A stretch of DNA of 64,000 nucleotides from Clostridia bacterium (GTDB lineage Bacteria; Bacillota; TC1; UBA5767). A program made the translations under genes and the position numbers. Positions 1 to 64,000 of this stretch are shown here, in pieces; the first letter of the stretch is position 1; each line of letters begins with the position of its first letter. The DNA is taken from NCBI GenBank assembly GCA_016887505.1, contig CP069393.1:1102001-1166000 (forward strand), read 5' to 3'. The notes below the pieces were generated by a model. That model worked only from the letters and a program-made list of their open reading frames with translations, was not told where the DNA came from and searched no databases.

Positions 1-566
1 GGGTAGATGCCTGCTGCAAAAAGCGATTCGTCGGCATAAATATTCCCAATACCAGCGATAAAGCTTTGATCTAGTAACCAGCGTTTTATAGCACCACTTC
101 TTTTCTTTTCAAACAAAGCAAGAAAATCATTCGGCCCGAAGGAAGGGTCCAATGGTTCTGGGCCCATCTTGCGTAATCCGGGTAAACAGGATATATCATG
201 GTTGTCTAAAAGATGGATCCCGCCAAACCGGCGCACATCGGTAAATCGCATCTCTTCCCCTCCTGACAGTTTCCAGATCACATGGGTGTGCTTTTTCATC
301 GCTGTGCCTTCATTGCTAAGATACAGCTGCCCAGTCATGCCCAAATGCACTATCAGCATATGGCCTGTAGATAGGCTTCCCAATAAATACTTGCCTCTTC
401 TTGCAAATCCCTCTATTACATTATTTTGCATTACCTGCTCAAAGTAGCTTGCATCTGTATTCTTGATAACACTAGCTCGCAACACCTTACAGTCCAAGAT
501 TTCTTTGTTTCTAAGTGAGCCGTCTAGCTCACGTCTAATGTTCTCGACCTCTGGCAATTCGGGCAT
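1..566 (-). CDS. mutM: Formamidopyrimidine-DNA glycosylase (Fpg/MutM), cut by window edge
   Basis: A base-excision repair glycosylase/AP lyase that removes oxidised purines such as 8-oxoguanine. The translation begins MPELPEVE, the family hallmark, in which Pro2 is the nucleophile and Glu3 the general acid. An RRGKYLL segment near residue 57 supplies the conserved lysine, and GIGNIYADE, from the helix-two-turn-helix region, appears close to the left edge. About 188 codons of the usual roughly 270 are visible. The stop codon and the C-terminal zinc finger lie outside the window, so nothing suggests a real truncation. The ATG directly abuts the polA stop codon, so the two genes are probably co-transcribed and translationally coupled. 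Confidence 0.96.
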   Translation of the reverse strand, partial: MPELPEVENIRRELDGSLRNKEILDCKVLRASVIKNTDASYFEQVMQNNVIEGFARRGKYLLGSLSTGHMLIVHLGMTGQLYLSNEGTAMKKHTHVIWKLSGGEEMRFTDVRRFGGIHLLDNHDISCLPGLRKMGPEPLDPSFGPNDFLALFEKKRSGAIKRWLLDQSFIAGIGNIYADESLFAAGIY

Positions 567-3179
567 TTAGATTCCCTCCATGTCGTACCATGTTGTACCG
601 CTCTTCATATCCACCTTCAAAGGCACCGAAAGTTTGTACGCATCTTCCATACATCGACGCAACAAATCTGTTGCGGCCTCTAACTCTTCTTTGGGTAACT
701 CTAAGATGATTTCATCATGTACTTGAAGGATCATTCTAGCTTTTAATTTTTCTTTTTTCAAAGCCTCATCCACCTTCAGCATAGCAATCTTTATAATATC
801 TGCCGCTGAACCTTGTACCGGGGTATTCATCGCCATCCGCTCAGCACCACTTCTAGCATTGAAATTGCTGCTATTTATATTTCGTATTCTTCTCTTTCTG
901 TTGAGCATCGTTCTTACTTCACCAGAAGCTTTGGCTTCCGCAATGGTCTCATCAATGAATCTCTTAACCCCAGGATAGCGTTCAAAATAGGTCTCTATAT
1001 ATTCCTTGGCTTCATAAACAGGAATGTTCAAGTCACGGGCCAGGCCAAAATCACTAATCCCATATACGATTCCAAAGTTCACAGCCTTGGCTTTGCGTCT
1101 CATGGCTTTATTAACCATTTCCATAGGAATATCAAACACTTCACTGGCCGTTGCAGTATGGATATCCTTGTCCTCAATATAGGCTTGCGTCATTTTCTCA
1201 TCTTTAGACAAATGTGCCAATACCCTAAGCTCAATTTGGCTATAGTCTGCAGCCATGAGTATATTCCCATCATCCACTGGCTTAAAGGCTCGGCGAATCA
1301 ACTTGGATTCCTCTGTTCGAATCGGAATATTTTGAAGATTAGGATCTGTGCTAGACAGTCTACCCGTAGAGGCCACCGTCTGGTTGTAACTGGTATGAAT
1401 GATGCCATCTTTTCGGCTTCCTTGCTCCAGCAATCCTTCCACATAGGTGCTATTCAACTTAACCCATTTACGGTAATCCAAAACCAAGGACACAATGGGA
1501 TGATCATCTTTCAGCTTATCCAGTACTTCTGCATCTGTAGAGTATCCCGTCTTGGTCTTTTTAAGGGGGGTAAGCTCTAACGTTTCAAACAGGATTTTGG
1601 ATAGCTGCTTGGGGCTATTTATATTAAAGCGCTCTCCCGCATTCTCGTAAATTTCCGATTCAATCGCTTCAATCGTTTTCAGTAGTTTAGTCCGCATAGT
1701 AGACAGATAGTCCAGATCTACCCTTACACCGTGTCGCTCCATATCACACAGTACAGACAAAAGAGGCAATTCCAAATCCTCATATAGGGATAAAAGGCCC
1801 TCTTCTTCTAGTGCCTTTTGAAGCAAGGGGAAGGAAAGATAATTTGCAAGTACAGCCCAATGCTCCGCATTGGAAGGCAATTTTACATCTAAATAGTTGG
1901 CAATTAGGGTTTCTTCCGTATACTCTCTAGCCTCTGCATCCAAAAGGTAAGCCATCAGGGATACGTCGTCAACCAAGGGTAATTCTAGGTCCCACATTTT
2001 GCACAGAGATAATAGGGTTTTCGCTTGCAAGGACATAATTCTTTGTCCAGAATCTACCGTTGCCCGTATAAATCCCTCGGCCTGCCCTGGCATGGGCATA
2101 AACGGAACAAATTCGCCTAGCGTTTTACCATCGAAGATCTGAATCTTCTTTATGTTGGTTTCTTTCCTGGTCTGTTCACAAACCAAGGCCAAACCCAGTT
2201 CAGCAGATTTTCGTTCTGCCATAAATTCACGCCATTCGTCTATATCTTCTATGGTTACAAGCTTATATTGTATTGTCCGGGTAGGCCTTTTTTCTTCCGC
2301 CTGGGCCACTGTTACGGTCGTCATACCCATCTTTTTAACGAGCGATGTGAATTCCAGTTCCTGAAATAAAGCTGCTGCCTTTTCCTTATCCAAACCAGTG
2401 AAGCGATAATCTGCCAAATCCTCTAGATTTTCAATATTGGTTGCAATCTGTCCCAACTCGTAGCTAAGTTCCGCCTGATCTTTGAACGTAGTAAGGTTTT
2501 CTAGTAGTTTTTTACCGGATACGTCACCTAAGTGTTCATATACCCCTTCCAAATTGCCATAGGCCTTAATTAGTTTTAAAGCGGTCTTTTCTCCAACACC
2601 GGGTACACCGGGAATATTATCTGAGTTATCGCCCATCAGGGATTTAACATCGATTAGTTGTTCCGGTTTTATTCCATATTTTTCGTCGATAAAGGCTATA
2701 TCGCAACGTTCTGTCTGGCTGATGCCCCGCTTGGTATAAAGCACTTGAATGTTATCGTCCACCAATTGCAAGGCGTCTCTATCTCCGGTGACAATTAGAG
2801 CATTCTTTCCCTCGGAGGCAGCTTTCTTGGCATAGGCGCCTAAGATATCATCTGCTTCATATTCATCCATTTCTACGTAAGGAATACCCAAAGCATCCAT
2901 CACTTCGCGAACCGTGGCAAATTGTTGGGCTAGCTCTGGGGCACTTTTTTTCCTTGTTCCCTTATATTCGGCGTACATTTTATGTCTGAATGTTTTTTTA
3001 CCCTTATCGAAAGCCACCAAAAGATAATCTGGTTTTTCTTCATCCAACAGCCGAAGCAGCATGGTTACAAAACCGTATACCGCATTTGTGTAGCGACCTT
3101 TTTTGGTTTCTAAGAGTGGGAGTGCATGAAAGGCTCTATGTAATAACGAATTTCCATCTATCAATACAATCTTTTCCAT
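567..3179 (-). CDS. polA: DNA polymerase I
   Basis: Fills repair gaps and removes Okazaki primers. At 870 residues it has the family's usual length. The N-terminal 5'-3' exonuclease region (about 1-290) carries the helix-hairpin-helix GVPGVGEKTA. The middle region (about 300-470) corresponds to the 3'-5' exonuclease fold, but the expected Asp-x-Glu metal motif is not visible (the segment reads AELGLALV), so proofreading is probably lost, as in Bacillus Pol I. The polymerase domain has motif A DYSQIELR (about 645), motif B RRKAKAVNFGIVYG (about 694) and motif C VHDE (about 820). It is followed without a gap by mutM, a common Firmicutes arrangement. Confidence 0.97.
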   Translation of the reverse strand: MEKIVLIDGNSLLHRAFHALPLLETKKGRYTNAVYGFVTMLLRLLDEEKPDYLLVAFDKGKKTFRHKMYAEYKGTRKKSAPELAQQFATVREVMDALGIPYVEMDEYEADDILGAYAKKAASEGKNALIVTGDRDALQLVDDNIQVLYTKRGISQTERCDIAFIDEKYGIKPEQLIDVKSLMGDNSDNIPGVPGVGEKTALKLIKAYGNLEGVYEHLGDVSGKKLLENLTTFKDQAELSYELGQIATNIENLEDLADYRFTGLDKEKAAALFQELEFTSLVKKMGMTTVTVAQAEEKRPTRTIQYKLVTIEDIDEWREFMAERKSAELGLALVCEQTRKETNIKKIQIFDGKTLGEFVPFMPMPGQAEGFIRATVDSGQRIMSLQAKTLLSLCKMWDLELPLVDDVSLMAYLLDAEAREYTEETLIANYLDVKLPSNAEHWAVLANYLSFPLLQKALEEEGLLSLYEDLELPLLSVLCDMERHGVRVDLDYLSTMRTKLLKTIEAIESEIYENAGERFNINSPKQLSKILFETLELTPLKKTKTGYSTDAEVLDKLKDDHPIVSLVLDYRKWVKLNSTYVEGLLEQGSRKDGIIHTSYNQTVASTGRLSSTDPNLQNIPIRTEESKLIRRAFKPVDDGNILMAADYSQIELRVLAHLSKDEKMTQAYIEDKDIHTATASEVFDIPMEMVNKAMRRKAKAVNFGIVYGISDFGLARDLNIPVYEAKEYIETYFERYPGVKRFIDETIAEAKASGEVRTMLNRKRRIRNINSSNFNARSGAERMAMNTPVQGSAADIIKIAMLKVDEALKKEKLKARMILQVHDEIILELPKEELEAATDLLRRCMEDAYKLSVPLKVDMKSGTTWYDMEGI

Positions 3180-3218
3180 TAAGTACCGTCCTTGTTAAAT
3201 TTCTCTACTAATCATATC

Positions 3219-3256
3219 AAAAAAAAGAAAGCTATGCTCCTTTTTCTGAGCATAGC
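3219..3256 (-). terminator. Rho-independent terminator after the anti-sigma gene
   Basis: Nine-base arms (GCTATGCTC and its complement, 3231-3239 and 3248-3256) are followed on the minus strand by a T-rich run. It lies just past the anti-sigma stop codon and before polA, so it separates the sigma operon from polA-mutM. Confidence 0.85.
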
Positions 3257-3266
3257 TGCATTCTTT

Positions 3267-4067
3267 CTATTGTATTATTTCCACTCGTATTTCCACCAAC
3301 GACGGTGTTTCCTCTGTACCGACATCATTTTCACTCTCTTCGTCCTTCTCACCTAGCTCGGTTAAAAAGTTCTCCCAGCTAGATAGGCCTTCTGCATCCA
3401 GTTGAACGGCATATACAAGGTATTCTGGGTTTTCTTCAACTTCTACCAAAGAAAGCTCTTTTTGTTCAAAATACGTCTTAACGGCAGCCAAGCTTTCTTC
3501 CTTAATAAAATAAGTTGGCTCCATCCTGTTTTCTTCCGTAACGGCCATTTCCGGCGATGCATTTTTTAAAGTAACTTCAGTCTCTTCATCTGCTGCAGGT
3601 GCTGCAAACATCATGGGTTCTTCAGCAGGTTCTGCACCCATTCCATCGCTATCTTCTAGCACATCCCCAAACGGAACTTCTTGCTCCTGCATCGCCATTT
3701 CCAGTGGTGCTTCATCTTTTAACATTTCAGAATTACCCATTCCTATCATGTTGGGCAAATTAATGGCAATCAATCCGGCTGCAGCAATACCCATAGCCAC
3801 TCGTAGTACTCTTCTTTTATGCAGGGGCAGTACGGCTAGCATTCCCTTTTCTTGTTCCTTCACGGCCTCTTTCCAGTGGTTTCTGAACCCTTCCGGTACT
3901 TCTACGTCCGGGAGGTCGCGAATGGCTTGCATCATAATTTTGTATTCTTCATATTCTTTTCTGCATTCATCACATGTATCTAAATGGTTATTGAACGCTG
4001 CTTCTTTATCTCCAAGTTTGGAATCCAGTGCATCGCTCATTTGTTCTCTGCATTCTTTGCAATCCAT
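3267..4067 (-). CDS. Anti-sigma factor with zinc-binding N-terminus and one membrane span
   Basis: Probably holds the adjacent ECF sigma factor inactive at the membrane. The N-terminus has the zinc anti-sigma pattern: Cys3, Cys6 and then His28-x3-Cys32-x2-Cys35. A hydrophobic segment near residues 88-110 is the likely single membrane helix. The remaining extracellular part is acidic and rich in Met and Glu (repeated EMAMQEQE-like stretches), with no recognised sensor domain. A good ribosome site (AAAGGAGG) precedes the ATG. The sigma gene ends 14 bases upstream, so the pair is one operon. The signal sensed cannot be read from the sequence. Confidence 0.85.
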   Translation of the reverse strand: MDCKECREQMSDALDSKLGDKEAAFNNHLDTCDECRKEYEEYKIMMQAIRDLPDVEVPEGFRNHWKEAVKEQEKGMLAVLPLHKRRVLRVAMGIAAAGLIAINLPNMIGMGNSEMLKDEAPLEMAMQEQEVPFGDVLEDSDGMGAEPAEEPMMFAAPAADEETEVTLKNASPEMAVTEENRMEPTYFIKEESLAAVKTYFEQKELSLVEVEENPEYLVYAVQLDAEGLSSWENFLTELGEKDEESENDVGTEETPSLVEIRVEIIQ

Positions 4068-4081
4068 GACAACCTCCTTTC

Positions 4082-4681
4082 TTAACTATCTTTTTGACGT
4101 ATGTAACCTTGCAGTTGTTCCCCCTGATTCAATAAGGCCTTCAGGTCCTTCCTAGCTCGGTAGATCCTAGATTTGACTGTCCCGACAGATATTTCTAAAA
4201 TTTTTGCTATTTCTTCATAGGATAGCTCTTGGTATTCCCGCATCAGGAGTATCTCCCTGTGATCCTCCTTTAGCTTAGCAATTGTGTCTTGCATTAAAAC
4301 ACCTAGTTCCTTATTTTCAATTCGTTCTTCCGGGGTGGATTCTTCAGAAGGCAATTCCCTACTGATTTGTCCATCTTCTGTCTGAATATCGTCATCCAAG
4401 TGAAGCACTTTATTTCGTTTTCTTTTTCTAAGATAATCTCGACATGTATTCGAGGCCACATAGTTCATCCATGTGCTAAATGCGGCTTCCTGACGAAAAC
4501 TTCCCAATTTCTTATATAGTTTTAGGATGATTTCCTGTGCAGCGTCTTCCGCATCTTCCCGATTCTTAAGAAAATAGAAACATATGGAATATATCTTTTT
4601 TTCGTAGCGAATAATTAGTTGCTCAAAGGCATCTACATCGCCATCATTGAATTTTCCTATTAGTTCCACATCGGAAACCAT
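4082..4681 (-). CDS. ECF-type RNA polymerase sigma factor (sigma-70 family, region 2 and 4)
   Basis: Directs RNA polymerase to stress or envelope promoters. Region 2 includes the segment YEKKIYSICFYFLKNREDAED and a following AAFSTWMNYVASN stretch (residues about 25-85). Region 4 contains ELSYEEIAKILEISVGTVKSR (about 150-172), a typical helix-turn-helix. The length of 199 residues fits the SigW/RpoE-like group. The start is supported by GGAGGAGGTCG just upstream of ATG. It is co-transcribed with the zinc anti-sigma gene, the usual regulatory pairing. Confidence 0.93.
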   Translation of the reverse strand: MVSDVELIGKFNDGDVDAFEQLIIRYEKKIYSICFYFLKNREDAEDAAQEIILKLYKKLGSFRQEAAFSTWMNYVASNTCRDYLRKRKRNKVLHLDDDIQTEDGQISRELPSEESTPEERIENKELGVLMQDTIAKLKEDHREILLMREYQELSYEEIAKILEISVGTVKSRIYRARKDLKALLNQGEQLQGYIRQKDS

Positions 4682-4825
4682 AACGACCTCCTCCTATCTA
4701 AAATTCTCCATTCTAGTTTACTAAGTATATATACCCTTGGCAACTAAATAAAACTTATAAATTTGTATTGACTTCCTGTAGTACATAAGGTAAAATTCCT
4801 ATTGTTCACTTGAACAAGCCACTTT

Positions 4826-4914
4826 GCCGAAGTGGCGGAATTGGCAGACGCACTGGACTCAAAATCCAGCGAGGTTCACCCCTCGTGCGGGTTCGACTCC
4901 CGCCTTCGGCACCA
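4826..4914 (+). tRNA. tRNA-Leu, anticodon CAA
   Basis: The acceptor arms GCCGAAG and CTTCGGC pair, followed by discriminator A and an encoded CCA (4912-4914). The anticodon stem CTGGA/TCCAG closes a loop reading CTCAAAA, giving anticodon CAA (decodes UUG). The long variable arm (GAGGTTCACCCCTC) is typical of leucine tRNA. The T arm GCGGG-TTCGACT-CCCGC is intact. A terminator follows directly. Its 3' part is repeated at 7820-7864. Confidence 0.97.
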
Positions 4915-4919
4915 TATTA

Positions 4920-4954
4920 AAGGCTCCCGATTTTTCGGGAGCCTTTTCTTGTTT
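4920..4954. terminator. Terminator after tRNA-Leu
   Basis: Eleven-base arms (AAGGCTCCCGA and complement, 4920-4930 and 4935-4945) are followed on the plus strand by TTTTCTTGTTTTT. On the minus strand it could also stop transcripts leaving the histidine kinase gene. Confidence 0.88.
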
Positions 4955-5058
4955 TTCACTAGATATAGATGAATTAACACTATCCAAATTGCCATATCGG
5001 CAAGACTCTTGTGAAACAGATCACTATACTTCGTCTAAGATAACAAACTAATATATAA

Positions 5059-6930
5059 TTAAATTTTGTTAAAATTTAATGTAACCTTGAATAAATCTCC
5101 ATCTATAGTCAAAGCCAATTTTCCGTTTTGCAGTTCGCTCAGGCTCCTTGCGATTGAGAGTCCGAGACCATTCCCCCCAGAATTCCGGGAGCTATCACCA
5201 CGCACAAAACGCTCCATCAACTCTTCAGCAGATATGTTCAGAGGATACTTCGAAGTATTCTTAAAGATAATTACCACGTCTTTATCATATTCTTCAACAG
5301 CAATATACACGCGAGTTCCATTTTGAGCATATTTGCATACATTGTTCATTAAATTATCGAACACTCTCCATAGCTGACGTCCATCAGCCAAGACTCTAAC
5401 TGGTTCTTCAGGCTTATTGACAACCAACTCAAGACCTGCGTTTGATAGTTTCTGTTCATATTCACCAACAGTCTGGACTAGCAATACACCTATTTCGCAA
5501 GGCGCTAAATGAACATCAATACTACCAGTAGAAGCCTTGGACGCTTCTACCAAATCTTCAATCAGTTTTTTCAACCGCTCAGATTGCCTTAGGAGCACCT
5601 CTGTGTATTCGTTGATTTTTTCATTTTCGATAGTCTCTTTTCCTATGAGATCTGCATAGTTAATTATGGAAGTCAGTGGTGTTTTGATGTCGTGAGAAAC
5701 ATTGGTAATCAACTCTGTTTTGAACCGTTCGCTTCTCATCCTCTCATCTACAGCCTGCGTCATACCATCAGCAATCTGATTCAAATTCTCGCCAGCGCGT
5801 CTGAAATCCCAGAACATCCATCTAGTGTTCACTTGATAGGAAAGGTCACCCGTCGCTAGCGCTTCACTGCCTTTCTGCAGCTTACGTAGCACTAGGGCAA
5901 TATACAGAAAAAATGGCACCAGAGTAACATTGAATACCAGCCAAAGCATTGCTTGATGGCCAGTGTTACGGGACATTGCTGAGAGTAACAATATTAGACT
6001 TCCAGCACTCACAAGAATCAATGTCTTCCAGATCAGCGGAAGATTTCTAAGAAGTCTGACAATACATATCCATACTGCTTTTAGGATACGCAGTGTTAGC
6101 AGAATCAAGCGATAGAAAATCGTATTTTCCCACCACCTTCCCAACTTGATTCGTACTGCAAAGTTCATAGAGAAGAGCATCATCAAAATTAAAAGGGCCG
6201 GAACGCCAAGAGCTATAGCTATGTAGCTTTCTACTCCATACAGATTGGTATTAACAAACGCTATCACCGTAACTACAGCAACCGCATAAATCCCTAAATA
6301 TAGGTCGAAGGGCATTGTCACATCCCCGTTAGCCACAATATCCTCGTATCCCGCTTTATGTCCCGCTGCGCAAAGCAGGAAAATTAATAAAGCGATAGAG
6401 GACAGGAGCGAAAGCAAACCGATAATCCAAATTCCATATCTCAGAGAATAAGCTAGTGTAAGCACCTGATTGGAAAATGAATATTTATCTGTCTGGGGAA
6501 AAGCATCATCAATGTAGATCTTAACCGTGTAACTTTCTTCAACAAACTGTTCCACCGTCGCAACTTCATCTTTATCAAATTGATGCTCAATTACAAAAGA
6601 TGTTTGTCTATTCATGTTATTCGGAAAAATTTTCTTATCCTCTTTTTCGTTATCAACAAGAACTTCAAACCCAACGTTCGTTTCATTACAAAATTCATTG
6701 ATATAGTCAGTATCATCTTTCAAATAAGAGTAAAGTAGGGTTCGTCCATCACTACGGCTCATTTCAGAAAAAATTTCCGTTTTGATTCTATTCTCGCTTT
6801 TCGTATAAAATTCATAATCCACCATCCAAAATGCAGCCAAAGCACTGCCCAAAATCATAGATGCTGTAATCACCAGCAAAAAAAATGCAATTATTTTTGC
6901 TGGGAGGCTATGTGTTAATTTTTTTTTCAT
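5059..6930 (-). CDS. Membrane sensor histidine kinase (VanS/OmpR-partner type)
   Basis: Senses an unknown envelope signal and phosphorylates the adjacent regulator. Membrane helices include residues about 12-36, followed by an extracytoplasmic region to about 160. Further hydrophobic segments lie at about 165-190, 210-260 and 300-350, more spans than a minimal VanS kinase. A HAMP-like linker (about 348-395) precedes the dimerisation motif NVSHDIKTPL with phospho-acceptor His near 413. The ATPase domain shows an N box (LWRVFDNLMNNVCKYA) and a G box (GNGLGLSIA). The length is 623 residues. It overlaps the response regulator by four bases (ATGA), so the two are translationally coupled. The pair sits alone between a tRNA and a tRNA fragment. 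Confidence 0.93.
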   Translation of the reverse strand: MKKKLTHSLPAKIIAFFLLVITASMILGSALAAFWMVDYEFYTKSENRIKTEIFSEMSRSDGRTLLYSYLKDDTDYINEFCNETNVGFEVLVDNEKEDKKIFPNNMNRQTSFVIEHQFDKDEVATVEQFVEESYTVKIYIDDAFPQTDKYSFSNQVLTLAYSLRYGIWIIGLLSLLSSIALLIFLLCAAGHKAGYEDIVANGDVTMPFDLYLGIYAVAVVTVIAFVNTNLYGVESYIAIALGVPALLILMMLFSMNFAVRIKLGRWWENTIFYRLILLTLRILKAVWICIVRLLRNLPLIWKTLILVSAGSLILLLSAMSRNTGHQAMLWLVFNVTLVPFFLYIALVLRKLQKGSEALATGDLSYQVNTRWMFWDFRRAGENLNQIADGMTQAVDERMRSERFKTELITNVSHDIKTPLTSIINYADLIGKETIENEKINEYTEVLLRQSERLKKLIEDLVEASKASTGSIDVHLAPCEIGVLLVQTVGEYEQKLSNAGLELVVNKPEEPVRVLADGRQLWRVFDNLMNNVCKYAQNGTRVYIAVEEYDKDVVIIFKNTSKYPLNISAEELMERFVRGDSSRNSGGNGLGLSIARSLSELQNGKLALTIDGDLFKVTLNFNKI

Positions 6931-7634
6931 TCCTGTTGTCCTCTCTTTCCAGGTTCCATTTTATATCCCTGCCCCCACACTACCTTCAAATATCTTGGTT
7001 CAGCAGGATTCCACTCCAATTTCTCTCTTAGATGCCGGATATGTACTGCTACAGAATTTTCATTTCCATAAGGAACGTCTTTCCATACTCGTTTGTAAAT
7101 CTCTTTCGGTGAAAAAACGTGTCCTTGATTTTTCATCAACAATTTCAATATTTTATATTCCGTAGGTGTTAACGCTATCCTTTCTCCATCCCGCAACACA
7201 GTCTTGCTGTTGTCGTCAAGATCAATGCCTCCTACGCTGTAATTTTTCGGTTCTTGGGCACCACCACCCAATTGCATATACCTACGCAGTTGGGATTTCA
7301 CACGAGCAGCCAATTCCACAGGACTAAAAGGTTTAGTGATATAATCATCAGCACCAACGTTCAATCCCAGAATCTTATCAGTATCCTCATTTTTTGCTGT
7401 CAGCAAGATAATAGGAACATTGCTCTTTTCTCTAATTTTCACCATGGCTGAAATGCCATCCATCTCAGGCATCATAATATCCATAAGAATTATGTGAATA
7501 TCATTTTTTTCAATGACCGAAAGTGCTTCAACACCAGTAAAAGCTTCAAACAACATATAATTAGAATCTGCAAGATAAATTTTCAATGCACTAACAATGT
7601 CTCTTTCATCATCGCATATCAAGATGTTATACAT
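6927..7634 (-). CDS. OmpR/PhoB-family response regulator
   Basis: DNA-binding partner of the overlapping sensor kinase. The receiver domain (about 1-120) has the acidic pocket DDE at residues 8-10, phospho-acceptor Asp52 in MDIMMPEMDG, and the conserved Lys in ITKPFSPVEL. The C-terminal winged helix (about 135-230) carries LTPTEYKILKLLMKNQGHVFS and a GYKME ending typical of the family. The length is 235 residues. It is the first gene of a two-gene operon. Its resemblance to VanR-like regulators is general, and no resistance genes are adjacent. Confidence 0.94.
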   Translation of the reverse strand: MYNILICDDERDIVSALKIYLADSNYMLFEAFTGVEALSVIEKNDIHIILMDIMMPEMDGISAMVKIREKSNVPIILLTAKNEDTDKILGLNVGADDYITKPFSPVELAARVKSQLRRYMQLGGGAQEPKNYSVGGIDLDDNSKTVLRDGERIALTPTEYKILKLLMKNQGHVFSPKEIYKRVWKDVPYGNENSVAVHIRHLREKLEWNPAEPRYLKVVWGQGYKMEPGKRGQQE

Positions 7635-7808
7635 AATCGTCCTCCTCTGGGAATATTGTACGTGGTTCTCACTTTAAATTTAAACTACTCAAACTCTTAA
7701 GATTTTATTAAGATGAATTATACTTTTATCTTTGAGATACCTTGAAAGTAATTCCCCTTTAGACCTATCGTACTATATTTCACATTTAAATAGAATTACT
7801 TCCCCCTA

Positions 7809-7864
7809 GACTCAAAATACGAGGTTCACCCCTCGTGCGGGTTTGACTCCCGCCTTCGGCACCA
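7809..7864 (+). pseudogene. 3' fragment of tRNA-Leu (candidate attachment-site remnant)
   Basis: Bases 7820-7864 repeat 4870-4914 of the intact tRNA-Leu with one mismatch. A further ten bases (7809-7818) match the anticodon loop region after a 3-base deletion. The D arm and 5' acceptor strand are absent. The mismatch changes the invariant C56 of the T loop to T, so it cannot be a working tRNA. Same orientation and CCA end fit a displaced tRNA 3' end left by site-specific integration. A decayed tandem tRNA duplicate is the alternative. Confidence 0.85.
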
Positions 7865-7897
7865 AAAAACTTAGGATTTTATATTCCTAAGTTTTTT
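7864..7897. terminator. Hairpin terminator after the tRNA fragment
   Basis: Thirteen-base complementary arms (AAAAAACTTAGGA and TCCTAAGTTTTTT) around an 8-base loop. The U tract works in both directions. On the minus strand it lies upstream of the two-component operon. Confidence 0.8.
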
Positions 7898-8199
7898 TAT
7901 ATGAATTTTTCTAAATTCAATTTCTATTATAATGTTCTCTAATACCTAAATAATAGCCTTTCATGTTGGAGCGTGTAATAGTTGCATAGTTCCATATGGT
8001 TCTTTATGACCGTCAATCCATTGCGAGTACCATCAGTCCACATCTACCAAAATTATCATAGTCATATTACGAATTTTTACGTTTGTCGGCGTGTACTTCA
8101 TTAGAATAAAGCCTAGGCAGTTGATAAAAATTAATCGTCATGGTTCTACTACTAGATGACTGAACGGTGTTTATTCTTTCAATGCAAATATAAAATAAA
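7898..8199. other. Intergenic stretch without a supported gene
   Basis: AT-rich, with only short open frames. One 34-codon frame on the minus strand near 7945-8046 begins ATG-TGG-ACT but has no ribosome site. I see no convincing gene, so this may be decayed insertion-flank DNA. Confidence 0.4.
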
Positions 8200-8230
8200 A
8201 GTCCCCCCATCCGTATAGGTTGGGGGGGCT
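8200..8230 (-). terminator. GC-rich terminator of the fasciclin gene
   Basis: Arms AGTCCCCCCA and TGGGGGGGCT (with one G-U pair) are followed on the minus strand by TTTTATTTTATA. It lies about 75 bases beyond the fasciclin-protein stop codon. Confidence 0.75.
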
Positions 8231-8304
8231 TTAGATTAGCAATATGCATTCTTTCTTCCCATGGCTTAAAAGTTGTTTGCCACTATATTACTCTCTTCTG
8301 AAAA

Positions 8305-8925
8305 TCAGGCAAGTAATCTCTTTCTAATCAAAAGAGTAATGGCTAGCAAAATACCAATCCAAATCATAGGAGTATAGAGGCTCTCACCACCTGTGTTTGG
8401 CATATCCGTTACTTCTGGCATATCCATTATATCCTCAAGCACAAAACTTTCTGGGACTAATACAGCATCAATCACATGTATCACACCGTTTGTCGCTTCA
8501 ATATCTGCTGTTGTAACCTTGGATGAATTTACCATGACACCATCATCTAAATTTATTGTTAATGATTCACCTTGTAAAGTTGTTGCCATCATATCGTCCG
8601 TCAAGTCTGTACTCATGATTTTGCCAGATACAACATGATACAGTAACACATCCGCAAGATCCGGTTGAGCTAACAAGTCTGCTGCAGTAATGTCTAATGC
8701 TTCCAAGAGAGCTGCAAAAGCATCATTCGTCGGGGCAAACACTGTAAATGGCCCTTCACCCTGCAACGCACCAACTAGTTCAGCCTCCTGCAAAGCGGTG
8801 ACAAGTATTGAAAAATTTTCATCCCCAGATGCAATATCAACAATATCGCCCGTAGCTGCAAGAGCAGGGGTGCTCAGCATTATGATGAATACCAATGTCA
8901 ATAACATAGTAAATCTTTTTTTCAT
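8305..8925 (-). CDS. Secreted fasciclin (FAS1) domain protein with sortase-like C-terminus
   Basis: Likely a cell-surface adhesion-type protein. Residues 1-23 form a signal peptide ending in ALA. Residues about 26-160 form a FAS1 domain, recognisable from GPFTVFAPTNDAFAAL and LLYHVVSGKI, and ending in ATNGVIHVIDAVLVP. The C-terminus has MPNTGGE, then a hydrophobic span and a basic RKRLLA tail, the architecture of a sortase substrate with Met in place of Leu in LPxTG. The length is 206 residues. The ribosome site is AGGAGGTG. It is monocistronic, with its own terminator. No sortase gene is visible here. Confidence 0.9.
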   Translation of the reverse strand: MKKRFTMLLTLVFIIMLSTPALAATGDIVDIASGDENFSILVTALQEAELVGALQGEGPFTVFAPTNDAFAALLEALDITAADLLAQPDLADVLLYHVVSGKIMSTDLTDDMMATTLQGESLTINLDDGVMVNSSKVTTADIEATNGVIHVIDAVLVPESFVLEDIMDMPEVTDMPNTGGESLYTPMIWIGILLAITLLIRKRLLA

Positions 8926-9193
8926 AGTAACACCTCCTAAATCAATACTATCATTCGTTTGATGTACCCCATAATTTTTAGTCCCACAAAATAAGAAAGC
9001 TCAACATCTTTTCCCTTCAGATGGCATCTATTTACCTCTACTGATATGAAGATGCTTACTATTCCAAAATAGCAACCTCCTAATCAATATAATGCTAATC
9101 TCTAGTACTATGCTTCAAGCATCGTAGAGCAACTATTATTTGAGTTTAAAAGATTTCCAAACAGATGCTTTACCCTTTTCTAGAAAAATAGCA
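8926..9193. other. Upstream region of the fasciclin gene, no gene seen
   Basis: AT-rich sequence that should contain the fasciclin promoter on the minus strand. I did not find a convincing -35/-10 pair, riboswitch or open frame with a ribosome site. Confidence 0.4.
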
Positions 9194-9379
9194 TCACCAA
9201 TCAACCTTACCCGTGAAGCCCAGGCTATAAGCCCGATACATTTCAAGCCATAGGTTGTCTAGCTGACACTCCTTATTTTGTATAGATTTCATAATAGGGG
9301 GAAAAAATAAGTCGTGATATGAAACAAAAAATTCGTGCAACTGCTCTTCAGATAAGGTAATATTAAACAGTCTTATTTT
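9194..9379 (-). pseudogene. Protein-like open frame without a start codon (possible gene remnant)
   Basis: A 61-codon frame bounded by stops reads as well-mixed protein sequence (for example LSEEQLHEFFVSYHDLFFPP, then LDNLWLEMYRAYSLGFTG, ending KVDW). It has no ATG, GTG or TTG at its start. The only Met codons are internal and lack a ribosome site. The composition looks like real coding sequence, so it may be the tail of a decayed gene. I do not recognise the family. Confidence 0.3.
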
Positions 9380-9502
9380 TTATTTCCCCATGTTTACCAA
9401 CAACAGATATAGTCATAGTGACTGTTATATACGTTTATTTGTAAACTATTTTTACACCAACACAGTTTTCTTTTATAAATATTACATAAAGTGAGGTAAC
9501 CG

Positions 9503-11227
9503 ATGAAAAAATTTGCGGGTGTTCTAATTATCGCTATGTTGCTGCTTACAGCATGTTCTGCCGAAGAACCAGTCAATTCTGAGACAGATTTCTTCGAAGA
9601 AACAGCAACAGAAAACAGCACGGTATCAGAAGAATTACAAAGCTTTGGTGATGTATACGATGGTGATTTAATAGAAACACTAGACTATTTTAATGATCAC
9701 TATGAGCAGCTAGAGGATAATCAAATAAAAGATTTTTCAGAAAATATAGTTGCTGAATACACTGCCCTCTGCGAGAAACCAATAAACGGTATATTGATTG
9801 GTGATTGTCCAGAACCAGAGACAGCCTATATACCCATGTCACCAGTTCTAGACGATGGGCTCTATGATTTCTATGACTTTTCCACTAGCGAATTCAACCT
9901 CGCCTTTTTCAAAGACCAACCTTATAACTATGAATACTTTCAGAAAATAGCCGAAAGTGATCTCTTTACCATCTGTATGGGAATATATGCAGATTCTGGA
10001 TTCTTACAGCCAGAAGGCTTTCGAGCAATTGTAAAGCCAGATGTTTTCGAAAAATTTCAGCTCGTAATCGCCTCACTAGAAAATGAAAACAGTGAAATAC
10101 CCTATCTTCCAAATATGGAATATGATGGTGTTGATAGCGTTATCAATTCAACCGTATCCTACCCTCAAGTATTAATGCACAATTTCGAAGAAGTCCTAGA
10201 ACTTAAAGACGAGGATACCTGGAAAACCTATGTTTTTCTGCCAGTACAATTTGTTGAAAACGAAATAGAAACGGCCAATCACAAAGATGTTTTTCACTAT
10301 GCTGAACTTACTTCTGGTACACAAGTATCCGACAAATTTAAAGTCGAACTTTTTGAAAACGGTGCAATGGGCATGGAAAGCCTCAAATACAGATTGTTAG
10401 GCAATGGCTTTCTAAAAGGAAACCTTTTTGGCGACAGCGAAGGACAAATCCATGCCACTTTCGCAGAAAACTATTTTGATAAAAATGTAATGCTAAAAAA
10501 TGATTTTTACGACAACGGGGAAGAAGAAGCCGACCTAAATACGAATAATCATTTTGCAGTAGACCGAGAGATGCTGCAACTTCCGGTAGAATATATTTCC
10601 TATCTTGAAAATGAAGGCGAAATAACTTGTGAAATGTATGTAAAAGAATTAGAGTTTGAAAATGATCCAGTGGAAACCATCAGTATTGCACATATTACCG
10701 AAGTAAAAATAAGCGATGCGGAAATAAATCGAGTTAACAACGAAATTACCAAGATGGGAATGCTAGATTCAACCACAACGAATGATGATTCAAGTAGTCT
10801 GTTTGAAAATGAAACCCTTTATTCAGAGGGCAATGACTTCTATATTGACTACTCAAAATATGCAACCGTTATTATCCCTATGCAAGAAAGTATAAACTCA
10901 GATACATTAACACCACGAATCATTAATGTTACCAATACCGGCAATGAAGTACCACTTATGTTCTCAATCCTTGGGGATGCAATAAGTATCGAATTATCCT
11001 ACATAGAAAATGGTATGGAGGATTCACAAAAACCAGTAGAAACAACAATTGACGGACCTATTGGCAATGAATGCTTTATTTTGGGAGCAGCACTTCCTAA
11101 TGACACATCATTTGTGCGAGTAACCGTACTTTATATTGATGGATCTGGTGTAGAATCGACTACCTTTACACTAGACGATATGCGTGATCCCAGTGCATAT
11201 AAAATTTTCACCATCAACAAAATGTAA
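9503..11227 (+). CDS. Putative lipoprotein of unknown function
   Basis: I do not recognise a domain. The N-terminus (MKKFAG, then a hydrophobic stretch ending LLLTAC) is a lipoprotein signal with the lipobox Cys at about residue 18, so it is probably anchored on the outer face of the membrane. The mature part is about 555 residues, acidic, rich in Asp, Glu, Asn and Tyr, with only one or two further cysteines and no repeats. The C-terminal 130 residues look beta-rich and could be an Ig-like fold. GTGAGGTAACCG upstream of ATG is the ribosome site, and a very strong terminator follows, so it is monocistronic. Confidence 0.85.
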   Translation: MKKFAGVLIIAMLLLTACSAEEPVNSETDFFEETATENSTVSEELQSFGDVYDGDLIETLDYFNDHYEQLEDNQIKDFSENIVAEYTALCEKPINGILIGDCPEPETAYIPMSPVLDDGLYDFYDFSTSEFNLAFFKDQPYNYEYFQKIAESDLFTICMGIYADSGFLQPEGFRAIVKPDVFEKFQLVIASLENENSEIPYLPNMEYDGVDSVINSTVSYPQVLMHNFEEVLELKDEDTWKTYVFLPVQFVENEIETANHKDVFHYAELTSGTQVSDKFKVELFENGAMGMESLKYRLLGNGFLKGNLFGDSEGQIHATFAENYFDKNVMLKNDFYDNGEEEADLNTNNHFAVDREMLQLPVEYISYLENEGEITCEMYVKELEFENDPVETISIAHITEVKISDAEINRVNNEITKMGMLDSTTTNDDSSSLFENETLYSEGNDFYIDYSKYATVIIPMQESINSDTLTPRIINVTNTGNEVPLMFSILGDAISIELSYIENGMEDSQKPVETTIDGPIGNECFILGAALPNDTSFVRVTVLYIDGSGVESTTFTLDDMRDPSAYKIFTINKM

Positions 11228-11235
11228 CGTTGAAT

Positions 11236-11278
11236 ATAAAAAACAAGCTAGGGTATTTTGCCCTAGCTTGTTTTTTAT
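11236..11278. terminator. Strong terminator after the lipoprotein gene
   Basis: Eighteen-base perfect arms (11236-11253 and 11261-11278) end in TTTTTTAT on the plus strand and begin with the complementary A run. It is the longest simple terminator stem in the window. Confidence 0.92.
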
Positions 11279-11346
11279 ATTCCTGTGTTTTATACGAGAT
11301 TGAGCTATCTATTGCTATTTTGCCTACTTATGAACTCTTTTTTAAA

Positions 11347-11377
11347 ACAAAAAGCGAGCAGTCTTTCGACTGCTCGA
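11347..11377 (-). terminator. Hairpin with U tract on the minus strand
   Basis: Nine-base arms CGAGCAGTC and GACTGCTCG around a TTTC loop are followed on the minus strand by CTTTTTGTTTT. It would stop minus-strand transcription coming from the 11.5-13.2 kb region, including read-through from the fibronectin-domain gene. Confidence 0.65.
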
Positions 11378-11466
11378 AACTCCAACGAAACTTTCTCTAC
11401 CTTGTTTTTTCAAATCTCTTTGAAACCAGTTACAATCATTACCACCTCAAACATAAATCACCTTAA

Positions 11467-11562
11467 TCAGTTCCCTGACCTTAGATGCCACATGTTATTG
11501 GAGACTTCTACTGTAACCAAGATATTAGGTATTCCTTGAAGTGTAACCTTAGTATACTCCAT
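11467..11562 (-). pseudogene. Short frame resembling the N-terminus of ComM/YifB (Mg-chelatase family), possible remnant
   Basis: A 31-codon frame starts MEYTKVTLQGIP and continues ILVTVEVSNN. It resembles from memory the opening of YifB/ComM proteins (MYTKV, then an LxGI turn, then VxVEVxxSNG). The similarity stops after 24 residues. A neighbouring frame then offers VASKVRELIKV, which could be the shifted continuation. There is no ribosome site. If real, it is a deeply decayed fragment, and chance similarity cannot be excluded. Confidence 0.25.
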
Positions 11563-11747
11563 TTTAATAAATGAGCAAGTAGGGTAGTCGTCGCAATGCA
11601 CCCCTATGGCCTGAATTTGGTCAAATACCTATGCTTTATGCGCAATAGCTTTGATTTTCAAAGTTTTTTAAGGCTTGCCATATTTTCTTCATCTATTATT
11701 TGTTTTTTTCATTCCGTATCAACCTTAATTTCTAAAAAACTTCCTCA
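11563..11747. other. Intergenic region, nothing recognised
   Basis: Together with 11279-11466 this makes about 500 bases between the lipoprotein and the fibronectin-domain gene. Apart from the minus-strand hairpin and the possible ComM-like remnant, I see no gene or RNA signature. Confidence 0.4.
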
Positions 11748-13193
11748 TTATGGGGCTGGATAAATCACTTCAATAGACTGGCTAGGACCATCATAATTCA
11801 CTTCACAGCCCAGTGCTTCAGCAATAAACCGAAGTGGCAACATAGTTCTACCCGGCGGGACAATAACTGGAGTCACCTCATCATTATAGGAATCAATAAG
11901 CCGCTCTATACCATCCACCCTAGCAGTAGGATTATCAATCCAAAGTTCCAGATATGTGCTTCCTAAACGTACCGTTGCTTTCTGAGTCCCATTATTCCAA
12001 CCTACAGCTGCACCTAGTGGGTCCGCAATATAGCGTACCGGTAGTAATGTCCGTCCATCCATAATAACGGGTGCAACATCCATGTTCTTATCTAGGCCAT
12101 TCACTTGATAGTTTTTTTGTCCAATCACCAGATCAATGACAACTGAAGAAGGTAAAACTGGTTCCGTCGCATCCGGATCAACTACCATATAAGCCACAGA
12201 ATTTGAATATTCCGAATTACCAAAGCCATTGTATGCACTTACCTGGTAGTGATAGGTTTCGCCGATCATGAGTGTATCCTCATCCTCATAGCTAGTTATA
12301 TCAGCACCTACTGTGTCTATCTGTGTCCATATTAATGAAGTACCAACCTTCCGATAAATCTTAAACCCAGTTTCATTGCTCGAATTATCCTTCCAAGTCA
12401 AATCGTGCGTTTCCATATCACCATCAGCACCAAGATCCAATTCACTCGGAGCAAAAGGATAGAGTGGAATTGCAACCAAGCCCAATACTTCATATTCATA
12501 GGTGTTTGAATAACTAGAATTCCCAAAGCCGTTGTAGGCATAGACTTTGTAGTAATATTTGTCTCCTACTACTAGAGAATCTGTATCCTTGTAGGCTGTA
12601 ACATTTGCTCCAACACTAGCGATTTCCGTAAACACGAAGGAATCCTCATGCCTTCTAAAGATCTTAAATCCACTTTCATTTGCAGCATTGTCGTCCCATG
12701 TAATATCGTGGGTAAACATGGATGAATCTGTACCAACCTTTAGATTCGTTGGCATAGCTGGATAGGCAACCATAATAATGGGATCGATTGGAATAACAGT
12801 ATAGCCCATACTAAAATCGGCATCGCTTTCATCGCTACCATACACTGGCAACTTTATACCCATTCCCAAGTCTCTTATAGCCACAAGTCCTGTCATTTTG
12901 ATTCTAGCAGTATTGCTACTAATCTGCGGCACAGTAAATGTAAAACTATTGCCACTTCCCTCACCTAAAAAAATGTCATAGCTTGCACCAGAATCTGTCG
13001 ATAAATAGAACTCGAAAGTTGTGGTGTTATTGTCTGTCCACTCCACCGTAGCCTCTGAGCCCCGTCCTAAAAACTCACCGCCATTTGGTTTCGTAATTAC
13101 TGGAGCATCTGCACCAAAGGCCCTGCATGGTAAAACAAACAATCCCAACACCACGATTGTACCGAATAGAAATCGCATCCTCTTCATTTTCAT
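11748..13193 (-). CDS. Secreted protein with two fibronectin III domains and a copper-amine-oxidase-N-like domain
   Basis: An exported protein with a signal peptide (basic start, hydrophobic core to about residue 25). Next comes a KPNGGE-type beta-sandwich (about 30-125), then two fibronectin type III repeats with near-identical signatures (GFKIFRRHE and GFKIYRKVG, each followed by a YHYQVSAYNGFGNS-like strand). The C-terminal 115 residues contain RTLLPVRYIADPLGA and RTMLPLRFIAEALGC, the paired motifs of the copper amine oxidase N-terminal-like domain, a cell-surface module in Clostridia. An upstream TTG lies inside the ribosome site (GAGGGGAGAG), so the ATG at 13193 (or 13187) is the better start. 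Confidence 0.88.
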   Translation of the reverse strand: MKMKRMRFLFGTIVVLGLFVLPCRAFGADAPVITKPNGGEFLGRGSEATVEWTDNNTTTFEFYLSTDSGASYDIFLGEGSGNSFTFTVPQISSNTARIKMTGLVAIRDLGMGIKLPVYGSDESDADFSMGYTVIPIDPIIMVAYPAMPTNLKVGTDSSMFTHDITWDDNAANESGFKIFRRHEDSFVFTEIASVGANVTAYKDTDSLVVGDKYYYKVYAYNGFGNSSYSNTYEYEVLGLVAIPLYPFAPSELDLGADGDMETHDLTWKDNSSNETGFKIYRKVGTSLIWTQIDTVGADITSYEDEDTLMIGETYHYQVSAYNGFGNSEYSNSVAYMVVDPDATEPVLPSSVVIDLVIGQKNYQVNGLDKNMDVAPVIMDGRTLLPVRYIADPLGAAVGWNNGTQKATVRLGSTYLELWIDNPTARVDGIERLIDSYNDEVTPVIVPPGRTMLPLRFIAEALGCEVNYDGPSQSIEVIYPAP

Positions 13194-13334
13194 CTCTCCC
13201 CTCAAAACTAGATTGCATAAGCAACTTATGTTTGTATTTGAGTCTCGATATGTGTTTGATTCATGGTGTTGGAAATATATCCTCTACTTAAATTGTATCA
13301 CGCTTTTTAGGATTTTTAATTACTACTGGGCACA

Positions 13335-13393
13335 AAAAAGAATAAAGCCACAAACAAAAGTTTGGGGCTTAAAGTTTGGGCTTTATTCTTTTG
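13335..13393. terminator. Long-loop bidirectional hairpin between two minus-strand operons
   Basis: Arms AAAGAATAAAGCC and GGCTTTATTCTTT are perfectly complementary around a loop of about 30 bases, with A/T runs at both ends. It sits downstream of the ABC exporter operon and its small membrane ORF. Confidence 0.7.
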
Positions 13394-13449
13394 TAACTTC
13401 TTCTTAAAATACTTTGGTCCATAAGTAACCACATTATTATGGTAATTTC

Positions 13450-13656
13450 TCAAGAAGGAAGTCTTATTAACCAAATCCCCACTACCCAAAATAACAACAC
13501 CCAAGCAAGAAGAACTACCCTGGTTTCTTTTTCTCCAGCTTTTTCTGACTTGTCTGGAATTTTTCAGTTTCCAAATTGACTCCGGTTACGATTCACAACA
13601 TAGACTACTACTGCCGCATATAGAATGGCAAGAATACCTAAAGCACTTCCATTCAT
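13450..13656 (-). CDS. Small membrane protein ORF split by an in-frame TGA (30 + 37 residues)
   Basis: A frame too short for ordinary gene calling starts ATG at 13656 behind AGGAGGAGAAC, one of the best ribosome sites in the window. It encodes 30 residues with one hydrophobic helix (GILAILYAAVVVYVV) and stops at TGA (13564-13566). In the same frame it continues for 37 more codons: a charged linker (PDKSEKAGEKETR), then a second helix (VVLLAWVLLFWVVGIWLI) and a TGA at 13450-13452. It follows the ABC-2 permease by 10 bases and precedes the operon's hairpin. The first 30-residue product (13564-13656) is well supported. Whether the second half is read through, is a dead remnant, or is translated separately is open. 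Confidence 0.6.
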
Positions 13657-13666
13657 TGTTCTCCTC

Positions 13667-14668
13667 CTATTCCAATCCCTTACGAATACGTGGCACAATA
13701 AATAAAGCAAGCAGGGCGGCTAGTAACACAACAATACCCGTCTGTCCAAGAACACTAGGCCAAGTAGCTGTATTGGAAAGAATCTCATTTACAGATTTAT
13801 AGGACCAGTAATAGGGCAATGGATAAAAGAATTTCTGCCAAAAAGAGTTCAAAAGTTCGGTTGCAGCAATTGCTCCAGCAAGGGGCATGAATAATAGTTT
13901 TATGCCTCCCGCTGCTGTTATCACATCATCACTATTCAAACCTTGAATGAATCCAACCATCACACTAATCAAGGTAATACCAAGTATGGAAATTGTCAGT
14001 TGACCAAAAGAAATATCTCTAAAACCCGTCAATAGCACTAGGGCAAAGGAACCCATGATGGCAAGTACAACACCCATCAGGCTTTTACCCAAGACGAAGG
14101 TTCCCCGACTCATTGGAGTCACATTAAGAGCAGATACCGTCTGATCTACCTTTTCTTCCACAATGCTCATCGCAATCAACATCCCACCCAGTACGGAGGT
14201 AAACAGCATCGCTGCTGCCACCAACAACTTTTTGAGTGGCGGTATGGTATGACCATAATCTACAATTTCTGCATTCGATCCCTTCCCTGCCGTATCCGTT
14301 TCTTGAAGTGTCTTAAGAAGTTTAGCTAGATCTACGACCCCTTCAGGTTCATTTCCTTGGGTAAGAATGTAGTGGCTGTTCTCCTCAGGTAAAATAGCGA
14401 CAATATTATCTCTTTTATTGAGCCTATGTTCGACTGACGCTAGGCTATCGAACTCTTCCACAATCGCAAAGTCACGGTAAAAATCCACATATTCATGTTC
14501 ATCTGACCTAAGAAAGGCTAGACTCACCGTCGTCTCATTGACACTAGGAACTAGTAAATTGATTACCACCGCAAAAAGAATCGGCACCAATATAATATAT
14601 ACCGTAAGAAAATCCCGCGTGCTCACCTTCAGGTCGCGGATAAAAATCAGCAAAGCTCTTCGAATCAT
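13667..14668 (-). CDS. ABC-2 type transporter permease
   Basis: The membrane half of an exporter. An N-terminal helix (LTVYIILVPILFAVVINLL) is followed by a large extracytoplasmic loop (about 50-160). Five more helices then follow, the layout of ABC-2/NatB-type permeases. I prefer the internal ATG at 14668, preceded by AAAGGTGG, to the frame's first ATG at 14689, which overlaps the upstream gene. It is the third gene of an ATPase-permease-permease operon. The substrate is unknown. Confidence 0.88.
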   Translation of the reverse strand: MIRRALLIFIRDLKVSTRDFLTVYIILVPILFAVVINLLVPSVNETTVSLAFLRSDEHEYVDFYRDFAIVEEFDSLASVEHRLNKRDNIVAILPEENSHYILTQGNEPEGVVDLAKLLKTLQETDTAGKGSNAEIVDYGHTIPPLKKLLVAAAMLFTSVLGGMLIAMSIVEEKVDQTVSALNVTPMSRGTFVLGKSLMGVVLAIMGSFALVLLTGFRDISFGQLTISILGITLISVMVGFIQGLNSDDVITAAGGIKLLFMPLAGAIAATELLNSFWQKFFYPLPYYWSYKSVNEILSNTATWPSVLGQTGIVVLLAALLALFIVPRIRKGLE

Positions 14669-14681
14669 ATCGGCCACCTTT

Positions 14682-15791
14682 CTAGGCATAAAGTCTACTT
14701 CTGAATCGCAAGTCGGCCAACAAAAACAAAACCATCCCCGCTGCGAAAAATCCCAATGAGCTCATCAAAACATACGATATTTCTCCAGCCGGTAGCAATG
14801 TTTCCTGAAACCCCTCTAAAACATAGTAGGTAGGAATCAAGCGAATCCAAGCTGGTTCCCAACTAGGTATATAGTATGCGGCCCCTGGTATCATCAAGAA
14901 CATCATTATAAGATACAGTGCTCCAAACGACTTGTTGATATTCTCATAGAAGCCTGAAACCAATAGTCCTAACGAGGAAGTGAAAAATCCAGTAGCCAAT
15001 AAAAAAATCAGAAGGCCCCCATACTGCGCTCTTGCTCCCATCACTGGCAAAACAATAATTAAGCTAGTAACAACACTGGTAGCAGCCACAATCATGATTT
15101 TACTCAGTAAATACTGCCAAACTGCACTTGGTGTAACTGCGTAAGCCCGGATTACGTCTTCCTTTTTGTCTAAAAAAACATAAGCCGCTACAATGAAAAA
15201 GCCCATCAATGCTCCATTAAAGGTGAGAAAAACAGGCAATGTATTTTCCCGTACGTTGAGCAAGACTGGATTATCTTCTATTGTACGAACTTCTTGGGCA
15301 TCAAATATTGCCCCTGTAACCTGAATATCTTCATTGTGTAAGACCAATAAAATATTCCGCATTCTTTCCGACTCGTAACCCTGAATAAAATAGGTGTAGC
15401 GCAATTCCCCCATGTCACCTAGATATACTTCCGCACCTGCTTCATTTTCTATTTCCACCAACTGAAGCAGATCATCACGCTTATCGAACACATTGTAATG
15501 ATTTTCGTTTGTCGAATAGCGACGAACGAGTACTTCCTCTTTTCCAATTTCTATATACATACTTTCCGGCGGCAAGCCATAATACTCATCTAGCACAACT
15601 TCAAGGAAAGCCTCTTGCTCTGCTGGAGGCATATTCAGATAAAGGTATTCATCAACAATGGGGTTATACTGTTTCGGAATCGCAAGCAATAGTACAGCCA
15701 GCATCACCAATGCCATACCAATTTCAACATAAAAATAAAAGCTACGAGAAGCCAGTTTGAATTCTTTGACAAAACTAGACCAGAGCTTCAT
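14682..15791 (-). CDS. ABC-2 type transporter permease
   Basis: Second membrane subunit of the same exporter, with 369 residues. The first helix (FYFYVEIGMALVMLAVLLLAI) is followed by an acidic external domain of about 160 residues, then six helices (including VFLTFNGALMGFFIVAAYVFL and VLMSSLGFFAAGMVLFLLADL). It starts one base after the ATPase stop codon. The two permeases differ in sequence, so the transporter is probably a heterodimer. Confidence 0.88.
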   Translation of the reverse strand: MKLWSSFVKEFKLASRSFYFYVEIGMALVMLAVLLLAIPKQYNPIVDEYLYLNMPPAEQEAFLEVVLDEYYGLPPESMYIEIGKEEVLVRRYSTNENHYNVFDKRDDLLQLVEIENEAGAEVYLGDMGELRYTYFIQGYESERMRNILLVLHNEDIQVTGAIFDAQEVRTIEDNPVLLNVRENTLPVFLTFNGALMGFFIVAAYVFLDKKEDVIRAYAVTPSAVWQYLLSKIMIVAATSVVTSLIIVLPVMGARAQYGGLLIFLLATGFFTSSLGLLVSGFYENINKSFGALYLIMMFLMIPGAAYYIPSWEPAWIRLIPTYYVLEGFQETLLPAGEISYVLMSSLGFFAAGMVLFLLADLRFRSRLYA

Positions 15792-15792
15792 A

Positions 15793-16647
15793 TCAGGCCA
15801 GCTCCCTTCCAGTAACCTTTATGAAAATCTCCTCTAACGTCGCTTCCTTTGTATGCATGGTTTGAATATCGTACTTTTCTATTACCTTCTGCAATAAGGC
15901 TTTATCTTGTGGTAGCACCGTAGAAAAGGTCTTTTTCTGCAGCATACCAGCATCAAGATATTCAACCTCCACAAGCTGTTTTCCATAGCGGAGCTTAAGC
16001 TTTCGAGGTGAATCGACTAGCAGTATCTCACCATCCACGATAAAAGCCACCCTATCACATAGCTCATCCGCAATATACATGTTGTGGGTAGTTAAAAAGA
16101 CCGTAACACCCTTGGCGTTTTCAGCCCGAATAATATCCTTAATCTTAGAAGCAATCGTAGGATCAAGCCCCGTAGTAGGTTCATCCAAAAACCAAAGTTC
16201 CGGATAATTCAACATTGAACGAGCAAAGGTCAAACGATGCTTCATCCCCTTAGAGTACTCACCCGCTCGTATATCTTCTTTACCATCTAGACCTACCATA
16301 TTCAACAGTTCCATGGGATCCATCGTCTTACCATCAAAAAGCTTTCGATAAAACTCCAGATTCTCTTTCCCGGAAAGTTTGGAATAAACATTGGATTGCT
16401 CAAAACTCATGCCAATTTTATTAAACATTTTATTGGACAGTTTCTTAACATCATAACCTGCCACTTCGACCTGGCCTTGCTGCAATCGCAGCAGCCCCGT
16501 CAAAATGCCTTGGGTCGTTGACTTGCCTGCTCCGGAAGGCCCAAGAAAACCGAATATCTCACCTTTTTTCACTTCAAAGCTGATATCCTTCACAGCATAC
16601 GTGTCATTATTTTTGTAGGAATGGAACAAGTTCTGAACCTTGATCAT
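15793..16647 (-). CDS. ABC transporter ATP-binding protein
   Basis: Powers the exporter formed with the two downstream permeases. The Walker A motif is GPSGAGKST (about 35-43), the signature region reads AGEYSKGMKHRL (a degenerate LSGGQ, usual in CcmA/NatA-type exporters), and Walker B is LWFLDEPTTGLD. The H-loop histidine is in TTHNM. The length of 284 residues with a C-terminal extension matches the ABC-2 exporter ATPases. It is the first gene of its operon. Confidence 0.94.
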   Translation of the reverse strand: MIKVQNLFHSYKNNDTYAVKDISFEVKKGEIFGFLGPSGAGKSTTQGILTGLLRLQQGQVEVAGYDVKKLSNKMFNKIGMSFEQSNVYSKLSGKENLEFYRKLFDGKTMDPMELLNMVGLDGKEDIRAGEYSKGMKHRLTFARSMLNYPELWFLDEPTTGLDPTIASKIKDIIRAENAKGVTVFLTTHNMYIADELCDRVAFIVDGEILLVDSPRKLKLRYGKQLVEVEYLDAGMLQKKTFSTVLPQDKALLQKVIEKYDIQTMHTKEATLEEIFIKVTGRELA

Positions 16648-16714
16648 GCTATGCCTCCTTTTACTCAGGCTAACAATAGGTGTGTTTCTATATCATTCTC
16701 AAACAAACCCATTC

Positions 16715-16978
16715 TCAACCACCTGCTCTCAAAAAATGGAATCGAATCTCCTTCAACAGTTTTTCAACCAACTCTTGCTGGCCTGAAATTTCTATCTTCG
16801 TCTCATCAATCTTGATTGAAGAAAGACTCTTCTTGATTGTTTCAGACAACCTAATTTCAATTTCCCCTCGCCGATAAAATCCATCCTGCACTTCTATAAA
16901 CTCGAGTCGGTCCAAATATTCCAAAATCTCCCAACGGCAAACATTTCGTAATAATATTTCTTCCATAATAGTGGCCAT
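16715..16978 (-). CDS. Small protein of unknown function ending in Gly-Gly, in the aldehyde oxidoreductase cluster
   Basis: I do not recognise this 87-residue protein. It has few cysteines, alternates charged and aliphatic residues (RRGEIEIRLSETIKKSL), and ends LRAGG. Its ATG overlaps the ThiF/MoeB-like stop codon as TAATG, so the two are translationally coupled. The Gly-Gly end recalls sulfur-carrier proteins that are adenylated by such E1-like enzymes, but the sequence lacks an obvious beta-grasp pattern. Its place in the cluster suggests a part in pterin cofactor or enzyme maturation, which is inference. Confidence 0.75.
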   Translation of the reverse strand: MATIMEEILLRNVCRWEILEYLDRLEFIEVQDGFYRRGEIEIRLSETIKKSLSSIKIDETKIEISGQQELVEKLLKEIRFHFLRAGG

Positions 16979-17655
16979 TAGGATAACTCAAATCTGTGAT
17001 AATCCTGGTTTAGCAGGTCTATAAATAAAATCTGGTGTCTCAAGATTTCCCCTTTATCCAAAAGAATCTTAATCGCCTCTGCCACCTCTATTGAGGCTAC
17101 CATAGCCGGCGGAAATGAAAGATTCCCCAGCTTTGTTTCTGCACCCTTATTCTCATTATGACGATAAATCATATTCAGTGTTCTATCCCCTGGCATAATG
17201 GTGGCCACTTGACCGTACCAACCAGCAATGGCGCCGTGCACCATAGGAATAGCCAACTTTTCAGCTTCATCCTGCACTATAAAACGAGTATCAATATCAT
17301 CAAGCGCATCTATGATCACATCATGACCCGCCAGAAGGTTGTTTGCATTTTCTTTGGTTAAAAATTCCCCTATCCCGATAATCTGGATTTGGGAGTTCAC
17401 ACGTTCCATTCGCTCCAAAGCTACTTCCACTTTTTTTCTGCCCAAAACTTTCTCATCACTCAGAATCTGACGGTTCAGATTCGTTTCATCAAAAACATCT
17501 CCATCTACTATGCTGATATGGCCTACACCTATCCGAGCCAACATCTCCATCACATAGCCGCCTAGACCTCCCGCACCCACAATGCAAACCCGCTTTTCAG
17601 ACAAAAGCTGATTCTCTTTTTCGCTAATACTAGAGCGATTTCGTTCATATCTCAT
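16978..17655 (-). CDS. HesA/MoeB/ThiF-family adenylyltransferase
   Basis: An E1-like enzyme that adenylates the C-terminal glycine of a small sulfur carrier, here almost certainly the MoaD-like protein encoded just upstream. The nucleotide-binding motif is VGAGGLGGYV (about 26-35). The adenylation region includes DGDVFDETNLNRQ. The zinc-binding Cys-x2-Cys pairs of full-length MoeB are not visible. At 225 residues it is shorter than MoeB (about 250) and resembles the short ThiF-like forms found beside aldehyde:ferredoxin oxidoreductases. Its ribosome site lies within the Gly codons ending the MoaD-like gene. Confidence 0.9.
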   Translation of the reverse strand: MRYERNRSSISEKENQLLSEKRVCIVGAGGLGGYVMEMLARIGVGHISIVDGDVFDETNLNRQILSDEKVLGRKKVEVALERMERVNSQIQIIGIGEFLTKENANNLLAGHDVIIDALDDIDTRFIVQDEAEKLAIPMVHGAIAGWYGQVATIMPGDRTLNMIYRHNENKGAETKLGNLSFPPAMVASIEVAEAIKILLDKGEILRHQILFIDLLNQDYHRFELS

Positions 17656-17656
17656 A

Positions 17657-17881
17657 TCATCCTCCTCCTACCGGCGGAAACAAAGACAAGACATCTCCAT
17701 CTACAACTATATGGTCCGCACTACCATCCCGACCATTTACTAGTAGAATGGCAACATCCTTCTTGCGAATGTCGAGCATACTCAATACTTTTAGCACACT
17801 TAATCCCTCGATTAATTCAAGTTCTAGTTCTTTCCCCCTGTTTTCACGCAGAGTTGCAAATAGCCTCACTTTAATCTTCAT
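17657..17881 (-). CDS. MoaD/ThiS-family sulfur carrier protein
   Basis: A 74-residue beta-grasp protein that would carry sulfur as a C-terminal thiocarboxylate for dithiolene formation in the pterin cofactor. It starts MKIKVRLFATLRE, the MoaD signature, and ends FPPVGGG, where the family ends in GG. It lies one base before the E1-like partner. The codons for the last glycines (GGAGGAGGA) double as the partner's ribosome site. Context with the oxidoreductase suggests a dedicated tungstopterin MoaD. Confidence 0.92.
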   Translation of the reverse strand: MKIKVRLFATLRENRGKELELELIEGLSVLKVLSMLDIRKKDVAILLVNGRDGSADHIVVDGDVLSLFPPVGGG

Positions 17882-18036
17882 ATTTTACCCCACTAAGTAT
17901 AATATACAATATTGCAACCTTATAAACAATTTCATATACATCTCGTCGATTATTCTACAAACCCTCTACCCATATTTCCATCTGAAATAGCACTTAGCAC
18001 TCTCTGGTTGTTTTTCAATCCCTAGATATTTCTAAT

Positions 18037-18070
18037 CTAAAAAGGGCTTCCCGAAAGAAGCCCTTTTTAG
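18037..18070 (-). terminator. Terminator after the aldehyde oxidoreductase gene
   Basis: Fourteen-base arms (CTAAAAAGGGCTTC and complement) around CCGAAA, with T run on the minus strand. It separates the oxidoreductase from the MoaD-like gene, so expression of the maturation genes may depend on partial read-through or a second promoter in 17882-18036. Confidence 0.88.
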
Positions 18071-18079
18071 TTATCTTTA

Positions 18080-19870
18080 TTAGATTCCCAATTCATCAAT
18101 TTTTTCTTGGGTAGGCACACCACTTTCATCCCAGCCTCGCAGAGCATAGTAGCCTTGCAGCATCTCATCCAATCTAGTAACTTCACCGACAGATGGACCT
18201 TCTGAAATTGGCTCTTTTAAGAGTCTAGGTGGTAAGGTATCTTGATCTGCCCCAACACCGGCAGCCATGTTGAATATTCGCTCTATGTTCCAAATTCTTT
18301 CCCCAGCTTTCAGTACTTCCTCGGCAGACCATTTATCTCCGGTTGCCGCTTCAACCATGGCACCATAATCTTCTGCATTCATGGCAAATGAGGTGAATAG
18401 GCATAGCCCAGAAGCATCGATAAAGGCAGATAAATCCTGGAATATTTTAGTCCAAACATCCTTGCCTTCCGTCGCAAATCGGTCCAATTTTTCTGGCAGT
18501 CCCAAAATCTCAGGAGAAATCAAATAGCCACGTACATGACAACCCCCTCTATTGGAAGTCGCATAGGATAATCCTTGACCCTGAATCGCTCTCGGATCAT
18601 AAGCAGGCATTTCCTGTTTTTTAACAGACATGGATAATTCAGGTATTCCATAGGAGTCAGCCAACCTATATGAGCCATCAGCCATTTTATCTCCTAAACC
18701 TTCCCGCATCCCCATTTTCTTCGTCCACTCAACAATGGCCTTGTCATCTCCAAAATTCAAGGATAAGCCATCTAATTCGCGGTCTTTGATGAATCCTTTT
18801 TGGTAGAGTTCCATCGCAGCAGCAATTGTGGTACCCGCTGAAATTGTATCCAAACCATACTCATTACACCAGAAGTTCGCCTCAATCACCGCAGGCAAAT
18901 CAGATACACCACAATCTCCGCCGTATGCCCAAATGGTTTCATATTCTGGGCCTCCACCTTCGACTGTATCCGTTTTACAATAGCGACCACAACCAATCGG
19001 GCAGTGGTAACAGGGATCTTTCTTAACCAAATATTTTTCGGCTAGTTCTTCGCCACTGATGGATTCTGCTCCATCAAATTGAGATCTCTGGAAGTTGTCG
19101 GTCGGGAAAACGCCATTTTCATTAATAATATTAACCAATACAGCAGTACCATAGGCCGGCAATCCTTCACCTGTAACCCCATTTTCTCGAATTTTCTTTG
19201 TAGCTTCCCTAGCAACTGCTTTCAATTTTACAGGATCTGCAATTGGTACTTTATTGGTACCTCTAACGACCACTGCTTTCAAGTTTTTGGAGCCCATTAC
19301 AGCACCAACACCGGATCGACCGGCAGCACGAAAACGGTCGTTCATTACAGCAGCTATCCGAGATAGCTTTTCTCCCGCAGGTCCAATGGTTAAAATTCTA
19401 GATTTCTCAGGAGCATCTTTTTCTAGAAGATCTGTCGCTTCAGAGACCAGTTTCCCCCAAAGATGCGCTGCATCCTTGATTTCCACCTTATCATCTTCCA
19501 CTTGAATATATACTGGTTTTTCGGCTTTACCTTCCACAATAATCATGTCATAACCAGCAAATTTTAGCTCAGCCCCCCAGTAACCACCAGAATTGGAAGA
19601 AGCTATGGTGTCTGTCAAAGGTGACTTCGTCACAACCATATACCGTCCACCCGTTGGTGTCGGTGTTCCGCTCAATGGCCCTGTAGCAATAAATAATTTA
19701 TTAGCCGGACTTAAGGCATCCACACCTGCATCCACTTCGTCGGCAAACATCTTAGTTGCCAGTCCGCGGCCTCCTACATAGTCCCTCGCTAATTTCTCAT
19801 CAAGCTTTTCTACACTGACTTTCCCGGATGATAGGTCGATTCGTAGTACCTTTCCTCGGTATCCAAACAT
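18080..19870 (-). CDS. aor: Aldehyde:ferredoxin oxidoreductase (tungsten-pterin enzyme)
   Basis: Oxidises aldehydes to acids (or reduces acids) with ferredoxin as electron partner, in the cytoplasm. The length of 596 residues matches the family (about 605). The [4Fe-4S] ligands appear as Cys287-x2-Cys290-x3-Cys294, with a late Cys in DASGLCLF, matching in spacing the known Pyrococcus enzyme. The N-terminal domain starts GYRGKVLRIDLSSG, typical of the family, and pterin-binding stretches such as AAGRSGVGAVMGSKNLKAV are present. The ribosome site is AAAGGGAGGG. It follows a structured leader and precedes cofactor-maturation genes, supporting a W- or Mo-pterin enzyme. Confidence 0.96.
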   Translation of the reverse strand: MFGYRGKVLRIDLSSGKVSVEKLDEKLARDYVGGRGLATKMFADEVDAGVDALSPANKLFIATGPLSGTPTPTGGRYMVVTKSPLTDTIASSNSGGYWGAELKFAGYDMIIVEGKAEKPVYIQVEDDKVEIKDAAHLWGKLVSEATDLLEKDAPEKSRILTIGPAGEKLSRIAAVMNDRFRAAGRSGVGAVMGSKNLKAVVVRGTNKVPIADPVKLKAVAREATKKIRENGVTGEGLPAYGTAVLVNIINENGVFPTDNFQRSQFDGAESISGEELAEKYLVKKDPCYHCPIGCGRYCKTDTVEGGGPEYETIWAYGGDCGVSDLPAVIEANFWCNEYGLDTISAGTTIAAAMELYQKGFIKDRELDGLSLNFGDDKAIVEWTKKMGMREGLGDKMADGSYRLADSYGIPELSMSVKKQEMPAYDPRAIQGQGLSYATSNRGGCHVRGYLISPEILGLPEKLDRFATEGKDVWTKIFQDLSAFIDASGLCLFTSFAMNAEDYGAMVEAATGDKWSAEEVLKAGERIWNIERIFNMAAGVGADQDTLPPRLLKEPISEGPSVGEVTRLDEMLQGYYALRGWDESGVPTQEKIDELGI

Positions 19871-19920
19871 TCAACACCCTCCCTTTCGTTGGCACATATT
19901 TGCCTAGCGATTTGACGCTC

Positions 19921-20039
19921 GGTATCCTTTCCAAACGCGGGAGGCTATATGGTTTCCCCTATAACCCAATGGCTGAGAATCCTTGGTTTTCACTTTAGGT
20001 TGCTCAGCTCGGATAGCTTGTCTATACCTAAAAGATACC
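19921..20039 (-). promoter_or_regulatory. Structured leader resembling the Moco/Tuco riboswitch
   Basis: Minus-strand leader 50 bases upstream of the oxidoreductase start. I see nested helices: an outer pair GGTATC/GATACC (20034-20039 with 19921-19926), then GCTAT/ATAGC (20013-20017 with 19944-19948), then GCTGAG/CTCAGC (20003-20008 with 19972-19977). A further possible closing pair ACGCTC/GAGCGT lies just outside. The 3' side carries AGCCTCCCG and GGAAAGGATACC, which match my memory of the conserved core of the molybdenum/tungsten cofactor (Moco/Tuco) RNA motif. Tuco variants are known ahead of tungstoenzyme genes. The structure is seen in sequence, and the family assignment is inference. 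Confidence 0.62.
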
Positions 20040-20104
20040 ATAAATGTAAAAATATCCTCAATTTTTCTGGGTTGAGCGTAAAATGCCTCTAGAGAAAATA
20101 AGCA

Positions 20105-20130
20105 CAAAAAAACCGCGGCAAGCCGCGGTT
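20105..20130 (-). terminator. Terminator of the polyamine operon
   Basis: Arms AACCGCGGC and GCCGCGGTT with a 2-base gap, followed on the minus strand by TTTTTTTG. It ends the speA-to-nspC transcript directly before the oxidoreductase leader. Confidence 0.92.
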
Positions 20131-20136
20131 GTATCC

Positions 20137-21288
20137 TTACGAAAGGCGTCCCTTGAAATCCTCATAGGAAAAATCCCTAATTATTTTCAGTTCGTTATCC
20201 TTCAACAAAGCAATGGAAGGAAGATTCACCCCATTAAACGTATTATTCTTAACCATCGTGTAATGAGCCATATCCGTAAATAGCAGTAAGTCTCCTACTG
20301 CAAGCGGACGTTCAAAAGAATAATCTCCAATGATGTCACCAGCCAAACAAGTCATACCACCCAACCGGTAATCATATGTCTTTTCACCAACTTCTCCTGC
20401 GCCAATAATCTGAGGTCGGTAGGGCATTTCTAAAACATCAGGCATGTGACATGCAGCAGAAGTATCCAATATCGCGATATCCATCCCATTGTGCACAATG
20501 TCCAACACCCTAGTCGCCAAATAACCTGTATTGAGAGCAATGGCTTCGCCCGGTTCTAAATAAACCTGGACCCCAAATTTTTCTTTTGCTCTCCGAATAA
20601 CTCGCAGTAGTGTCTCTATCTGGTAATCGTCTCTAGTGATATGGTGTCCGCCACCAAAATTAATCCATTTCATTCGTTCCAAATATGGTCCGAATTTTTC
20701 TTCCACAACCGACCACGTACGTTCTAAAGTATCTGCATTCTGCTCACACATGGTATGAAAATGTAGACCATCAAGCCCCTCTATATCCTCATCTTTTAAT
20801 TGGGAAAGTGTCGTACCCAGCCTAGATCCGATGTAGCATGGATCATAAATGGGTGTTTCAATCTCCGAATACTCTGGATTAATCCTAAGACCGCATTCAA
20901 TTTTAGCTCCATCCTGATTATGCTTGCGAACTTCCTCACGAAACTGTTTATATTGGCTGGGTGAATTAAATACCACATGATCACAATAGGATAGAATTTC
21001 TCCAAACTCTTCCGGTCGGTAGGCTGGTGCATAAATATGTACCTCTTTGCCCATTTCTTCATAGCCTAAACGTGCCTCAAATAGTGAGCTCGCCGTAACG
21101 CCGGTAAGATACTTCCCTACTGTCGGGAACACCGAAAACATGGAGAAGCCTTTTAGTGCTAGTAGAATCCTACAATCTGTTTCCGCTATCACATATTTTA
21201 ATTTCTCTAGGTTTCTAATTAGCAAACGTTCATCAACAAGGTAGATGGGCGTTTTCACACCTTTCAAAGCTTTCTCTAGATTCTTCAT
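20137..21288 (-). CDS. nspC: Carboxynorspermidine/carboxyspermidine decarboxylase
   Basis: A PLP enzyme of the alanine racemase-like fold that decarboxylates carboxyspermidine (or carboxynorspermidine) to spermidine. The N-terminus has TPIYLVDERLL and then LLALKGFSMF, where the Lys would bind PLP. A glycine-rich phosphate site reads WINFGGGHH, and the active-site Cys region reads DTSAACHMPDVLEMPYRP. The length of 383 residues fits. It starts 8 bases after the dehydrogenase gene in a four-gene operon and catalyses the last step. Confidence 0.94.
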   Translation of the reverse strand: MKNLEKALKGVKTPIYLVDERLLIRNLEKLKYVIAETDCRILLALKGFSMFSVFPTVGKYLTGVTASSLFEARLGYEEMGKEVHIYAPAYRPEEFGEILSYCDHVVFNSPSQYKQFREEVRKHNQDGAKIECGLRINPEYSEIETPIYDPCYIGSRLGTTLSQLKDEDIEGLDGLHFHTMCEQNADTLERTWSVVEEKFGPYLERMKWINFGGGHHITRDDYQIETLLRVIRRAKEKFGVQVYLEPGEAIALNTGYLATRVLDIVHNGMDIAILDTSAACHMPDVLEMPYRPQIIGAGEVGEKTYDYRLGGMTCLAGDIIGDYSFERPLAVGDLLLFTDMAHYTMVKNNTFNGVNLPSIALLKDNELKIIRDFSYEDFKGRLS

Positions 21289-21296
21289 CTTGTCAC

Positions 21297-22496
21297 CTAA
21301 TCAATCAATTGAGGGTTGAAATCCTCTTGCCAGGGCAAGCCCTGTTCCATCAGCTCAGCCATAAAGGGATCTGGATCAAACTCCTCAACGTTATAGACGC
21401 CCGGTTTTTTCCACTTTCCTTCTAGAAGTAACTTGGCACCAATCATAGCTGGAACGCCAGTCGTGTATGAAATCGCCTGCGAGCCCACTTCCTTATAGCA
21501 CTCCTGGTGGTCCGATACATTATATACATAATAGGTTACTGGTTTGCCATCCTTCAAGCCCTGGAATATGCAGCCTATGTTGGTCTTACCCTTGGTTTTC
21601 GGACCCAAAGAAGCAGGATCTGGCAAAACCGCTTTCAAAAATTGCAACGGTTGAATCATCTGGCCCTCAAATTCTACCGGTTCAATGGAGGTCATGCCTA
21701 CATTCTCGAGCACTTTAAGATGGGTAATATATTTCTCTGAAAACGTCATAAAGAAACGGATTCTTTTCAGGCCTGGCATATTTTGACATAAGGATTCTAG
21801 CTCCTCATGGTAGAGAAGGTAGGTATCCTTAGGACCAATTTGAGGTAGGTCGTAAACCCTTTTCACCTCTAGAGGCGCTGTTTCTACCCATTCCCCATTT
21901 TCCCAATACCGCCCGTTAGCTGTAATCTCACGAATATTAATCTCAGGATTAAAATTCGTGGCAAACGGATAACCATGGTCTCCCGCATTGGCATCCACGA
22001 TATCGATATAATGTATCTCATCAAAATAATGTTTTAATGCATAGGCTGAGAATATACTGGTCACACCAGGGTCAAAACCACAGCCAAGAATTGCTGTCAG
22101 TCCAGCCTTTTCAAAACGCTCCCTATATGCCCATTGCCACTTATACTCAAATTTCGGAACTTCAGGCGGCTCGTAGTTGGCCGTATCCAAATAGTGAACA
22201 CCTGCTTCCAAGCATGCGTCCATGATAGTCAAATCCTGATATGGCAAGGCCACATTGATGACCATTTCTGGATTAAAGCTCCGGATAAGTGCTACCACTT
22301 CTGAAGTAACATCCGCATCCACCTGTGCTGTACTAATTTTGGTTTTACCACCGTCTAGTTTTTCTTTTAACGCATCACATTTTGACTTAGTCCGGCTAGC
22401 TATGCAGATTTCTTCAAAGACTTCCGGATTCATGCAACATTTGTGTGCTACGACACTGGCAACACCACCAGCTCCGATTATCAATGCTTTTCCCAT
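21297..22496 (-). CDS. Carboxynorspermidine/carboxyspermidine dehydrogenase (saccharopine dehydrogenase-like)
   Basis: Condenses putrescine (or diaminopropane) with aspartate semialdehyde, using NADPH, to make carboxyspermidine or carboxynorspermidine. The Rossmann motif is IIGAGGVASVVAHKC (about 5-19), followed by ASRTKSKCD. The fold and GCGFDPGVTSIFSAYA belong to the Lys9/saccharopine dehydrogenase family. Adjacent nspC shows that the role is in polyamine rather than lysine metabolism. The length is 399 residues. Confidence 0.94.
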   Translation of the reverse strand: MGKALIIGAGGVASVVAHKCCMNPEVFEEICIASRTKSKCDALKEKLDGGKTKISTAQVDADVTSEVVALIRSFNPEMVINVALPYQDLTIMDACLEAGVHYLDTANYEPPEVPKFEYKWQWAYRERFEKAGLTAILGCGFDPGVTSIFSAYALKHYFDEIHYIDIVDANAGDHGYPFATNFNPEINIREITANGRYWENGEWVETAPLEVKRVYDLPQIGPKDTYLLYHEELESLCQNMPGLKRIRFFMTFSEKYITHLKVLENVGMTSIEPVEFEGQMIQPLQFLKAVLPDPASLGPKTKGKTNIGCIFQGLKDGKPVTYYVYNVSDHQECYKEVGSQAISYTTGVPAMIGAKLLLEGKWKKPGVYNVEEFDPDPFMAELMEQGLPWQEDFNPQLID

Positions 22497-22519
22497 TGTT
22501 TCTCCTTTTCTTTACGAGC

Positions 22520-23371
22520 CTACAGCATTGCTAAGGCCAATTCTCTAACAACTTTAGCAGCGGTCGCATCCGATACACCGCTTACATCATACTGTGGTGA
22601 TAGCTCAACCACATCTGCTCCAACCACATTACAACCTACCAAGGCATGGATAGCTCGCAATAGTTCTTTAAAGCTGACACCACCTGGTTCCGGCGTTCCC
22701 GTCCCAGGAAACGCGGAAGGATCTAGTACATCCAGGTCAAGACTCACATAAAGGGGAAGATCACCCAGTGTCTTTAAAACTTCCGGCATCTCATTAAGGC
22801 AATAGGGGTAAAAATGGGTATTCTCTTTGGCAAAACTAAATTCTTCCCTAGTTCCTGAGCGAATCCCAAACTGGTAGAGTGATCCCGGTTCAAGACAGGA
22901 TAGTGCCCTGCGCATCACCGTTGCATGAGACAAAGATTCACCCAAATAATCATCCCTCAGGTCTGCGTGCGCATCTAGATGAATTACCACCAGAGATGGA
23001 TATTTCTTTTGAAATAATTCAATTAAGGGATAACTCACCAAATGTTCCCCACCAAGAGCCAAGGTTTTCTTTCCATCCGATACAATCTCTGCTGTCTCTT
23101 TTTGGATTCGATGTAGTGTTTCTTTGGTATTGCCAAAGTTTAATTCAATATCACCCAAATCGCAAATCAAATAATCATCTAGGTCCCTGTTTAAATAGGG
23201 GCTATAGGTTTCCAACCCATCCAATTCTCGCCTTATACCTCGAGGGCCGAACCTAGTTCCTGGGCGGTTGGAAACTGTACCATCAAAAGGAATGCCAAAC
23301 AGCACGAGCTCGCTTTCAGCATATTCCTTATTAATTCCTTCATGTTGAAGAGTTCTTTGTTCTTTCAGCAT
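22520..23371 (-). CDS. speB: Agmatinase
   Basis: Hydrolyses agmatine to putrescine and urea with a binuclear manganese centre. Metal motifs are GGEHLVSYP, HLDAHADLR and SLDLDVLDPS (about residues 107-230), all as in the arginase/agmatinase family. The length of 283 residues is typical. Position between speA and the carboxyspermidine dehydrogenase makes agmatinase much more likely than arginase. Confidence 0.95.
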   Translation of the reverse strand: MLKEQRTLQHEGINKEYAESELVLFGIPFDGTVSNRPGTRFGPRGIRRELDGLETYSPYLNRDLDDYLICDLGDIELNFGNTKETLHRIQKETAEIVSDGKKTLALGGEHLVSYPLIELFQKKYPSLVVIHLDAHADLRDDYLGESLSHATVMRRALSCLEPGSLYQFGIRSGTREEFSFAKENTHFYPYCLNEMPEVLKTLGDLPLYVSLDLDVLDPSAFPGTGTPEPGGVSFKELLRAIHALVGCNVVGADVVELSPQYDVSGVSDATAAKVVRELALAML

Positions 23372-23380
23372 AGTCGCTCC

Positions 23381-25300
23381 CTATCTCTCGTAATATGTAT
23401 AACCACGTAAGCCGCTTTCAAAGGCACTGATGATTTCCTTACGCTCCTTAGGACTGATGAGCCCTTCACTGACAGCATTCTCGGCCGTCTTTTTGAAGTG
23501 CTTGCGCATCTGCTTAATATCATACTCTACATAGCTTAGAACGTCTTCGACACTATCACCCTCGATTTCGCTGACAAAGCTATATCCACCATCACGGTTC
23601 AATCGTACACTAACCACATTTGTGTCCCCAAACAAGTTATGTAAATCACCGAGTGTCTCCTGGTAGGCACCCACCAGAAATGCTCCCAAATAATAATCTT
23701 CACTCGGCTTTAATTCGTGAAGTGGTAGTGTGGATTTGACATCATGCATATCGATAAAGCTATCTATATTACCGTCACAATCGCAAGTTATATCCGCAAT
23801 AATTCCATTTCTACTTGGAAGCTCTAACAAGCGATGAATCGGCATGATGGGAAATAGCTGATCAATCGCCCAACTATCCGGCAATGATTGAAATAGGGAA
23901 AAATTGCAATAGTAAATATCCGCAATCGCACTTTGCAAATCCTCCAATTCGGTAGGAACAAACTTGAGTCTCTTCCGTTCTCTTGCTATTTTAAACATGA
24001 TACTCCAAAAAGTCTTTTCTGCCAGAGCCCGTTCTCTCAAACTCACTTTACCATGATTAAAGGAATCACGAATAGTATCCCTGTAATACAAGGCATCGTT
24101 ATAGCACTCCTGAATATTCTTCAAATTCAAGGTTCGATTTACCTCATGCAAATATTTCAAGGCCTCTGAAGAATCCTCTGGTAAGGTTTCCGGTATCTCG
24201 TGTTCCTCAAACTGGGCTACATCCAATACATTGAAGATAAGCACAGAATAGTAGGCTACTAGCGCCCTACCTGATTCAGTTATGATGACAGGATGATCGA
24301 TTCCTTTATCCTGCATAACCCCCATAACTGCTTCCACAATATCTGTACAGTATTCTTCCACTTGATAATTACAACTGTTCTGGTAGTTGGTATTAGAGCC
24401 ATCATAATCTACAGCCAGTCCGCCACCTAAATCAAGGTAGCCCATGGGCGCTCCCTCTCGAACCAGCTCAGCATACACCTGAGCTGCCTCTTTGGCTGCA
24501 GAACGAATATCCCGAATGTTGGGAATCTGTGAACCGACGTGGTAGTGGACTAATTTGAGTGTATCCAACATATCTAGCTCTTTTAGATTATCTACAATCT
24601 CAATAATCTGCGACATGTTTAGTCCAAATATACTCCGGTCGCCTCCAGATTCAGACCAGTGCCCACCAGCCTTAGAAGACAACTTAATGCGAACACCGAT
24701 ATTCGGCTTCACACCCAATATTTCTGCTCGATCTAAGATAATCGCCAATTCCCCTGGTATCTCAATAACAAAGAATGTCTGAAACCCCATTTTTAAGGCA
24801 CTTAATCCTAAATCTATAAATTCTGTATCCTTATATCCGTTACAGATAATGCAAGCTTCCTTATCTTCCATATGGGACATAGCTGCAATCAATTCTGCCT
24901 TACTACCAACCTCAAGTCCATGATGGTAGCGTTGTCCAAACTTGGTCACTTCTTGAATGACCTGTTGCTGTTGGTTCACCTTAACCGGGTAAATACCTCG
25001 GTACGAACCTTTATATTCCAACTTCTGCATTGCTGCCGCGAATGATTCATTCAAAAAGCTGATCTGTGAATCCAAAAGATTTTCAAATCTTAATAGTACA
25101 GGCATATCCAAACCTCGATCTTTTATGCCTTCCACGATTTCTCTAATGCTAGCTCCAACCTTTGGTTGATCCTTAAAAGGATTCACAATTACTTCTCCTT
25201 CTTTAGATATAGAAAAGTAATGTTGGCCCCAACTATTAATGCCATATAGCTCTTCTGATTTCTCTTTTGTCCATCTGCCCAGCTGTTCTACTTTATTCAT
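23381..25300 (-). CDS. speA: Biosynthetic arginine decarboxylase
   Basis: A PLP enzyme that converts arginine to agmatine, the first step of this operon. The 639 residues match SpeA (about 630-660). The PLP lysine lies in GIYPVKVNQQQ (about 103). The substrate side has GYLDLGGGLAVDYDGS and VIITESGRALVAY. The C-terminal region AFLVGAYQETLGDLHNLFGD is a family signature. It is the first gene, with a promoter at 25357-25385. Confidence 0.97.
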   Translation of the reverse strand: MNKVEQLGRWTKEKSEELYGINSWGQHYFSISKEGEVIVNPFKDQPKVGASIREIVEGIKDRGLDMPVLLRFENLLDSQISFLNESFAAAMQKLEYKGSYRGIYPVKVNQQQQVIQEVTKFGQRYHHGLEVGSKAELIAAMSHMEDKEACIICNGYKDTEFIDLGLSALKMGFQTFFVIEIPGELAIILDRAEILGVKPNIGVRIKLSSKAGGHWSESGGDRSIFGLNMSQIIEIVDNLKELDMLDTLKLVHYHVGSQIPNIRDIRSAAKEAAQVYAELVREGAPMGYLDLGGGLAVDYDGSNTNYQNSCNYQVEEYCTDIVEAVMGVMQDKGIDHPVIITESGRALVAYYSVLIFNVLDVAQFEEHEIPETLPEDSSEALKYLHEVNRTLNLKNIQECYNDALYYRDTIRDSFNHGKVSLRERALAEKTFWSIMFKIARERKRLKFVPTELEDLQSAIADIYYCNFSLFQSLPDSWAIDQLFPIMPIHRLLELPSRNGIIADITCDCDGNIDSFIDMHDVKSTLPLHELKPSEDYYLGAFLVGAYQETLGDLHNLFGDTNVVSVRLNRDGGYSFVSEIEGDSVEDVLSYVEYDIKQMRKHFKKTAENAVSEGLISPKERKEIISAFESGLRGYTYYER

Positions 25301-25356
25301 GGCTATGCCCCTTCTTTCAACGTTTATCTTGCAAGAAACTTGCCTGCTAATTTAGC

Positions 25357-25385
25357 AATTTATCATGCTGTATTACAATTGTCAA
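25357..25385 (-). promoter_or_regulatory. SigA-type promoter of the polyamine operon
   Basis: TTGACA (25380-25385) is separated by 17 bases from TAAATT (25357-25362). It lies about 57 bases upstream of the speA start codon and in the right orientation. Confidence 0.65.
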
Positions 25386-25716
25386 TATACTTCATTTTAA
25401 CAAAAAAATCGATTATTAAATATAAATTATCTCTTACTTAATAACAAGCCTGCAGGTTTTATCCTCCTCAAAAGTAAGGTATAATTATTTTGAGACCTTT
25501 ATGCAGTGACAAAACACGATTTAAAGCTTATCTGTTCTTTCGAAAAGCATCGTTGTCTGCTCTTTTACTTCCCAAATTATCGATATAAAGGATAACCTGC
25601 AATAAAGATGGCTCTAACATATTCGTAAGTTCCGAAGACATTCTGTAAATATGAATCTAGTTATAGTGCACTCTAAGCTGATACTCTTTATTACCCTCAA
25701 GAAAGGATACCAACAT
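25386..25716. other. Divergent intergenic region with a pgsA promoter-like box
   Basis: The region contains a plus-strand TATAAT near 25482-25487 without a good -35 partner. If it is used, the pgsA leader would be more than 200 bases long. I do not recognise a riboswitch in it. Confidence 0.35.
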
Positions 25717-26247
25717 ATGAGATACTTACCCAATATACTAACTGTGATGCGTATATGCCTAGTTCCCATCTTCCCATTTGTCTTTTTTTCTGGTGGCCCA
25801 AACAGTCACTATCAGGCTTTGGGCATCTACATACTAGCCAGTATGACTGACGTATTGGATGGTTACCTAGCGCGGCGCTATGACCTAGTAACTGTCGTTG
25901 GTACCGTACTAGACCCTTTGGCTGACAAATTAATGCTCCTTATGGCTGTCACTTGTCTTTACGTGGATCAGACCTTACCCGCTTGGGCCTTCCTATTCAT
26001 ATTATTTAGTGAAGTCTTCATGATTATTACTGGGTTTTATATGTATTTTCGTAAAAAGCACTTTGTCATCCCTTCCAATCGTTATGGTAAGGGTGCAACA
26101 ATCATCTTCTTTATTGGCGTAGCCATAAACATCCTTTTTCCGAACTTACTCATCAGTATCTTAGTTTTTGGATTTGCACTGATCCTAAAACTCATTGCTA
26201 TCTTTTCCTACGCCACACATTACTTCCAACATCAAAATAAAGCATAG
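25717..26247 (+). CDS. pgsA: CDP-diacylglycerol-glycerol-3-phosphate 3-phosphatidyltransferase
   Basis: Makes phosphatidylglycerol phosphate in the membrane. The CDP-alcohol phosphotransferase motif is complete: DG-x2-AR-x8-G-x3-D-x3-D, seen as DVLDGYLARRYDLVTVVGTV followed by LDPLADK. Several hydrophobic helices follow. I choose the ATG at 25717 (MRYLPNILTVMR) because GAAAGGATACC precedes it and the family starts there. The longer frame adds 22 unlikely residues. The length is then 176 residues. Confidence 0.93.
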   Translation: MRYLPNILTVMRICLVPIFPFVFFSGGPNSHYQALGIYILASMTDVLDGYLARRYDLVTVVGTVLDPLADKLMLLMAVTCLYVDQTLPAWAFLFILFSEVFMIITGFYMYFRKKHFVIPSNRYGKGATIIFFIGVAINILFPNLLISILVFGFALILKLIAIFSYATHYFQHQNKA

Positions 26248-26253
26248 CAAAAC

Positions 26254-26289
26254 ATATCAAACGCCTGGAGGTATCCGGGCGTTTGATAT
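26254..26289 (+). terminator. Hairpin after pgsA
   Basis: Twelve-base arms ATATCAAACGCC and GGCGTTTGATAT. There is no clear U tract, so it may be a weak terminator or a 3' stabilising hairpin. Confidence 0.55.
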
Positions 26290-26377
26290 ATATGCAGATT
26301 CCAAGAAAGCCTCTGGGATGGTATGATTATAGGGAATTGGCACCCTGTGTCATAAATAAACCAGCAAAGGAAACTAC

Positions 26378-27457
26378 ATGAAAACACGAACTAAACTAGC
26401 AATGATTGGGCTTCTTGCCCTATCCTTTTTATTGATTCCACTAACCTCGAATTCCATATCCTACGCCAGTGAACCTGTGACCGCTTCTGTTTGTATCTCC
26501 ATCAATACTGATAATGGTGAAATTAGAGATAGCCTGGCACCAAGCAGTGACACCTTATTACAGACAACTGAAGGACAGATTTTTGAGGTCGTCACCCGAT
26601 TCAAGGACACACTCGGTGTTCAACTGGCAAATAACCAAATCGGTTATCTTCCTGTTTCGGATACGACACCTTTTGTACCTATCATTGTCTTGGGTCCAGA
26701 TTGGGTTTCCAACACACGCCTATCTGCTCTTTCTCTTCCCAAGTCTGGATTAACAGAACATAACCTTTTTGATTTGTCTGCCCCCCTTACGTCAGTGGCA
26801 ACATTCAAAGTGGAAAAAGAGGAAGCGCCGAGTTCAGAAATACCTGTTATGCCTCAGCCTCAAGAAGCCGAGGAACCTGAAGTGGCGTCTACACAAAGCC
26901 CAGAGCTTCCAGAAAAGGTAGAAAAGAAGACCCCAGCGGAGGCACCTAAGCCAGAGCCAAAACCTGACCCTACTCCAGAACCTGTTTCGGAACCAGTCAT
27001 AGAGCCTGTTGCTGAACCTGTTGTAGAACCTATTGTAGAGGAAAAACCAGTATCTGACTCCTTATCCTATTTGAGTACTACAGAGAAGGCCATGTTCCAT
27101 TTAGTCAATCAAGTGAGACATGAGAACGGCCTCCAAGCTCTATTGCTGGACACTCGTCTAGTAGACTTGGCTCGCCTTAAATCCCAAGACATCATCAACT
27201 TGGATTATTTCAGTCATATTTCTCCAACATATGGTTCACCCATCGATATGTTGAAACGTTATGATATAGATTACAGGGGTATGGGGGAAAACTTAGCTGG
27301 TAACCAATCAGTAGAGAAAGCACATGCAGCATTGATCAATTCTCCAGGACACCTAGCCAACATTCTAAACCCAGATTTCACCCACATGGGTATCGGAATC
27401 CGGACAGGCGGAAAATATGAAAATATCTATACGCAACTATTTATCGGAAAACCATAG
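26378..27457 (+). CDS. Secreted CAP (SCP/PR1-like) domain protein
   Basis: An exported protein of 359 residues. Residues 1-31 form a signal peptide ending SYA. Residues about 35-140 form a small beta-rich region (TRFKDTLGVQLANNQIGYL) that may be SH3-like. Residues about 145-222 form a Pro/Glu/Val-rich spacer with repeated EPV units. The CAP domain fills about 230-359, shown by HLVNQVRHENGLQALLLD, then SHISPTYG, GENLAGN and HLANILNPDFTHMGIG. This YkwD-like architecture is common in spore-forming Firmicutes. Its function is not established. It is a single gene between terminators. Confidence 0.92.
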   Translation: MKTRTKLAMIGLLALSFLLIPLTSNSISYASEPVTASVCISINTDNGEIRDSLAPSSDTLLQTTEGQIFEVVTRFKDTLGVQLANNQIGYLPVSDTTPFVPIIVLGPDWVSNTRLSALSLPKSGLTEHNLFDLSAPLTSVATFKVEKEEAPSSEIPVMPQPQEAEEPEVASTQSPELPEKVEKKTPAEAPKPEPKPDPTPEPVSEPVIEPVAEPVVEPIVEEKPVSDSLSYLSTTEKAMFHLVNQVRHENGLQALLLDTRLVDLARLKSQDIINLDYFSHISPTYGSPIDMLKRYDIDYRGMGENLAGNQSVEKAHAALINSPGHLANILNPDFTHMGIGIRTGGKYENIYTQLFIGKP

Positions 27458-27510
27458 GCTCAGATGATTTACGCATAATTTGTGACATCCTATATATTTA
27501 TTCCATAATA

Positions 27511-27561
27511 AAACCCTTATGAAAGACCGTTCAACTTATCAATCGTCTTTCATAAGGGTTT
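27511..27561. terminator. Bidirectional terminator between convergent genes
   Basis: Seventeen-base perfect arms (27511-27527 and 27545-27561) with A and T runs at the ends serve both the CAP gene and the ThrE-type exporter gene. Confidence 0.9.
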
Positions 27562-27564
27562 ATT

Positions 27565-28002
27565 TTAACTATTTCCTTCTCCCGTTCTTAAGGAGGCGTA
27601 GACTCTAAAGAGCGACGATGCTGCCATAACGCCACCAGCAATTGCAATGGCGGCACCAAAAGTCTGCATGCCTTGAGCAAAAAAGCCAACAGAATCTGCT
27701 GCAATAGCAGAACTCATCGTATAATAGAGTCCCTTACCGGGTACCAATGGAATTATACCAGCAATCAGAAAGGTAGTCGCCGGAGCTTTTTCTATACGAG
27801 CCAGTATTTCTGAATAGGCAGTCACTAACATAGACGCTGCTAAAAATGCCAAATAGTCATTGGGTAGGCAACCAGTCAACAAACTATATCCAATCCACCC
27901 CAGCATACCACCGATAGCCGTTTCAAATAGATACCGTCCGCGTACATTGAAGAGAATAGCAAATCCCAATGCCCCAATGAATGATGTTATTATTTGAGCC
28001 AT
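27565..28002 (-). CDS. Threonine/serine exporter, small membrane subunit (YjjB/DUF3815 type)
   Basis: A 145-residue membrane protein with about four or five helices (including ITSFIGALGFAILFNVRG and ATTFLIAGIIPLVPGKGLYY). The LVPGKGLYYT stretch is a mark of the C-terminal half of ThrE. It starts one base after the larger subunit, so the two halves of ThrE are encoded as separate co-translated genes. The amino acid substrate is known for relatives only. Confidence 0.88.
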   Translation of the reverse strand: MAQIITSFIGALGFAILFNVRGRYLFETAIGGMLGWIGYSLLTGCLPNDYLAFLAASMLVTAYSEILARIEKAPATTFLIAGIIPLVPGKGLYYTMSSAIAADSVGFFAQGMQTFGAAIAIAGGVMAASSLFRVYASLRTGEGNS

Positions 28003-28003
28003 T

Positions 28004-28756
28004 TTACCACCCTCCCCACATCAAAGTAGAAAGACCGAATCCAATCGCAATGCTTAATGATACCAATACAGCCTCACTCATACGTAGAATTCCGGCCATA
28101 GTATCCCCGCTGATAATGTCTCTAATCGAATTGGTTAGCGATAGACCTGGTATCAAAAGCATGATGTTACCAATTAAAATCATTTCAATTTGGTCTCCTA
28201 GTCCAATCCTATTCAGCCCTATTGCTAGGCTTCCAATTAAGAAAGGGCTAAGAACATGCACCATAACGGTATTTCTTTCCACTTTGCTTAGCAAACTGAT
28301 ACTCAATTTAAGCACGATCCCTATCAAAGCTGCTACCAAGCCATCTTCTATGGTCCCACCAAAGAAAATACAAAAAGAACCTGCTATCAAGCCATAAATT
28401 ATTAACTTCAGCCAAGAAGGATATAGCTCAGTCTCTTGGATCTCATGTAATTGCTTTGCAATATCTGAAGATGCGGGGCAATCAGCAACGACACTTCGGG
28501 CCAATTGGTTTAGTTTTCTTAATTTGTCGAGGTTGGTCTCATAAGTCAATATTCTCCTGGTTTGGCTGAGCATCTCTCCCAACTCGGTAGTCACAGTCAC
28601 CACAATACTCGAGGTAATGGTAAATACATCCACCCTATACACACCATAGGCCTTTACCATTCTGCTGATGGTCTCCTCTACCCGGTTAACCTCAGCACCA
28701 CTAATCAGCATCCTCTCTCCAATATCCAGCAACTGTGCCAGCATTATCTGATTCAT
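28004..28756 (-). CDS. Threonine/serine exporter, large subunit (YjjP/DUF1212 type)
   Basis: A 250-residue protein with a soluble N-terminal region (GERMLISGAEVNRVEETISRM is the family motif) and five hydrophobic helices from about residue 118. It forms a pair with the small subunit directly downstream, as in split ThrE systems. Confidence 0.9.
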   Translation of the reverse strand: MNQIMLAQLLDIGERMLISGAEVNRVEETISRMVKAYGVYRVDVFTITSSIVVTVTTELGEMLSQTRRILTYETNLDKLRKLNQLARSVVADCPASSDIAKQLHEIQETELYPSWLKLIIYGLIAGSFCIFFGGTIEDGLVAALIGIVLKLSISLLSKVERNTVMVHVLSPFLIGSLAIGLNRIGLGDQIEMILIGNIMLLIPGLSLTNSIRDIISGDTMAGILRMSEAVLVSLSIAIGFGLSTLMWGGW

Positions 28757-28781
28757 CTTTCACCTCAAAAATCTCTGCTTA

Positions 28782-29291
28782 CTAATATGTCTCGTAATGA
28801 ATACGTTCTTCCATGAAGCGGTCTAGCTCTCTATTTTCTTCCTTACCTTTTTCAGGATAACCACAAGCAATTAATGCGAAGGGTTTAACATGAGCGGGTA
28901 GCCCACAAACTTCACGGACTAGAGCCATGCGTGTTTCATCTGGGCTAACACCCATCCAAACAGCGCCTAATCCAAGGTCAACGGCACGCAAAAGCAAATT
29001 CTCAGTAGCTGCTGCCATATCCTGATGCCAATAGTCCAAATATTTAATATTATTCTCATCACCCAACATAACAATGGCCAAAGGAGCTCTAGCCAAAGGA
29101 GCAGCATAGGGGCTTGTCATTGCCAAATCCTGCTTTTTTTTCTCATCCCTTATTACAAGAAAGTCCCATGGTCTTTGGTTAACTGCAGAAGGAGCTTGCA
29201 TGGCAGCCCTCAGCAATTTGATGATTTTTTCCTCTTCAACTTCTTTCTTACTAAAATGTCGAATACTTCTTCTAGTATTAATACTATCCAT
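28782..29291 (-). CDS. Nitroreductase-family flavoprotein
   Basis: An FMN enzyme reducing nitro compounds or quinones. The start SINTRRSIRHFSKKEV carries the FMN-phosphate Arg cluster, followed by AMQAPSAVNQRPWDF and, near the end, GLGAVWMGVSPDE. The length of 169 residues is short but typical of the clostridial type. It starts 25 bases upstream of the exporter operon and may be co-transcribed. The physiological substrate is unknown. Confidence 0.93.
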   Translation of the reverse strand: MDSINTRRSIRHFSKKEVEEEKIIKLLRAAMQAPSAVNQRPWDFLVIRDEKKKQDLAMTSPYAAPLARAPLAIVMLGDENNIKYLDYWHQDMAAATENLLLRAVDLGLGAVWMGVSPDETRMALVREVCGLPAHVKPFALIACGYPEKGKEENRELDRFMEERIHYETY

Positions 29292-29487
29292 TATTAATTC
29301 ATCCTCTCAAACGAACAAACACATTGCTATAATAGTACCAGTTTTATTCCTCTTTTCAAGACTCATTTCAGTCTTTCTCTACGTGTGTAACAACAAAGAG
29401 CAATTTTGACTGGTATGTTCCAAAAATTCATCTTTATTCTTATTGCTAACAGTGGCCTTGCCTTTCTTCAGGACGTAAGCCCTCCCC

Positions 29488-29970
29488 TCAACGACGATGA
29501 GCAAACAATTGCCAACCCTTGGGTTGCATTAACCAAGCAAGTTCACCTTCGGAACCTACTGTCCATCTAATACAGACAGCTCCTCCTTTTTTGAGCTTAA
29601 TTTTTTCCCCACAAAGATCCTCACACCAAAAATCTAGCATTGGTGCATGGCCCACAATAACCAAGGTCTCTTTCTGCGCATCACCAAGAGATTTTTCAAA
29701 TGTCCAATCCTCTCCACTAGCAATCCAATCCTTGGGTGTCATCTCTTTCAAGCCCCAAACTTCGCGCAAAATTTCTGCTGTTTGCACAGTACGTAGCAAT
29801 GGGCTATGCCAGATACTCAATTTCTCAACATCTAAAACCTGATTAAGAACCAACGCGGCACGCTGTATTTTTTGAATTCCTTCCTCTGTTAGCGCCCGTT
29901 TGCTATCATCAGTCTTTTTCCCCCGTTCTTCTGCTATACCGTGGCGAAATAAAATAATATCCATGTTCAT
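29488..29970 (-). CDS. SixA-like phosphohistidine phosphatase (histidine phosphatase superfamily)
   Basis: A 160-residue protein whose start, ILFRHGIAEE, has the catalytic RHG motif. SPLLRTVQTAEIL supplies the second Arg and VIVGHAPML the second His. The small size and lack of inserts match SixA rather than phosphoglycerate mutase. The target protein is not evident. Confidence 0.88.
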   Translation of the reverse strand: MNMDIILFRHGIAEERGKKTDDSKRALTEEGIQKIQRAALVLNQVLDVEKLSIWHSPLLRTVQTAEILREVWGLKEMTPKDWIASGEDWTFEKSLGDAQKETLVIVGHAPMLDFWCEDLCGEKIKLKKGGAVCIRWTVGSEGELAWLMQPKGWQLFAHRR

Positions 29971-30290
29971 CCCCCCTTACTAGTATTTATATTATATTCC
30001 TATATGTCTCCCATACAAAACAGGTTGCCATATCCAGCACAATGTTCTCCATATTCCTTGCACAAATCCAAATCAATATTCTTTTTGCTGCTTTCTCCCA
30101 CCTTGCAATAAGGAGATCTTTCTTGCCAGAGTACAAACATAGATAAATATGAAAAGAAAATATTTGAGTTTTGGTAAATTCTGTAAGGCTTCTTTTACCC
30201 ATTCCCCTCTTTACAATATCCGTGATACAATCAATAGAAGTATCCAAGATCTGTGAATATTCACCAAATAATCATGTTGGAGGTATTAGA
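29971..30290. other. Divergent intergenic region between the SixA-like gene and tag
   Basis: AT-rich, with no convincing gene. An 86-codon minus-strand frame here lacks a ribosome site and reads unlike a protein. Confidence 0.45.
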
Positions 30291-30854
30291 ATGCAACGGT
30301 GTCCTTGGTGTGGCAATGACCCACTATATATAGCATATCACGACCAAGAATGGGGAGTGCCTGTTCGAGATGATCAGAAGCAATTTGAATTTTTAGTATT
30401 GGAGTCTGCCCAAGCTGGACTCAGCTGGATTACCATTCTAAGAAAACGTGAAGGCTACCGTACGGCCTACGATAATTTTAACCCTGAAATCATAGCTTCT
30501 TATGGCGAGCCAAAAGTACAGCAACTCATGCAGAATCCTGCTATTGTGCGTAATGAGCGCAAGATACGAGCTTCAATACAAAATGCCAAATCATTTTTGC
30601 TTATTCAAAAGGAATTCGGTAGTTTCAGTAACTATCTTTGGGGATTTATTGATAATAAACCGATTATCAATCATTGGACGGATATATCCCAAATTCCTGC
30701 CAAAACAATGCTCTCTGAACAAATTAGTAAAGATATGAAACAACGCGGATTCTCATTTCTAGGGCCCACTATTCTTTATGCTCATATGCAGGCCACGGGA
30801 CTCGTCAATGACCATATAACTAGCTGCTTTTGCTACAAGAAACTGATATCATAA
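30291..30854 (+). CDS. tag: DNA-3-methyladenine glycosylase I
   Basis: Removes 3-methyladenine from alkylated DNA. The start MQRCPWCGNDPLYIAYHDQE has Cys4 and His17, the zinc ligands of Tag. The matching HITSCFCYK end gives the other pair. The motif SAQAGLSWITIL is a family mark. The ATG at 30291, behind TTGGAGGT, is the right start, and an upstream in-frame extension has no support. The length is 187 residues, typical of Tag. Confidence 0.95.
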   Translation: MQRCPWCGNDPLYIAYHDQEWGVPVRDDQKQFEFLVLESAQAGLSWITILRKREGYRTAYDNFNPEIIASYGEPKVQQLMQNPAIVRNERKIRASIQNAKSFLLIQKEFGSFSNYLWGFIDNKPIINHWTDISQIPAKTMLSEQISKDMKQRGFSFLGPTILYAHMQATGLVNDHITSCFCYKKLIS

Positions 30855-31169
30855 GACCCATATACCTATTTCTTTATATTTTTTTCATACCATAGGATGT
30901 ATTCTTGGATGGACACCTTTCTGCTCAATTCTCCAATCAATTCATAGGGAATCTTATCCATTTTTTTAAAGCGAATGCAGCTCTTTCCCATGTCCAACCT
31001 ACCAATATTCAGCTTAAGATATTCTTCCTTAAACCAAGAGAGTAAGGTCTCATTGGTATATAGACCCATGTGATATAGGGAGATGTACTTTTTTTGAGAG
31101 GCCAAATGAACAAATGGCAATTCTAATAAAGGATTAGCATGATACCCATCAGGATAAATCGTTTTGGGT

Positions 31170-32520
31170 GAGTCTGTCAAGAAATTGGTGTAAACTTCCT
31201 TAAAGATTTTTCTTAACTCAATTCGTGGAAGGTCAAATACGTCCCTCGAAGTGAATTGCTAGCTGATTAATAATTTTACCCCAGTCCCGAGTCCTCATAG
31301 TCCATTTCTTGGTTATATCAATCATTGCCAGATACAGCATTTTCAACAGGGCATCATCGGTTGGAAACACACTCTTGGATTTCGTGACTTTGCGTAGCTG
31401 GCGGTTAAAGCTTTCGATGGCGTTTGTTGTGTATATCATCCTTCTGATTTCAGCCGGATACTCGAACATTGTTGCTACTTCATCCCAGTTGTCTTTCCAA
31501 GGTTTTACCGCGATATAATACTTCTCGCCCCACTTGTCTTCTAAATCTTGTAGAGCGTTCAAAGCGGAATCTTCGTTGATTGCTTTGTAGATTGGTTTAA
31601 GATCATTGACGAATGCTTTACGGTCCTTCCAGGACAGGTATTTCGTTGAATTGCGAATCATATGAACGATGCACCGCTGAATTCTGGTGTCTGGATAAAC
31701 AGCCTGTATTGCTTCTTTAAAGCCATTCAGTCCATCGATAGACACTATCAGCACATCCTTAACACCACGATGCTGCAAATCAGTTAACACTTTAAGCCAA
31801 AATTTACTGGTCTCATTTTCTCCGACCCACATACCTACAACGTCCTTTTTACCGTCCAAATCAATACCTAGTATGATGTAGACTGCTTTGTTGACTATCT
31901 TTCCATCCTGACGGACTTTGTAGTGGATGGCATCCATGATTAGGTGGGCATAAACCTCTTGTAGTGGGCGTTGCTGCCATTCCTTTATTACAGGTAATAT
32001 TTTCTCAGTAATCTGTGAAATCATGGTTGGTGATACATCAATTCCGTAAAGGTTATGTAGATGATCCTGAATGTCTCTGACAGTCATCCCTTTGGCATAC
32101 ATGCTTATGACCTGGTCATCAATACTTGAAACATCACGTTGGTTTTTCTTAATGATTACAGGTTCAAAATCCCCATTACGGTCTCTAGGTATGTCAATTT
32201 CCATTTCTCCATAATCGGAACGAACCTTTTTAGAACGAATGCCGTTACGGCTGTTTGTAGTATCCTTGTTCTTATAGTCATACTTGCTATATCCGAGTTC
32301 ATGATCCAGTTCAGCTTCCAGCATTTCTTGCATGATGTCTTTGAATTGTGCTTTTAGTAGGGACTGGATGTCTTTGACATCCTTAAGCTCGCCTTCTTTC
32401 ATGAGTTCGCGGATCAGTTGTTTGTCGATGAGTTTTTTCTGGGCCATTATAGTGTTCCTCCTTGAAGATAGATTTAGTTTATACAATCTCAGGAGTTTAC
32501 ACCAATTATTTTACACCCTC
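31170..32520 (-). mobile_element. IS256-family insertion sequence, 1351 bp, intact
   Basis: Bounded by imperfect inverted repeats of 27 bp (31170-31196 and 32494-32520; 22 of 27 match, with the core AATTGGTGTAAACT identical) and flanked by an 8-bp direct target duplication TTTTGGGT (31162-31169 and 32521-32528). Family, size and duplication length agree with IS256. It carries one full-length transposase gene, so it may still be active. Confidence 0.95.
31233..32447 (-). CDS. IS256-family (mutator-type) transposase
   Basis: A DDE transposase of 404 residues. Recognisable stretches are NRNGIRSKKVRSDYGEMEI-like N-terminal sequence, IMDAIHYKVRQDG (first catalytic Asp region), VLIVSIDGLNGFKEAI (second Asp) and the C-terminal MIYTTNAIESFNRQLRK, which holds the Glu. 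The ATG at 32447 is preceded by AAGGAGGA and chosen over a longer frame. No frameshift is visible. Confidence 0.96.
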   Translation of the reverse strand: MAQKKLIDKQLIRELMKEGELKDVKDIQSLLKAQFKDIMQEMLEAELDHELGYSKYDYKNKDTTNSRNGIRSKKVRSDYGEMEIDIPRDRNGDFEPVIIKKNQRDVSSIDDQVISMYAKGMTVRDIQDHLHNLYGIDVSPTMISQITEKILPVIKEWQQRPLQEVYAHLIMDAIHYKVRQDGKIVNKAVYIILGIDLDGKKDVVGMWVGENETSKFWLKVLTDLQHRGVKDVLIVSIDGLNGFKEAIQAVYPDTRIQRCIVHMIRNSTKYLSWKDRKAFVNDLKPIYKAINEDSALNALQDLEDKWGEKYYIAVKPWKDNWDEVATMFEYPAEIRRMIYTTNAIESFNRQLRKVTKSKSVFPTDDALLKMLYLAMIDITKKWTMRTRDWGKIINQLAIHFEGRI

Positions 32521-32853
32521 TTTTGGGTACTACATACCCAATCATACCGTAAGACATCGTTTCAATTAATTCCTGGGGCAGGTTCTTCTTCAATATCTCC
32601 CGTAAATTGTTTATTGCCTCTTTTCGTTCCGGTGAGAGCTCGGAGACATATTCTTCTGGTATTTTAGCTTGACTATTCATTCCACACTTCCTTTCTTCTC
32701 TCCTTTACCTTTTCAAACTATATGTATTCACCTATACGAGTCACCCGTAATAGTACCTTCCGTTCAGCAACCCCTAACCATCTATTCTTGTTTCCTTTCA
32801 ACTATACCTCTATTAGAAATTTTCTTACAATTTGCATTTTTACAGTTATAACA

Positions 32854-32882
32854 AAAAAACCAATCATTCAAATGACTGGTTT
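32854..32882 (-). terminator. Terminator of the cobalamin operon
   Basis: Arms AAACCAATCATT and AATGACTGGTTT (one G-T pair) are followed on the minus strand by a run of seven T. It lies just after the alpha-ribazole phosphatase gene. Confidence 0.85.
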
Positions 32883-32893
32883 CTTGGCTTCCT

Positions 32894-33505
32894 TTATAAG
32901 ATCAGGTAGGGAAAACCTTCCTGAATTCTAATCTTTGCTACCTGTCCATTATCTAATCTAAAATGCCAGCGTTCAGAGGGTTCAAAACCCAACAGTTGAC
33001 AAATTAAGGTTGTTGCTACACCGCCATGACTTACCACGGCCACGTTCCCGCTAAAATCACTGTTTAAGAGTTCCTCTGCAAAATCAGCAATTCGTGACTC
33101 AAAATCATTCAGCGACTCGCCTTCTGGTAAGCAGTAGGAAGATTCCATTTTCCCATATTTTTCCCAAACACCGGGATACCTATTTTTGGCTACCTGCCAG
33201 TACAACAGCTCGAACACCCCGAAATCCAGTTCACGAATTCGCTCATCTACGACCGGTGGCCATGCGTTCTTCGCCAACGGCTCAGCCAAGCAAAGACAGC
33301 GTTTTCTTGGACTAGTGTAGATCCTTTCAAATTCAATATCACTCAATCGATTCATAATCCTATGGTGTTGACTAATTCCTAGTTCTGTAAGAGGGGATTC
33401 ACTAGAACCCAAGTACCGTTGTTCCTTATTGGCAACAGTCTCGCCATGCCGCATTAGATATAATGTAAAGCTTGCTTTCGTTTCCATTTCTTCACCCATC
33501 ATCAA
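32894..33505 (-). CDS. cobC: Alpha-ribazole phosphatase-like histidine phosphatase
   Basis: Likely removes the phosphate from alpha-ribazole 5'-phosphate (or adenosylcobalamin 5'-phosphate) in nucleotide-loop assembly. The catalytic motif is LMRHGETVANKEQRYLGS, and the second His is in VVSHGGVATTLI. The length is 203 residues. The ATG overlaps the cobS stop codon by four bases. A later Met (METKASF, 33487) is a possible start. The family is broad, and the cobU-cobS context decides the name. Confidence 0.87.
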   Translation of the reverse strand: MMMGEEMETKASFTLYLMRHGETVANKEQRYLGSSESPLTELGISQHHRIMNRLSDIEFERIYTSPRKRCLCLAEPLAKNAWPPVVDERIRELDFGVFELLYWQVAKNRYPGVWEKYGKMESSYCLPEGESLNDFESRIADFAEELLNSDFSGNVAVVSHGGVATTLICQLLGFEPSERWHFRLDNGQVAKIRIQEGFPYLIL

Positions 33506-34242
33506 GGTAATACCGTTATATAAACCAATAGCAAAAACACCAATTGAGAACTCTCAATGGCAAACCCGATCAAGTCCCCAGTCACTCCACCCAGCTTTTT
33601 CCCCATGGAGGACAGCAAAATGAATATCACGATCATACTAAGCAGGTAGGCCGTAAACAAGAGTAGCGCCGTCAATTCAAAGCCATACAGCAGGAAAAGG
33701 ACTAGCATATATAGTACTGTTCCCCACATAAAGTGGCTCATCTTAGCTGCTTCTACAAAAATAGAACCCAATCCGCTTTTTCTTGCATAGTTATTTGTGG
33801 AGGCAACCAAGAGAGCAGCATTTCGACCTACCAAGGGAAATAGTAGTAATGCAAAAAGTGGAACTTCTCCTAGCAACACAGCTAACGAAGCAAACCACAT
33901 CACGATACCCAATACACCAAAGGAACCGACATGACTGTCCTTCATAATCTCAAGCATTTTCTCACGAGGACGATTGCTGCCAAATGCATCTAGTGTATCC
34001 GCCAAGCCATCAATATGTAATCCACCCGTGACAAAGAGATAAACAATGACCAGAAGTACCGAACTGATTGAGGTCGAAAAGCGAGTAAACAAATAGCCCA
34101 TACCATACATAACCAAACCAATTAATAGCCCTACAATTGGAACATAACCTAAGCTTTTTTCAAAATCAATCGTATCGAGAACCATATTCTTTGGTATTGG
34201 CATACGCGTATAGAAAGTGAGCATGGCGATAAAGCGTTTCAT
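33502..34242 (-). CDS. cobS: Adenosylcobinamide-GDP ribazoletransferase (cobalamin synthase)
   Basis: A membrane enzyme joining alpha-ribazole to adenosylcobinamide-GDP. The start MKRFIAMLTFYTRMPIPK is family-typical, and the acidic motif GGLHIDGLADTLDAFGS (about 58-74) is the metal site. Six or so helices follow. The ATG at 34242 has AAGGAGGG upstream and overlaps the cobU stop by four bases. The length is 246 residues. Confidence 0.94.
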   Translation of the reverse strand: MKRFIAMLTFYTRMPIPKNMVLDTIDFEKSLGYVPIVGLLIGLVMYGMGYLFTRFSTSISSVLLVIVYLFVTGGLHIDGLADTLDAFGSNRPREKMLEIMKDSHVGSFGVLGIVMWFASLAVLLGEVPLFALLLFPLVGRNAALLVASTNNYARKSGLGSIFVEAAKMSHFMWGTVLYMLVLFLLYGFELTALLLFTAYLLSMIVIFILLSSMGKKLGGVTGDLIGFAIESSQLVFLLLVYITVLP

Positions 34243-34805
34243 TTTCCCTCCTTGATGCGTACTGGAATTCCGGATACCATCCAAACTACTTCGTCCGCTT
34301 TTTGAGCCAAATATTGGTTAATTCTTCCAGCCAGATCGCGGAAAAATCGGCCCATACGATAAGATGGCACCACACCTGATCCCACTTCATTGCTTACCAG
34401 GACCAACGTTTTATGCCCCTTCTTCACTACATCTAGTAATTCGGAAAACTGCTCAAGAACGTCCTTTTCTACCTGATTCATTTCCTCCATGGAACAGGTA
34501 TCATAGTCAATACCTGCATCGAACATCAAATTTGTAGCCATGGTCGTTACACAGTCAAGCAGGAAAATGTCATTTTCACAGAAATAATCCTGGTCCTTCA
34601 TTTGTGCAAAGTCTCGGTATTTTTCCACCGTTTTCCAATTACTAGCCCTGCGTTCTTGATGCTTTTTTATTCGGTCTTCCATCTCAGCATCCGTTATCTT
34701 ACCGCAAGCTATATAGACCATGGGTTTCCCGTATGCAGAACAAATTTTCTCAGCATACGAGCTTTTTCCACTACGAGCTCCTCCCGTAACCAAGGTTATA
34801 GACAT
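34239..34805 (-). CDS. cobU: Adenosylcobinamide kinase / adenosylcobinamide-phosphate guanylyltransferase
   Basis: Bifunctional enzyme activating cobinamide. The start MSITLVTGGARSGKSSYAEK holds the P loop GGARSGKS. The guanylylated His lies in the DRIKKHQERR region, and LLDCVTTMATNLMF and LVSNEVGSGVVP are CobU marks. The ATG at 34805 follows GGAAAGGAAATATACC. The length is 188 residues. cobT (dimethylbenzimidazole ribosyltransferase) is not in the window. Confidence 0.94.
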   Translation of the reverse strand: MSITLVTGGARSGKSSYAEKICSAYGKPMVYIACGKITDAEMEDRIKKHQERRASNWKTVEKYRDFAQMKDQDYFCENDIFLLDCVTTMATNLMFDAGIDYDTCSMEEMNQVEKDVLEQFSELLDVVKKGHKTLVLVSNEVGSGVVPSYRMGRFFRDLAGRINQYLAQKADEVVWMVSGIPVRIKEGK

Positions 34806-34894
34806 GGTATATTTCCTTTCCATCCAACAAAAATTATATCTTGAAATACGAACTGCACAATAATAGATCACAGCGTAATATATAGAAACAGCCC

Positions 34895-34916
34895 AATTAC
34901 CAGGGCTTTAGAACAG
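34895..34916 (-). terminator. Weak hairpin between the isomerase gene and cobU
   Basis: Short arms AGCCC/GGGCT followed on the minus strand by GTTTCTATA. At best a weak terminator, so cobU-S-C may partly depend on upstream transcription. Confidence 0.35.
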
Positions 34917-34930
34917 TTCGCTTTGACTTC

Positions 34931-35710
34931 CTATAGTAAATTCAGTGCTTCATATGACTCAGCTAAGAATGCTTCCGCACCTAGTTCTTTCTGCCTTTGA
35001 TCTGCAAGGACTTCCAGGGTATATACCCCTCGATAGCCAAATGATTGGAAATCATGGCTTAGACGTTTAAAATCCACCATACCAAGTCCCGGTGTCCAAT
35101 GTCGGTCTGCTTGGCCATCGGTATCAGAAAGATGCAAGCAAAAAAGTCGGTCACCATGTTTTTTCAAAAGTTCACCTTTTGATTCCGTCTTATAAAAGTC
35201 ATGAGAAGAGTCATAGCACATGCCCAAACTCTCACTCGGAAAATGGTTGAGTGCATCACTTAACAGATAGGTATGGTGGGTATTTTCCAAAGCAATCTTC
35301 ACTTGCAATTCTTCCGCAAGTAGTACCATACTCTCCAAAAAGCGATAGCCAGAAGCCAATGACTCGGGAGCAAACCACTCATTTTGCAGGTGCAGGACAC
35401 AGAGTTCCCCCCCTGATGAAGCAATCTCTCTAAGATAGGTTGCATAGCAGTTCGTAATCTCCTTATTGTCCTGTTCCCAAATATCGTTAATCTCAAGATA
35501 GGGGAGATGGATAGAGTCCACCGTAAGGCCAGCTTTTTCAGCCATTTTTACCATATCAAATCTCTTGACCAATGTTGGCCAAGTCTCATCTTCCCACCAT
35601 AAAGCTACATGGTCAAAACCGCAATTATTAATTTGGCCTAGACGGATCTCGATTGACTCTAAAAATCCGAACCAACTAAAAATACCTTTTTGCATAAAGC
35701 CTCCATTCAA
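34931..35710 (-). CDS. Sugar phosphate isomerase/epimerase-like TIM-barrel protein
   Basis: A 259-residue xylose-isomerase-like (AP endonuclease family 2) TIM barrel. Likely metal ligands appear in KIALENTHHTYL, GMCYDSSHDFYKT and CLHLSDTDGQADRHWTPG. The substrate cannot be told from sequence. A preferred start may be the Met five residues in (MQKGIFSWFG). It lies between the amidohydrolase and cobU with moderate gaps, so the functional link is uncertain. Confidence 0.82.
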   Translation of the reverse strand: MNGGFMQKGIFSWFGFLESIEIRLGQINNCGFDHVALWWEDETWPTLVKRFDMVKMAEKAGLTVDSIHLPYLEINDIWEQDNKEITNCYATYLREIASSGGELCVLHLQNEWFAPESLASGYRFLESMVLLAEELQVKIALENTHHTYLLSDALNHFPSESLGMCYDSSHDFYKTESKGELLKKHGDRLFCLHLSDTDGQADRHWTPGLGMVDFKRLSHDFQSFGYRGVYTLEVLADQRQKELGAEAFLAESYEALNLL

Positions 35711-35908
35711 ACTTTCCCAACAAGCAGGCCTTCCTTCATCTTAATAGCAATCCCATATTGTTCGTACTCAATAATCATAGTTTAGCACAGTCGCCCCTCA
35801 TAATGTATATTATTTTAGGGATTATAGCTATTTCTCGCCCTCCTTGAGCTGCGCTTCGCATGATAGTTGCTTCCCTAGAACCAATATCTAGTATTTACTT
35901 CTTAAGCA

Positions 35909-37258
35909 TTAACGCAGTTGCTTGGAGTATTCATTCACACTTTTTACAAATTTTTGCTCATCTATCTTAGTCAGTTTTCCATCCTTATAAATAATTTCTC
36001 CACCAACGATGGTCATGTCTACCGGTCTATTGATACCAACCACGCCAGGAATCGCAGCTGGGTTATCCAGGCAACCAGAATAATCCACCTTATCTACGTC
36101 AATCAAAAACAGATCAGCGCATTTTCCTCTTTCTAGAGAACCAATATCGGTTCTGCCTAAAAGATTCGCTCCACCCCTGGTCGCCATACGAAGAATATCC
36201 TCCGCATAGGGAGACTTCTCTTTGTATTTCAGACGTTGCAATAAGTATGCAATTCGTATCTCTGCCAGTAGGTTGGAACAATCATTTGAGGCACTACCAT
36301 CTACGCCCAATCCAACCGGAACACCCAAATCCTGCATTTCAGCAATACGAGCAATCCCAGATGAAAGTTTCATATTGGATACTGGACAATGAGCGATACC
36401 CGTCTTAGTGTCAGCCAACAATTTTAGTTCCGCATCATTAAAATATATCCCATGGGCAAAAAATACATCGTCTCCAATCCAATCCACACTCTGCATATAC
36501 TCCAAAGGTCTCATGCCCAAAACATCAAGCGTATAGGCTTCCTCATCCTTGGTTTCGGTAAGATGAGTATGTAATTTAACGCCGTATGCTCTACCCAACT
36601 TCGCACTTTCCTTTAATATTTCACTATCCACTGAGAAAGGAGAACAAGGGGCCAAAATCACCTGATGGAATGATCCTCTTTTATCGTCATGAAATTTTTC
36701 TATAACCCTTTGGCTATCTTCCAAGATATCCGCTGCTGGTTGTACTAAGATATCTGGTGGTAGCCCACCATCCGATTTACCACGTGACATACTACCCCGG
36801 CAAGCATGCAAACGCACCCCCAGCTCGTCAGATGCTTGAAATTGTCTATCTGTGAGTCCTACCATACCTTTGGGAAACACATAATGATGATCCACCATCG
36901 TGGTGCAACCGTATTTGACCAATTCCCCCATCGCCACCATAGATGAAGCATAGACCATATCCGGCGTAAGGTGTTTCCACCTCTCATAGAGCCAAATCAG
37001 CCAATCAAATAGTTCTAGCTTCTGAATACTAGGTATGTTTCTTGTAAGCACTTGGTAAAAATGGTGGTGAGAATTAACTAGACCAGGAAAAACTAGCATA
37101 CTACTCGCATCGATTACGTCTGCACTATCATCACTCAGGTTTACGCCGATTTCACGAATAAATCCATCGCTTATTAGAATATCTTCGCCCCAAAGTTGGT
37201 GATTCGCATCATCGCAAGTAATAATTGTCTTACAGTTCTTAATCAGTATTTTTTTCAT
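35909..37258 (-). CDS. Amidohydrolase, 8-oxoguanine deaminase-like
   Basis: A metal-dependent hydrolase of the TrzN/AtzB/8-oxoguanine deaminase branch. Metal motif VNSHHHFYQVLTRNIP, then FDWLIWLYERW and MVDHHYVFPKG, are characteristic of that branch. Later ligands lie in KLHTHLTET, FAHGIYF and GVDGSASNDCSN. The ATG at 37258 follows GGGGGT and is preferred over a Met seven residues upstream. The length is 449 residues. Likely reaction: deamination of 8-oxoguanine to urate. Neighbours do not confirm a purine pathway. Confidence 0.85.
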   Translation of the reverse strand: MKKILIKNCKTIITCDDANHQLWGEDILISDGFIREIGVNLSDDSADVIDASSMLVFPGLVNSHHHFYQVLTRNIPSIQKLELFDWLIWLYERWKHLTPDMVYASSMVAMGELVKYGCTTMVDHHYVFPKGMVGLTDRQFQASDELGVRLHACRGSMSRGKSDGGLPPDILVQPAADILEDSQRVIEKFHDDKRGSFHQVILAPCSPFSVDSEILKESAKLGRAYGVKLHTHLTETKDEEAYTLDVLGMRPLEYMQSVDWIGDDVFFAHGIYFNDAELKLLADTKTGIAHCPVSNMKLSSGIARIAEMQDLGVPVGLGVDGSASNDCSNLLAEIRIAYLLQRLKYKEKSPYAEDILRMATRGGANLLGRTDIGSLERGKCADLFLIDVDKVDYSGCLDNPAAIPGVVGINRPVDMTIVGGEIIYKDGKLTKIDEQKFVKSVNEYSKQLR

Positions 37259-37279
37259 TTTAACCCCCATTCCGCTCAA

Positions 37280-37652
37280 AGATAGGCATACTGTAATTAT
37301 ATCATTCTCTGTTCGATTCTATTGGCCTTTTTCAACCCTTTCCCTTGTTGGAGCCAACCCAAGAAACGACCAAGCTACTAAATTTGATGTTTGTATGCTT
37401 CCTTATGTAGTTGCCTGCCTTTATCTTTTAACAACAAAAGGGAGACCTACTTTGGGCTCCCTTTTGTTGAATTGTGTTCATCTATAAACATAGGAGAGAT
37501 ACTCTCCTTTGGATAGTCGGAGAGTATCAGGTGATAAAAGACATTTGGCATATCACTTTGGCAAGCATCTTACCAGCAATGCAGGCTTGTTGATTCCTGT
37601 ATTAGTAGCAATGCTTATCTAAATACCAATAGTAGTGCGATTTGCTTAAAAT
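37280..37652. other. Intergenic region with two hairpins
   Basis: The stretch holds a perfect 13-base stem (37433-37445 with 37458-37470, CAACAAAAGGGAG and complement) and a second stem near 37499-37528 (GATACTCTCC and complement). The first could terminate the UroD-thioredoxin transcript. No gene or purine riboswitch signature is visible. Confidence 0.6.
37433..37470. terminator. Hairpin terminator
   Basis: Thirteen-base perfect arms with a CCTTTTGTTG end on the plus strand and a similar end on the minus strand. It lies about 180 bases past the UroD-type gene on the minus strand. Confidence 0.7.
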
Positions 37653-39017
37653 TTATAATTCTTTTCGAATAACTTCGACCAATTCTTCTACAGTAGGTAT
37701 TAATGAGTCATATCTTAGTTTTCCATTAATGTAAATACTGGGTAGATTTTTACAACCCACTTTAGCAATCCTGGCGATATCCTCTAGCTTATTGTACCGG
37801 TAGTCACCCCAGTCCACATCCTCTTCACCAATAATCGCTTTTGCGCCATCAGCAGCTGCCAACATATATGTACAAGCCGCACAAGCAGTCGGATCCAGCG
37901 TGAATAGCTCAACCAACGGTTTATCTAGATTCTCATAATCCGGTAAGTCAACTTCTATTCCTTCAGTCACATCAATCTTGGTATAGTTTTCGACTAGTTT
38001 TCTTGCTGTATCAGGGTCTAATGTAGCTTGAGTTGCTGCTATGCCATTGGTAATGGGTACATTGTATGGCATATCACAGCCTGGAGACATGATGAAATTT
38101 TTAGTTACATCAATCTTATCGATTAAATCTACTACATACTGCATATTGTCTTGTTGATTACCATAAAGCATAGCAGTAGTTAATGGGATGTTACCACCCA
38201 ATACCACATTGTACTCGTCTGTAATCTTCTTGGCTTCTACCATATCTAAGTTTTCATCCACAGAAACTGCATCTGGCTCAGTTTGGCACATTACAGCAAT
38301 ATTCTTAATGGCATTGCCACAAACGAAAAATGCTGAAAATCTATTCTGTTTTCGGATATCTTTGAATATTTCTTTATAGGGTTCTGAACAATAAGCTTGA
38401 AAATGCTTAGGCGATATCTGTGAAATTAAGGGGTCCACCGGAGCAACCACATCACATCCCGCATCAACATACATCTTGTTCATTTGGATAGCTAGCTTTG
38501 TGCAAAAATCCATAAGCTTCAGCATGTAATCAGGATTCATAATCATATCCATGAATAACTTGGTTCCTCTTAAATGTGATGCCAATGTGAATGGGCCACA
38601 ATACAGGCCATAAATTGCAGTGTGACTTCCAACTTTTTCCTTCAACTCACGAGTAGCTTCTAAAACCAACGGCAGACGGCCTTGGGTAGGCTCAATGTTG
38701 GGTTCAGGAAGTTCATCTGTGTCTGCAAAAACATGACTGATAACACTAGGAGGACAGTTTTTTGCCCACTTCAAATCACAGCCTAAAATTTCAGCTTCCA
38801 ATTGAAGATCAAAGCATACTGGTTGGCCATCTGGTTGATACTTTTCGTTTACTTCCAGCAAAGATTCCACCAACTTGTCTTTGTCCTGTAGTACTTCATC
38901 AGCTGCATACCCTTTTAAAAATCCAGCGTGAACACCTGCAAAAGGTACCCATGGGATTTCATTCATGGTCTCATGTCGCATCACTTTAGCAATAATTTCT
39001 TTCCCATTTCTCTTCAT
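37653..39017 (-). CDS. Uroporphyrinogen decarboxylase-family protein fused to a thioredoxin-like domain
   Basis: Residues about 1-340 match the UroD/MtaA/CmuA methyltransferase branch (AADEVLQDKDKLVESLLE, then CGPFTLASHLRGTKLFMD and LGGNIPLTTAMLYG). The last 90 residues (about 365-454) read as a thioredoxin fold with CAAC (in DPTACAACTYM) and NLPSIYINGKLRYDSLIPT, a typical cis-Pro region. Members of this branch move methyl groups to or from corrinoids or coenzyme M-like thiols in anaerobes. No corrinoid protein is adjacent. The ATG at 39017 follows GGAGGAAG. The specific reaction is unknown. Confidence 0.85.
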   Translation of the reverse strand: MKRNGKEIIAKVMRHETMNEIPWVPFAGVHAGFLKGYAADEVLQDKDKLVESLLEVNEKYQPDGQPVCFDLQLEAEILGCDLKWAKNCPPSVISHVFADTDELPEPNIEPTQGRLPLVLEATRELKEKVGSHTAIYGLYCGPFTLASHLRGTKLFMDMIMNPDYMLKLMDFCTKLAIQMNKMYVDAGCDVVAPVDPLISQISPKHFQAYCSEPYKEIFKDIRKQNRFSAFFVCGNAIKNIAVMCQTEPDAVSVDENLDMVEAKKITDEYNVVLGGNIPLTTAMLYGNQQDNMQYVVDLIDKIDVTKNFIMSPGCDMPYNVPITNGIAATQATLDPDTARKLVENYTKIDVTEGIEVDLPDYENLDKPLVELFTLDPTACAACTYMLAAADGAKAIIGEEDVDWGDYRYNKLEDIARIAKVGCKNLPSIYINGKLRYDSLIPTVEELVEVIRKEL

Positions 39018-39206
39018 AAAAGACTTCCTCCACATAATTTATTGGAAACGCCCTCTTCAAAGAAGGAGTGCCTCCGAAACCAAATCCATTCTCTACTATA
39101 ATGGTAGCGCAATTACTTAATCATGGCTTTAGCCTTTCTTACAAATATCACCATAGAATCGTAGCTAATTCTGTAAAAGCTGTTAATCCTGCATAAAGTC
39201 AGCTAT

Positions 39207-39244
39207 CAAAAAGGTATCCGGACTCAATACGAGTCCGGATACCT
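39207..39244 (-). terminator. Terminator after the DUF4173 gene
   Basis: Fourteen-base perfect arms (AGGTATCCGGACTC and complement, 39212-39225 and 39231-39244), followed on the minus strand by CTTTTTGAT. Confidence 0.9.
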
Positions 39245-39281
39245 AATCCAATGCTTTAAATCAATTTATCATTCATTTTCT

Positions 39282-40721
39282 CTACTGATTTCCAAACGTT
39301 TTCATCCTATTCCACGCCTGCCAGGGTTCCTTACCATCTTTACTACTCCAGTTGGTCTCTTTTCTCCAGTCTTCGTGGTAGCCCTCCATTGGATAGTCAT
39401 CTTGTCTGTCATAAGTCCCAATCTTCTGTTCAGCATACTGTTCAGCATAAAGGTCTTCATGCTCAATTAGAAAGGGTTCTACCACCGATCTCGCATCCTC
39501 AGATAAACGTGTCAAATAGTAAATATGAATCTGTCCATTTTCTTCATAGCGAGCAATGTTCTCTTTGGCAACAAACCCATCAATATTGAACAATGAAGAA
39601 CCCAGGTAGTACAATAGAATAAAGCCTAGCAAACAGTTTAAAACGGTTTTTTTGTAGCTAAAAATATAGACCATAAGAAGCAATATGAGCCCCATCAAAA
39701 ATATCAAGAACATAAAAACCAGCATTCGAAGGCTAGTGTAACCATAATATGATTCGTAAAGATGCATCCGATAAAAGGAAGATATCGACATCATCAATGT
39801 CATGCTCAGGGTACAGTTTTCAAGCCATCGTTGATTCCGGAGCTGTTTTTGGTTTAAAAATTCCAATATGGCTACTAGCACTACGTTGATCACGGCTACT
39901 AGTAAGAGCTGAAAAAATCCTTCGCGGGCATATTCCGCATAAGTGATGCCCTCTGGTAAGGTACCTGCCATCAAAAACAAATAACGGATCTGAATGTAGA
40001 CAAATAATCCGTATACTAAGTTAATCACAGTAAGAAAGGTATTGATTACAATCTCAAGACTTCCCTTTTTGTGCGTTTCCGGCACCAGTGTTTCTTCTGA
40101 CTTAGGTTTGCGAGCCAAATATTGGACCATCTTTTTTTGTCCTTGAGCATAGAGATAGCTCGACAAACCGATTGTAAACAGGATACGGAATAATAAGCTG
40201 CCCGTTATCTCAAATCCCTCTAAAAAATCTGAAGCCAATGCTTCTACCACCAAATCAGAAGAGATTAGTAAGGGTAGCACAAAAACCAAAAATGCGGCAG
40301 AAATAAGAAGTCCAAAGAGGATATGTTTGACATTTTCTCTTCCCTTCAGCAATTTCTCACTGCCATCTTTGATTAAAAGATGGATTTCCGCCAACGGCCG
40401 AAACACCGAATAGACCCAACACGGTATGAGCATTTTCAAAGACAAATCCTTGATCGGTACATAGAACAATCCGAAAGCAAATGGTAATGCCATAAAGGTC
40501 AATACTTTAAAAAGTAGCATATCCCTAACAATAAACACGAGACTTAGGGCAAAAATATAGGTAGCCTTTCGCCACCAGTTTTTGTTCATCAATCCCTGTT
40601 TAGCCATATTGTATCCAACTAGCAACAAAAGCAACTGGACACTAAGAAAAGCACCCAATCCCAATTCATAGTAAAGTAATAGCCAACTCACAAGTAGACC
40701 ACACAAAAGAGATTGTATCAT
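39282..40721 (-). CDS. DUF4173/DUF4153-type multi-pass membrane protein
   Basis: A 479-residue membrane protein with about ten helices and a soluble C-terminal tail (about 395-479) rich in charged and aromatic residues. The NIDGFVAKENIARYEENGQI segment is typical of DUF4173 proteins. The molecular role is unknown. It overlaps the upstream XRE-regulator gene by four bases, so the two are translationally coupled. Confidence 0.8.
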   Translation of the reverse strand: MIQSLLCGLLVSWLLLYYELGLGAFLSVQLLLLLVGYNMAKQGLMNKNWWRKATYIFALSLVFIVRDMLLFKVLTFMALPFAFGLFYVPIKDLSLKMLIPCWVYSVFRPLAEIHLLIKDGSEKLLKGRENVKHILFGLLISAAFLVFVLPLLISSDLVVEALASDFLEGFEITGSLLFRILFTIGLSSYLYAQGQKKMVQYLARKPKSEETLVPETHKKGSLEIVINTFLTVINLVYGLFVYIQIRYLFLMAGTLPEGITYAEYAREGFFQLLLVAVINVVLVAILEFLNQKQLRNQRWLENCTLSMTLMMSISSFYRMHLYESYYGYTSLRMLVFMFLIFLMGLILLLMVYIFSYKKTVLNCLLGFILLYYLGSSLFNIDGFVAKENIARYEENGQIHIYYLTRLSEDARSVVEPFLIEHEDLYAEQYAEQKIGTYDRQDDYPMEGYHEDWRKETNWSSKDGKEPWQAWNRMKTFGNQ

Positions 40722-40933
40722 TCTTGCTCCTCCTCATATACTAATAAATCTCCAGGTTGACATTTTAGCGATTCACAGAGTTTTTCCAAGGTCTGTAGAC
40801 GAACAGCCTTGGCCTTATTGTTCTTTAATATTGAAAGATTGGCGTTGGTTATACCAACCTCAGCGGCTAGGTCTTTCAGTGATTTCTTTCTTCTAGCCAT
40901 CATTACATCAAGGTTAATTATAATTTTTCCCAT
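40718..40933 (-). CDS. Small XRE-family (Cro/C1-type) transcriptional regulator
   Basis: A 71-residue helix-turn-helix protein consisting almost only of the DNA-binding domain (KKSLKDLAAEVGITNANLSI, then LEKLCESLKCQPGDLLVYE). This YozG-like type is often paired with a DUF2975 membrane protein, as here. It probably regulates its own operon. Confidence 0.92.
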   Translation of the reverse strand: MGKIIINLDVMMARRKKSLKDLAAEVGITNANLSILKNNKAKAVRLQTLEKLCESLKCQPGDLLVYEEEQE

Positions 40934-40941
40934 TACGCCTC

Positions 40942-41487
40942 CTAAATGGTTAAGTCGTTTTCCAACTTATACTGGACTGCCCTATCGAATAGTAAGGTGA
41001 GTACCAAGCAGAATACGGATGCCATAAAGAAGACAAAGGATACTGCCATTGTCATTAAGGAATTAACCACAAACACTTTCGTCAAAAAGAGCACGGTTAT
41101 CAGAAACGTTAAAATGGCCATTCGTAGCAGCAAACTCACATTTTCTTTGACAAATATTTGCTCAAGCAAGCAACTTTTAAAAAGGCGCCTAAGATCATTC
41201 AATATCAGAAAAGCAAGTACGCCTGCAGTATAGAGAAAAAACAAAAAATAGCGATATAAGCCTGGACTGGCTATTATTGGCTGATAACCTGAGCCAATAT
41301 CAACGGTAACTATGCTCTTAATAATCCAGGGTAAGCCTCCCAAAATTATTGTCGTCATTAACATCAAAAAAATAATAAGGGCATACGTAATGGTAGATAC
41401 AGCTTTTAATGAAATTTTTTCAATCATTGGTGTTTCCCGCGCAACAAGTTGCTTCCTTTCATTTTCTTGTTTATATGCTAACACCAT
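40942..41487 (-). CDS. DUF2975 membrane protein
   Basis: A 181-residue protein with four hydrophobic helices (including STITYALIIFLMLMTTIILGG and FLFFLYTAGVLAFLIL) and an RLFKSCLLEQIFVKENV segment that is typical of DUF2975. It lies 8 bases upstream of the small XRE regulator. The start is uncertain: neither the first ATG (41487) nor the Met at 41427 (MIEKISL) has a good ribosome site. The function is unknown. Confidence 0.82.
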   Translation of the reverse strand: MVLAYKQENERKQLVARETPMIEKISLKAVSTITYALIIFLMLMTTIILGGLPWIIKSIVTVDIGSGYQPIIASPGLYRYFLFFLYTAGVLAFLILNDLRRLFKSCLLEQIFVKENVSLLLRMAILTFLITVLFLTKVFVVNSLMTMAVSFVFFMASVFCLVLTLLFDRAVQYKLENDLTI

Positions 41488-41590
41488 ATTTGTCTTTATT
41501 CAATATGTTTTTATCGTTTTACGATAATTTTTTATCGTTTTAGGTGTGCTATTTTGAAAATAAGCCCACAAAGCACACCTTTCTATCTTG

Positions 41591-41631
41591 ACCATACAAA
41601 AAGGAGCGCAAAACGCTCCTTTTTGTGTGGT
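41591..41631. terminator. Terminator after the BlaR1-like gene
   Basis: Seventeen-base arms CCATACAAAAAGGAGCG and a complement with one mismatch (41592-41608, 41614-41630), with T runs in both directions. Confidence 0.88.
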
Positions 41632-41650
41632 CAATTCTTTTTACTCCCCA

Positions 41651-43816
41651 TTAGCGTAAGAATACATTAACATCAATAATTCTAGGCTCACCCTCGATTA
41701 GAAGAAAACGTACATCTGCAGTTTGCAATTCATTTATCTGTACAAAAACCTGAAACTCCCCATCATCAAGCATATTGGGTCCACGTACTCCAATCGGGAA
41801 CGTCTGGTTTTGCTCTAGCTTCCACTTTGTCTCTAGATCATTTTCAGTAAAAGATGCGGCTGTGAATCTTTTCATGCCCTCCAAGTTATGATTCAATCCT
41901 TCCTTACAAAACATCACCGCTCTAAATAGCATTTGTTCTTGATCTTGTGGTGTCAAAATATCCAACCCTAGGACATTTCCGCGCTCATAATCAAGCTTGA
42001 GCCCCCCTATTTCCACCATAGAATCAGCATACATAACCATATCATTGGCATAATAGTAATTAAACGCATTGAGCATTAACGAAGCCTTCGGATACAGATT
42101 TTGTACATAGCCTAAGCTATGTTGCGTAGCCACCGCTTGCATACTTGATTTCATAAGGTCATACCAGTATTGAGGCGGTGTGTCTTCCGCATAATCAACA
42201 TATTCACCGTCTAGTATTTCTTCAGCTATGGCTTTATACAGTTGTCCCATAAAGCCGTCTTGTTCACCTAGCTCAAATTGGGTGTAGATGTATCTAAGTG
42301 TATCATCCCCTTGGCTCACCAGATAGGTTACCTCATCGGGGTAAGCACTTACATAATCATTCGGATTGCTAGGTGCTTGAGAGGAAAGTATAATCTTCTG
42401 AAAAGCTTCCTCAATACCATCATAGAATACTGTGAATCCCGCCTCCGGTATCAAGAAATTCTTATCCTCCATGTCTTCAAGAAAACTTGCAAAACTTTCT
42501 TCACTTTCTGAATAGCGATAAAGTTCTTGTGCCATCTGAGAGCTAAACATTTCTCTAGTAAAGGTCGCCGTGTAATGCTTCTCCTCAGTATTCAATTCGT
42601 ATTCAACTTCATCAACGTTCTCAATCAGGCTGAACAGAATCAACGTAGATTCCACATAGAAGTTCGGATCTAAAAACTGTTCAATATTTCCATCGCTTTC
42701 TTTCAGACGTACGCTAACGCTATATGGCACGGAATCCGTCTCAAGGCGCACACCCTGGTAGAGGAGACCTTCCGGATAGTGAAGCTGGCTCGCAATGCCT
42801 CCGACCTTAGATGCATCGCCTAGATAAGGCGTTCGGTTCGAAAGAAGTTCCTGTATCCACTCTTCCCTACTATCTAGTTCTGATACCGGGTCTCCCAAAA
42901 GGCCTATACAAGCTGTTGTTAATAGCAACATCGTTATAATTACTAGCACGGTTGCTGGTTTCCTGAATGAAAGAATGTTTCTAATTCTGGACTTGATATT
43001 GCTCTCACCGAAAGCCAAGGGCATCATACTATTTTTACGATGCAAGGATAAGTTTAAAAGAGAAGTAGAATATCCTTTTTTTTCAGCTAGGTTCATCTTG
43101 CGCATTACCGCCTCATCGCAAGACATCTCAATATCTTTATTCAGAACCCGGAAAGCAACATGAACTAGGGGGTTAAACCAATGCAAGGCTACAGTTAAAA
43201 AGGCCAGCTGTTTTACTAGATAGTCCTTTCGTTTGATGTGAATCGATTCATGGGCCAAAACATATCGCATATCCGAGGGATTCATGTTCATAGGTAGATA
43301 CACTTTAGGCTTGATTAAACCCAATACAAAGGGAGATTCTACCTTATTTGATTCATAAATACCATCCGAAACACGGGTTGCAAAACGAACTTTTCTTGCC
43401 AGCAAGAAATAGCTTATTAGCCCATATGCAAGCAGAAGCAGAACCCCTAGAATCCAAACTTGAGAGGCAAACCAAATCATAATCCCCATCGGATTAACGC
43501 TAGCAGTCGGAGTTGCCACCGGTAGTGAGCGATTAATAATCTCATTCACGGGACTGATACCCACATTGATGCTTGGTGTATTTTGATAAATAATATTGGT
43601 CGGTATATAGCTGGTATTCCTGGTGATTGCACCCAAAAAGCTATAGGCACTTTTAAAACTAACTGGACAAAGTAAGCGAAATAGCACAGGCATCCAGAGC
43701 AGATACGAAAAGATACTGGGCATCTTCTGTAAAAGGATGCGAATCAATAAGACCGCCATAATCACATAGGTCCCAGTGATGCTCATGTTGAGAATTTTCA
43801 AAAACAAATCACTCAT
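41651..43816 (-). CDS. BlaR1/MecR1-like M56 zinc metallopeptidase sensor with DUF4825-like domain
   Basis: A membrane sensor-protease that would release BlaI repression. The N-terminal 310 residues hold four helices and the zinc motif HESIH (in YVLAHESIHIKRKDYL) with a downstream EMSCDEAV. After a membrane helix ending TTACIG, the extracellular part reads RTPYLGDASKVGGIASQLHY, typical of DUF4825, not a penicillin-binding sensor domain. No SxxK transpeptidase motif is visible in that segment. So the trigger is probably not a beta-lactam bound covalently. The ATG at 43816 follows AGGAGGC. Confidence 0.88.
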   Translation of the reverse strand: MSDLFLKILNMSITGTYVIMAVLLIRILLQKMPSIFSYLLWMPVLFRLLCPVSFKSAYSFLGAITRNTSYIPTNIIYQNTPSINVGISPVNEIINRSLPVATPTASVNPMGIMIWFASQVWILGVLLLLAYGLISYFLLARKVRFATRVSDGIYESNKVESPFVLGLIKPKVYLPMNMNPSDMRYVLAHESIHIKRKDYLVKQLAFLTVALHWFNPLVHVAFRVLNKDIEMSCDEAVMRKMNLAEKKGYSTSLLNLSLHRKNSMMPLAFGESNIKSRIRNILSFRKPATVLVIITMLLLTTACIGLLGDPVSELDSREEWIQELLSNRTPYLGDASKVGGIASQLHYPEGLLYQGVRLETDSVPYSVSVRLKESDGNIEQFLDPNFYVESTLILFSLIENVDEVEYELNTEEKHYTATFTREMFSSQMAQELYRYSESEESFASFLEDMEDKNFLIPEAGFTVFYDGIEEAFQKIILSSQAPSNPNDYVSAYPDEVTYLVSQGDDTLRYIYTQFELGEQDGFMGQLYKAIAEEILDGEYVDYAEDTPPQYWYDLMKSSMQAVATQHSLGYVQNLYPKASLMLNAFNYYYANDMVMYADSMVEIGGLKLDYERGNVLGLDILTPQDQEQMLFRAVMFCKEGLNHNLEGMKRFTAASFTENDLETKWKLEQNQTFPIGVRGPNMLDDGEFQVFVQINELQTADVRFLLIEGEPRIIDVNVFLR

Positions 43817-44165
43817 CTCTTGCCTCCTCAATTAAGCGACTTAGTTCCTCCGCCTCCTTGATCGATAGTTTTTTACCGTCTAAATAAGCCGCTACAAAGG
43901 CAGGTAAAGAGCCACCAAAAGTATGCTTCACCACGGATTTGCTCTCCCTACATCTTACGTCCCTTCTGGCCACTAGGGAAACTACTATGGCTTCATTGTT
44001 CTGCAAAAACTCTTTTTTGCCTAATTTTCGAATCATATTGTAACTTGTCGATTTCTTCCATCCCAATTTTTCTTGGCAAATTCGAGCCAATTCTGTTGAA
44101 TTTATTGGTTCATTATCCCAAACTAAATTCATAAATTTAAATTCAGCATCGTGTAATGTTTCCAT
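43809..44165 (-). CDS. BlaI/MecI-family transcriptional repressor
   Basis: A 118-residue winged-helix repressor (METLHDAEFKFMNLVWDNEP, then LGWKKSTSYNMIRKLGKKEF) cleaved by its BlaR1-like partner. The ATG at 44165 follows GGAGGT and is preferred over an upstream in-frame Met. The gene overlaps the protease gene by eight bases. It should bind the palindrome at 44189-44206 over its own start of transcription. Confidence 0.92.
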   Translation of the reverse strand: METLHDAEFKFMNLVWDNEPINSTELARICQEKLGWKKSTSYNMIRKLGKKEFLQNNEAIVVSLVARRDVRCRESKSVVKHTFGGSLPAFVAAYLDGKKLSIKEAEELSRLIEEARDE

Positions 44166-44188
44166 AAGACCTCCATCATAGACCGTGT

Positions 44189-44206
44189 GGTTTGTTACGA
44201 CAAACC
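44189..44206 (-). promoter_or_regulatory. Candidate BlaI operator palindrome
   Basis: GGTTTGT-TACG-ACAAACC is a perfect 7+4+7 inverted repeat lying immediately downstream of the -10 box and 23 bases before the repressor start codon, so it covers the likely transcription start. The classic BlaI box has TACA and TGTA cores, and this is a variant of that dyad. Confidence 0.72.
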
Positions 44207-44214
44207 TTGTGTGG

Positions 44215-44243
44215 ATTATATCTCTGCTTTCATTTTCTGTCAA
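44215..44243 (-). promoter_or_regulatory. Consensus SigA promoter of the BlaI/BlaR1-like operon
   Basis: Perfect TTGACA (44238-44243) and TATAAT (44215-44220) with a 17-base spacer. It is the only fully consensus promoter I found in the window, as expected for an operon held off by a repressor. Confidence 0.9.
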
Positions 44244-44563
44244 TATCACTTCCGGTCCTTAGGAACGGTATTCCAGATACAACCTTTTCACTTTTTTTAC
44301 CTACTTTGTGAAATTTTTATCTTTTTCCTTGCTTTTCACTATAATCTAAGTTAATATGTTCATAGGAATTATCTTGGTGTATTGTATATTAACCTTAATC
44401 CATCAGGCTTTATTGGCTATTATTTTTTTCATCCTTTTTGTGAAATTTTACACAATACATATTTTTTTACGGATTCTTGTGAATCTTTTCTCTATCGCAA
44501 TTACATTTATTACTCTAGTGCAATCTATCAGATTGCCTGAGAATTATATTTAGGAGGATTATT

Positions 44564-45721
44564 ATGGATTTAAAATGGTTTCGTGTCCCCAAAGACATCG
44601 TGTTTGGTGAAAATGCTTTAGAGTACCTTGCAACGCTTGAAGGTAAACGAGCTACACTAGTAACGGGTGGCCACTCAATGAAGAAATTTGGCTTTCTCGC
44701 AAAAGCCCAAGAGCAATTGGAAAAAGCAGGTATGGAAGTTTCCATTATCGACGGTATCGAGCCTAATCCCTCGAAAAATACCGTAATACGTGGGGGAAAA
44801 CAATTATCTGAATTTAACCCAGATTGGATTGTAGCAATTGGTGGGGGTTCTGCTCTTGATGCGGCCAAAATCATGTGGGTTTACTACGAATATCCCGATA
44901 CGAAGTTTGAAGATTTGATTCAAATGAAGTTTCCGAAACTTCGTACCAAAGCAAAGATGGTTGCCATTCCTTCTACTAGTGGAACCGCATCGGAGATTAC
45001 GGCTTTCTCTGTGATTACAGATACAGATACGCACATTAAATACCCTCTGGTTTCCTATGAAATGACGCCCGATGTAGCTATTTTGGATCCCGCAATTCCA
45101 GCTAAAATGCCACCAAGTATTACCGCGAATACCGGAATGGATGTAATGACTCACGCGGTCGAGGCTTACGTCTCCACTTCTGCTACAAGCTATACCGACC
45201 CCCTAGCTCTTGAAGCCATCCGTTTGGTTATCAAGCAACTACCTACAGCCTATGCTAAAGGAGAGGATCTTGAGGCAAGAGCAGATATGCACAATGCCTC
45301 TACACTTGCAGGGATGGCCTTTACCAATTCATCACTTGGACTGATTCATAGTATGGCTCATAAGATTGGTGGAGAGTTTGGTATTACCCATGGTCTAGCC
45401 AATGCCATCTTGATGCCCTATATCATGGATTTCAATCGTCGAAGTACAGATAAATTTAGTCAACTTGAAGAACGTCTAGGGATCTCAGACCTCACCCAAA
45501 CCATACGAGATCTCAATGAAAGCCTAGATATCCCACACGCAATAAATGCGGTTACAGAAGTAAGCATTACGGAGGAAGATTTCCTTAAGATCCTTGATCG
45601 TATGAGTCAAAATGCCTTAAACGATCCCTGTACCCTAACCAATCCGAGAAATCCCTCGGTTGACGATATTAAAACAATCTACAAAGATGCATTCTATGGT
45701 AATTTCAGAATAAACGAATAA
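44564..45721 (+). CDS. Iron-containing alcohol dehydrogenase
   Basis: An NAD(P)-dependent alcohol/aldehyde oxidoreductase of the type III family, 385 residues. NAD-binding GGGSALDAAKIMW lies near residues 94-106. Metal ligands come from the MTHAVEAYVS region and GLIHSMAHKIGGEFGITHGLANA (about 263-285). The ribosome site is AGGAGGATT. It is monocistronic, with a terminator. The substrate could be butanol, ethanol or a diol. The sequence does not decide. Confidence 0.95.
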   Translation: MDLKWFRVPKDIVFGENALEYLATLEGKRATLVTGGHSMKKFGFLAKAQEQLEKAGMEVSIIDGIEPNPSKNTVIRGGKQLSEFNPDWIVAIGGGSALDAAKIMWVYYEYPDTKFEDLIQMKFPKLRTKAKMVAIPSTSGTASEITAFSVITDTDTHIKYPLVSYEMTPDVAILDPAIPAKMPPSITANTGMDVMTHAVEAYVSTSATSYTDPLALEAIRLVIKQLPTAYAKGEDLEARADMHNASTLAGMAFTNSSLGLIHSMAHKIGGEFGITHGLANAILMPYIMDFNRRSTDKFSQLEERLGISDLTQTIRDLNESLDIPHAINAVTEVSITEEDFLKILDRMSQNALNDPCTLTNPRNPSVDDIKTIYKDAFYGNFRINE

Positions 45722-45742
45722 TCCATACGAAAGATTAACTTA

Positions 45743-45778
45743 AAAAGCTCTACAAGATTAAAATCTTGTAGAGCTTTT
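45743..45778. terminator. Terminator between convergent genes
   Basis: Seventeen-base perfect arms (45743-45759 and 45762-45778) ending in GAGCTTTTCTTT on the plus strand, between the alcohol dehydrogenase and the flavodiiron gene. Confidence 0.9.
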
Positions 45779-45810
45779 CTTTACACTATATTCATAGCCT
45801 TAGCTTATGA

Positions 45811-47007
45811 TTATTCGATTGTACTTCTTACAAGTTTTTTACCAAATTCCACTGCTTCCTCTTCTAAATTACCAGACATGTTCCAGTTAACCTTGAAAAC
45901 ATTATCGGCAACTTCAAATCCAGCAGCTTCAAGATTTTCTTTTATCACATCAGGGCTTTCTCCGCTCCAACCATAGCAACCGAAAGCAGCCCCCTTCTTA
46001 TTTTTAAACTTCAGTTCCTTCAAATAATGCAAGAAACCAGACAAGGATCTAAGAACATTGTTGCCAACAGTTGGAGAGCCAACCGCTATTGCTTTGGATT
46101 TAAATACCTCAGTTGCCAAATCATTGTCATCTTCTTTAGAAATATTAAACAATTTGACCACGGTTTTAGAATCCTCCAAACGAATTCCTTCAGCCATTTT
46201 TTCTGCAATTCTTTTTGTGCCGTTCCACATGGTATCGTATATTATGGTAATCTGATTTTCTTGGTAGTCTCTGCACCATGCAGCATATTTTTCTACAATC
46301 TGCATGGGGTTATCCCGCCAAATAATACCGTGGCTAGTAGCAATAATATCGATTGTCAAATTCATTGATATGATTTCATCTAGTTTTTTCTTCAGTAACT
46401 TATTAAATGGATTTAAAATATTTGCATAATATTTCATTGCTTCTTGGTTCAAAAGACAAGGTTCTGCCAAATCGTTGAACATATCCTCGCACGCATAGTG
46501 CTGACCAAAAGCATCATTACTAAATAGAATATTATCCCCACTCATATACGTTGCCATACTGTCAGGCCAATGTAACATCTTCATTTCCACAAAAGTAAGG
46601 GTTTTCCCATTTCCAATATCTAGACTATCCCCTGTTTTGACCACATTGAAATTCCAATCCTGGTGATACTGTCCTTTCAAGGATTTTACAGCATTGGCTG
46701 TACAGTAAATTGGGGTTTCCGGAATTCGCGACATTAATTCAGTAAGGGCTCCACTATGGTCTGGCTCTCCGTGATTGACAATAATATAATCAATCTCATC
46801 AAGAGCTACCTCAGATGCCAGATTATCCACATATTCTTTTGCGTAAGGCCGCCATACCGTATCGATTAGCACGGTCTTTTCTTCTCGTACTAAATATGAA
46901 TTGTAGCTGGAACCATTATGGGTTGAAAATTCCTCGCCATGGAATTTCCGAAGTTCCCAATCAATCTTACCAACCCAATCGACATTGTTTTTTATTTTCT
47001 TCTTCAT
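45811..47007 (-). CDS. Flavodiiron protein (FprA / rubredoxin:oxygen oxidoreductase type)
   Basis: Reduces oxygen and/or nitric oxide to water or N2O in the cytoplasm of anaerobes. The beta-lactamase-like domain carries the diiron ligands in NHGEPDHSGA (H-x-E-x-D-H), then the MLHWPDSM and SNDAFGQHYA segments. The C-terminal flavodoxin domain starts ITIIYDTMWNGTKRIAEKM and includes GSPTVGNNVLRS. The ATG at 47007 follows AAGGAGGATTAT. The length is 398 residues. Electron donors (rubredoxin) are not in the window. Confidence 0.96.
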   Translation of the reverse strand: MKKKIKNNVDWVGKIDWELRKFHGEEFSTHNGSSYNSYLVREEKTVLIDTVWRPYAKEYVDNLASEVALDEIDYIIVNHGEPDHSGALTELMSRIPETPIYCTANAVKSLKGQYHQDWNFNVVKTGDSLDIGNGKTLTFVEMKMLHWPDSMATYMSGDNILFSNDAFGQHYACEDMFNDLAEPCLLNQEAMKYYANILNPFNKLLKKKLDEIISMNLTIDIIATSHGIIWRDNPMQIVEKYAAWCRDYQENQITIIYDTMWNGTKRIAEKMAEGIRLEDSKTVVKLFNISKEDDNDLATEVFKSKAIAVGSPTVGNNVLRSLSGFLHYLKELKFKNKKGAAFGCYGWSGESPDVIKENLEAAGFEVADNVFKVNWNMSGNLEEEAVEFGKKLVRSTIE

Positions 47008-47114
47008 ATAATCCTCCTTAAACTGCATGCCATAAGTTTCAGTTTCAACTCATTATATCACTAGTTGCTCCGATTCGCTCTGAATAGAGGATAATTTGGC
47101 AATTCATCCTATTT

Positions 47115-47450
47115 TTACGAATCCTGCATAGCTGAATACTTGTGTGGTGCTGGAGCCTTTACCACAATTAGTTCTAAGGTTTCATCATGAAAATTTCTAA
47201 CATTCATCTTAATATTATATGGAATCTTTAGTAGTGTACCTTTTTCATACTCATGCAGCTCCTGATCATCCAACTGAAGAGACAGCCTTCCCCGTATTAC
47301 ATTCATATAAACATTTGAATTGGAAAAATGTTCTGGCAGGCCCTCTCCGTTATTGAATACCATATGAATATAATTTACATTATCATCCATAATCAGTTTC
47401 TCGACAGCCTTGTCATTTGTTGTACTGTATTTGTAAATAGTTTCCAACAT
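47115..47450 (-). CDS. Small cupin-domain protein
   Basis: A 111-residue beta-barrel protein. NVYMNVIRGRLSLQLDDQEL and YEKGTLLKIPYNIKMNVRNF are the two cupin motif regions, but only a few of the usual His/Glu metal ligands are present. It may not bind metal. It lies 107 bases upstream of the flavodiiron gene, same strand, so it may share its transcript. The function is unknown. Confidence 0.8.
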   Translation of the reverse strand: MLETIYKYSTTNDKAVEKLIMDDNVNYIHMVFNNGEGLPEHFSNSNVYMNVIRGRLSLQLDDQELHEYEKGTLLKIPYNIKMNVRNFHDETLELIVVKAPAPHKYSAMQDS

Positions 47451-47630
47451 ACTTCTACCTCACCTTCTTTTTTTAATCTATCAACGATGAAAATCGTGAA
47501 CATAACATCATTCTAAACACCTTGCTGCGCTTTGCAAAAATGATCGGTGGATTGAGAATTACCCTATATCCAATGCTCGATACAATTGCTTTTCAAGACT
47601 TTGAAACGATTGTATAATAGAGCGAAGAAT

Positions 47631-47656
47631 AAAAGTGTTACCATGGTAACACTTTT
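47631..47656. promoter_or_regulatory. Perfect 26-bp palindrome upstream of the Crp/Fnr regulator gene
   Basis: The half-site AAAAGTGTTACCA is followed by its exact complement. A TATAAT box lies at 47613-47618, so the palindrome sits just inside the likely transcript, about 40 bases before the start codon. It could be an autorepression site for the Crp/Fnr protein or an RNA hairpin. Confidence 0.72.
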
Positions 47657-47695
47657 ACAATATTTCATTATAAGCTACATTGTAGGGAGGAAAAT

Positions 47696-48376
47696 ATGAA
47701 TCAAATACTTGATGACTTAGAAAACAGCGTGTTGTTGCAATCTCTCCCGCCCAGCCTAGTAAAAGAATATATTCAATCTGGACGCTTCCAAATTGCATCC
47801 TACAGCAAGGATCAGATTCTACATATGGAAGGGGACATTTGCACTCAACTGGAGATTGTCATCAAGGGCAGTATTGCCATTGAACGAATCGATAAATCCG
47901 GTGGTCTTCTTACCGTAATTCTTTTTGAAAGTGGAAAACTCTTAGGAGCCAATCTCGTCTTCTCAAATGAACCAAATTATCCCATGACCGTGACAGCAAA
48001 AGCCAACTCAACCGTACTATGCATCAAAAAGGGACTTGCCTTTGAACTATTAAGCATCTATCCCAAATTTTTACTTACCTTTTTAGAACTCATATCTGTA
48101 CAAAGCGTACAGCTTGGGACTAAGATTAAGCATCATGTAAGACGAACTATTCGGGAAGCCATCATTTCTTATCTAGAACAGGAATATTTACAGCAAGGTG
48201 ACACAACCATCCACTTGAATTTATCGAAAAAGGCTTTGGCGGAACGTATGGGTGTCAGTCGCACTTCTCTTTCTAGAGAACTTCAAAAAATGAAATTAGA
48301 CAAACTAATCGACTATGACCGGCACTCCATCAGAATGCTCGATTTGCGCAGACTCGGTCTTTCTAAAACCCGATAA
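47696..48376 (+). CDS. Crp/Fnr-family transcriptional regulator
   Basis: A 226-residue regulator. The N-terminal cyclic-nucleotide-binding-like domain (about 20-130, with HMEGDICTQLEIVIKGSIAI) is followed by a C-terminal winged helix (KKALAERMGVSRTSLSRELQ). It lacks an N-terminal cysteine cluster, so it is not a classic oxygen-sensing FNR. The ribosome site is TAGGGAGG. Its 3' end overlaps the convergent reductase gene by 14 bases. Targets may include the neighbouring flavodiiron or reductase genes, which is inference. Confidence 0.92.
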   Translation: MNQILDDLENSVLLQSLPPSLVKEYIQSGRFQIASYSKDQILHMEGDICTQLEIVIKGSIAIERIDKSGGLLTVILFESGKLLGANLVFSNEPNYPMTVTAKANSTVLCIKKGLAFELLSIYPKFLLTFLELISVQSVQLGTKIKHHVRRTIREAIISYLEQEYLQQGDTTIHLNLSKKALAERMGVSRTSLSRELQKMKLDKLIDYDRHSIRMLDLRRLGLSKTR

Positions 48377-49064
48377 GTGGATCAAAAATGATTCTTTTAC
48401 TAGAAACATCATGTCCCATAATCTGCTTTCGTACTGACTTGACAAATCCCGGGGCACCTGACAAATAATAATATGCTTGTGCGCCCAGGGAGTTAGCAAG
48501 TTCAGCAACCCTGGCTTTCGCTTCCTTGGAAGACTTCGTCAAATATATATCAAGTGCAGGGTTATTTGAGGCCATTTTTTCGATTTCTTCTCCAAATAAA
48601 TGGTAGTCCCTAGCGGTATAGATTAAATAGGTCTTATGCTCTTTATCCTTCTCCAGTTGTTTTAAAATCGCCCGAATGGGTGTAATGCCCACGCCACCAG
48701 CTACCAGCACCAAGGGTGTGATCGCATCTTGCAGTTTAAAGCAGCCATACGGTCCTCTTACCTTCACGGGATCACCAGGTTCTAGGCTTAGAAACACTTT
48801 TTTAAAACCACTTATCTCACTGCCCGTCCTCGTCCCAATCATCATATATCCCTCCTCTGGGGCCGACGCTACACTAAAGGGTCTCCATTTTTTTCCCTCA
48901 ACATTCATGTGTGGTAAAGAAAAAATTGCATGTTCTCCCGGTGCCCAGCTTCGATCTGCTTTTACATTCATTTTGACGGTAAAATAATCATCATAGGGAT
49001 TATCGATAGACTCTACCCTTGCAATCGTCGTTCTCATCATTCCAAAGAAATTTTTGATATTCAT
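48363..49064 (-). CDS. FAD/NAD(P)-binding oxidoreductase (ferredoxin-NADP reductase fold)
   Basis: A 233-residue flavoprotein. WRPFSVAS is the FAD motif and VAGGVGITPIRAIL the nucleotide-binding motif. It ends KRIIFDPLIGF without a [2Fe-2S] domain, so it needs a separate electron partner. The ATG at 49064 has AAAAGGAGGTCGC upstream, which decides against a longer frame. It follows the LysR-type gene on the same strand. The partner is not identified. Confidence 0.85.
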   Translation of the reverse strand: MNIKNFFGMMRTTIARVESIDNPYDDYFTVKMNVKADRSWAPGEHAIFSLPHMNVEGKKWRPFSVASAPEEGYMMIGTRTGSEISGFKKVFLSLEPGDPVKVRGPYGCFKLQDAITPLVLVAGGVGITPIRAILKQLEKDKEHKTYLIYTARDYHLFGEEIEKMASNNPALDIYLTKSSKEAKARVAELANSLGAQAYYYLSGAPGFVKSVRKQIMGHDVSSKRIIFDPLIGF

Positions 49065-49107
49065 GCGACCTCCTTTTAAAACCATGATACCGCGTACCCA
49101 TTTTCTT

Positions 49108-49971
49108 TCATTCTCCCAAAACAAACTCAATGAGACTTTTTAAGCCATCCGATATATATTTATTCTTGTGATAGGCAAGTGAAAACTGTCGGGGAAGATG
49201 CAAATCTTCGATGTCCAGTATGCACACTTCCTTATCTTCTGGATCAACCGCCAATTTAGATACGACACCAAGACCAATCTCTTTTTTAACACCGTTTATG
49301 ATTGCCTCAGAATTGTTGTATTCACCAATAATTTCCACACGAAAACCAGCATAATCTAGTGTATCAAGGAAAAGCTTTCTAGAACCACTTCCCTCTTCCC
49401 TAATGAGGAAACGGAGACCCTGCAAGTCAGCACTACATAGCTTTCGGCCCACTAATGGAGACTTATTGCTGGCAACAATGACTAAATGATCCACATAAAA
49501 TGGCCTAACGACTATGTCTGGAGATACGATTGTCCCTTCAACGATCCCTAAATCAATTTGGGAATGGATAATCCTCTTTTCAATAATCTGTGTATTGTTA
49601 ATTTGCGTTTTCAAAAGGATATGAGGATTGAGAAATTGAAAATCTTGAATCATTTTGGGTAGCACATAAGTTCCAATACTCACTGTCGCTCCTACCGAAA
49701 ATGTTTGGTTCACTTCAAGTTGGTTCATGCGTTCAGTCAGTTCCCGGTCCAAGGTGATGAAATGTTGGGCATAGCTAAGGAGCACTCTCCCTTCTCGCGT
49801 CAAGTACAACCGTCTAGATAATCTTTCAAAAATAAGGACACCATAGTGTTCTTCTAACTCCTTTATGCATTGACTAACTGAAGGTTGACTCATGTGCAGA
49901 TTTTTGGCCGCCTTGGTCATGTTCAACTCTTTACAAACTTCAATCAGTATTCGAAAACTCCGAAGATTCAT
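49108..49971 (-). CDS. LysR-family transcriptional regulator
   Basis: A 287-residue LysR-type protein. The helix-turn-helix near the N-terminus reads MTKAAKNLHMSQPSVSQCIKELE, and the co-inducer domain follows. It is divergent from the YeiH-type gene at 50083 with a 111-base gap, as in the classic yeiE-yeiH arrangement, so that gene is its likely target. The intergenic region contains a CTATT-TTAC-AATAG inverted repeat (around 50028-50041). Confidence 0.93.
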   Translation of the reverse strand: MNLRSFRILIEVCKELNMTKAAKNLHMSQPSVSQCIKELEEHYGVLIFERLSRRLYLTREGRVLLSYAQHFITLDRELTERMNQLEVNQTFSVGATVSIGTYVLPKMIQDFQFLNPHILLKTQINNTQIIEKRIIHSQIDLGIVEGTIVSPDIVVRPFYVDHLVIVASNKSPLVGRKLCSADLQGLRFLIREEGSGSRKLFLDTLDYAGFRVEIIGEYNNSEAIINGVKKEIGLGVVSKLAVDPEDKEVCILDIEDLHLPRQFSLAYHKNKYISDGLKSLIEFVLGE

Positions 49972-50082
49972 GTATTACTCCAATCTATTTATAACCTTTT
50001 ACCTATTATATTAATAATATTATACTATTTTACAATAGATAATACCAATGATACACTCCCTATATAGAAAAGGAGGAACACC

Positions 50083-51093
50083 ATGAAACATCATAATAAA
50101 ATACCAGGAATTCTCTTGTCAGTTGCTGTAGGTAGCCTAGCCTATTGGTTAGGTAAATTCTTTCCGGTCGTAGGTAGTGCAGTCATTGCTCTAGCCTTAG
50201 GCTTCGGACTTAATCTAGTAATCAGTGATAAAAGCCAAATTAAGGAAGGACTTAGTTTTTCTTCTAAAAAACTATTACGTTGGGGAATAATATTGTTGGG
50301 CGCCACCCTGAATATTCAGCAGATTGTTCAAGTAGGTATCTACTCCCTGAATGTCATGATTTTTACGCTGGCCTCCGCCTTTGGCTTTGGCTATCTTTTT
50401 GGAAAACTACTAAAAATCAACTGGAAGATGAGCTCTCTCATATCAGCCGGTACAGGAATCTGTGGCGGATCTGCAATTGCTGCCATCGCACCAGTCATTG
50501 ATGCAGATGATTCAGATATCGCGTATGCAATCGCTGCTACATTTATGTTTGATATGGTTATGATTATCCTTTTCCCAATTCTAGGCAGAGCTATGGGCCT
50601 TTCGGATATTTCCTTTGGTCTATGGGCTGGCACCGCCGTCAATGATACTTCTTCTGTCCTCGCAACCGGCTATGCTTACAGCGATGTTGCTGGTGAATTC
50701 GCAACCATAGTCAAACTAACGCGCACCCTAGCCATTATCCCAATTACCTTAATTTTTGCTGGTATTGGGGTGAAAAACAAGGTAAAAGAAGCTGGACCAA
50801 CGCGTAGCGCTAATTTGGGTAGCTATATAAAAACAATTACGCCATGGTTTATCCTACTTTTCATAGGGTTAGCGATTATTAACAGTATTGGGATGATTCC
50901 CACAGCCTTGGCCCCCTATTTCAAACCCTTAAGTAAATTCTGTATGGCAATCGCGATGGTAGCAATCGGGCTGAATACGGATTTCGATAAAATTAAAAAA
51001 TCTGGTATGAACCCAATGATTCTCGGATTTTTAGTTTCCTTAATCGTAGTCGTAGTTTCCATCGCGGTTCAAAGTTACTTGGGTATCAAATAA
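50083..51093 (+). CDS. YeiH/UPF0324-family membrane protein (putative sulfate or sulfite-related exporter)
   Basis: A 336-residue protein with about ten helices. ALALGFGLNLVISDKSQIKEG, ISAGTGICGGSAIAAIAPVI and GLWAGTAVNDTSSVLATGYA are family marks. YeiH is often annotated as a sulfate exporter, although direct evidence is limited. The ribosome site is AAAGGAGGA. The divergent LysR-type regulator probably controls it. Confidence 0.92.
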   Translation: MKHHNKIPGILLSVAVGSLAYWLGKFFPVVGSAVIALALGFGLNLVISDKSQIKEGLSFSSKKLLRWGIILLGATLNIQQIVQVGIYSLNVMIFTLASAFGFGYLFGKLLKINWKMSSLISAGTGICGGSAIAAIAPVIDADDSDIAYAIAATFMFDMVMIILFPILGRAMGLSDISFGLWAGTAVNDTSSVLATGYAYSDVAGEFATIVKLTRTLAIIPITLIFAGIGVKNKVKEAGPTRSANLGSYIKTITPWFILLFIGLAIINSIGMIPTALAPYFKPLSKFCMAIAMVAIGLNTDFDKIKKSGMNPMILGFLVSLIVVVVSIAVQSYLGIK

Positions 51094-51174
51094 TGGCCCT
51101 AAACCATATGCCAAACTAATTTTTGTGATAAAATTATCCAAATAGAGTAATCAATAACGGGGAGGCATAGCACC

Positions 51175-51765
51175 ATGCTTGCAAAAATGAGTATTGAACA
51201 CTACCTTGAGCAAACGGCCGCAAAGAATCCACTACTTCCAGCTAGCGGTAGTAGCCTAGCACTCAGTGCAGCCCTAGCGGCTGCCTTAACGGAATTCACA
51301 GCTAATACCACCCTTGGACAAAAGGGGTACGAAGAAGTTGAAGCTAGTATGATGCAAATCATTCAAACCAGCAAAGAGTACAGGCAACGATTCCTGCAAT
51401 ATATGGATGAAGACGCAAAAGCCTATACTGCACTTCTTGCTGCCTATAAGATGCCAACTAGTAGCGATGAGCAAATAGCAACTAGAAATCAATGTATTTC
51501 TGAGCAGACCAAGCAAGCTGCTCTCGTCCCACTCCAATTGGCACAAGACACAATGTCTCTAGTAGAACAAATGAAAATCGTTCTAGAAGATGGCAACCAA
51601 AAGGCTTCTGGGGATGCCATAACCGCACTGTATCTATCGGAAGCAGTGATAAAGTCTTCCATTGGCAACGTGAAAATCAATCTGAACTTGCTTAACGATG
51701 CAGATTTTACTAAAAAGATTCATGAAAGTCTCCAAATTCTAGAAGAACAATTAGAAGATTTTTAG
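51175..51765 (+). CDS. Formiminotetrahydrofolate cyclodeaminase-like protein
   Basis: A 196-residue all-helical protein of the FTCD/FchA family. Marks include LPASGSSLALSAALAAALTEFTANT near the N-terminus and the YMDEDAKAYTALLAAYKMP region. In amino acid fermenters and acetogens, FchA acts in one-carbon folate metabolism. No other folate gene is adjacent. GGGGAGGCAT precedes the ATG. Confidence 0.88.
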   Translation: MLAKMSIEHYLEQTAAKNPLLPASGSSLALSAALAAALTEFTANTTLGQKGYEEVEASMMQIIQTSKEYRQRFLQYMDEDAKAYTALLAAYKMPTSSDEQIATRNQCISEQTKQAALVPLQLAQDTMSLVEQMKIVLEDGNQKASGDAITALYLSEAVIKSSIGNVKINLNLLNDADFTKKIHESLQILEEQLEDF

Positions 51766-51794
51766 CAACGCGCTCAAGTACATCGCATACAAAA

Positions 51795-51835
51795 TACACC
51801 CCAAATGTTAGAAAGCCTAACACCTTGGGGTGCAT
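51795..51835. terminator. Terminator between convergent genes
   Basis: Interrupted stem (ACACCCCAA plus TGTTAG with their complements) around GAAAGC, followed by ATTTTTA on the plus strand. It separates the cyclodeaminase-like gene from the ABC-2 permease. Confidence 0.78.
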
Positions 51836-51849
51836 TTTTATATGAATAA

Positions 51850-53007
51850 TTAATCCAACTTTTTGCTAAACTTAGCCGCTGCAGCTCCAATCGTAATCAC
51901 AATTAATAAAAGCATGGCAACAGTAGAACCCATTAAATAGGATATATTTACACCTTTTACAATAATGCCTCGAAGGATTACCAAAAAATGGGTAATGGGA
52001 AACAGGGCAGAAAGCCACTGAATAAAGATTGGCATCGATTCCCTCGGAAACATGAAACCCGAAAGTAGCACGCTGGGCAGCAGAAATGCCAAAGCCCCCT
52101 GAATCGCTTGCGCCTGATTTCGAGCAACCGTAGAAATCAGCATGCCAGTTGCCAAAGCACCCACTAGAAAGATAAATCCCAGCAAGATCAACTCCAAAAT
52201 ATTGCCCGCAACACTTACACCAAAAATTAGATAGCTCAAAATCATAACAACTGCGAAATCATAGCAGCCGATGGCAATATAGGGAATCAATTTCCCAATA
52301 ATTAGTTCCGTTGCTGTTACTGGTGTCATAATCAATTGCTCTATGGTACCCAATTCCTTTTCCCTGACCATGGCCAAGGCTGTCAAAATGATTGTTATGT
52401 TCTGCAGAATCAGACCAACTACACCAGGTACATTAAACTTCGCACTCTCGAGAGTAGGATTGTAGAGAATCATGGGAGCTGCCGTTACACTAGCAGTAGA
52501 AGGCTTGATTCCAGATTTTTCGATTTGTGTTAATTGAAATTCAGCTGAATAAGCATTGGTTACAGCCATAGCATAGCTTGCAGCAGTCCTTGCTATGGTA
52601 GGATCTGAACCATCTACTAGTATCTGAATCTGCGAAGCCGCACGCCTCTTGAGATTTCTCGAAAAATCACTTGGAATTACCATACCAACTTTGATTTCTC
52701 CCGCCTGAATCATATATTCCAATTCCTCAACTGATTCGACAAACGCATACTCCCGGAAATAGTATGATTTTGAAAAACTAGCGATAAGTTCTCGGCTGAG
52801 TGCTGTACGCGAAGAGTCAAGGACTGCAAAATCTACGTTATTCACATCTGTGTTCACCGCAAATCCAAAGATTAGAAGCATCATGATGGGCATCATAAAG
52901 GATATGATTAAGCTAGGTTTATCTCTTTTAATATGGATCACTTCTTTTCTAGCAACAGTCAGAATTCTCCTGATTTTTATGTTTCGCATCGAATCAATCT
53001 TGAACAT
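51850..53007 (-). CDS. ABC-2 type transporter permease (YhhJ/YbhS-like)
   Basis: A 385-residue permease: one N-terminal helix (SLIISFMMPIMMLLIFGFAV), a large periplasm-side domain (about 50-175) and five C-terminal helices. The signature REKELGTIEQLIMTPVTATELIIGK matches the drug-exporting YbhS/R group. It overlaps the ATPase gene by 14 bases and is the last gene of the operon. Confidence 0.92.
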   Translation of the reverse strand: MFKIDSMRNIKIRRILTVARKEVIHIKRDKPSLIISFMMPIMMLLIFGFAVNTDVNNVDFAVLDSSRTALSRELIASFSKSYYFREYAFVESVEELEYMIQAGEIKVGMVIPSDFSRNLKRRAASQIQILVDGSDPTIARTAASYAMAVTNAYSAEFQLTQIEKSGIKPSTASVTAAPMILYNPTLESAKFNVPGVVGLILQNITIILTALAMVREKELGTIEQLIMTPVTATELIIGKLIPYIAIGCYDFAVVMILSYLIFGVSVAGNILELILLGFIFLVGALATGMLISTVARNQAQAIQGALAFLLPSVLLSGFMFPRESMPIFIQWLSALFPITHFLVILRGIIVKGVNISYLMGSTVAMLLLIVITIGAAAAKFSKKLD

Positions 53008-53791
53008 GACGTTTTCCCCGTATGACTTTCTTCATATCCTTGTATTGGATTATCTTTCTTTTGTCTTTATTTTCCAGAACGTGGTAGATAAAGATATCTT
53101 CTAAATTATCCATTCCCATCTCTGCATAGTGTCCTTCTGGCGTATTAATGGAAATAATCTTTCCATTATAGATAAAACCAATACGGTCACAAACGGATGC
53201 TTCATCCATATAATGGGTGGTTACCAAAACAGTCACCCCTTCTCCCGAGAGCTCCGTAATTATCTTCCAAAACTCTCTTCTAGATACCGGATCCACACCC
53301 GCTGTAGGTTCATCTAAAACCAATATTTCTGGATTATGAATCAAAGCACAACCAAGAGCCAGTCGTTGTTTCCATCCACCAGATAAGGTCCTGGCCAGAA
53401 CGTCCTCTTTCCCTTTCAAGTTAGCCATCTCAATCAGTTCTTTCTTTCTTCTAGCAATATCCGTTTGGGTCATTCCGAAGATATTTCCATAGAAATCCAG
53501 ATTTTCATTGACCGTCAAATCTGCGTACAGGCTAAAATGCTGCGACATATAGCCAATTCTTTGCTTTATTAACTCTGATTCTTTGCTAATATCATATCCC
53601 AGAACGGTTCCTTCTCCTTGGGTAGGTGTTATTACACCACAGACCATCCGAATGGTGGTAGACTTGCCAGAGCCATTCGGACCCAGGAGGCCAAATATCT
53701 CCCCCTTTTTAATATCGAAGGAAATGCCATCTACAGCCACTACCTGCCCAAAAACCTTTTTCAGATCCTTTACTTCAATTGCATATTCCAT
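52994..53791 (-). CDS. ABC transporter ATP-binding protein
   Basis: Walker A is GPNGSGKST (about 36-44 from the chosen start), the signature ARTLSGGWKQRL, Walker B EILVLDEPTAGVD and the H-loop VTTHYMDE. The ATG at 53791, preceded by GGAGTAGACGA, is preferred over one 21 bases upstream, which lies inside the HlyD gene. It works with the permease and the HlyD-type adaptor as one efflux complex. Length is 265 residues. Confidence 0.94.
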   Translation of the reverse strand: MEYAIEVKDLKKVFGQVVAVDGISFDIKKGEIFGLLGPNGSGKSTTIRMVCGVITPTQGEGTVLGYDISKESELIKQRIGYMSQHFSLYADLTVNENLDFYGNIFGMTQTDIARRKKELIEMANLKGKEDVLARTLSGGWKQRLALGCALIHNPEILVLDEPTAGVDPVSRREFWKIITELSGEGVTVLVTTHYMDEASVCDRIGFIYNGKIISINTPEGHYAEMGMDNLEDIFIYHVLENKDKRKIIQYKDMKKVIRGKRHVQD

Positions 53792-53795
53792 TCGT

Positions 53796-54962
53796 CTACT
53801 CCAATTCCCCAAAGTCGGTCGAAATCAACATGCCTGGGCGTACCTGGTCCGTCATAGTAAGCTCCAGTTCTACCAAGTATACCAGTCGTTCCCGGTCTTC
53901 AGACATAACCACATTTACTGGGGTGAACATGGGCTCAGTAGCAATTCTCTTCACCATGCCCTTAAGTTTTATATCTTTTTCTACCTCCAATTTGAACTCC
54001 ATCTCCATCCCAAGGGAAATCTTGGTCAGATCCTTTTCATGGATATAGATCTTTACGAGTGTTTTTTTAGGATTATATAGGCTTATAACCGGTGCGCCTG
54101 TACTGACATATTCACCCTTAGCGTAGTTGATGCTCTCCACAACCCCTCCATTTAAAGCCTTGATTTCATACTTATCTGCATTTATTTTGGCCAGTTGGGC
54201 ATCTAGGGCTATCATTTCTGAATTAAGCGCTGCGATTCTTTGATCTGGTTCATCGTAGCCCGCATTCATACTCTTAAGCTGCTCTTCGGCGGCAGAAATC
54301 TGAGCATCTAATCCTGTTCTTTGATTGATTAAGCTGTTAATATCACTCTGCGCTTTATCGCTTTTTAAACGTGCACTATCATAAGCACTTTTACTATTTA
54401 CTAGAGCCAACCTTGCTACATCTAAATCCTGCCTAGACACGGCACCGGTTTCAAAAAGAACAAGCATCTTATCGTAATTGCTCTGTTGCAATTCATAAGC
54501 AGTCTTTAACGCTTCACTACTAGATAGGCTCTGCTCATACAGGGACTTAGCGCCAAGAATGGAATCAGACATGGCATTTCTTTGGCTAATCAGTTGACTG
54601 ATACTACTATTTTGAATGTTCCGTTCTTCTTCCCGTACTGGCGATACCGACTTATCCACATTTTCCAAGGCAATCTGGTCTGCCAATTCAGCTTTTTCTT
54701 GCAAAATGGCGGCGGAAGAAGCATCTAGACTCATAACCACTTGTTCAGCTTGTATTTTCTCTCCTTCACGCACCAAAAGTTCATCAATTATTCCAGGAAC
54801 GGTAGCATAAACATCATAGCTATCTGGCTCAATTTCGCCATAGTAAATACTCGCATCCTCTCCCCGCGACAACAAATAGAGAAACAGGCTTAATGCAACT
54901 ACGATAATCCCTAGTATCATGACTCTTTTCATTTTTTTATTCTTCATTTTCTCCTCCACCAC
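53796..54962 (-). CDS. HlyD/EmrA-family membrane-fusion efflux adaptor
   Basis: A 388-residue protein with one N-terminal helix (VMILGIIVVALSLFLYLLS). A lipoyl/biotinyl-like segment (about 45-80) precedes a long alpha-helical hairpin (about 80-260, with Gln/Ser/Leu heptads) and a beta-barrel region (KALNGGVVESINYAKGEYVS). It links the ABC-2 exporter to the cell envelope. In Gram-positives, such YhiI/YbhG-like adaptors are found with ABC-2 exporters. Confidence 0.92.
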   Translation of the reverse strand: MVEEKMKNKKMKRVMILGIIVVALSLFLYLLSRGEDASIYYGEIEPDSYDVYATVPGIIDELLVREGEKIQAEQVVMSLDASSAAILQEKAELADQIALENVDKSVSPVREEERNIQNSSISQLISQRNAMSDSILGAKSLYEQSLSSSEALKTAYELQQSNYDKMLVLFETGAVSRQDLDVARLALVNSKSAYDSARLKSDKAQSDINSLINQRTGLDAQISAAEEQLKSMNAGYDEPDQRIAALNSEMIALDAQLAKINADKYEIKALNGGVVESINYAKGEYVSTGAPVISLYNPKKTLVKIYIHEKDLTKISLGMEMEFKLEVEKDIKLKGMVKRIATEPMFTPVNVVMSEDRERLVYLVELELTMTDQVRPGMLISTDFGELE

Positions 54963-54978
54963 GCCTAATCCTAAGTTT

Positions 54979-56169
54979 TTATCCTTTGAATCGAATTACT
55001 TGTTCCGCTACTAAGGGTATAATTTTTTCAATATTGGTATTGCCGTAATAGGTAACGTGCATAACCTTTTTTCCGCTATAGGCAAAGATTTGTTTTCTGA
55101 TACCATCTTCTGCGATGAACATCTTGTCCATTCCAGGATAAGGAAGAGCAATGATTTCTGCCTCTGGCTCCCATACGTAACGCTGAATCAAATCCTCTGT
55201 AAGCCCTTCCGATAGTCCAGCAAAAGTTAATTTAAAAAACTGGTTTTCTATGCTTGGTGAATACTCGCCACTTTGATCAGCCCACATTTCCCCGGAGACT
55301 ATGCCGTGTTCATCTATTTCATATTGAATTGGTGCCATCAGGCTCCAGTCACTTTGCACACGGTTCTTCCGATCTACCTCACGGTAGTAAGTCCCGATTT
55401 CTCGCTCAAGATTGGGACTTTCCTCAATTTCAGCCAATCGAACGAAGGGTAAGGAGTCTGTGTCCTCTGGCAGGTTGTATTCTATACTTCTATTCATAGA
55501 AACAATCGGTAATGGGATTATGGCAAGAGCGATTAAGACGTAGAAAAGAGCCACGATACCACCAAAGAATCTCGCCTGTTTGTAGCCCTCATAGTGCGTG
55601 GCAGGATTACCTTGTAACAAGGATTCTTTGAGATTCCGGATGGATAAATAATTTCGAATGGTTCTAAAAAATACATAGATTTCGACTACTAATAATAACA
55701 CTTGTTGCAAAAACTGTCCTCTTACCATTAATAATACTGGCTCATCTAGTAAGAAATACGGTCCAAGTATTAATCCAAACATGAGGACAAGCGCTATGGA
55801 AAAAACGAGCACATTCCGTTTCAGTAGTTTATCCAACTCATCAAGGGTATGTCCTTGCTCAACAGGATCCGTATGCAATTCTCGAATCTTGTCCGACTTC
55901 TCAGCAATAAAGATGTAAAACTTCCCCGTTCTAGTTACCAAATCCCAACCGCACTGCTCATATAGATCTATTCTTTCTTGATTTGGTTTATCCATTAAGA
56001 CTTCAATGCGGTAGCGTACATCTTTGGGCTCACCCTTCTCAAAGTAGACAAAAAGTCCACCGATTTTCGTGAGGTGTAAACCCTTTTTACTCATGTCGGA
56101 AAACCAACTTTCGTTCCGCCCCACCGCATAAATATCATCCAACAATAGTTTTCGAACCATCTTTCCCAT
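54979..56169 (-). CDS. DUF2812 membrane protein
   Basis: A 396-residue protein. The N-terminal DUF2812 domain (about 1-115) includes YAVGRNESWFSDMSKKGLHL. Two helices (about 134-175) and two more near 205-240 follow, then an extracellular C-terminal domain (about 245-396). Its ATG overlaps the PadR stop as TAATG. DUF2812 proteins often follow PadR regulators, and a sensory or regulatory role is likely but unproven. Confidence 0.88.
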   Translation of the reverse strand: MGKMVRKLLLDDIYAVGRNESWFSDMSKKGLHLTKIGGLFVYFEKGEPKDVRYRIEVLMDKPNQERIDLYEQCGWDLVTRTGKFYIFIAEKSDKIRELHTDPVEQGHTLDELDKLLKRNVLVFSIALVLMFGLILGPYFLLDEPVLLMVRGQFLQQVLLLVVEIYVFFRTIRNYLSIRNLKESLLQGNPATHYEGYKQARFFGGIVALFYVLIALAIIPLPIVSMNRSIEYNLPEDTDSLPFVRLAEIEESPNLEREIGTYYREVDRKNRVQSDWSLMAPIQYEIDEHGIVSGEMWADQSGEYSPSIENQFFKLTFAGLSEGLTEDLIQRYVWEPEAEIIALPYPGMDKMFIAEDGIRKQIFAYSGKKVMHVTYYGNTNIEKIIPLVAEQVIRFKG

Positions 56170-56480
56170 TATTTTGTCTCCTCCAATATCTGTCCATCAT
56201 GTATCATTTTCTGTAGGCGAAGAAACTCCCGCCGTAACGCAGCCAGGCCTTCTTCGGTTATGACATAGGTTTTACGTCTTCCATCATCCTGCAGTACCTT
56301 AATAAGTTTTTCTTTCTTTAACCGCGTCAGAACGCCATACAAGGTCCCTGGTCCCATTTGTATGCGGCCATCCGATACTTGCTCAATTGCACTCATCAAT
56401 TGATATCCATGGTTAGGTTGGATCAGAGCCAAAAGAATATAGTACATCGCTTCTGTCATCGGCCCTCCTGAATTTTGCAT
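56169..56480 (-). CDS. PadR-family transcriptional regulator
   Basis: A 103-residue winged-helix repressor (EAMYYILLALIQPNHGYQLM, then MGPGTLYGVLTRLKKEKLIK). It is first in the PadR-DUF2812-HlyD-ABC-ABC operon and probably represses it. Two starts are possible: ATG at 56480 with TAGGAGTGATGAG, or ATG at 56459 with GGAGGG. A large palindrome over the promoter is its likely operator. Confidence 0.93.
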   Translation of the reverse strand: MQNSGGPMTEAMYYILLALIQPNHGYQLMSAIEQVSDGRIQMGPGTLYGVLTRLKKEKLIKVLQDDGRRKTYVITEEGLAALRREFLRLQKMIHDGQILEETK

Positions 56481-56489
56481 CTCATCACT

Positions 56490-56533
56490 CCTAATATTAT
56501 GTCACGCGATATATCGCATGGCATAATATTAGG
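56490..56533. promoter_or_regulatory. 44-bp nested palindrome over the PadR operon promoter
   Basis: Outer arms CCTAATATTATG and CATAATATTAGG (12 bp, perfect) enclose a central perfect 12-bp palindrome GCGATATATCGC. Overall, only two symmetric base pairs fail out of 22. It overlaps the -10 box and the likely transcription start, as expected for PadR autorepression. Confidence 0.85.
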
Positions 56534-56554
56534 CTATACTCTATTTTTTGTCAA
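56526..56554 (-). promoter_or_regulatory. Promoter of the PadR operon
   Basis: TTGACA (56549-56554) and TAATAT (56526-56531) with a 17-base spacer. The -10 box lies within the outer arm of the palindrome. Confidence 0.75.
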
Positions 56555-56677
56555 CCAAATAGAAACGCACTTGGGCTAACTGCCCCAGCTAGACGAATGG
56601 TTAGAGGACTTTTTTCGGATACTGTTATCCTTGCTTGCTCCACCTAGGATTAACAACCGCGTTTGACAACGAAAAAA

Positions 56678-56723
56678 ATACCCTGCTGACCATTTTCCTT
56701 CTCAACAATGATCAGCAGGGTAC
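56678..56723 (-). terminator. Terminator after the MarR gene
   Basis: Seventeen-base arms with one mismatch (TACCCTGCTGAYCATT type, 56679-56695 and 56707-56723), followed on the minus strand by a T7 run. Confidence 0.85.
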
Positions 56724-56738
56724 TATATTAATTTTTGT

Positions 56739-57221
56739 TTAACAATCTAGGCAATCATTGAGTATGACATCATCCGATTTTTTTTCCAACTCTTCAATCA
56801 TGTCTGTAATACTTTTGATTGCCCTAAAAAATTCTTCCTGTCTCATTTTTTCTAAGGGCTTCAGGCGTTCTTGCATATACACCATATGCTTCTCCTTAAA
56901 ATCATCCGCTAGGGCAAATCCCTCTGTCGTCAGGCTAAGTTCGTAGACTCTTTTATCTATTTCGCTGCGTTTTTTCTGAATCAAACCCATAGCAACCAAT
57001 TTATTAGCCACAGGGGTGAAAGAACCTTTTTCAATATTGAGCAAATGACTTAATTCGGACATCGGCGCTGAACCATTAAAATGCAAAAACATCAATGTTG
57101 AGATGTGTGTTTGATTTACGTCCTCTGGCAAAGGATACTCTTTTGAGAATCCTTTGAAAAAAAAGTGCTCCAATTTTGCCCTTAAGTTTACTATGGTCAT
57201 CATAGCTTCATATTCCGTCAT
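56739..57221 (-). CDS. MarR-family transcriptional regulator
   Basis: A 160-residue winged-helix regulator (APMSELSHLLNIEKGSFTPVANKL, then KKRSEIDKRVYELSLTTEG). It is 18 bases downstream of the MATE exporter gene, so the pair forms an operon in which MarR probably represses the exporter. The C-terminus ends in LNDCLDC with two cysteines, which could make it redox-sensitive. Confidence 0.93.
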   Translation of the reverse strand: MTEYEAMMTIVNLRAKLEHFFFKGFSKEYPLPEDVNQTHISTLMFLHFNGSAPMSELSHLLNIEKGSFTPVANKLVAMGLIQKKRSEIDKRVYELSLTTEGFALADDFKEKHMVYMQERLKPLEKMRQEEFFRAIKSITDMIEELEKKSDDVILNDCLDC

Positions 57222-57239
57222 CCTTGTAAAATCCTCCTC

Positions 57240-58607
57240 TTATACCGCTATATCAACCTCTGTTCTGGCTATGTTGTCATCTTGCTTCCATTGTCTTATG
57301 ATTGCAAAGAAAGTAACAATAATGGCTAAACCATCTGCAATTGGTGTTGCAAACCATACACCGTTGATGCCAAAACTTGTAGGTAATATGAAGAGCAATG
57401 GCAATAAGAATATGAATTGTCGTAACATACCGAGAACCATAGATGTCTTTCCTTTGGCAATAGACTGAAAGTAAGCAACACCCATTAGATTGATACTAAG
57501 TAAAGGAAGCATCATTACAAAGATTCGCAATCCATTAACAGCAACCGCGACAGTATCGGAACCTTGTTCTAAAAACAGTCCGATAAACGTGGTTGGGAAA
57601 ATTTCCAGCATAGCAAATACTACGGTGGAGAAAACGACACCAACCATGACGCTATATTTCAATGTTTTATTTACGCGTTCTTTTTGCCTTGCTCCATAAT
57701 TATAACCAATAATTGGCTGCATTCCTTGCGTTATCCCCATGATTGGCATAATAAAAAAGGTGTATAAGCTATTAATGGCTCCTAAAGAAGTAATTGCAGC
57801 CGTACCACCATATTCTCCCAATCCACGATTCAAAAAGGTCATGGCCACACTAGTGCCAATCGTAGACATAAAGGTTGCAAAACCAATCGTGATAATACTA
57901 ATAACCACGTGATAATCCGGAACAAAATCTCTAATACTTAGATGAAGTTCACTTCGACCTCTACCGTAAAAACTCAACAAGATAGTCAATCCAACAAATT
58001 GACCCGTAATCGTAGCGTAGGCAGCGCCTGCCACGCCCATATCCATAAGACCGATAAAGACAAAGTCCAATATAATGTTTGTCACAGCAGATGCAATCAT
58101 AGCGGTCATAGACAATAGGGGCTTTCCTTCTGACCTTACTGAACTATTCAAAGTGAAAGACATCATCTGGAAAATAAACCCAGCAATAATAATTCTCAGG
58201 TAACCAGCTGCATAAATAATGGTTTCCTCAATTGCTCCAAATAATACTAGTAATTCATTCAAATTAAACAGTATGGTACCTAGCATTATGCCCGTTACCA
58301 ATAGACCAAAGCTCAAAGTATTGCCAAACACATGACTCGCCCCGGCCCTATCTTTCTCACCCAATCGGATGGATATTAATGTAGATCCCCCAATCCCAAT
58401 TAAACTCGCAAATGCAAACATAATCATCATTACTGGGAATGCAATCGTTAAGCCAGCCAAGGCGGACTCTCCTGCATACTGACCAATAAAAATTCGGTCA
58501 ACAACATTGTACACTGCATTCACCAACATCGCGATAACAGCCGGAATGGAGTATTTCGCTAATAATTTACCTATGGCTTCCGTTCCTAATTCTTTAGTAC
58601 TTTCCAC
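57240..58607 (-). CDS. MATE-family efflux transporter
   Basis: A 455-residue protein with twelve helices. It begins with a GKLLAKYSIPAVIAMLVNAV stretch and has VVDRIFIGQYAGESALAGLT, both typical of MATE exporters that expel cationic drugs with Na+ or H+. The second half repeats the pattern (MGITQGMQPIIGYNYGARQ). It is the first gene of the MATE-MarR operon. Confidence 0.95.
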   Translation of the reverse strand: MESTKELGTEAIGKLLAKYSIPAVIAMLVNAVYNVVDRIFIGQYAGESALAGLTIAFPVMMIMFAFASLIGIGGSTLISIRLGEKDRAGASHVFGNTLSFGLLVTGIMLGTILFNLNELLVLFGAIEETIIYAAGYLRIIIAGFIFQMMSFTLNSSVRSEGKPLLSMTAMIASAVTNIILDFVFIGLMDMGVAGAAYATITGQFVGLTILLSFYGRGRSELHLSIRDFVPDYHVVISIITIGFATFMSTIGTSVAMTFLNRGLGEYGGTAAITSLGAINSLYTFFIMPIMGITQGMQPIIGYNYGARQKERVNKTLKYSVMVGVVFSTVVFAMLEIFPTTFIGLFLEQGSDTVAVAVNGLRIFVMMLPLLSINLMGVAYFQSIAKGKTSMVLGMLRQFIFLLPLLFILPTSFGINGVWFATPIADGLAIIVTFFAIIRQWKQDDNIARTEVDIAV

Positions 58608-58688
58608 TATCCTACCTCTTTTCTCTACCTAGCTCTTGGACTATGCCTCGATGTATACTTTTGTCTGGTTGTGAATTATATAAATTGA

Positions 58689-58718
58689 AGGATACCGAGC
58701 GTAAAAACTCGGTATCCT
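58689..58718. promoter_or_regulatory. Hairpin in the leader of the MATE-MarR operon
   Basis: Arms AGGATACCGAG and CTCGGTATCCT around GTAAAAA or its complement, about 65-95 bases into the predicted transcript and 80 bases before the MATE start. There is no U tract, so attenuation is uncertain. Confidence 0.5.
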
Positions 58719-58789
58719 ATCTTTCAACACTTACTTTACGTTACAAGAAAAAGATCTCCAAACAGCATATTCGTTTGATTTCTAATCGT

Positions 58790-58818
58790 ATGCTAACACA
58801 CCCATAATCGCGTGTCAA
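58790..58818 (-). promoter_or_regulatory. Promoter of the MATE-MarR operon
   Basis: TTGACA (58813-58818) and TAGCAT (58790-58795) with a 17-base spacer, on the minus strand, about 180 bases upstream of the MATE start codon. Confidence 0.62.
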
Positions 58819-59014
58819 GAAGTTTGTTTTCTAACTTTTTCCTATTACACCATTTTTCATACACCTTAAAACATGCTAAAATTAGTCTACTTGATACTAG
58901 ATACTGTAGGGCAAGGTACAACACTTGGTTTTAACCCGGAACCGTCTTAAAATACATTCTTCCAATACGCAAATAGCTGCCACTTGCAGTTCATTCCTCT
59001 TAAGGAGCTAGGTA

Positions 59015-59563
59015 ATGCTAAAACATAAAATTGAAAAATTTGAAAACAAAGAACGTCTAGATGAATTGAATCCACTAGGTACTCTACAAGATATTGGGCT
59101 TACGAAAGAATCAAGAGTACTCGACTACGGTGCGGGTACTGGCATCTTTAGCATAGCTGCTGCTAACATCGCTAAAACTGTATTTGCCTATGATATCAAT
59201 ACAGAATTTTTACAGCATATAAAAGACAAAGCACTTTCTCATGGACTAACCAATGTTCATACTGTTGAGGTAGGAGAGCTTAGTACGATTGACCAGCATT
59301 CCATGGATCTTATCTTACTAGTAACTGTTTTTCACGAAATTGACGACATAGATAGTCTATTTGAGCATCTTACTACCCTGCTTGCAAATAATGGCACTAT
59401 TGTCGTTATTGAATTTCATAAAAATAAAACACCGTTTGGACCCTCTCTTGCACACAGAATATCCAAGCAAAGAGTTGCAGAAGAGTTCGCGAAACGTAAT
59501 TTTCATTTACTAGAAGATAAAGATTTAGGTAAAAACTTTTATCTGGTTTCTTTCAAACTCTAG
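59015..59563 (+). CDS. Class I SAM-dependent methyltransferase
   Basis: A 182-residue protein. SAM-binding motif I is VLDYGAGTGIFSIAAA (about 34-49), with an acidic residue after beta strand 2 in FAYDINTEF. The post-I region reads LILLVTVFHEIDD. The substrate is unknown. The ribosome site is TTAAGGAGCT. A GNAT gene follows 35 bases later and is probably co-transcribed. Confidence 0.92.
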   Translation: MLKHKIEKFENKERLDELNPLGTLQDIGLTKESRVLDYGAGTGIFSIAAANIAKTVFAYDINTEFLQHIKDKALSHGLTNVHTVEVGELSTIDQHSMDLILLVTVFHEIDDIDSLFEHLTTLLANNGTIVVIEFHKNKTPFGPSLAHRISKQRVAEEFAKRNFHLLEDKDLGKNFYLVSFKL

Positions 59564-59598
59564 TAAAAGAGCTCATCCCCGAAGGGAGTAGTAGAACA

Positions 59599-60105
59599 AT
59601 GACAGAAAAGGAATTTAATATAATTTGGAATCTTTTCCTAGAATCTTTTAGCAAGGATGAACGGCGCACCAAGAAAAAGCAGTATGCACTAATCAAAAAT
59701 CCCCTATATCATTTAGATGCTTATCAGGAAAATAATGAAACGATTGCCTTTCTTGCATACTGGAACTTTGGTGATTTTCTCTATGTGGAGCACCTGGCCA
59801 CAGAACCTAAAATGCGCGGAAAAGGTATTGGCAGAAAGATTATTAAAGACCTGACCCATAAATCCAATAAACTAGTAGTGTTGGAAGCAGAAAAGCCCCA
59901 TGATGAAATGGCAAAAAGGCGGATCCATTTTTACGAAAGACTAGGCTTTTATGTGAATGACTATGAATACTACCAACCATCGTATGGTGAAGATAAAGAT
60001 GAACTTTCCCTACTCTTTTTATCTCACCCTCGGGCCATATCCCACGCTGAATTCGAAAAGATTAGACAAACAATCTACCGTGAGGTCTACCAGAAGGATA
60101 TTTAA
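59599..60105 (+). CDS. GNAT-family N-acetyltransferase
   Basis: A 168-residue protein. The acetyl-CoA motif A reads VEHLATEPKMRGKGIGRKII (about 77-96), with the RGKGIG core. The end of the fold is seen at RRIHFYERLGFYVND. The target is unknown. It is second gene after the methyltransferase, with a terminator. Confidence 0.92.
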   Translation: MTEKEFNIIWNLFLESFSKDERRTKKKQYALIKNPLYHLDAYQENNETIAFLAYWNFGDFLYVEHLATEPKMRGKGIGRKIIKDLTHKSNKLVVLEAEKPHDEMAKRRIHFYERLGFYVNDYEYYQPSYGEDKDELSLLFLSHPRAISHAEFEKIRQTIYREVYQKDI

Positions 60106-60150
60106 TACTCATGACAAAGAATGATATCGTTTTACTTTCATGTCTGAAAT

Positions 60151-60187
60151 AGAAAAATCCCAGCGCAATTAGCACTGGGATTTTTCT
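60151..60187. terminator. Terminator between convergent genes
   Basis: Thirteen-base arms AGAAAAATCCCAG and CTGGGATTTTTCT with a short loop, followed by T-rich sequence on both sides. Confidence 0.88.
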
Positions 60188-60206
60188 GTCTTCTTAATCT
60201 CTTTAC

Positions 60207-60491
60207 CTAAATACGTTCCACTGCAACCACCACGCAGCATTGTGGGTCTGGGCATGCCGAGCAAGCTCTTCCGTCCTCATCCTCCCAAGAAAGTTCTCCT
60301 CCCGAAGCCATTATATTCATAGGTGGCAAAGCTGTCATGATCATCTCAGGGCACCAGCCTTCTGCCCCTTCAATTCTCAAACCCAATCCATCTTTTCTGC
60401 GCATGCAGAAACTATCTCCAACCTGCATGCCAGCTCCACACGGTTCCTTGATGGATACCACCGTTGCTTTTACGTCAAATTCATTTCCCAT
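60207..60491 (-). CDS. TIGR04076-family small protein
   Basis: A 94-residue protein rich in cysteine (about seven) and glycine. GAGMQVGDSFCMRRKDGL, then WCPEMIMTALPPMN and CPDPQCCVVVAVERI, are marks of the TIGR04076 family. The clustered cysteines suggest metal or redox chemistry, but the function is unknown. It lies 12 bases after the uridine kinase gene, same strand. Confidence 0.85.
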   Translation of the reverse strand: MGNEFDVKATVVSIKEPCGAGMQVGDSFCMRRKDGLGLRIEGAEGWCPEMIMTALPPMNIMASGGELSWEDEDGRACSACPDPQCCVVVAVERI

Positions 60492-60503
60492 TATTCTTCC
60501 TCC

Positions 60504-61121
60504 TTAGTCACCTTTTAGTAGTGTCTTTATCTGAAACAACAACATATTAATAGCCACCTGGTTATGTCCCCCCTCAGGTATAATGATATCTGCATGTTTC
60601 TTGGAGGGTTCCACAAAATCCTCATGCATCACTTTTACCGTACTGAGATATTGGTCTATCACAGAATCCAGGCTTCTTCCCCTGGTCTTCACATCTCTTA
60701 CAATTCTTCGAATAATCCGAACATCTGCATCCGTATCAACAAAAACCTTAATATCTAACAAATTGCGTAAAGCCTTGTTCTCAAAAAGCAAAATTCCTTC
60801 TACTAGTATGACTTGTCTTGGTTCAACATGAACTGTGTCAATAGCCCTAGTATGCTGAATAAAATCATAGACTGGACGCTCAATCGAAACGCCCTGTTTG
60901 AGAAGCTGAATATCTTCTATCATCTTTTTTGTTTCAAAAGAGTTGGGATGATCATAGTTCAGTTTTTTTCTGTCTTCCAAGGTGAGATCATCATGGGGCA
61001 AATAGTAATAATCATGGCAAAGCGTGATGACTTCATCACCAAGCTCTTCCGTCAATCTATTAACCAGCGTTGTTTTTCCTGATCCGGTCCCGCCAGCAAT
61101 GCCTATACAGATGGGATTCAT
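60504..61121 (-). CDS. udk: Uridine kinase
   Basis: Phosphorylates uridine and cytidine for salvage. P loop GIAGGTGSGKTTLVNRL (about 7-23), then HDYYYLPHDDLTLEDRKKLN and NYDHPNSFET, and VILVEGILLFEN (Walker B-like). The length of 205 residues is standard. The ribosome site is AAGGAGGAAT. It is the first gene before the TIGR04076 protein. Confidence 0.95.
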   Translation of the reverse strand: MNPICIGIAGGTGSGKTTLVNRLTEELGDEVITLCHDYYYLPHDDLTLEDRKKLNYDHPNSFETKKMIEDIQLLKQGVSIERPVYDFIQHTRAIDTVHVEPRQVILVEGILLFENKALRNLLDIKVFVDTDADVRIIRRIVRDVKTRGRSLDSVIDQYLSTVKVMHEDFVEPSKKHADIIIPEGGHNQVAINMLLFQIKTLLKGD

Positions 61122-61603
61122 ATATTCCTCCTTAGCGATTCTATCGAAATATCAATTTCACTATATACAGTTTATCAATAAATTCTTCTATTAACATGAT
61201 ACTTCAACAAAATTTCAGGCAAATATCCTACTTTTCAGATAAAGTACACTATCTTTAAGCACTGCTTACCAACTTTGTTAGCTACAATATCTCCCCTGCT
61301 TCTTTTTCATATCATAATTCTCTTCCCTACGTGTTGCAACTATGTGAAATCACTTTTCCATTCTTTACAAATCTGCAATATTTGTTTACTCATTTTCATG
61401 TATTATTCTTCAAGTCTTACACAGAAAGTACAAGAAAGAGCAATTGTCTCCCTACCTATTTCCCTTTATGCTTTCATCCATTTGCGCCACTATATTTGCA
61501 CTAATTTGCTCCTAATTTCATTATTGGTTGTTTATACTTGTATTTTAACTCATTTCAGTGCATGATAGGAGGGTTGGAATAACAAAAAATGAAAGGGTAC
61601 ACC
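61122..61603. other. Long divergent intergenic region upstream of typA
   Basis: About 480 AT-rich bases. A 96-codon plus-strand frame here lacks a ribosome site and reads as hydrophobic noise. TAGGAGGG near the end may serve as the typA ribosome site for a slightly earlier ATG (61589). I recognise no RNA motif. Confidence 0.45.
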
Positions 61604-63424
61604 ATGAATAAAAAGAAAATTATCAATTTAGCAGTCATCGCCCACGTCGATGCCGGCAAATCGACACTGGTTGATGGGTTGCTGGCTCAAAGTGGCGTAT
61701 TCAGAGAAAATGAATTAGTACAAGAACAAGTTATGGATAGCAATGACTTGGAAAGAGAGCGTGGTATCACGATCTACTCCAAGAACTGCTCTATTGAACA
61801 TAGTGGCTTGAAAATCAATATTGTAGATACCCCAGGACACGCTGATTTTTCTTCTGAGGTGGAACGTATCATGAAAACAGTAGATACGGCCATCTTGTTG
61901 GTAGATTCAAGCGAAGGGCCTATGCCTCAAACTAGGTTTGTACTACAAAAAGCATTGGCCCAAGGATTACGTCCAATCCTCTTTATCAATAAAATTGACA
62001 AAAAGGATCAGCGGGCTGAAGAAGTTGTAGACATGACCTTTGATTTATTTATCGAATTGGGCGCTACAGAAGAACAGTTGGACTTCCCCATCATCTATGG
62101 TGTAGCCAGAGAAGGTATCGCCAAACTGAACATGGAAGATGATAGTGAGAACCTAGACCCCCTGTTCGAACTGATTAAGAAGCACGTTCCGGCCTATCCG
62201 GATAAAGATAACGAGCCTCTGCAAATGCAAGTTTCCTCTTTAGGTTACGATGAGTATATCGGTAGACTGGGTATTGGCCGAATTACTAGAGGTATGATTA
62301 AGAAGAATCAAAGCATTGTGCTTACTAAGCGTGATGGCGAAATCAAGAACGGAAAAATTGCGAAAGTATTCATCCACCAAGGCTTGAATCGCATAGAAGT
62401 TAATGAAGCAAGAAGCGGTGATATGGTTGTCGTTTCTGGTTTGGGTGATATTTCTATCGGTGAAACAATCTGTGATAAAGATCTAGTGGAACCTCTACCA
62501 ATGATTGACATTGAAGAACCAACACTATCAATGAATTTTTATATCAATAACTCTCCATTCGCTGGAAGGTCTGGTAAATATGTAACCTCTAGACATCTTC
62601 AAGCTCGTTTGGATAAGGAGTTGGAAGTAAACGTAGGATTACGTGTTAGCCCATTGGAAGATACCGACGGTTTTAAAGTATCTGGCCGTGGAGAATTGCA
62701 TTTATCAATTCTTCTTGAAAATATGCGCCGTGAATCCTATGAAGTTGCGGTTTCTAAACCGCAAGTATTGTTCCGCAAAATTGATGGAGTACTGCAAGAA
62801 CCAGTCGAGAGAGTCATCGTAAATCTCCCGGACCAATATAGCGGTACAATCATTAATAAACTAAATATTCGTAAAGGTAGCATGACTTCCATGCACTCTG
62901 AAGATGGATATACAACATTGGAATATTTGGTTCCTACCCGTGGTTTGTTGGGTTACCGTAGTGAGTTCATAAACGAAACACGTGGTGAAGGTACCATGGT
63001 TCGCTCATTCGATAGCTACCAGCCTCATTTGGGTACCATACCCAAGAGAGCCAATGGAGTTCTTGTTTCTTTGAATACTGGTCAAACCATGGCCTATTCT
63101 CTATTCAACCTTAGTGACCGGGCTCAAATGATGGTCGGCCCAGCTACAGACGTCTATGAAGGTATGCTAATTGGAATCAATTCACGACCGGAAGATATGG
63201 TGGTCAACCCTTGCAAGAATAAAAAAATGACCAATGTACGTTCCTCCGGCAATGATGAAGCCATTAAACTGCTGTCTCCTAAGATTTTCACCTTGGAAGA
63301 AGCATTGGAATTCATCGCTGAAGATGAGCTCGTAGAAATTACACCGGATGCTATCCGACTTAGAAAAAAAATTCTCAATGAGCAAGATAGAGCCAAATAC
63401 AACCGAAGCAGAACAAACGATTAA
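61604..63424 (+). CDS. typA: Translational GTPase TypA/BipA
   Basis: A ribosome-associated GTPase for stress and cold growth. G1 is AHVDAGKST (P loop), G2 ERGITI, G3 DTPGHADF and G4 NKIDK, followed by EF-G-like domains and the C-terminal TypA-specific region (LSDRAQMMVGPATDVYEGML). The length is about 606 residues. The ATG at 61604 (MNKKKIINLAVIAHVDAG) fits the family better than an ATG 15 bases earlier. It is monocistronic. Confidence 0.97.
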   Translation: MNKKKIINLAVIAHVDAGKSTLVDGLLAQSGVFRENELVQEQVMDSNDLERERGITIYSKNCSIEHSGLKINIVDTPGHADFSSEVERIMKTVDTAILLVDSSEGPMPQTRFVLQKALAQGLRPILFINKIDKKDQRAEEVVDMTFDLFIELGATEEQLDFPIIYGVAREGIAKLNMEDDSENLDPLFELIKKHVPAYPDKDNEPLQMQVSSLGYDEYIGRLGIGRITRGMIKKNQSIVLTKRDGEIKNGKIAKVFIHQGLNRIEVNEARSGDMVVVSGLGDISIGETICDKDLVEPLPMIDIEEPTLSMNFYINNSPFAGRSGKYVTSRHLQARLDKELEVNVGLRVSPLEDTDGFKVSGRGELHLSILLENMRRESYEVAVSKPQVLFRKIDGVLQEPVERVIVNLPDQYSGTIINKLNIRKGSMTSMHSEDGYTTLEYLVPTRGLLGYRSEFINETRGEGTMVRSFDSYQPHLGTIPKRANGVLVSLNTGQTMAYSLFNLSDRAQMMVGPATDVYEGMLIGINSRPEDMVVNPCKNKKMTNVRSSGNDEAIKLLSPKIFTLEEALEFIAEDELVEITPDAIRLRKKILNEQDRAKYNRSRTND

Positions 63425-63451
63425 AAAAGGGAGCGTAAGCTCCCTTTTTAA
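63422..63451. terminator. Terminator after typA
   Basis: Arms starting at the typA stop codon, AAAAAGGGAGC and GCTCCCTTTTT, with a GTAA loop. The U run functions in both directions, serving the ucpA-like gene as well. Confidence 0.9.
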
Positions 63452-63476
63452 TGCAAAAATATGTTTATCCGCCTAA

Positions 63477-64000
63477 TTAGGCACCAACTGCCCCAAATGT
63501 CTCTGGCAAGGTGCTTCCACCATCTATAACAATTTGCGTTCCAACTAGATAAGAGGATTCATCGGAAGCTAGAAAAGCCACTAGGTCACCAATCTCATCC
63601 ATCGTACCGAGTCTTTTGATAGGTACAGCAGCTGCAATTCCATCAATAACGGAATCAGGATTATCAGGATTTGATTCTACGGCAATCTGTTTTGCCATTG
63701 GTGTAAGAATGTATCCTGGACAAATAGCATTAACATTAATATTGTATTTAGCACCTTCAAATGCCAGTGCCTTCGTAAAGCCCCAAATAGCTGCCTTCGT
63801 CGTAGCATAAGCAGTTTCGCCCTCGTCCACCACCATGGTACCGGTGACGGATGACATGTTTACAATCTTGCCATATTTTTTTTCAACCATGTGAGGATAT
63901 ACTGCCTTGGCACAATTCCATACTCCCTTGATATTTACATCAAAGTGGAAGTCTCTATCTTGATCGCTCATTTCCATGAATGACTTAACCCTGATTACAC
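63477..64000 (-). CDS. ucpA: UcpA-like short-chain dehydrogenase, cut by window edge
   Basis: An NAD(P)-dependent oxidoreductase of unknown substrate. The catalytic Ser/Tyr/Lys are in NMSSVTGTMVVDEGETAYATTKAA (Y-x3-K present). The stretches RDFHFDVNIKGVWNCAK and LASDESSYLVGTQIVIDGGS, followed by TLPE, match Escherichia coli UcpA closely in my recollection. The frame continues in phase to the window edge (VIRVKSF before the first visible Met), so the N-terminal Rossmann half lies beyond 64000. The truncation is only due to the window. Confidence 0.9.
   Translation of the reverse strand, partial: VIRVKSFMEMSDQDRDFHFDVNIKGVWNCAKAVYPHMVEKKYGKIVNMSSVTGTMVVDEGETAYATTKAAIWGFTKALAFEGAKYNINVNAICPGYILTPMAKQIAVESNPDNPDSVIDGIAAAVPIKRLGTMDEIGDLVAFLASDESSYLVGTQIVIDGGSTLPETFGAVGA

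Follow-up and report, generated by a model that had tools for sequence, protein, structure and literature searches.

An in-frame TGA behind an ABC-2 operon as the probable by-product of two compensating frame changes in a small two-helix membrane-protein gene

Small accessory membrane proteins that are encoded with a transporter, or that act together with one, are known from examples such as AcrZ and KdpF. A literature search for small accessory proteins of ABC transporters yielded no relevant report. Surveys of bacterial selenoproteins require Cys/TGA pairs in homologues together with a SECIS-like stem-loop (PMC1088965). Here we compare with these systems a small gene carrying an in-frame TGA, located on the minus strand of a 64,000-nucleotide stretch of DNA (the window, by which we mean the whole stretch analysed and whose positions are used below).

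The small gene is the last of an ABC operon, whose other genes (16647-13667, in the order ATPase-permease-permease) lie directly 5' of it on the minus strand. These are an ABC ATPase (15793..16647, Pfam ABC_tran) and two ABC-2 permeases (14682..15791 and 13667..14689, both Pfam ABC2_membrane_3), of which the latter adjoins the small gene. After the Shine-Dalgarno sequence AGGAGGAGAACA comes the ATG start codon (13656-13654), followed by 30 codons with the product MNGSALGILAILYAAVVVYVVNRNRSQFGN and then the TGA at 13566-13564. Past this TGA the same frame (frame 1) stays open for 37 codons, KIPDKSEKAGEKETRVVLLAWVLLFWVVGIWLIRLPS, ending at a second TGA (13452-13450), 3' of which folding predicts a strong hairpin with a T-run, a putative intrinsic terminator at 13315..13391 (AAAGAATAAAGCC ... 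GGCTTTATTCTTTTTT). This arrangement, read from the minus-strand sequence, matches the original prediction at each element. Helix 1 (13588..13656, MNGSALGILAILYAAVVVYVVNR) and helix 2 (13453..13536, leading to the final TGA) both lie in frame 1, and each is homologous to the corresponding helix of the family described below; the helix 1 region also has a 22-codon match in the closest relative (L023), where the start is identical and the Shine-Dalgarno sequence similar. MoaD-like and ThiF-like genes follow an aldehyde ferredoxin oxidoreductase-like gene (18080-19870) and lead into the ABC operon, and a molybdenum/tungsten cofactor riboswitch is found upstream of the oxidoreductase-like gene at window positions 19908-20026.

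Using the read-through protein as query against 61 related genomes, we found unbroken homologues of 65 aa in two genomes of the same genus (L003 in G001 and L004 in G002, with E-values of 3e-6 and 1e-5), both directly behind a homologous ABC-2 permease, and a third behind a permease in a genome of another order (L029 in G311). The homologues in ABC operons are 65-68 aa long and have two helices without an internal stop. Intact homologues in the matching position indicate that the small gene and both of its halves are real, which bears out the original prediction that an uncalled, interrupted two-helix membrane protein closes the operon and that two helices in one frame are beyond chance. The outcome that would have spoken against it, homologues stopping at the first TGA with no second half, is contradicted by the conservation of both helices. 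The read-through frame aligns with the family profile at 31 bits over residues 6-64, both helices included. A profile of the three ABC-operon members retrieved four further members, of which two are stand-alone genes (in G393 and G311) and two belong to TPR-repeat proteins of G354 and G311 (L065 and L066, respectively). In the TPR-repeat proteins the two-helix module forms the N-terminal domain, and in G311 this gene adjoins the stand-alone copy. The gene stands directly behind an ABC-2 permease in three members of the family and is placed elsewhere in the others. From the position behind the permease, the intact protein is probably an accessory subunit of the exporter. No family member scanned gave an above-cut-off match in Pfam or NCBIfam over the two-helix region; the Pfam look-alike DUF6199 was discarded (at best 8 bits relative to a cut-off of 27.7, and in one homologue only), as were DHHC matches, which fell far under the cut-off.

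Between the helices the family conserves the pattern KPxxxWxxxK....RKxxGdxG. The KPxxxWxxxK....RK part is shared by the three ABC-operon members, and the four other homologues have it with slight deviations. It is here that the window copy departs from the single interrupted frame originally described: the gene is indeed interrupted, but its linker is homologous to the family in a different frame, which the first reading of the sequence had not seen. The frame-1 linker reads NRNRSQFGN-stop-KIPDKSEKAG, without the KP, W and RK residues of the family, and scores -7 to -21 bits against the profile over 15 columns. Read in its third frame, this DNA (13541..13585) gives PESIWKLKNSRQVRK, which scores 11.7 bits exactly at the expected register, over a short segment of only 15 residues. 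When the frame-1 protein was held fixed and its synonymous codons redrawn, 12 of 20,000 sequences scored as high as the displaced linker, as did 10 of 10,000 dinucleotide shuffles of the linker; over both strands of the whole window, 3 in 100,000 positions reach this score. HMMER, given each frame separately, independently selects the PESIWKLKNSRQVRK segment in frame 3.

With the conserved linker in another frame, the interruption of the gene comes down to two frame changes. The first, relative to the homologues, is a shortfall of one base at the conserved Lys-Pro codons (13586..13587), located by frameshift-aware profile alignment, and the second is a shortfall of two bases at or just after a run of five A residues (13537..13544), located by profile and DNA alignment, after which frame 1 is restored. 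The frameshift-aware alignment places the shifts near 13587 and 13540-13537 with a gain of 9.7 bits net of both penalties. The recoding control for this whole alignment is modest, with 4 of 400 sequences reaching the same gain (about 1 in 100). Both sites stay within about 10 bases when other penalties are used, when the stop codon is made free, or when the profile is restricted to the three ABC-operon members; a profile limited to the four members not found in ABC operons yields only a small gain for some penalty settings and, at the mildest ones, favors the unshifted linker. MAFFT alignment of the DNA alone, which is blind to frame, has gaps of 1 nt and 2 nt at the same two places, the 1-nt one lying a few bases upstream. 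The contig of G002 stops one codon before the broken region and no close orthologue spans it, so paralogues and remoter family members served as the standard for the breaks; a search of G001-G003 for the second half of the gene did not turn up the missing orthologue.

The two shortfalls together amount to one codon, the length by which the homologues exceed the window frame at this place; frame 1 therefore resumes in helix 2 and gives the appearance of a single frame. The TGA at 13566-13564 sits between the two breaks, and the family frame reads its bases within CTG AAA (Leu-Lys). At the level of sequence comparison we regard the homology, the displacement of the frame and the two breaks as established. 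The locus would then represent a damaged gene whose intact product, a two-helix membrane protein, has about 66 residues; it is last in an ATPase-permease-permease ABC-2 operon, and in it the one-base shortfall near 13587 would put the linker out of frame and the two-base shortfall near 13540 would restore it. With the linker out of frame, the ribosome would meet a TGA that is normally out of frame and stop at 30 residues, so that only a single-helix peptide would be made. We assign a probability of roughly 0.85 to this reading, in which the gene has been frameshifted twice in the linker and truncated to one helix and the TGA is an out-of-frame by-product. The proposed comparison of homologous frames, with the codon that replaces the TGA as its target, accordingly had a divided outcome: intact homologues exist, and the TGA replaces no sense codon.

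One sub-case of this reading is an undamaged gene in the organism, with both length changes introduced by errors of sequencing or assembly. As might be expected of such errors, each break touches a run of A and no other defect is seen in the gene, and the fact that helix 2 is still open in frame 1 means that any decay would have to be recent, which counts to some degree against damage by two frameshifts. On the other hand, this explanation takes two independent errors in a span of 50 bases, while the three upstream operon genes have open frames, as do the other long genes of the window. We favor real mutations, with error as the less probable origin of the shortfalls. The closest operon relative (L023, DAOUPV010000083.1, matching G002:C96) lies on a contig that ends inside the small gene, after 22 codons. 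Differences between its permease and that of the window are mostly synonymous (pS 0.85, pN 0.10), which indicates that the operon was under selection. In the L023 operon (L023 4905 and 4990-5020), an in-frame TAG comes right after the Walker A motif of the ATPase, and an in-frame fusion joins the ATPase to the second half of the last permease, as would follow from a deletion or a misassembly of about 2 kb, the latter being possible because this is a metagenome assembly. The corresponding operon in G002 thus seems to be broken, which fits relaxed constraint.

Damage by two frame changes is also compatible with a function for what is left, namely that the 30-residue single-helix peptide works as an accessory protein in shortened form, with the remainder of the gene a relic. 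The Shine-Dalgarno sequence is good, and over the first 21 codons synonymous sites differ from G002 more often than nonsynonymous ones (pS 0.58, pN 0.14), but this conservation may predate the damage. Single-helix peptides of about 33-46 aa also occur behind other ABC-2 permeases (L041, L042, L044, L045 and L049), but the parallel with the window peptide may be one of position only, and we consider a functional remnant unlikely. These five peptides, from five genomes and three families, share a basic tail (W.WVL...ALVVAPIK.R.LK), and the three that were scanned gave no match above cut-off in Pfam or NCBIfam.

A simple nonsense mutation, in which a sense codon of frame 1 became TGA while the linker diverged in frame 1, would be in keeping with a frame that is otherwise open through helix 2 and that matches the family as a whole. 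Against it, the linker in frame 1 scores -7 to -21 bits as opposed to +11.7 for the displaced frame and is without KP, W and RK, and the DNA alignment shows two compensating gaps. The homologues also have no Cys, Trp or stop at the position of the TGA. The recent nonsense mutation put forward in the original prediction is therefore quite improbable.

Decoding of the TGA in frame 1, by selenocysteine insertion or by read-through, would give a two-helix protein of 68 residues, and this was worth testing because the genome uses selenocysteine: it encodes tRNA-Sec, SelB and a selD gene with an in-frame TGA. The selD gene (L068, G000:C1:1995478-1996404) has a compact hairpin behind its TGA and thus encodes a selenoprotein SelD. 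The 5-bp stem that had been noted after the TGA of the small gene is present, but it is weak, with a 15-nt loop and a folding energy of -4.8 kcal/mol that is equalled or bettered by 25 of 200 shuffles; the selD control region downstream of its TGA folds at -9.9 kcal/mol into a compact hairpin with a 4-nt loop. The linkers of all seven homologues lack Cys, and at the position of the TGA the ABC-operon members carry Ile or Lys. Furthermore, the frame-1 linker that decoding would produce does not match the family while the displaced linker does, and the family frame removes the TGA altogether, so that recoding is not needed because the frame change accounts for the stop. A programmed shift was rejected, as two separate events would be needed and no standard slippery heptamer was seen at the first break. 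The proposal of read-through or programmed recoding thus loses its footing, and we regard as highly implausible both the decoding of the TGA in frame 1 and, more generally, production of the full two-helix protein from the interrupted gene by either decoding or two programmed frame changes.

With the TGA best explained by two frame changes, one candidate for stop-codon recoding is removed, and the locus illustrates a trap for such searches, as a gene with two compensating indels can be mistaken for a single frame that a stop interrupts. It also points to a little-described small family behind ABC-2 permeases that could be worth naming. In comparison with known systems, the window gene resembles AcrZ and KdpF as a small transporter-associated membrane protein, with a link to its transporter that is genomic only. 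It resembles selD of the same genome in having an in-frame TGA in the presence of selenocysteine machinery, but differs from bacterial selenoproteins in lacking both Cys homologues and a compact hairpin and in losing its TGA when read in the family frame. A further likeness is to the unnamed two-helix family (L003 in G001, L004 in G002 and L029 in G311), with which the window copy has in common its place in the operon, its length, its topology and its helices. The linker motif of this family is shared as well, but in the window copy it lies in a displaced frame, and with two frame changes and a premature TGA in place of an uninterrupted frame, the window gene is best described as a broken member of that family.
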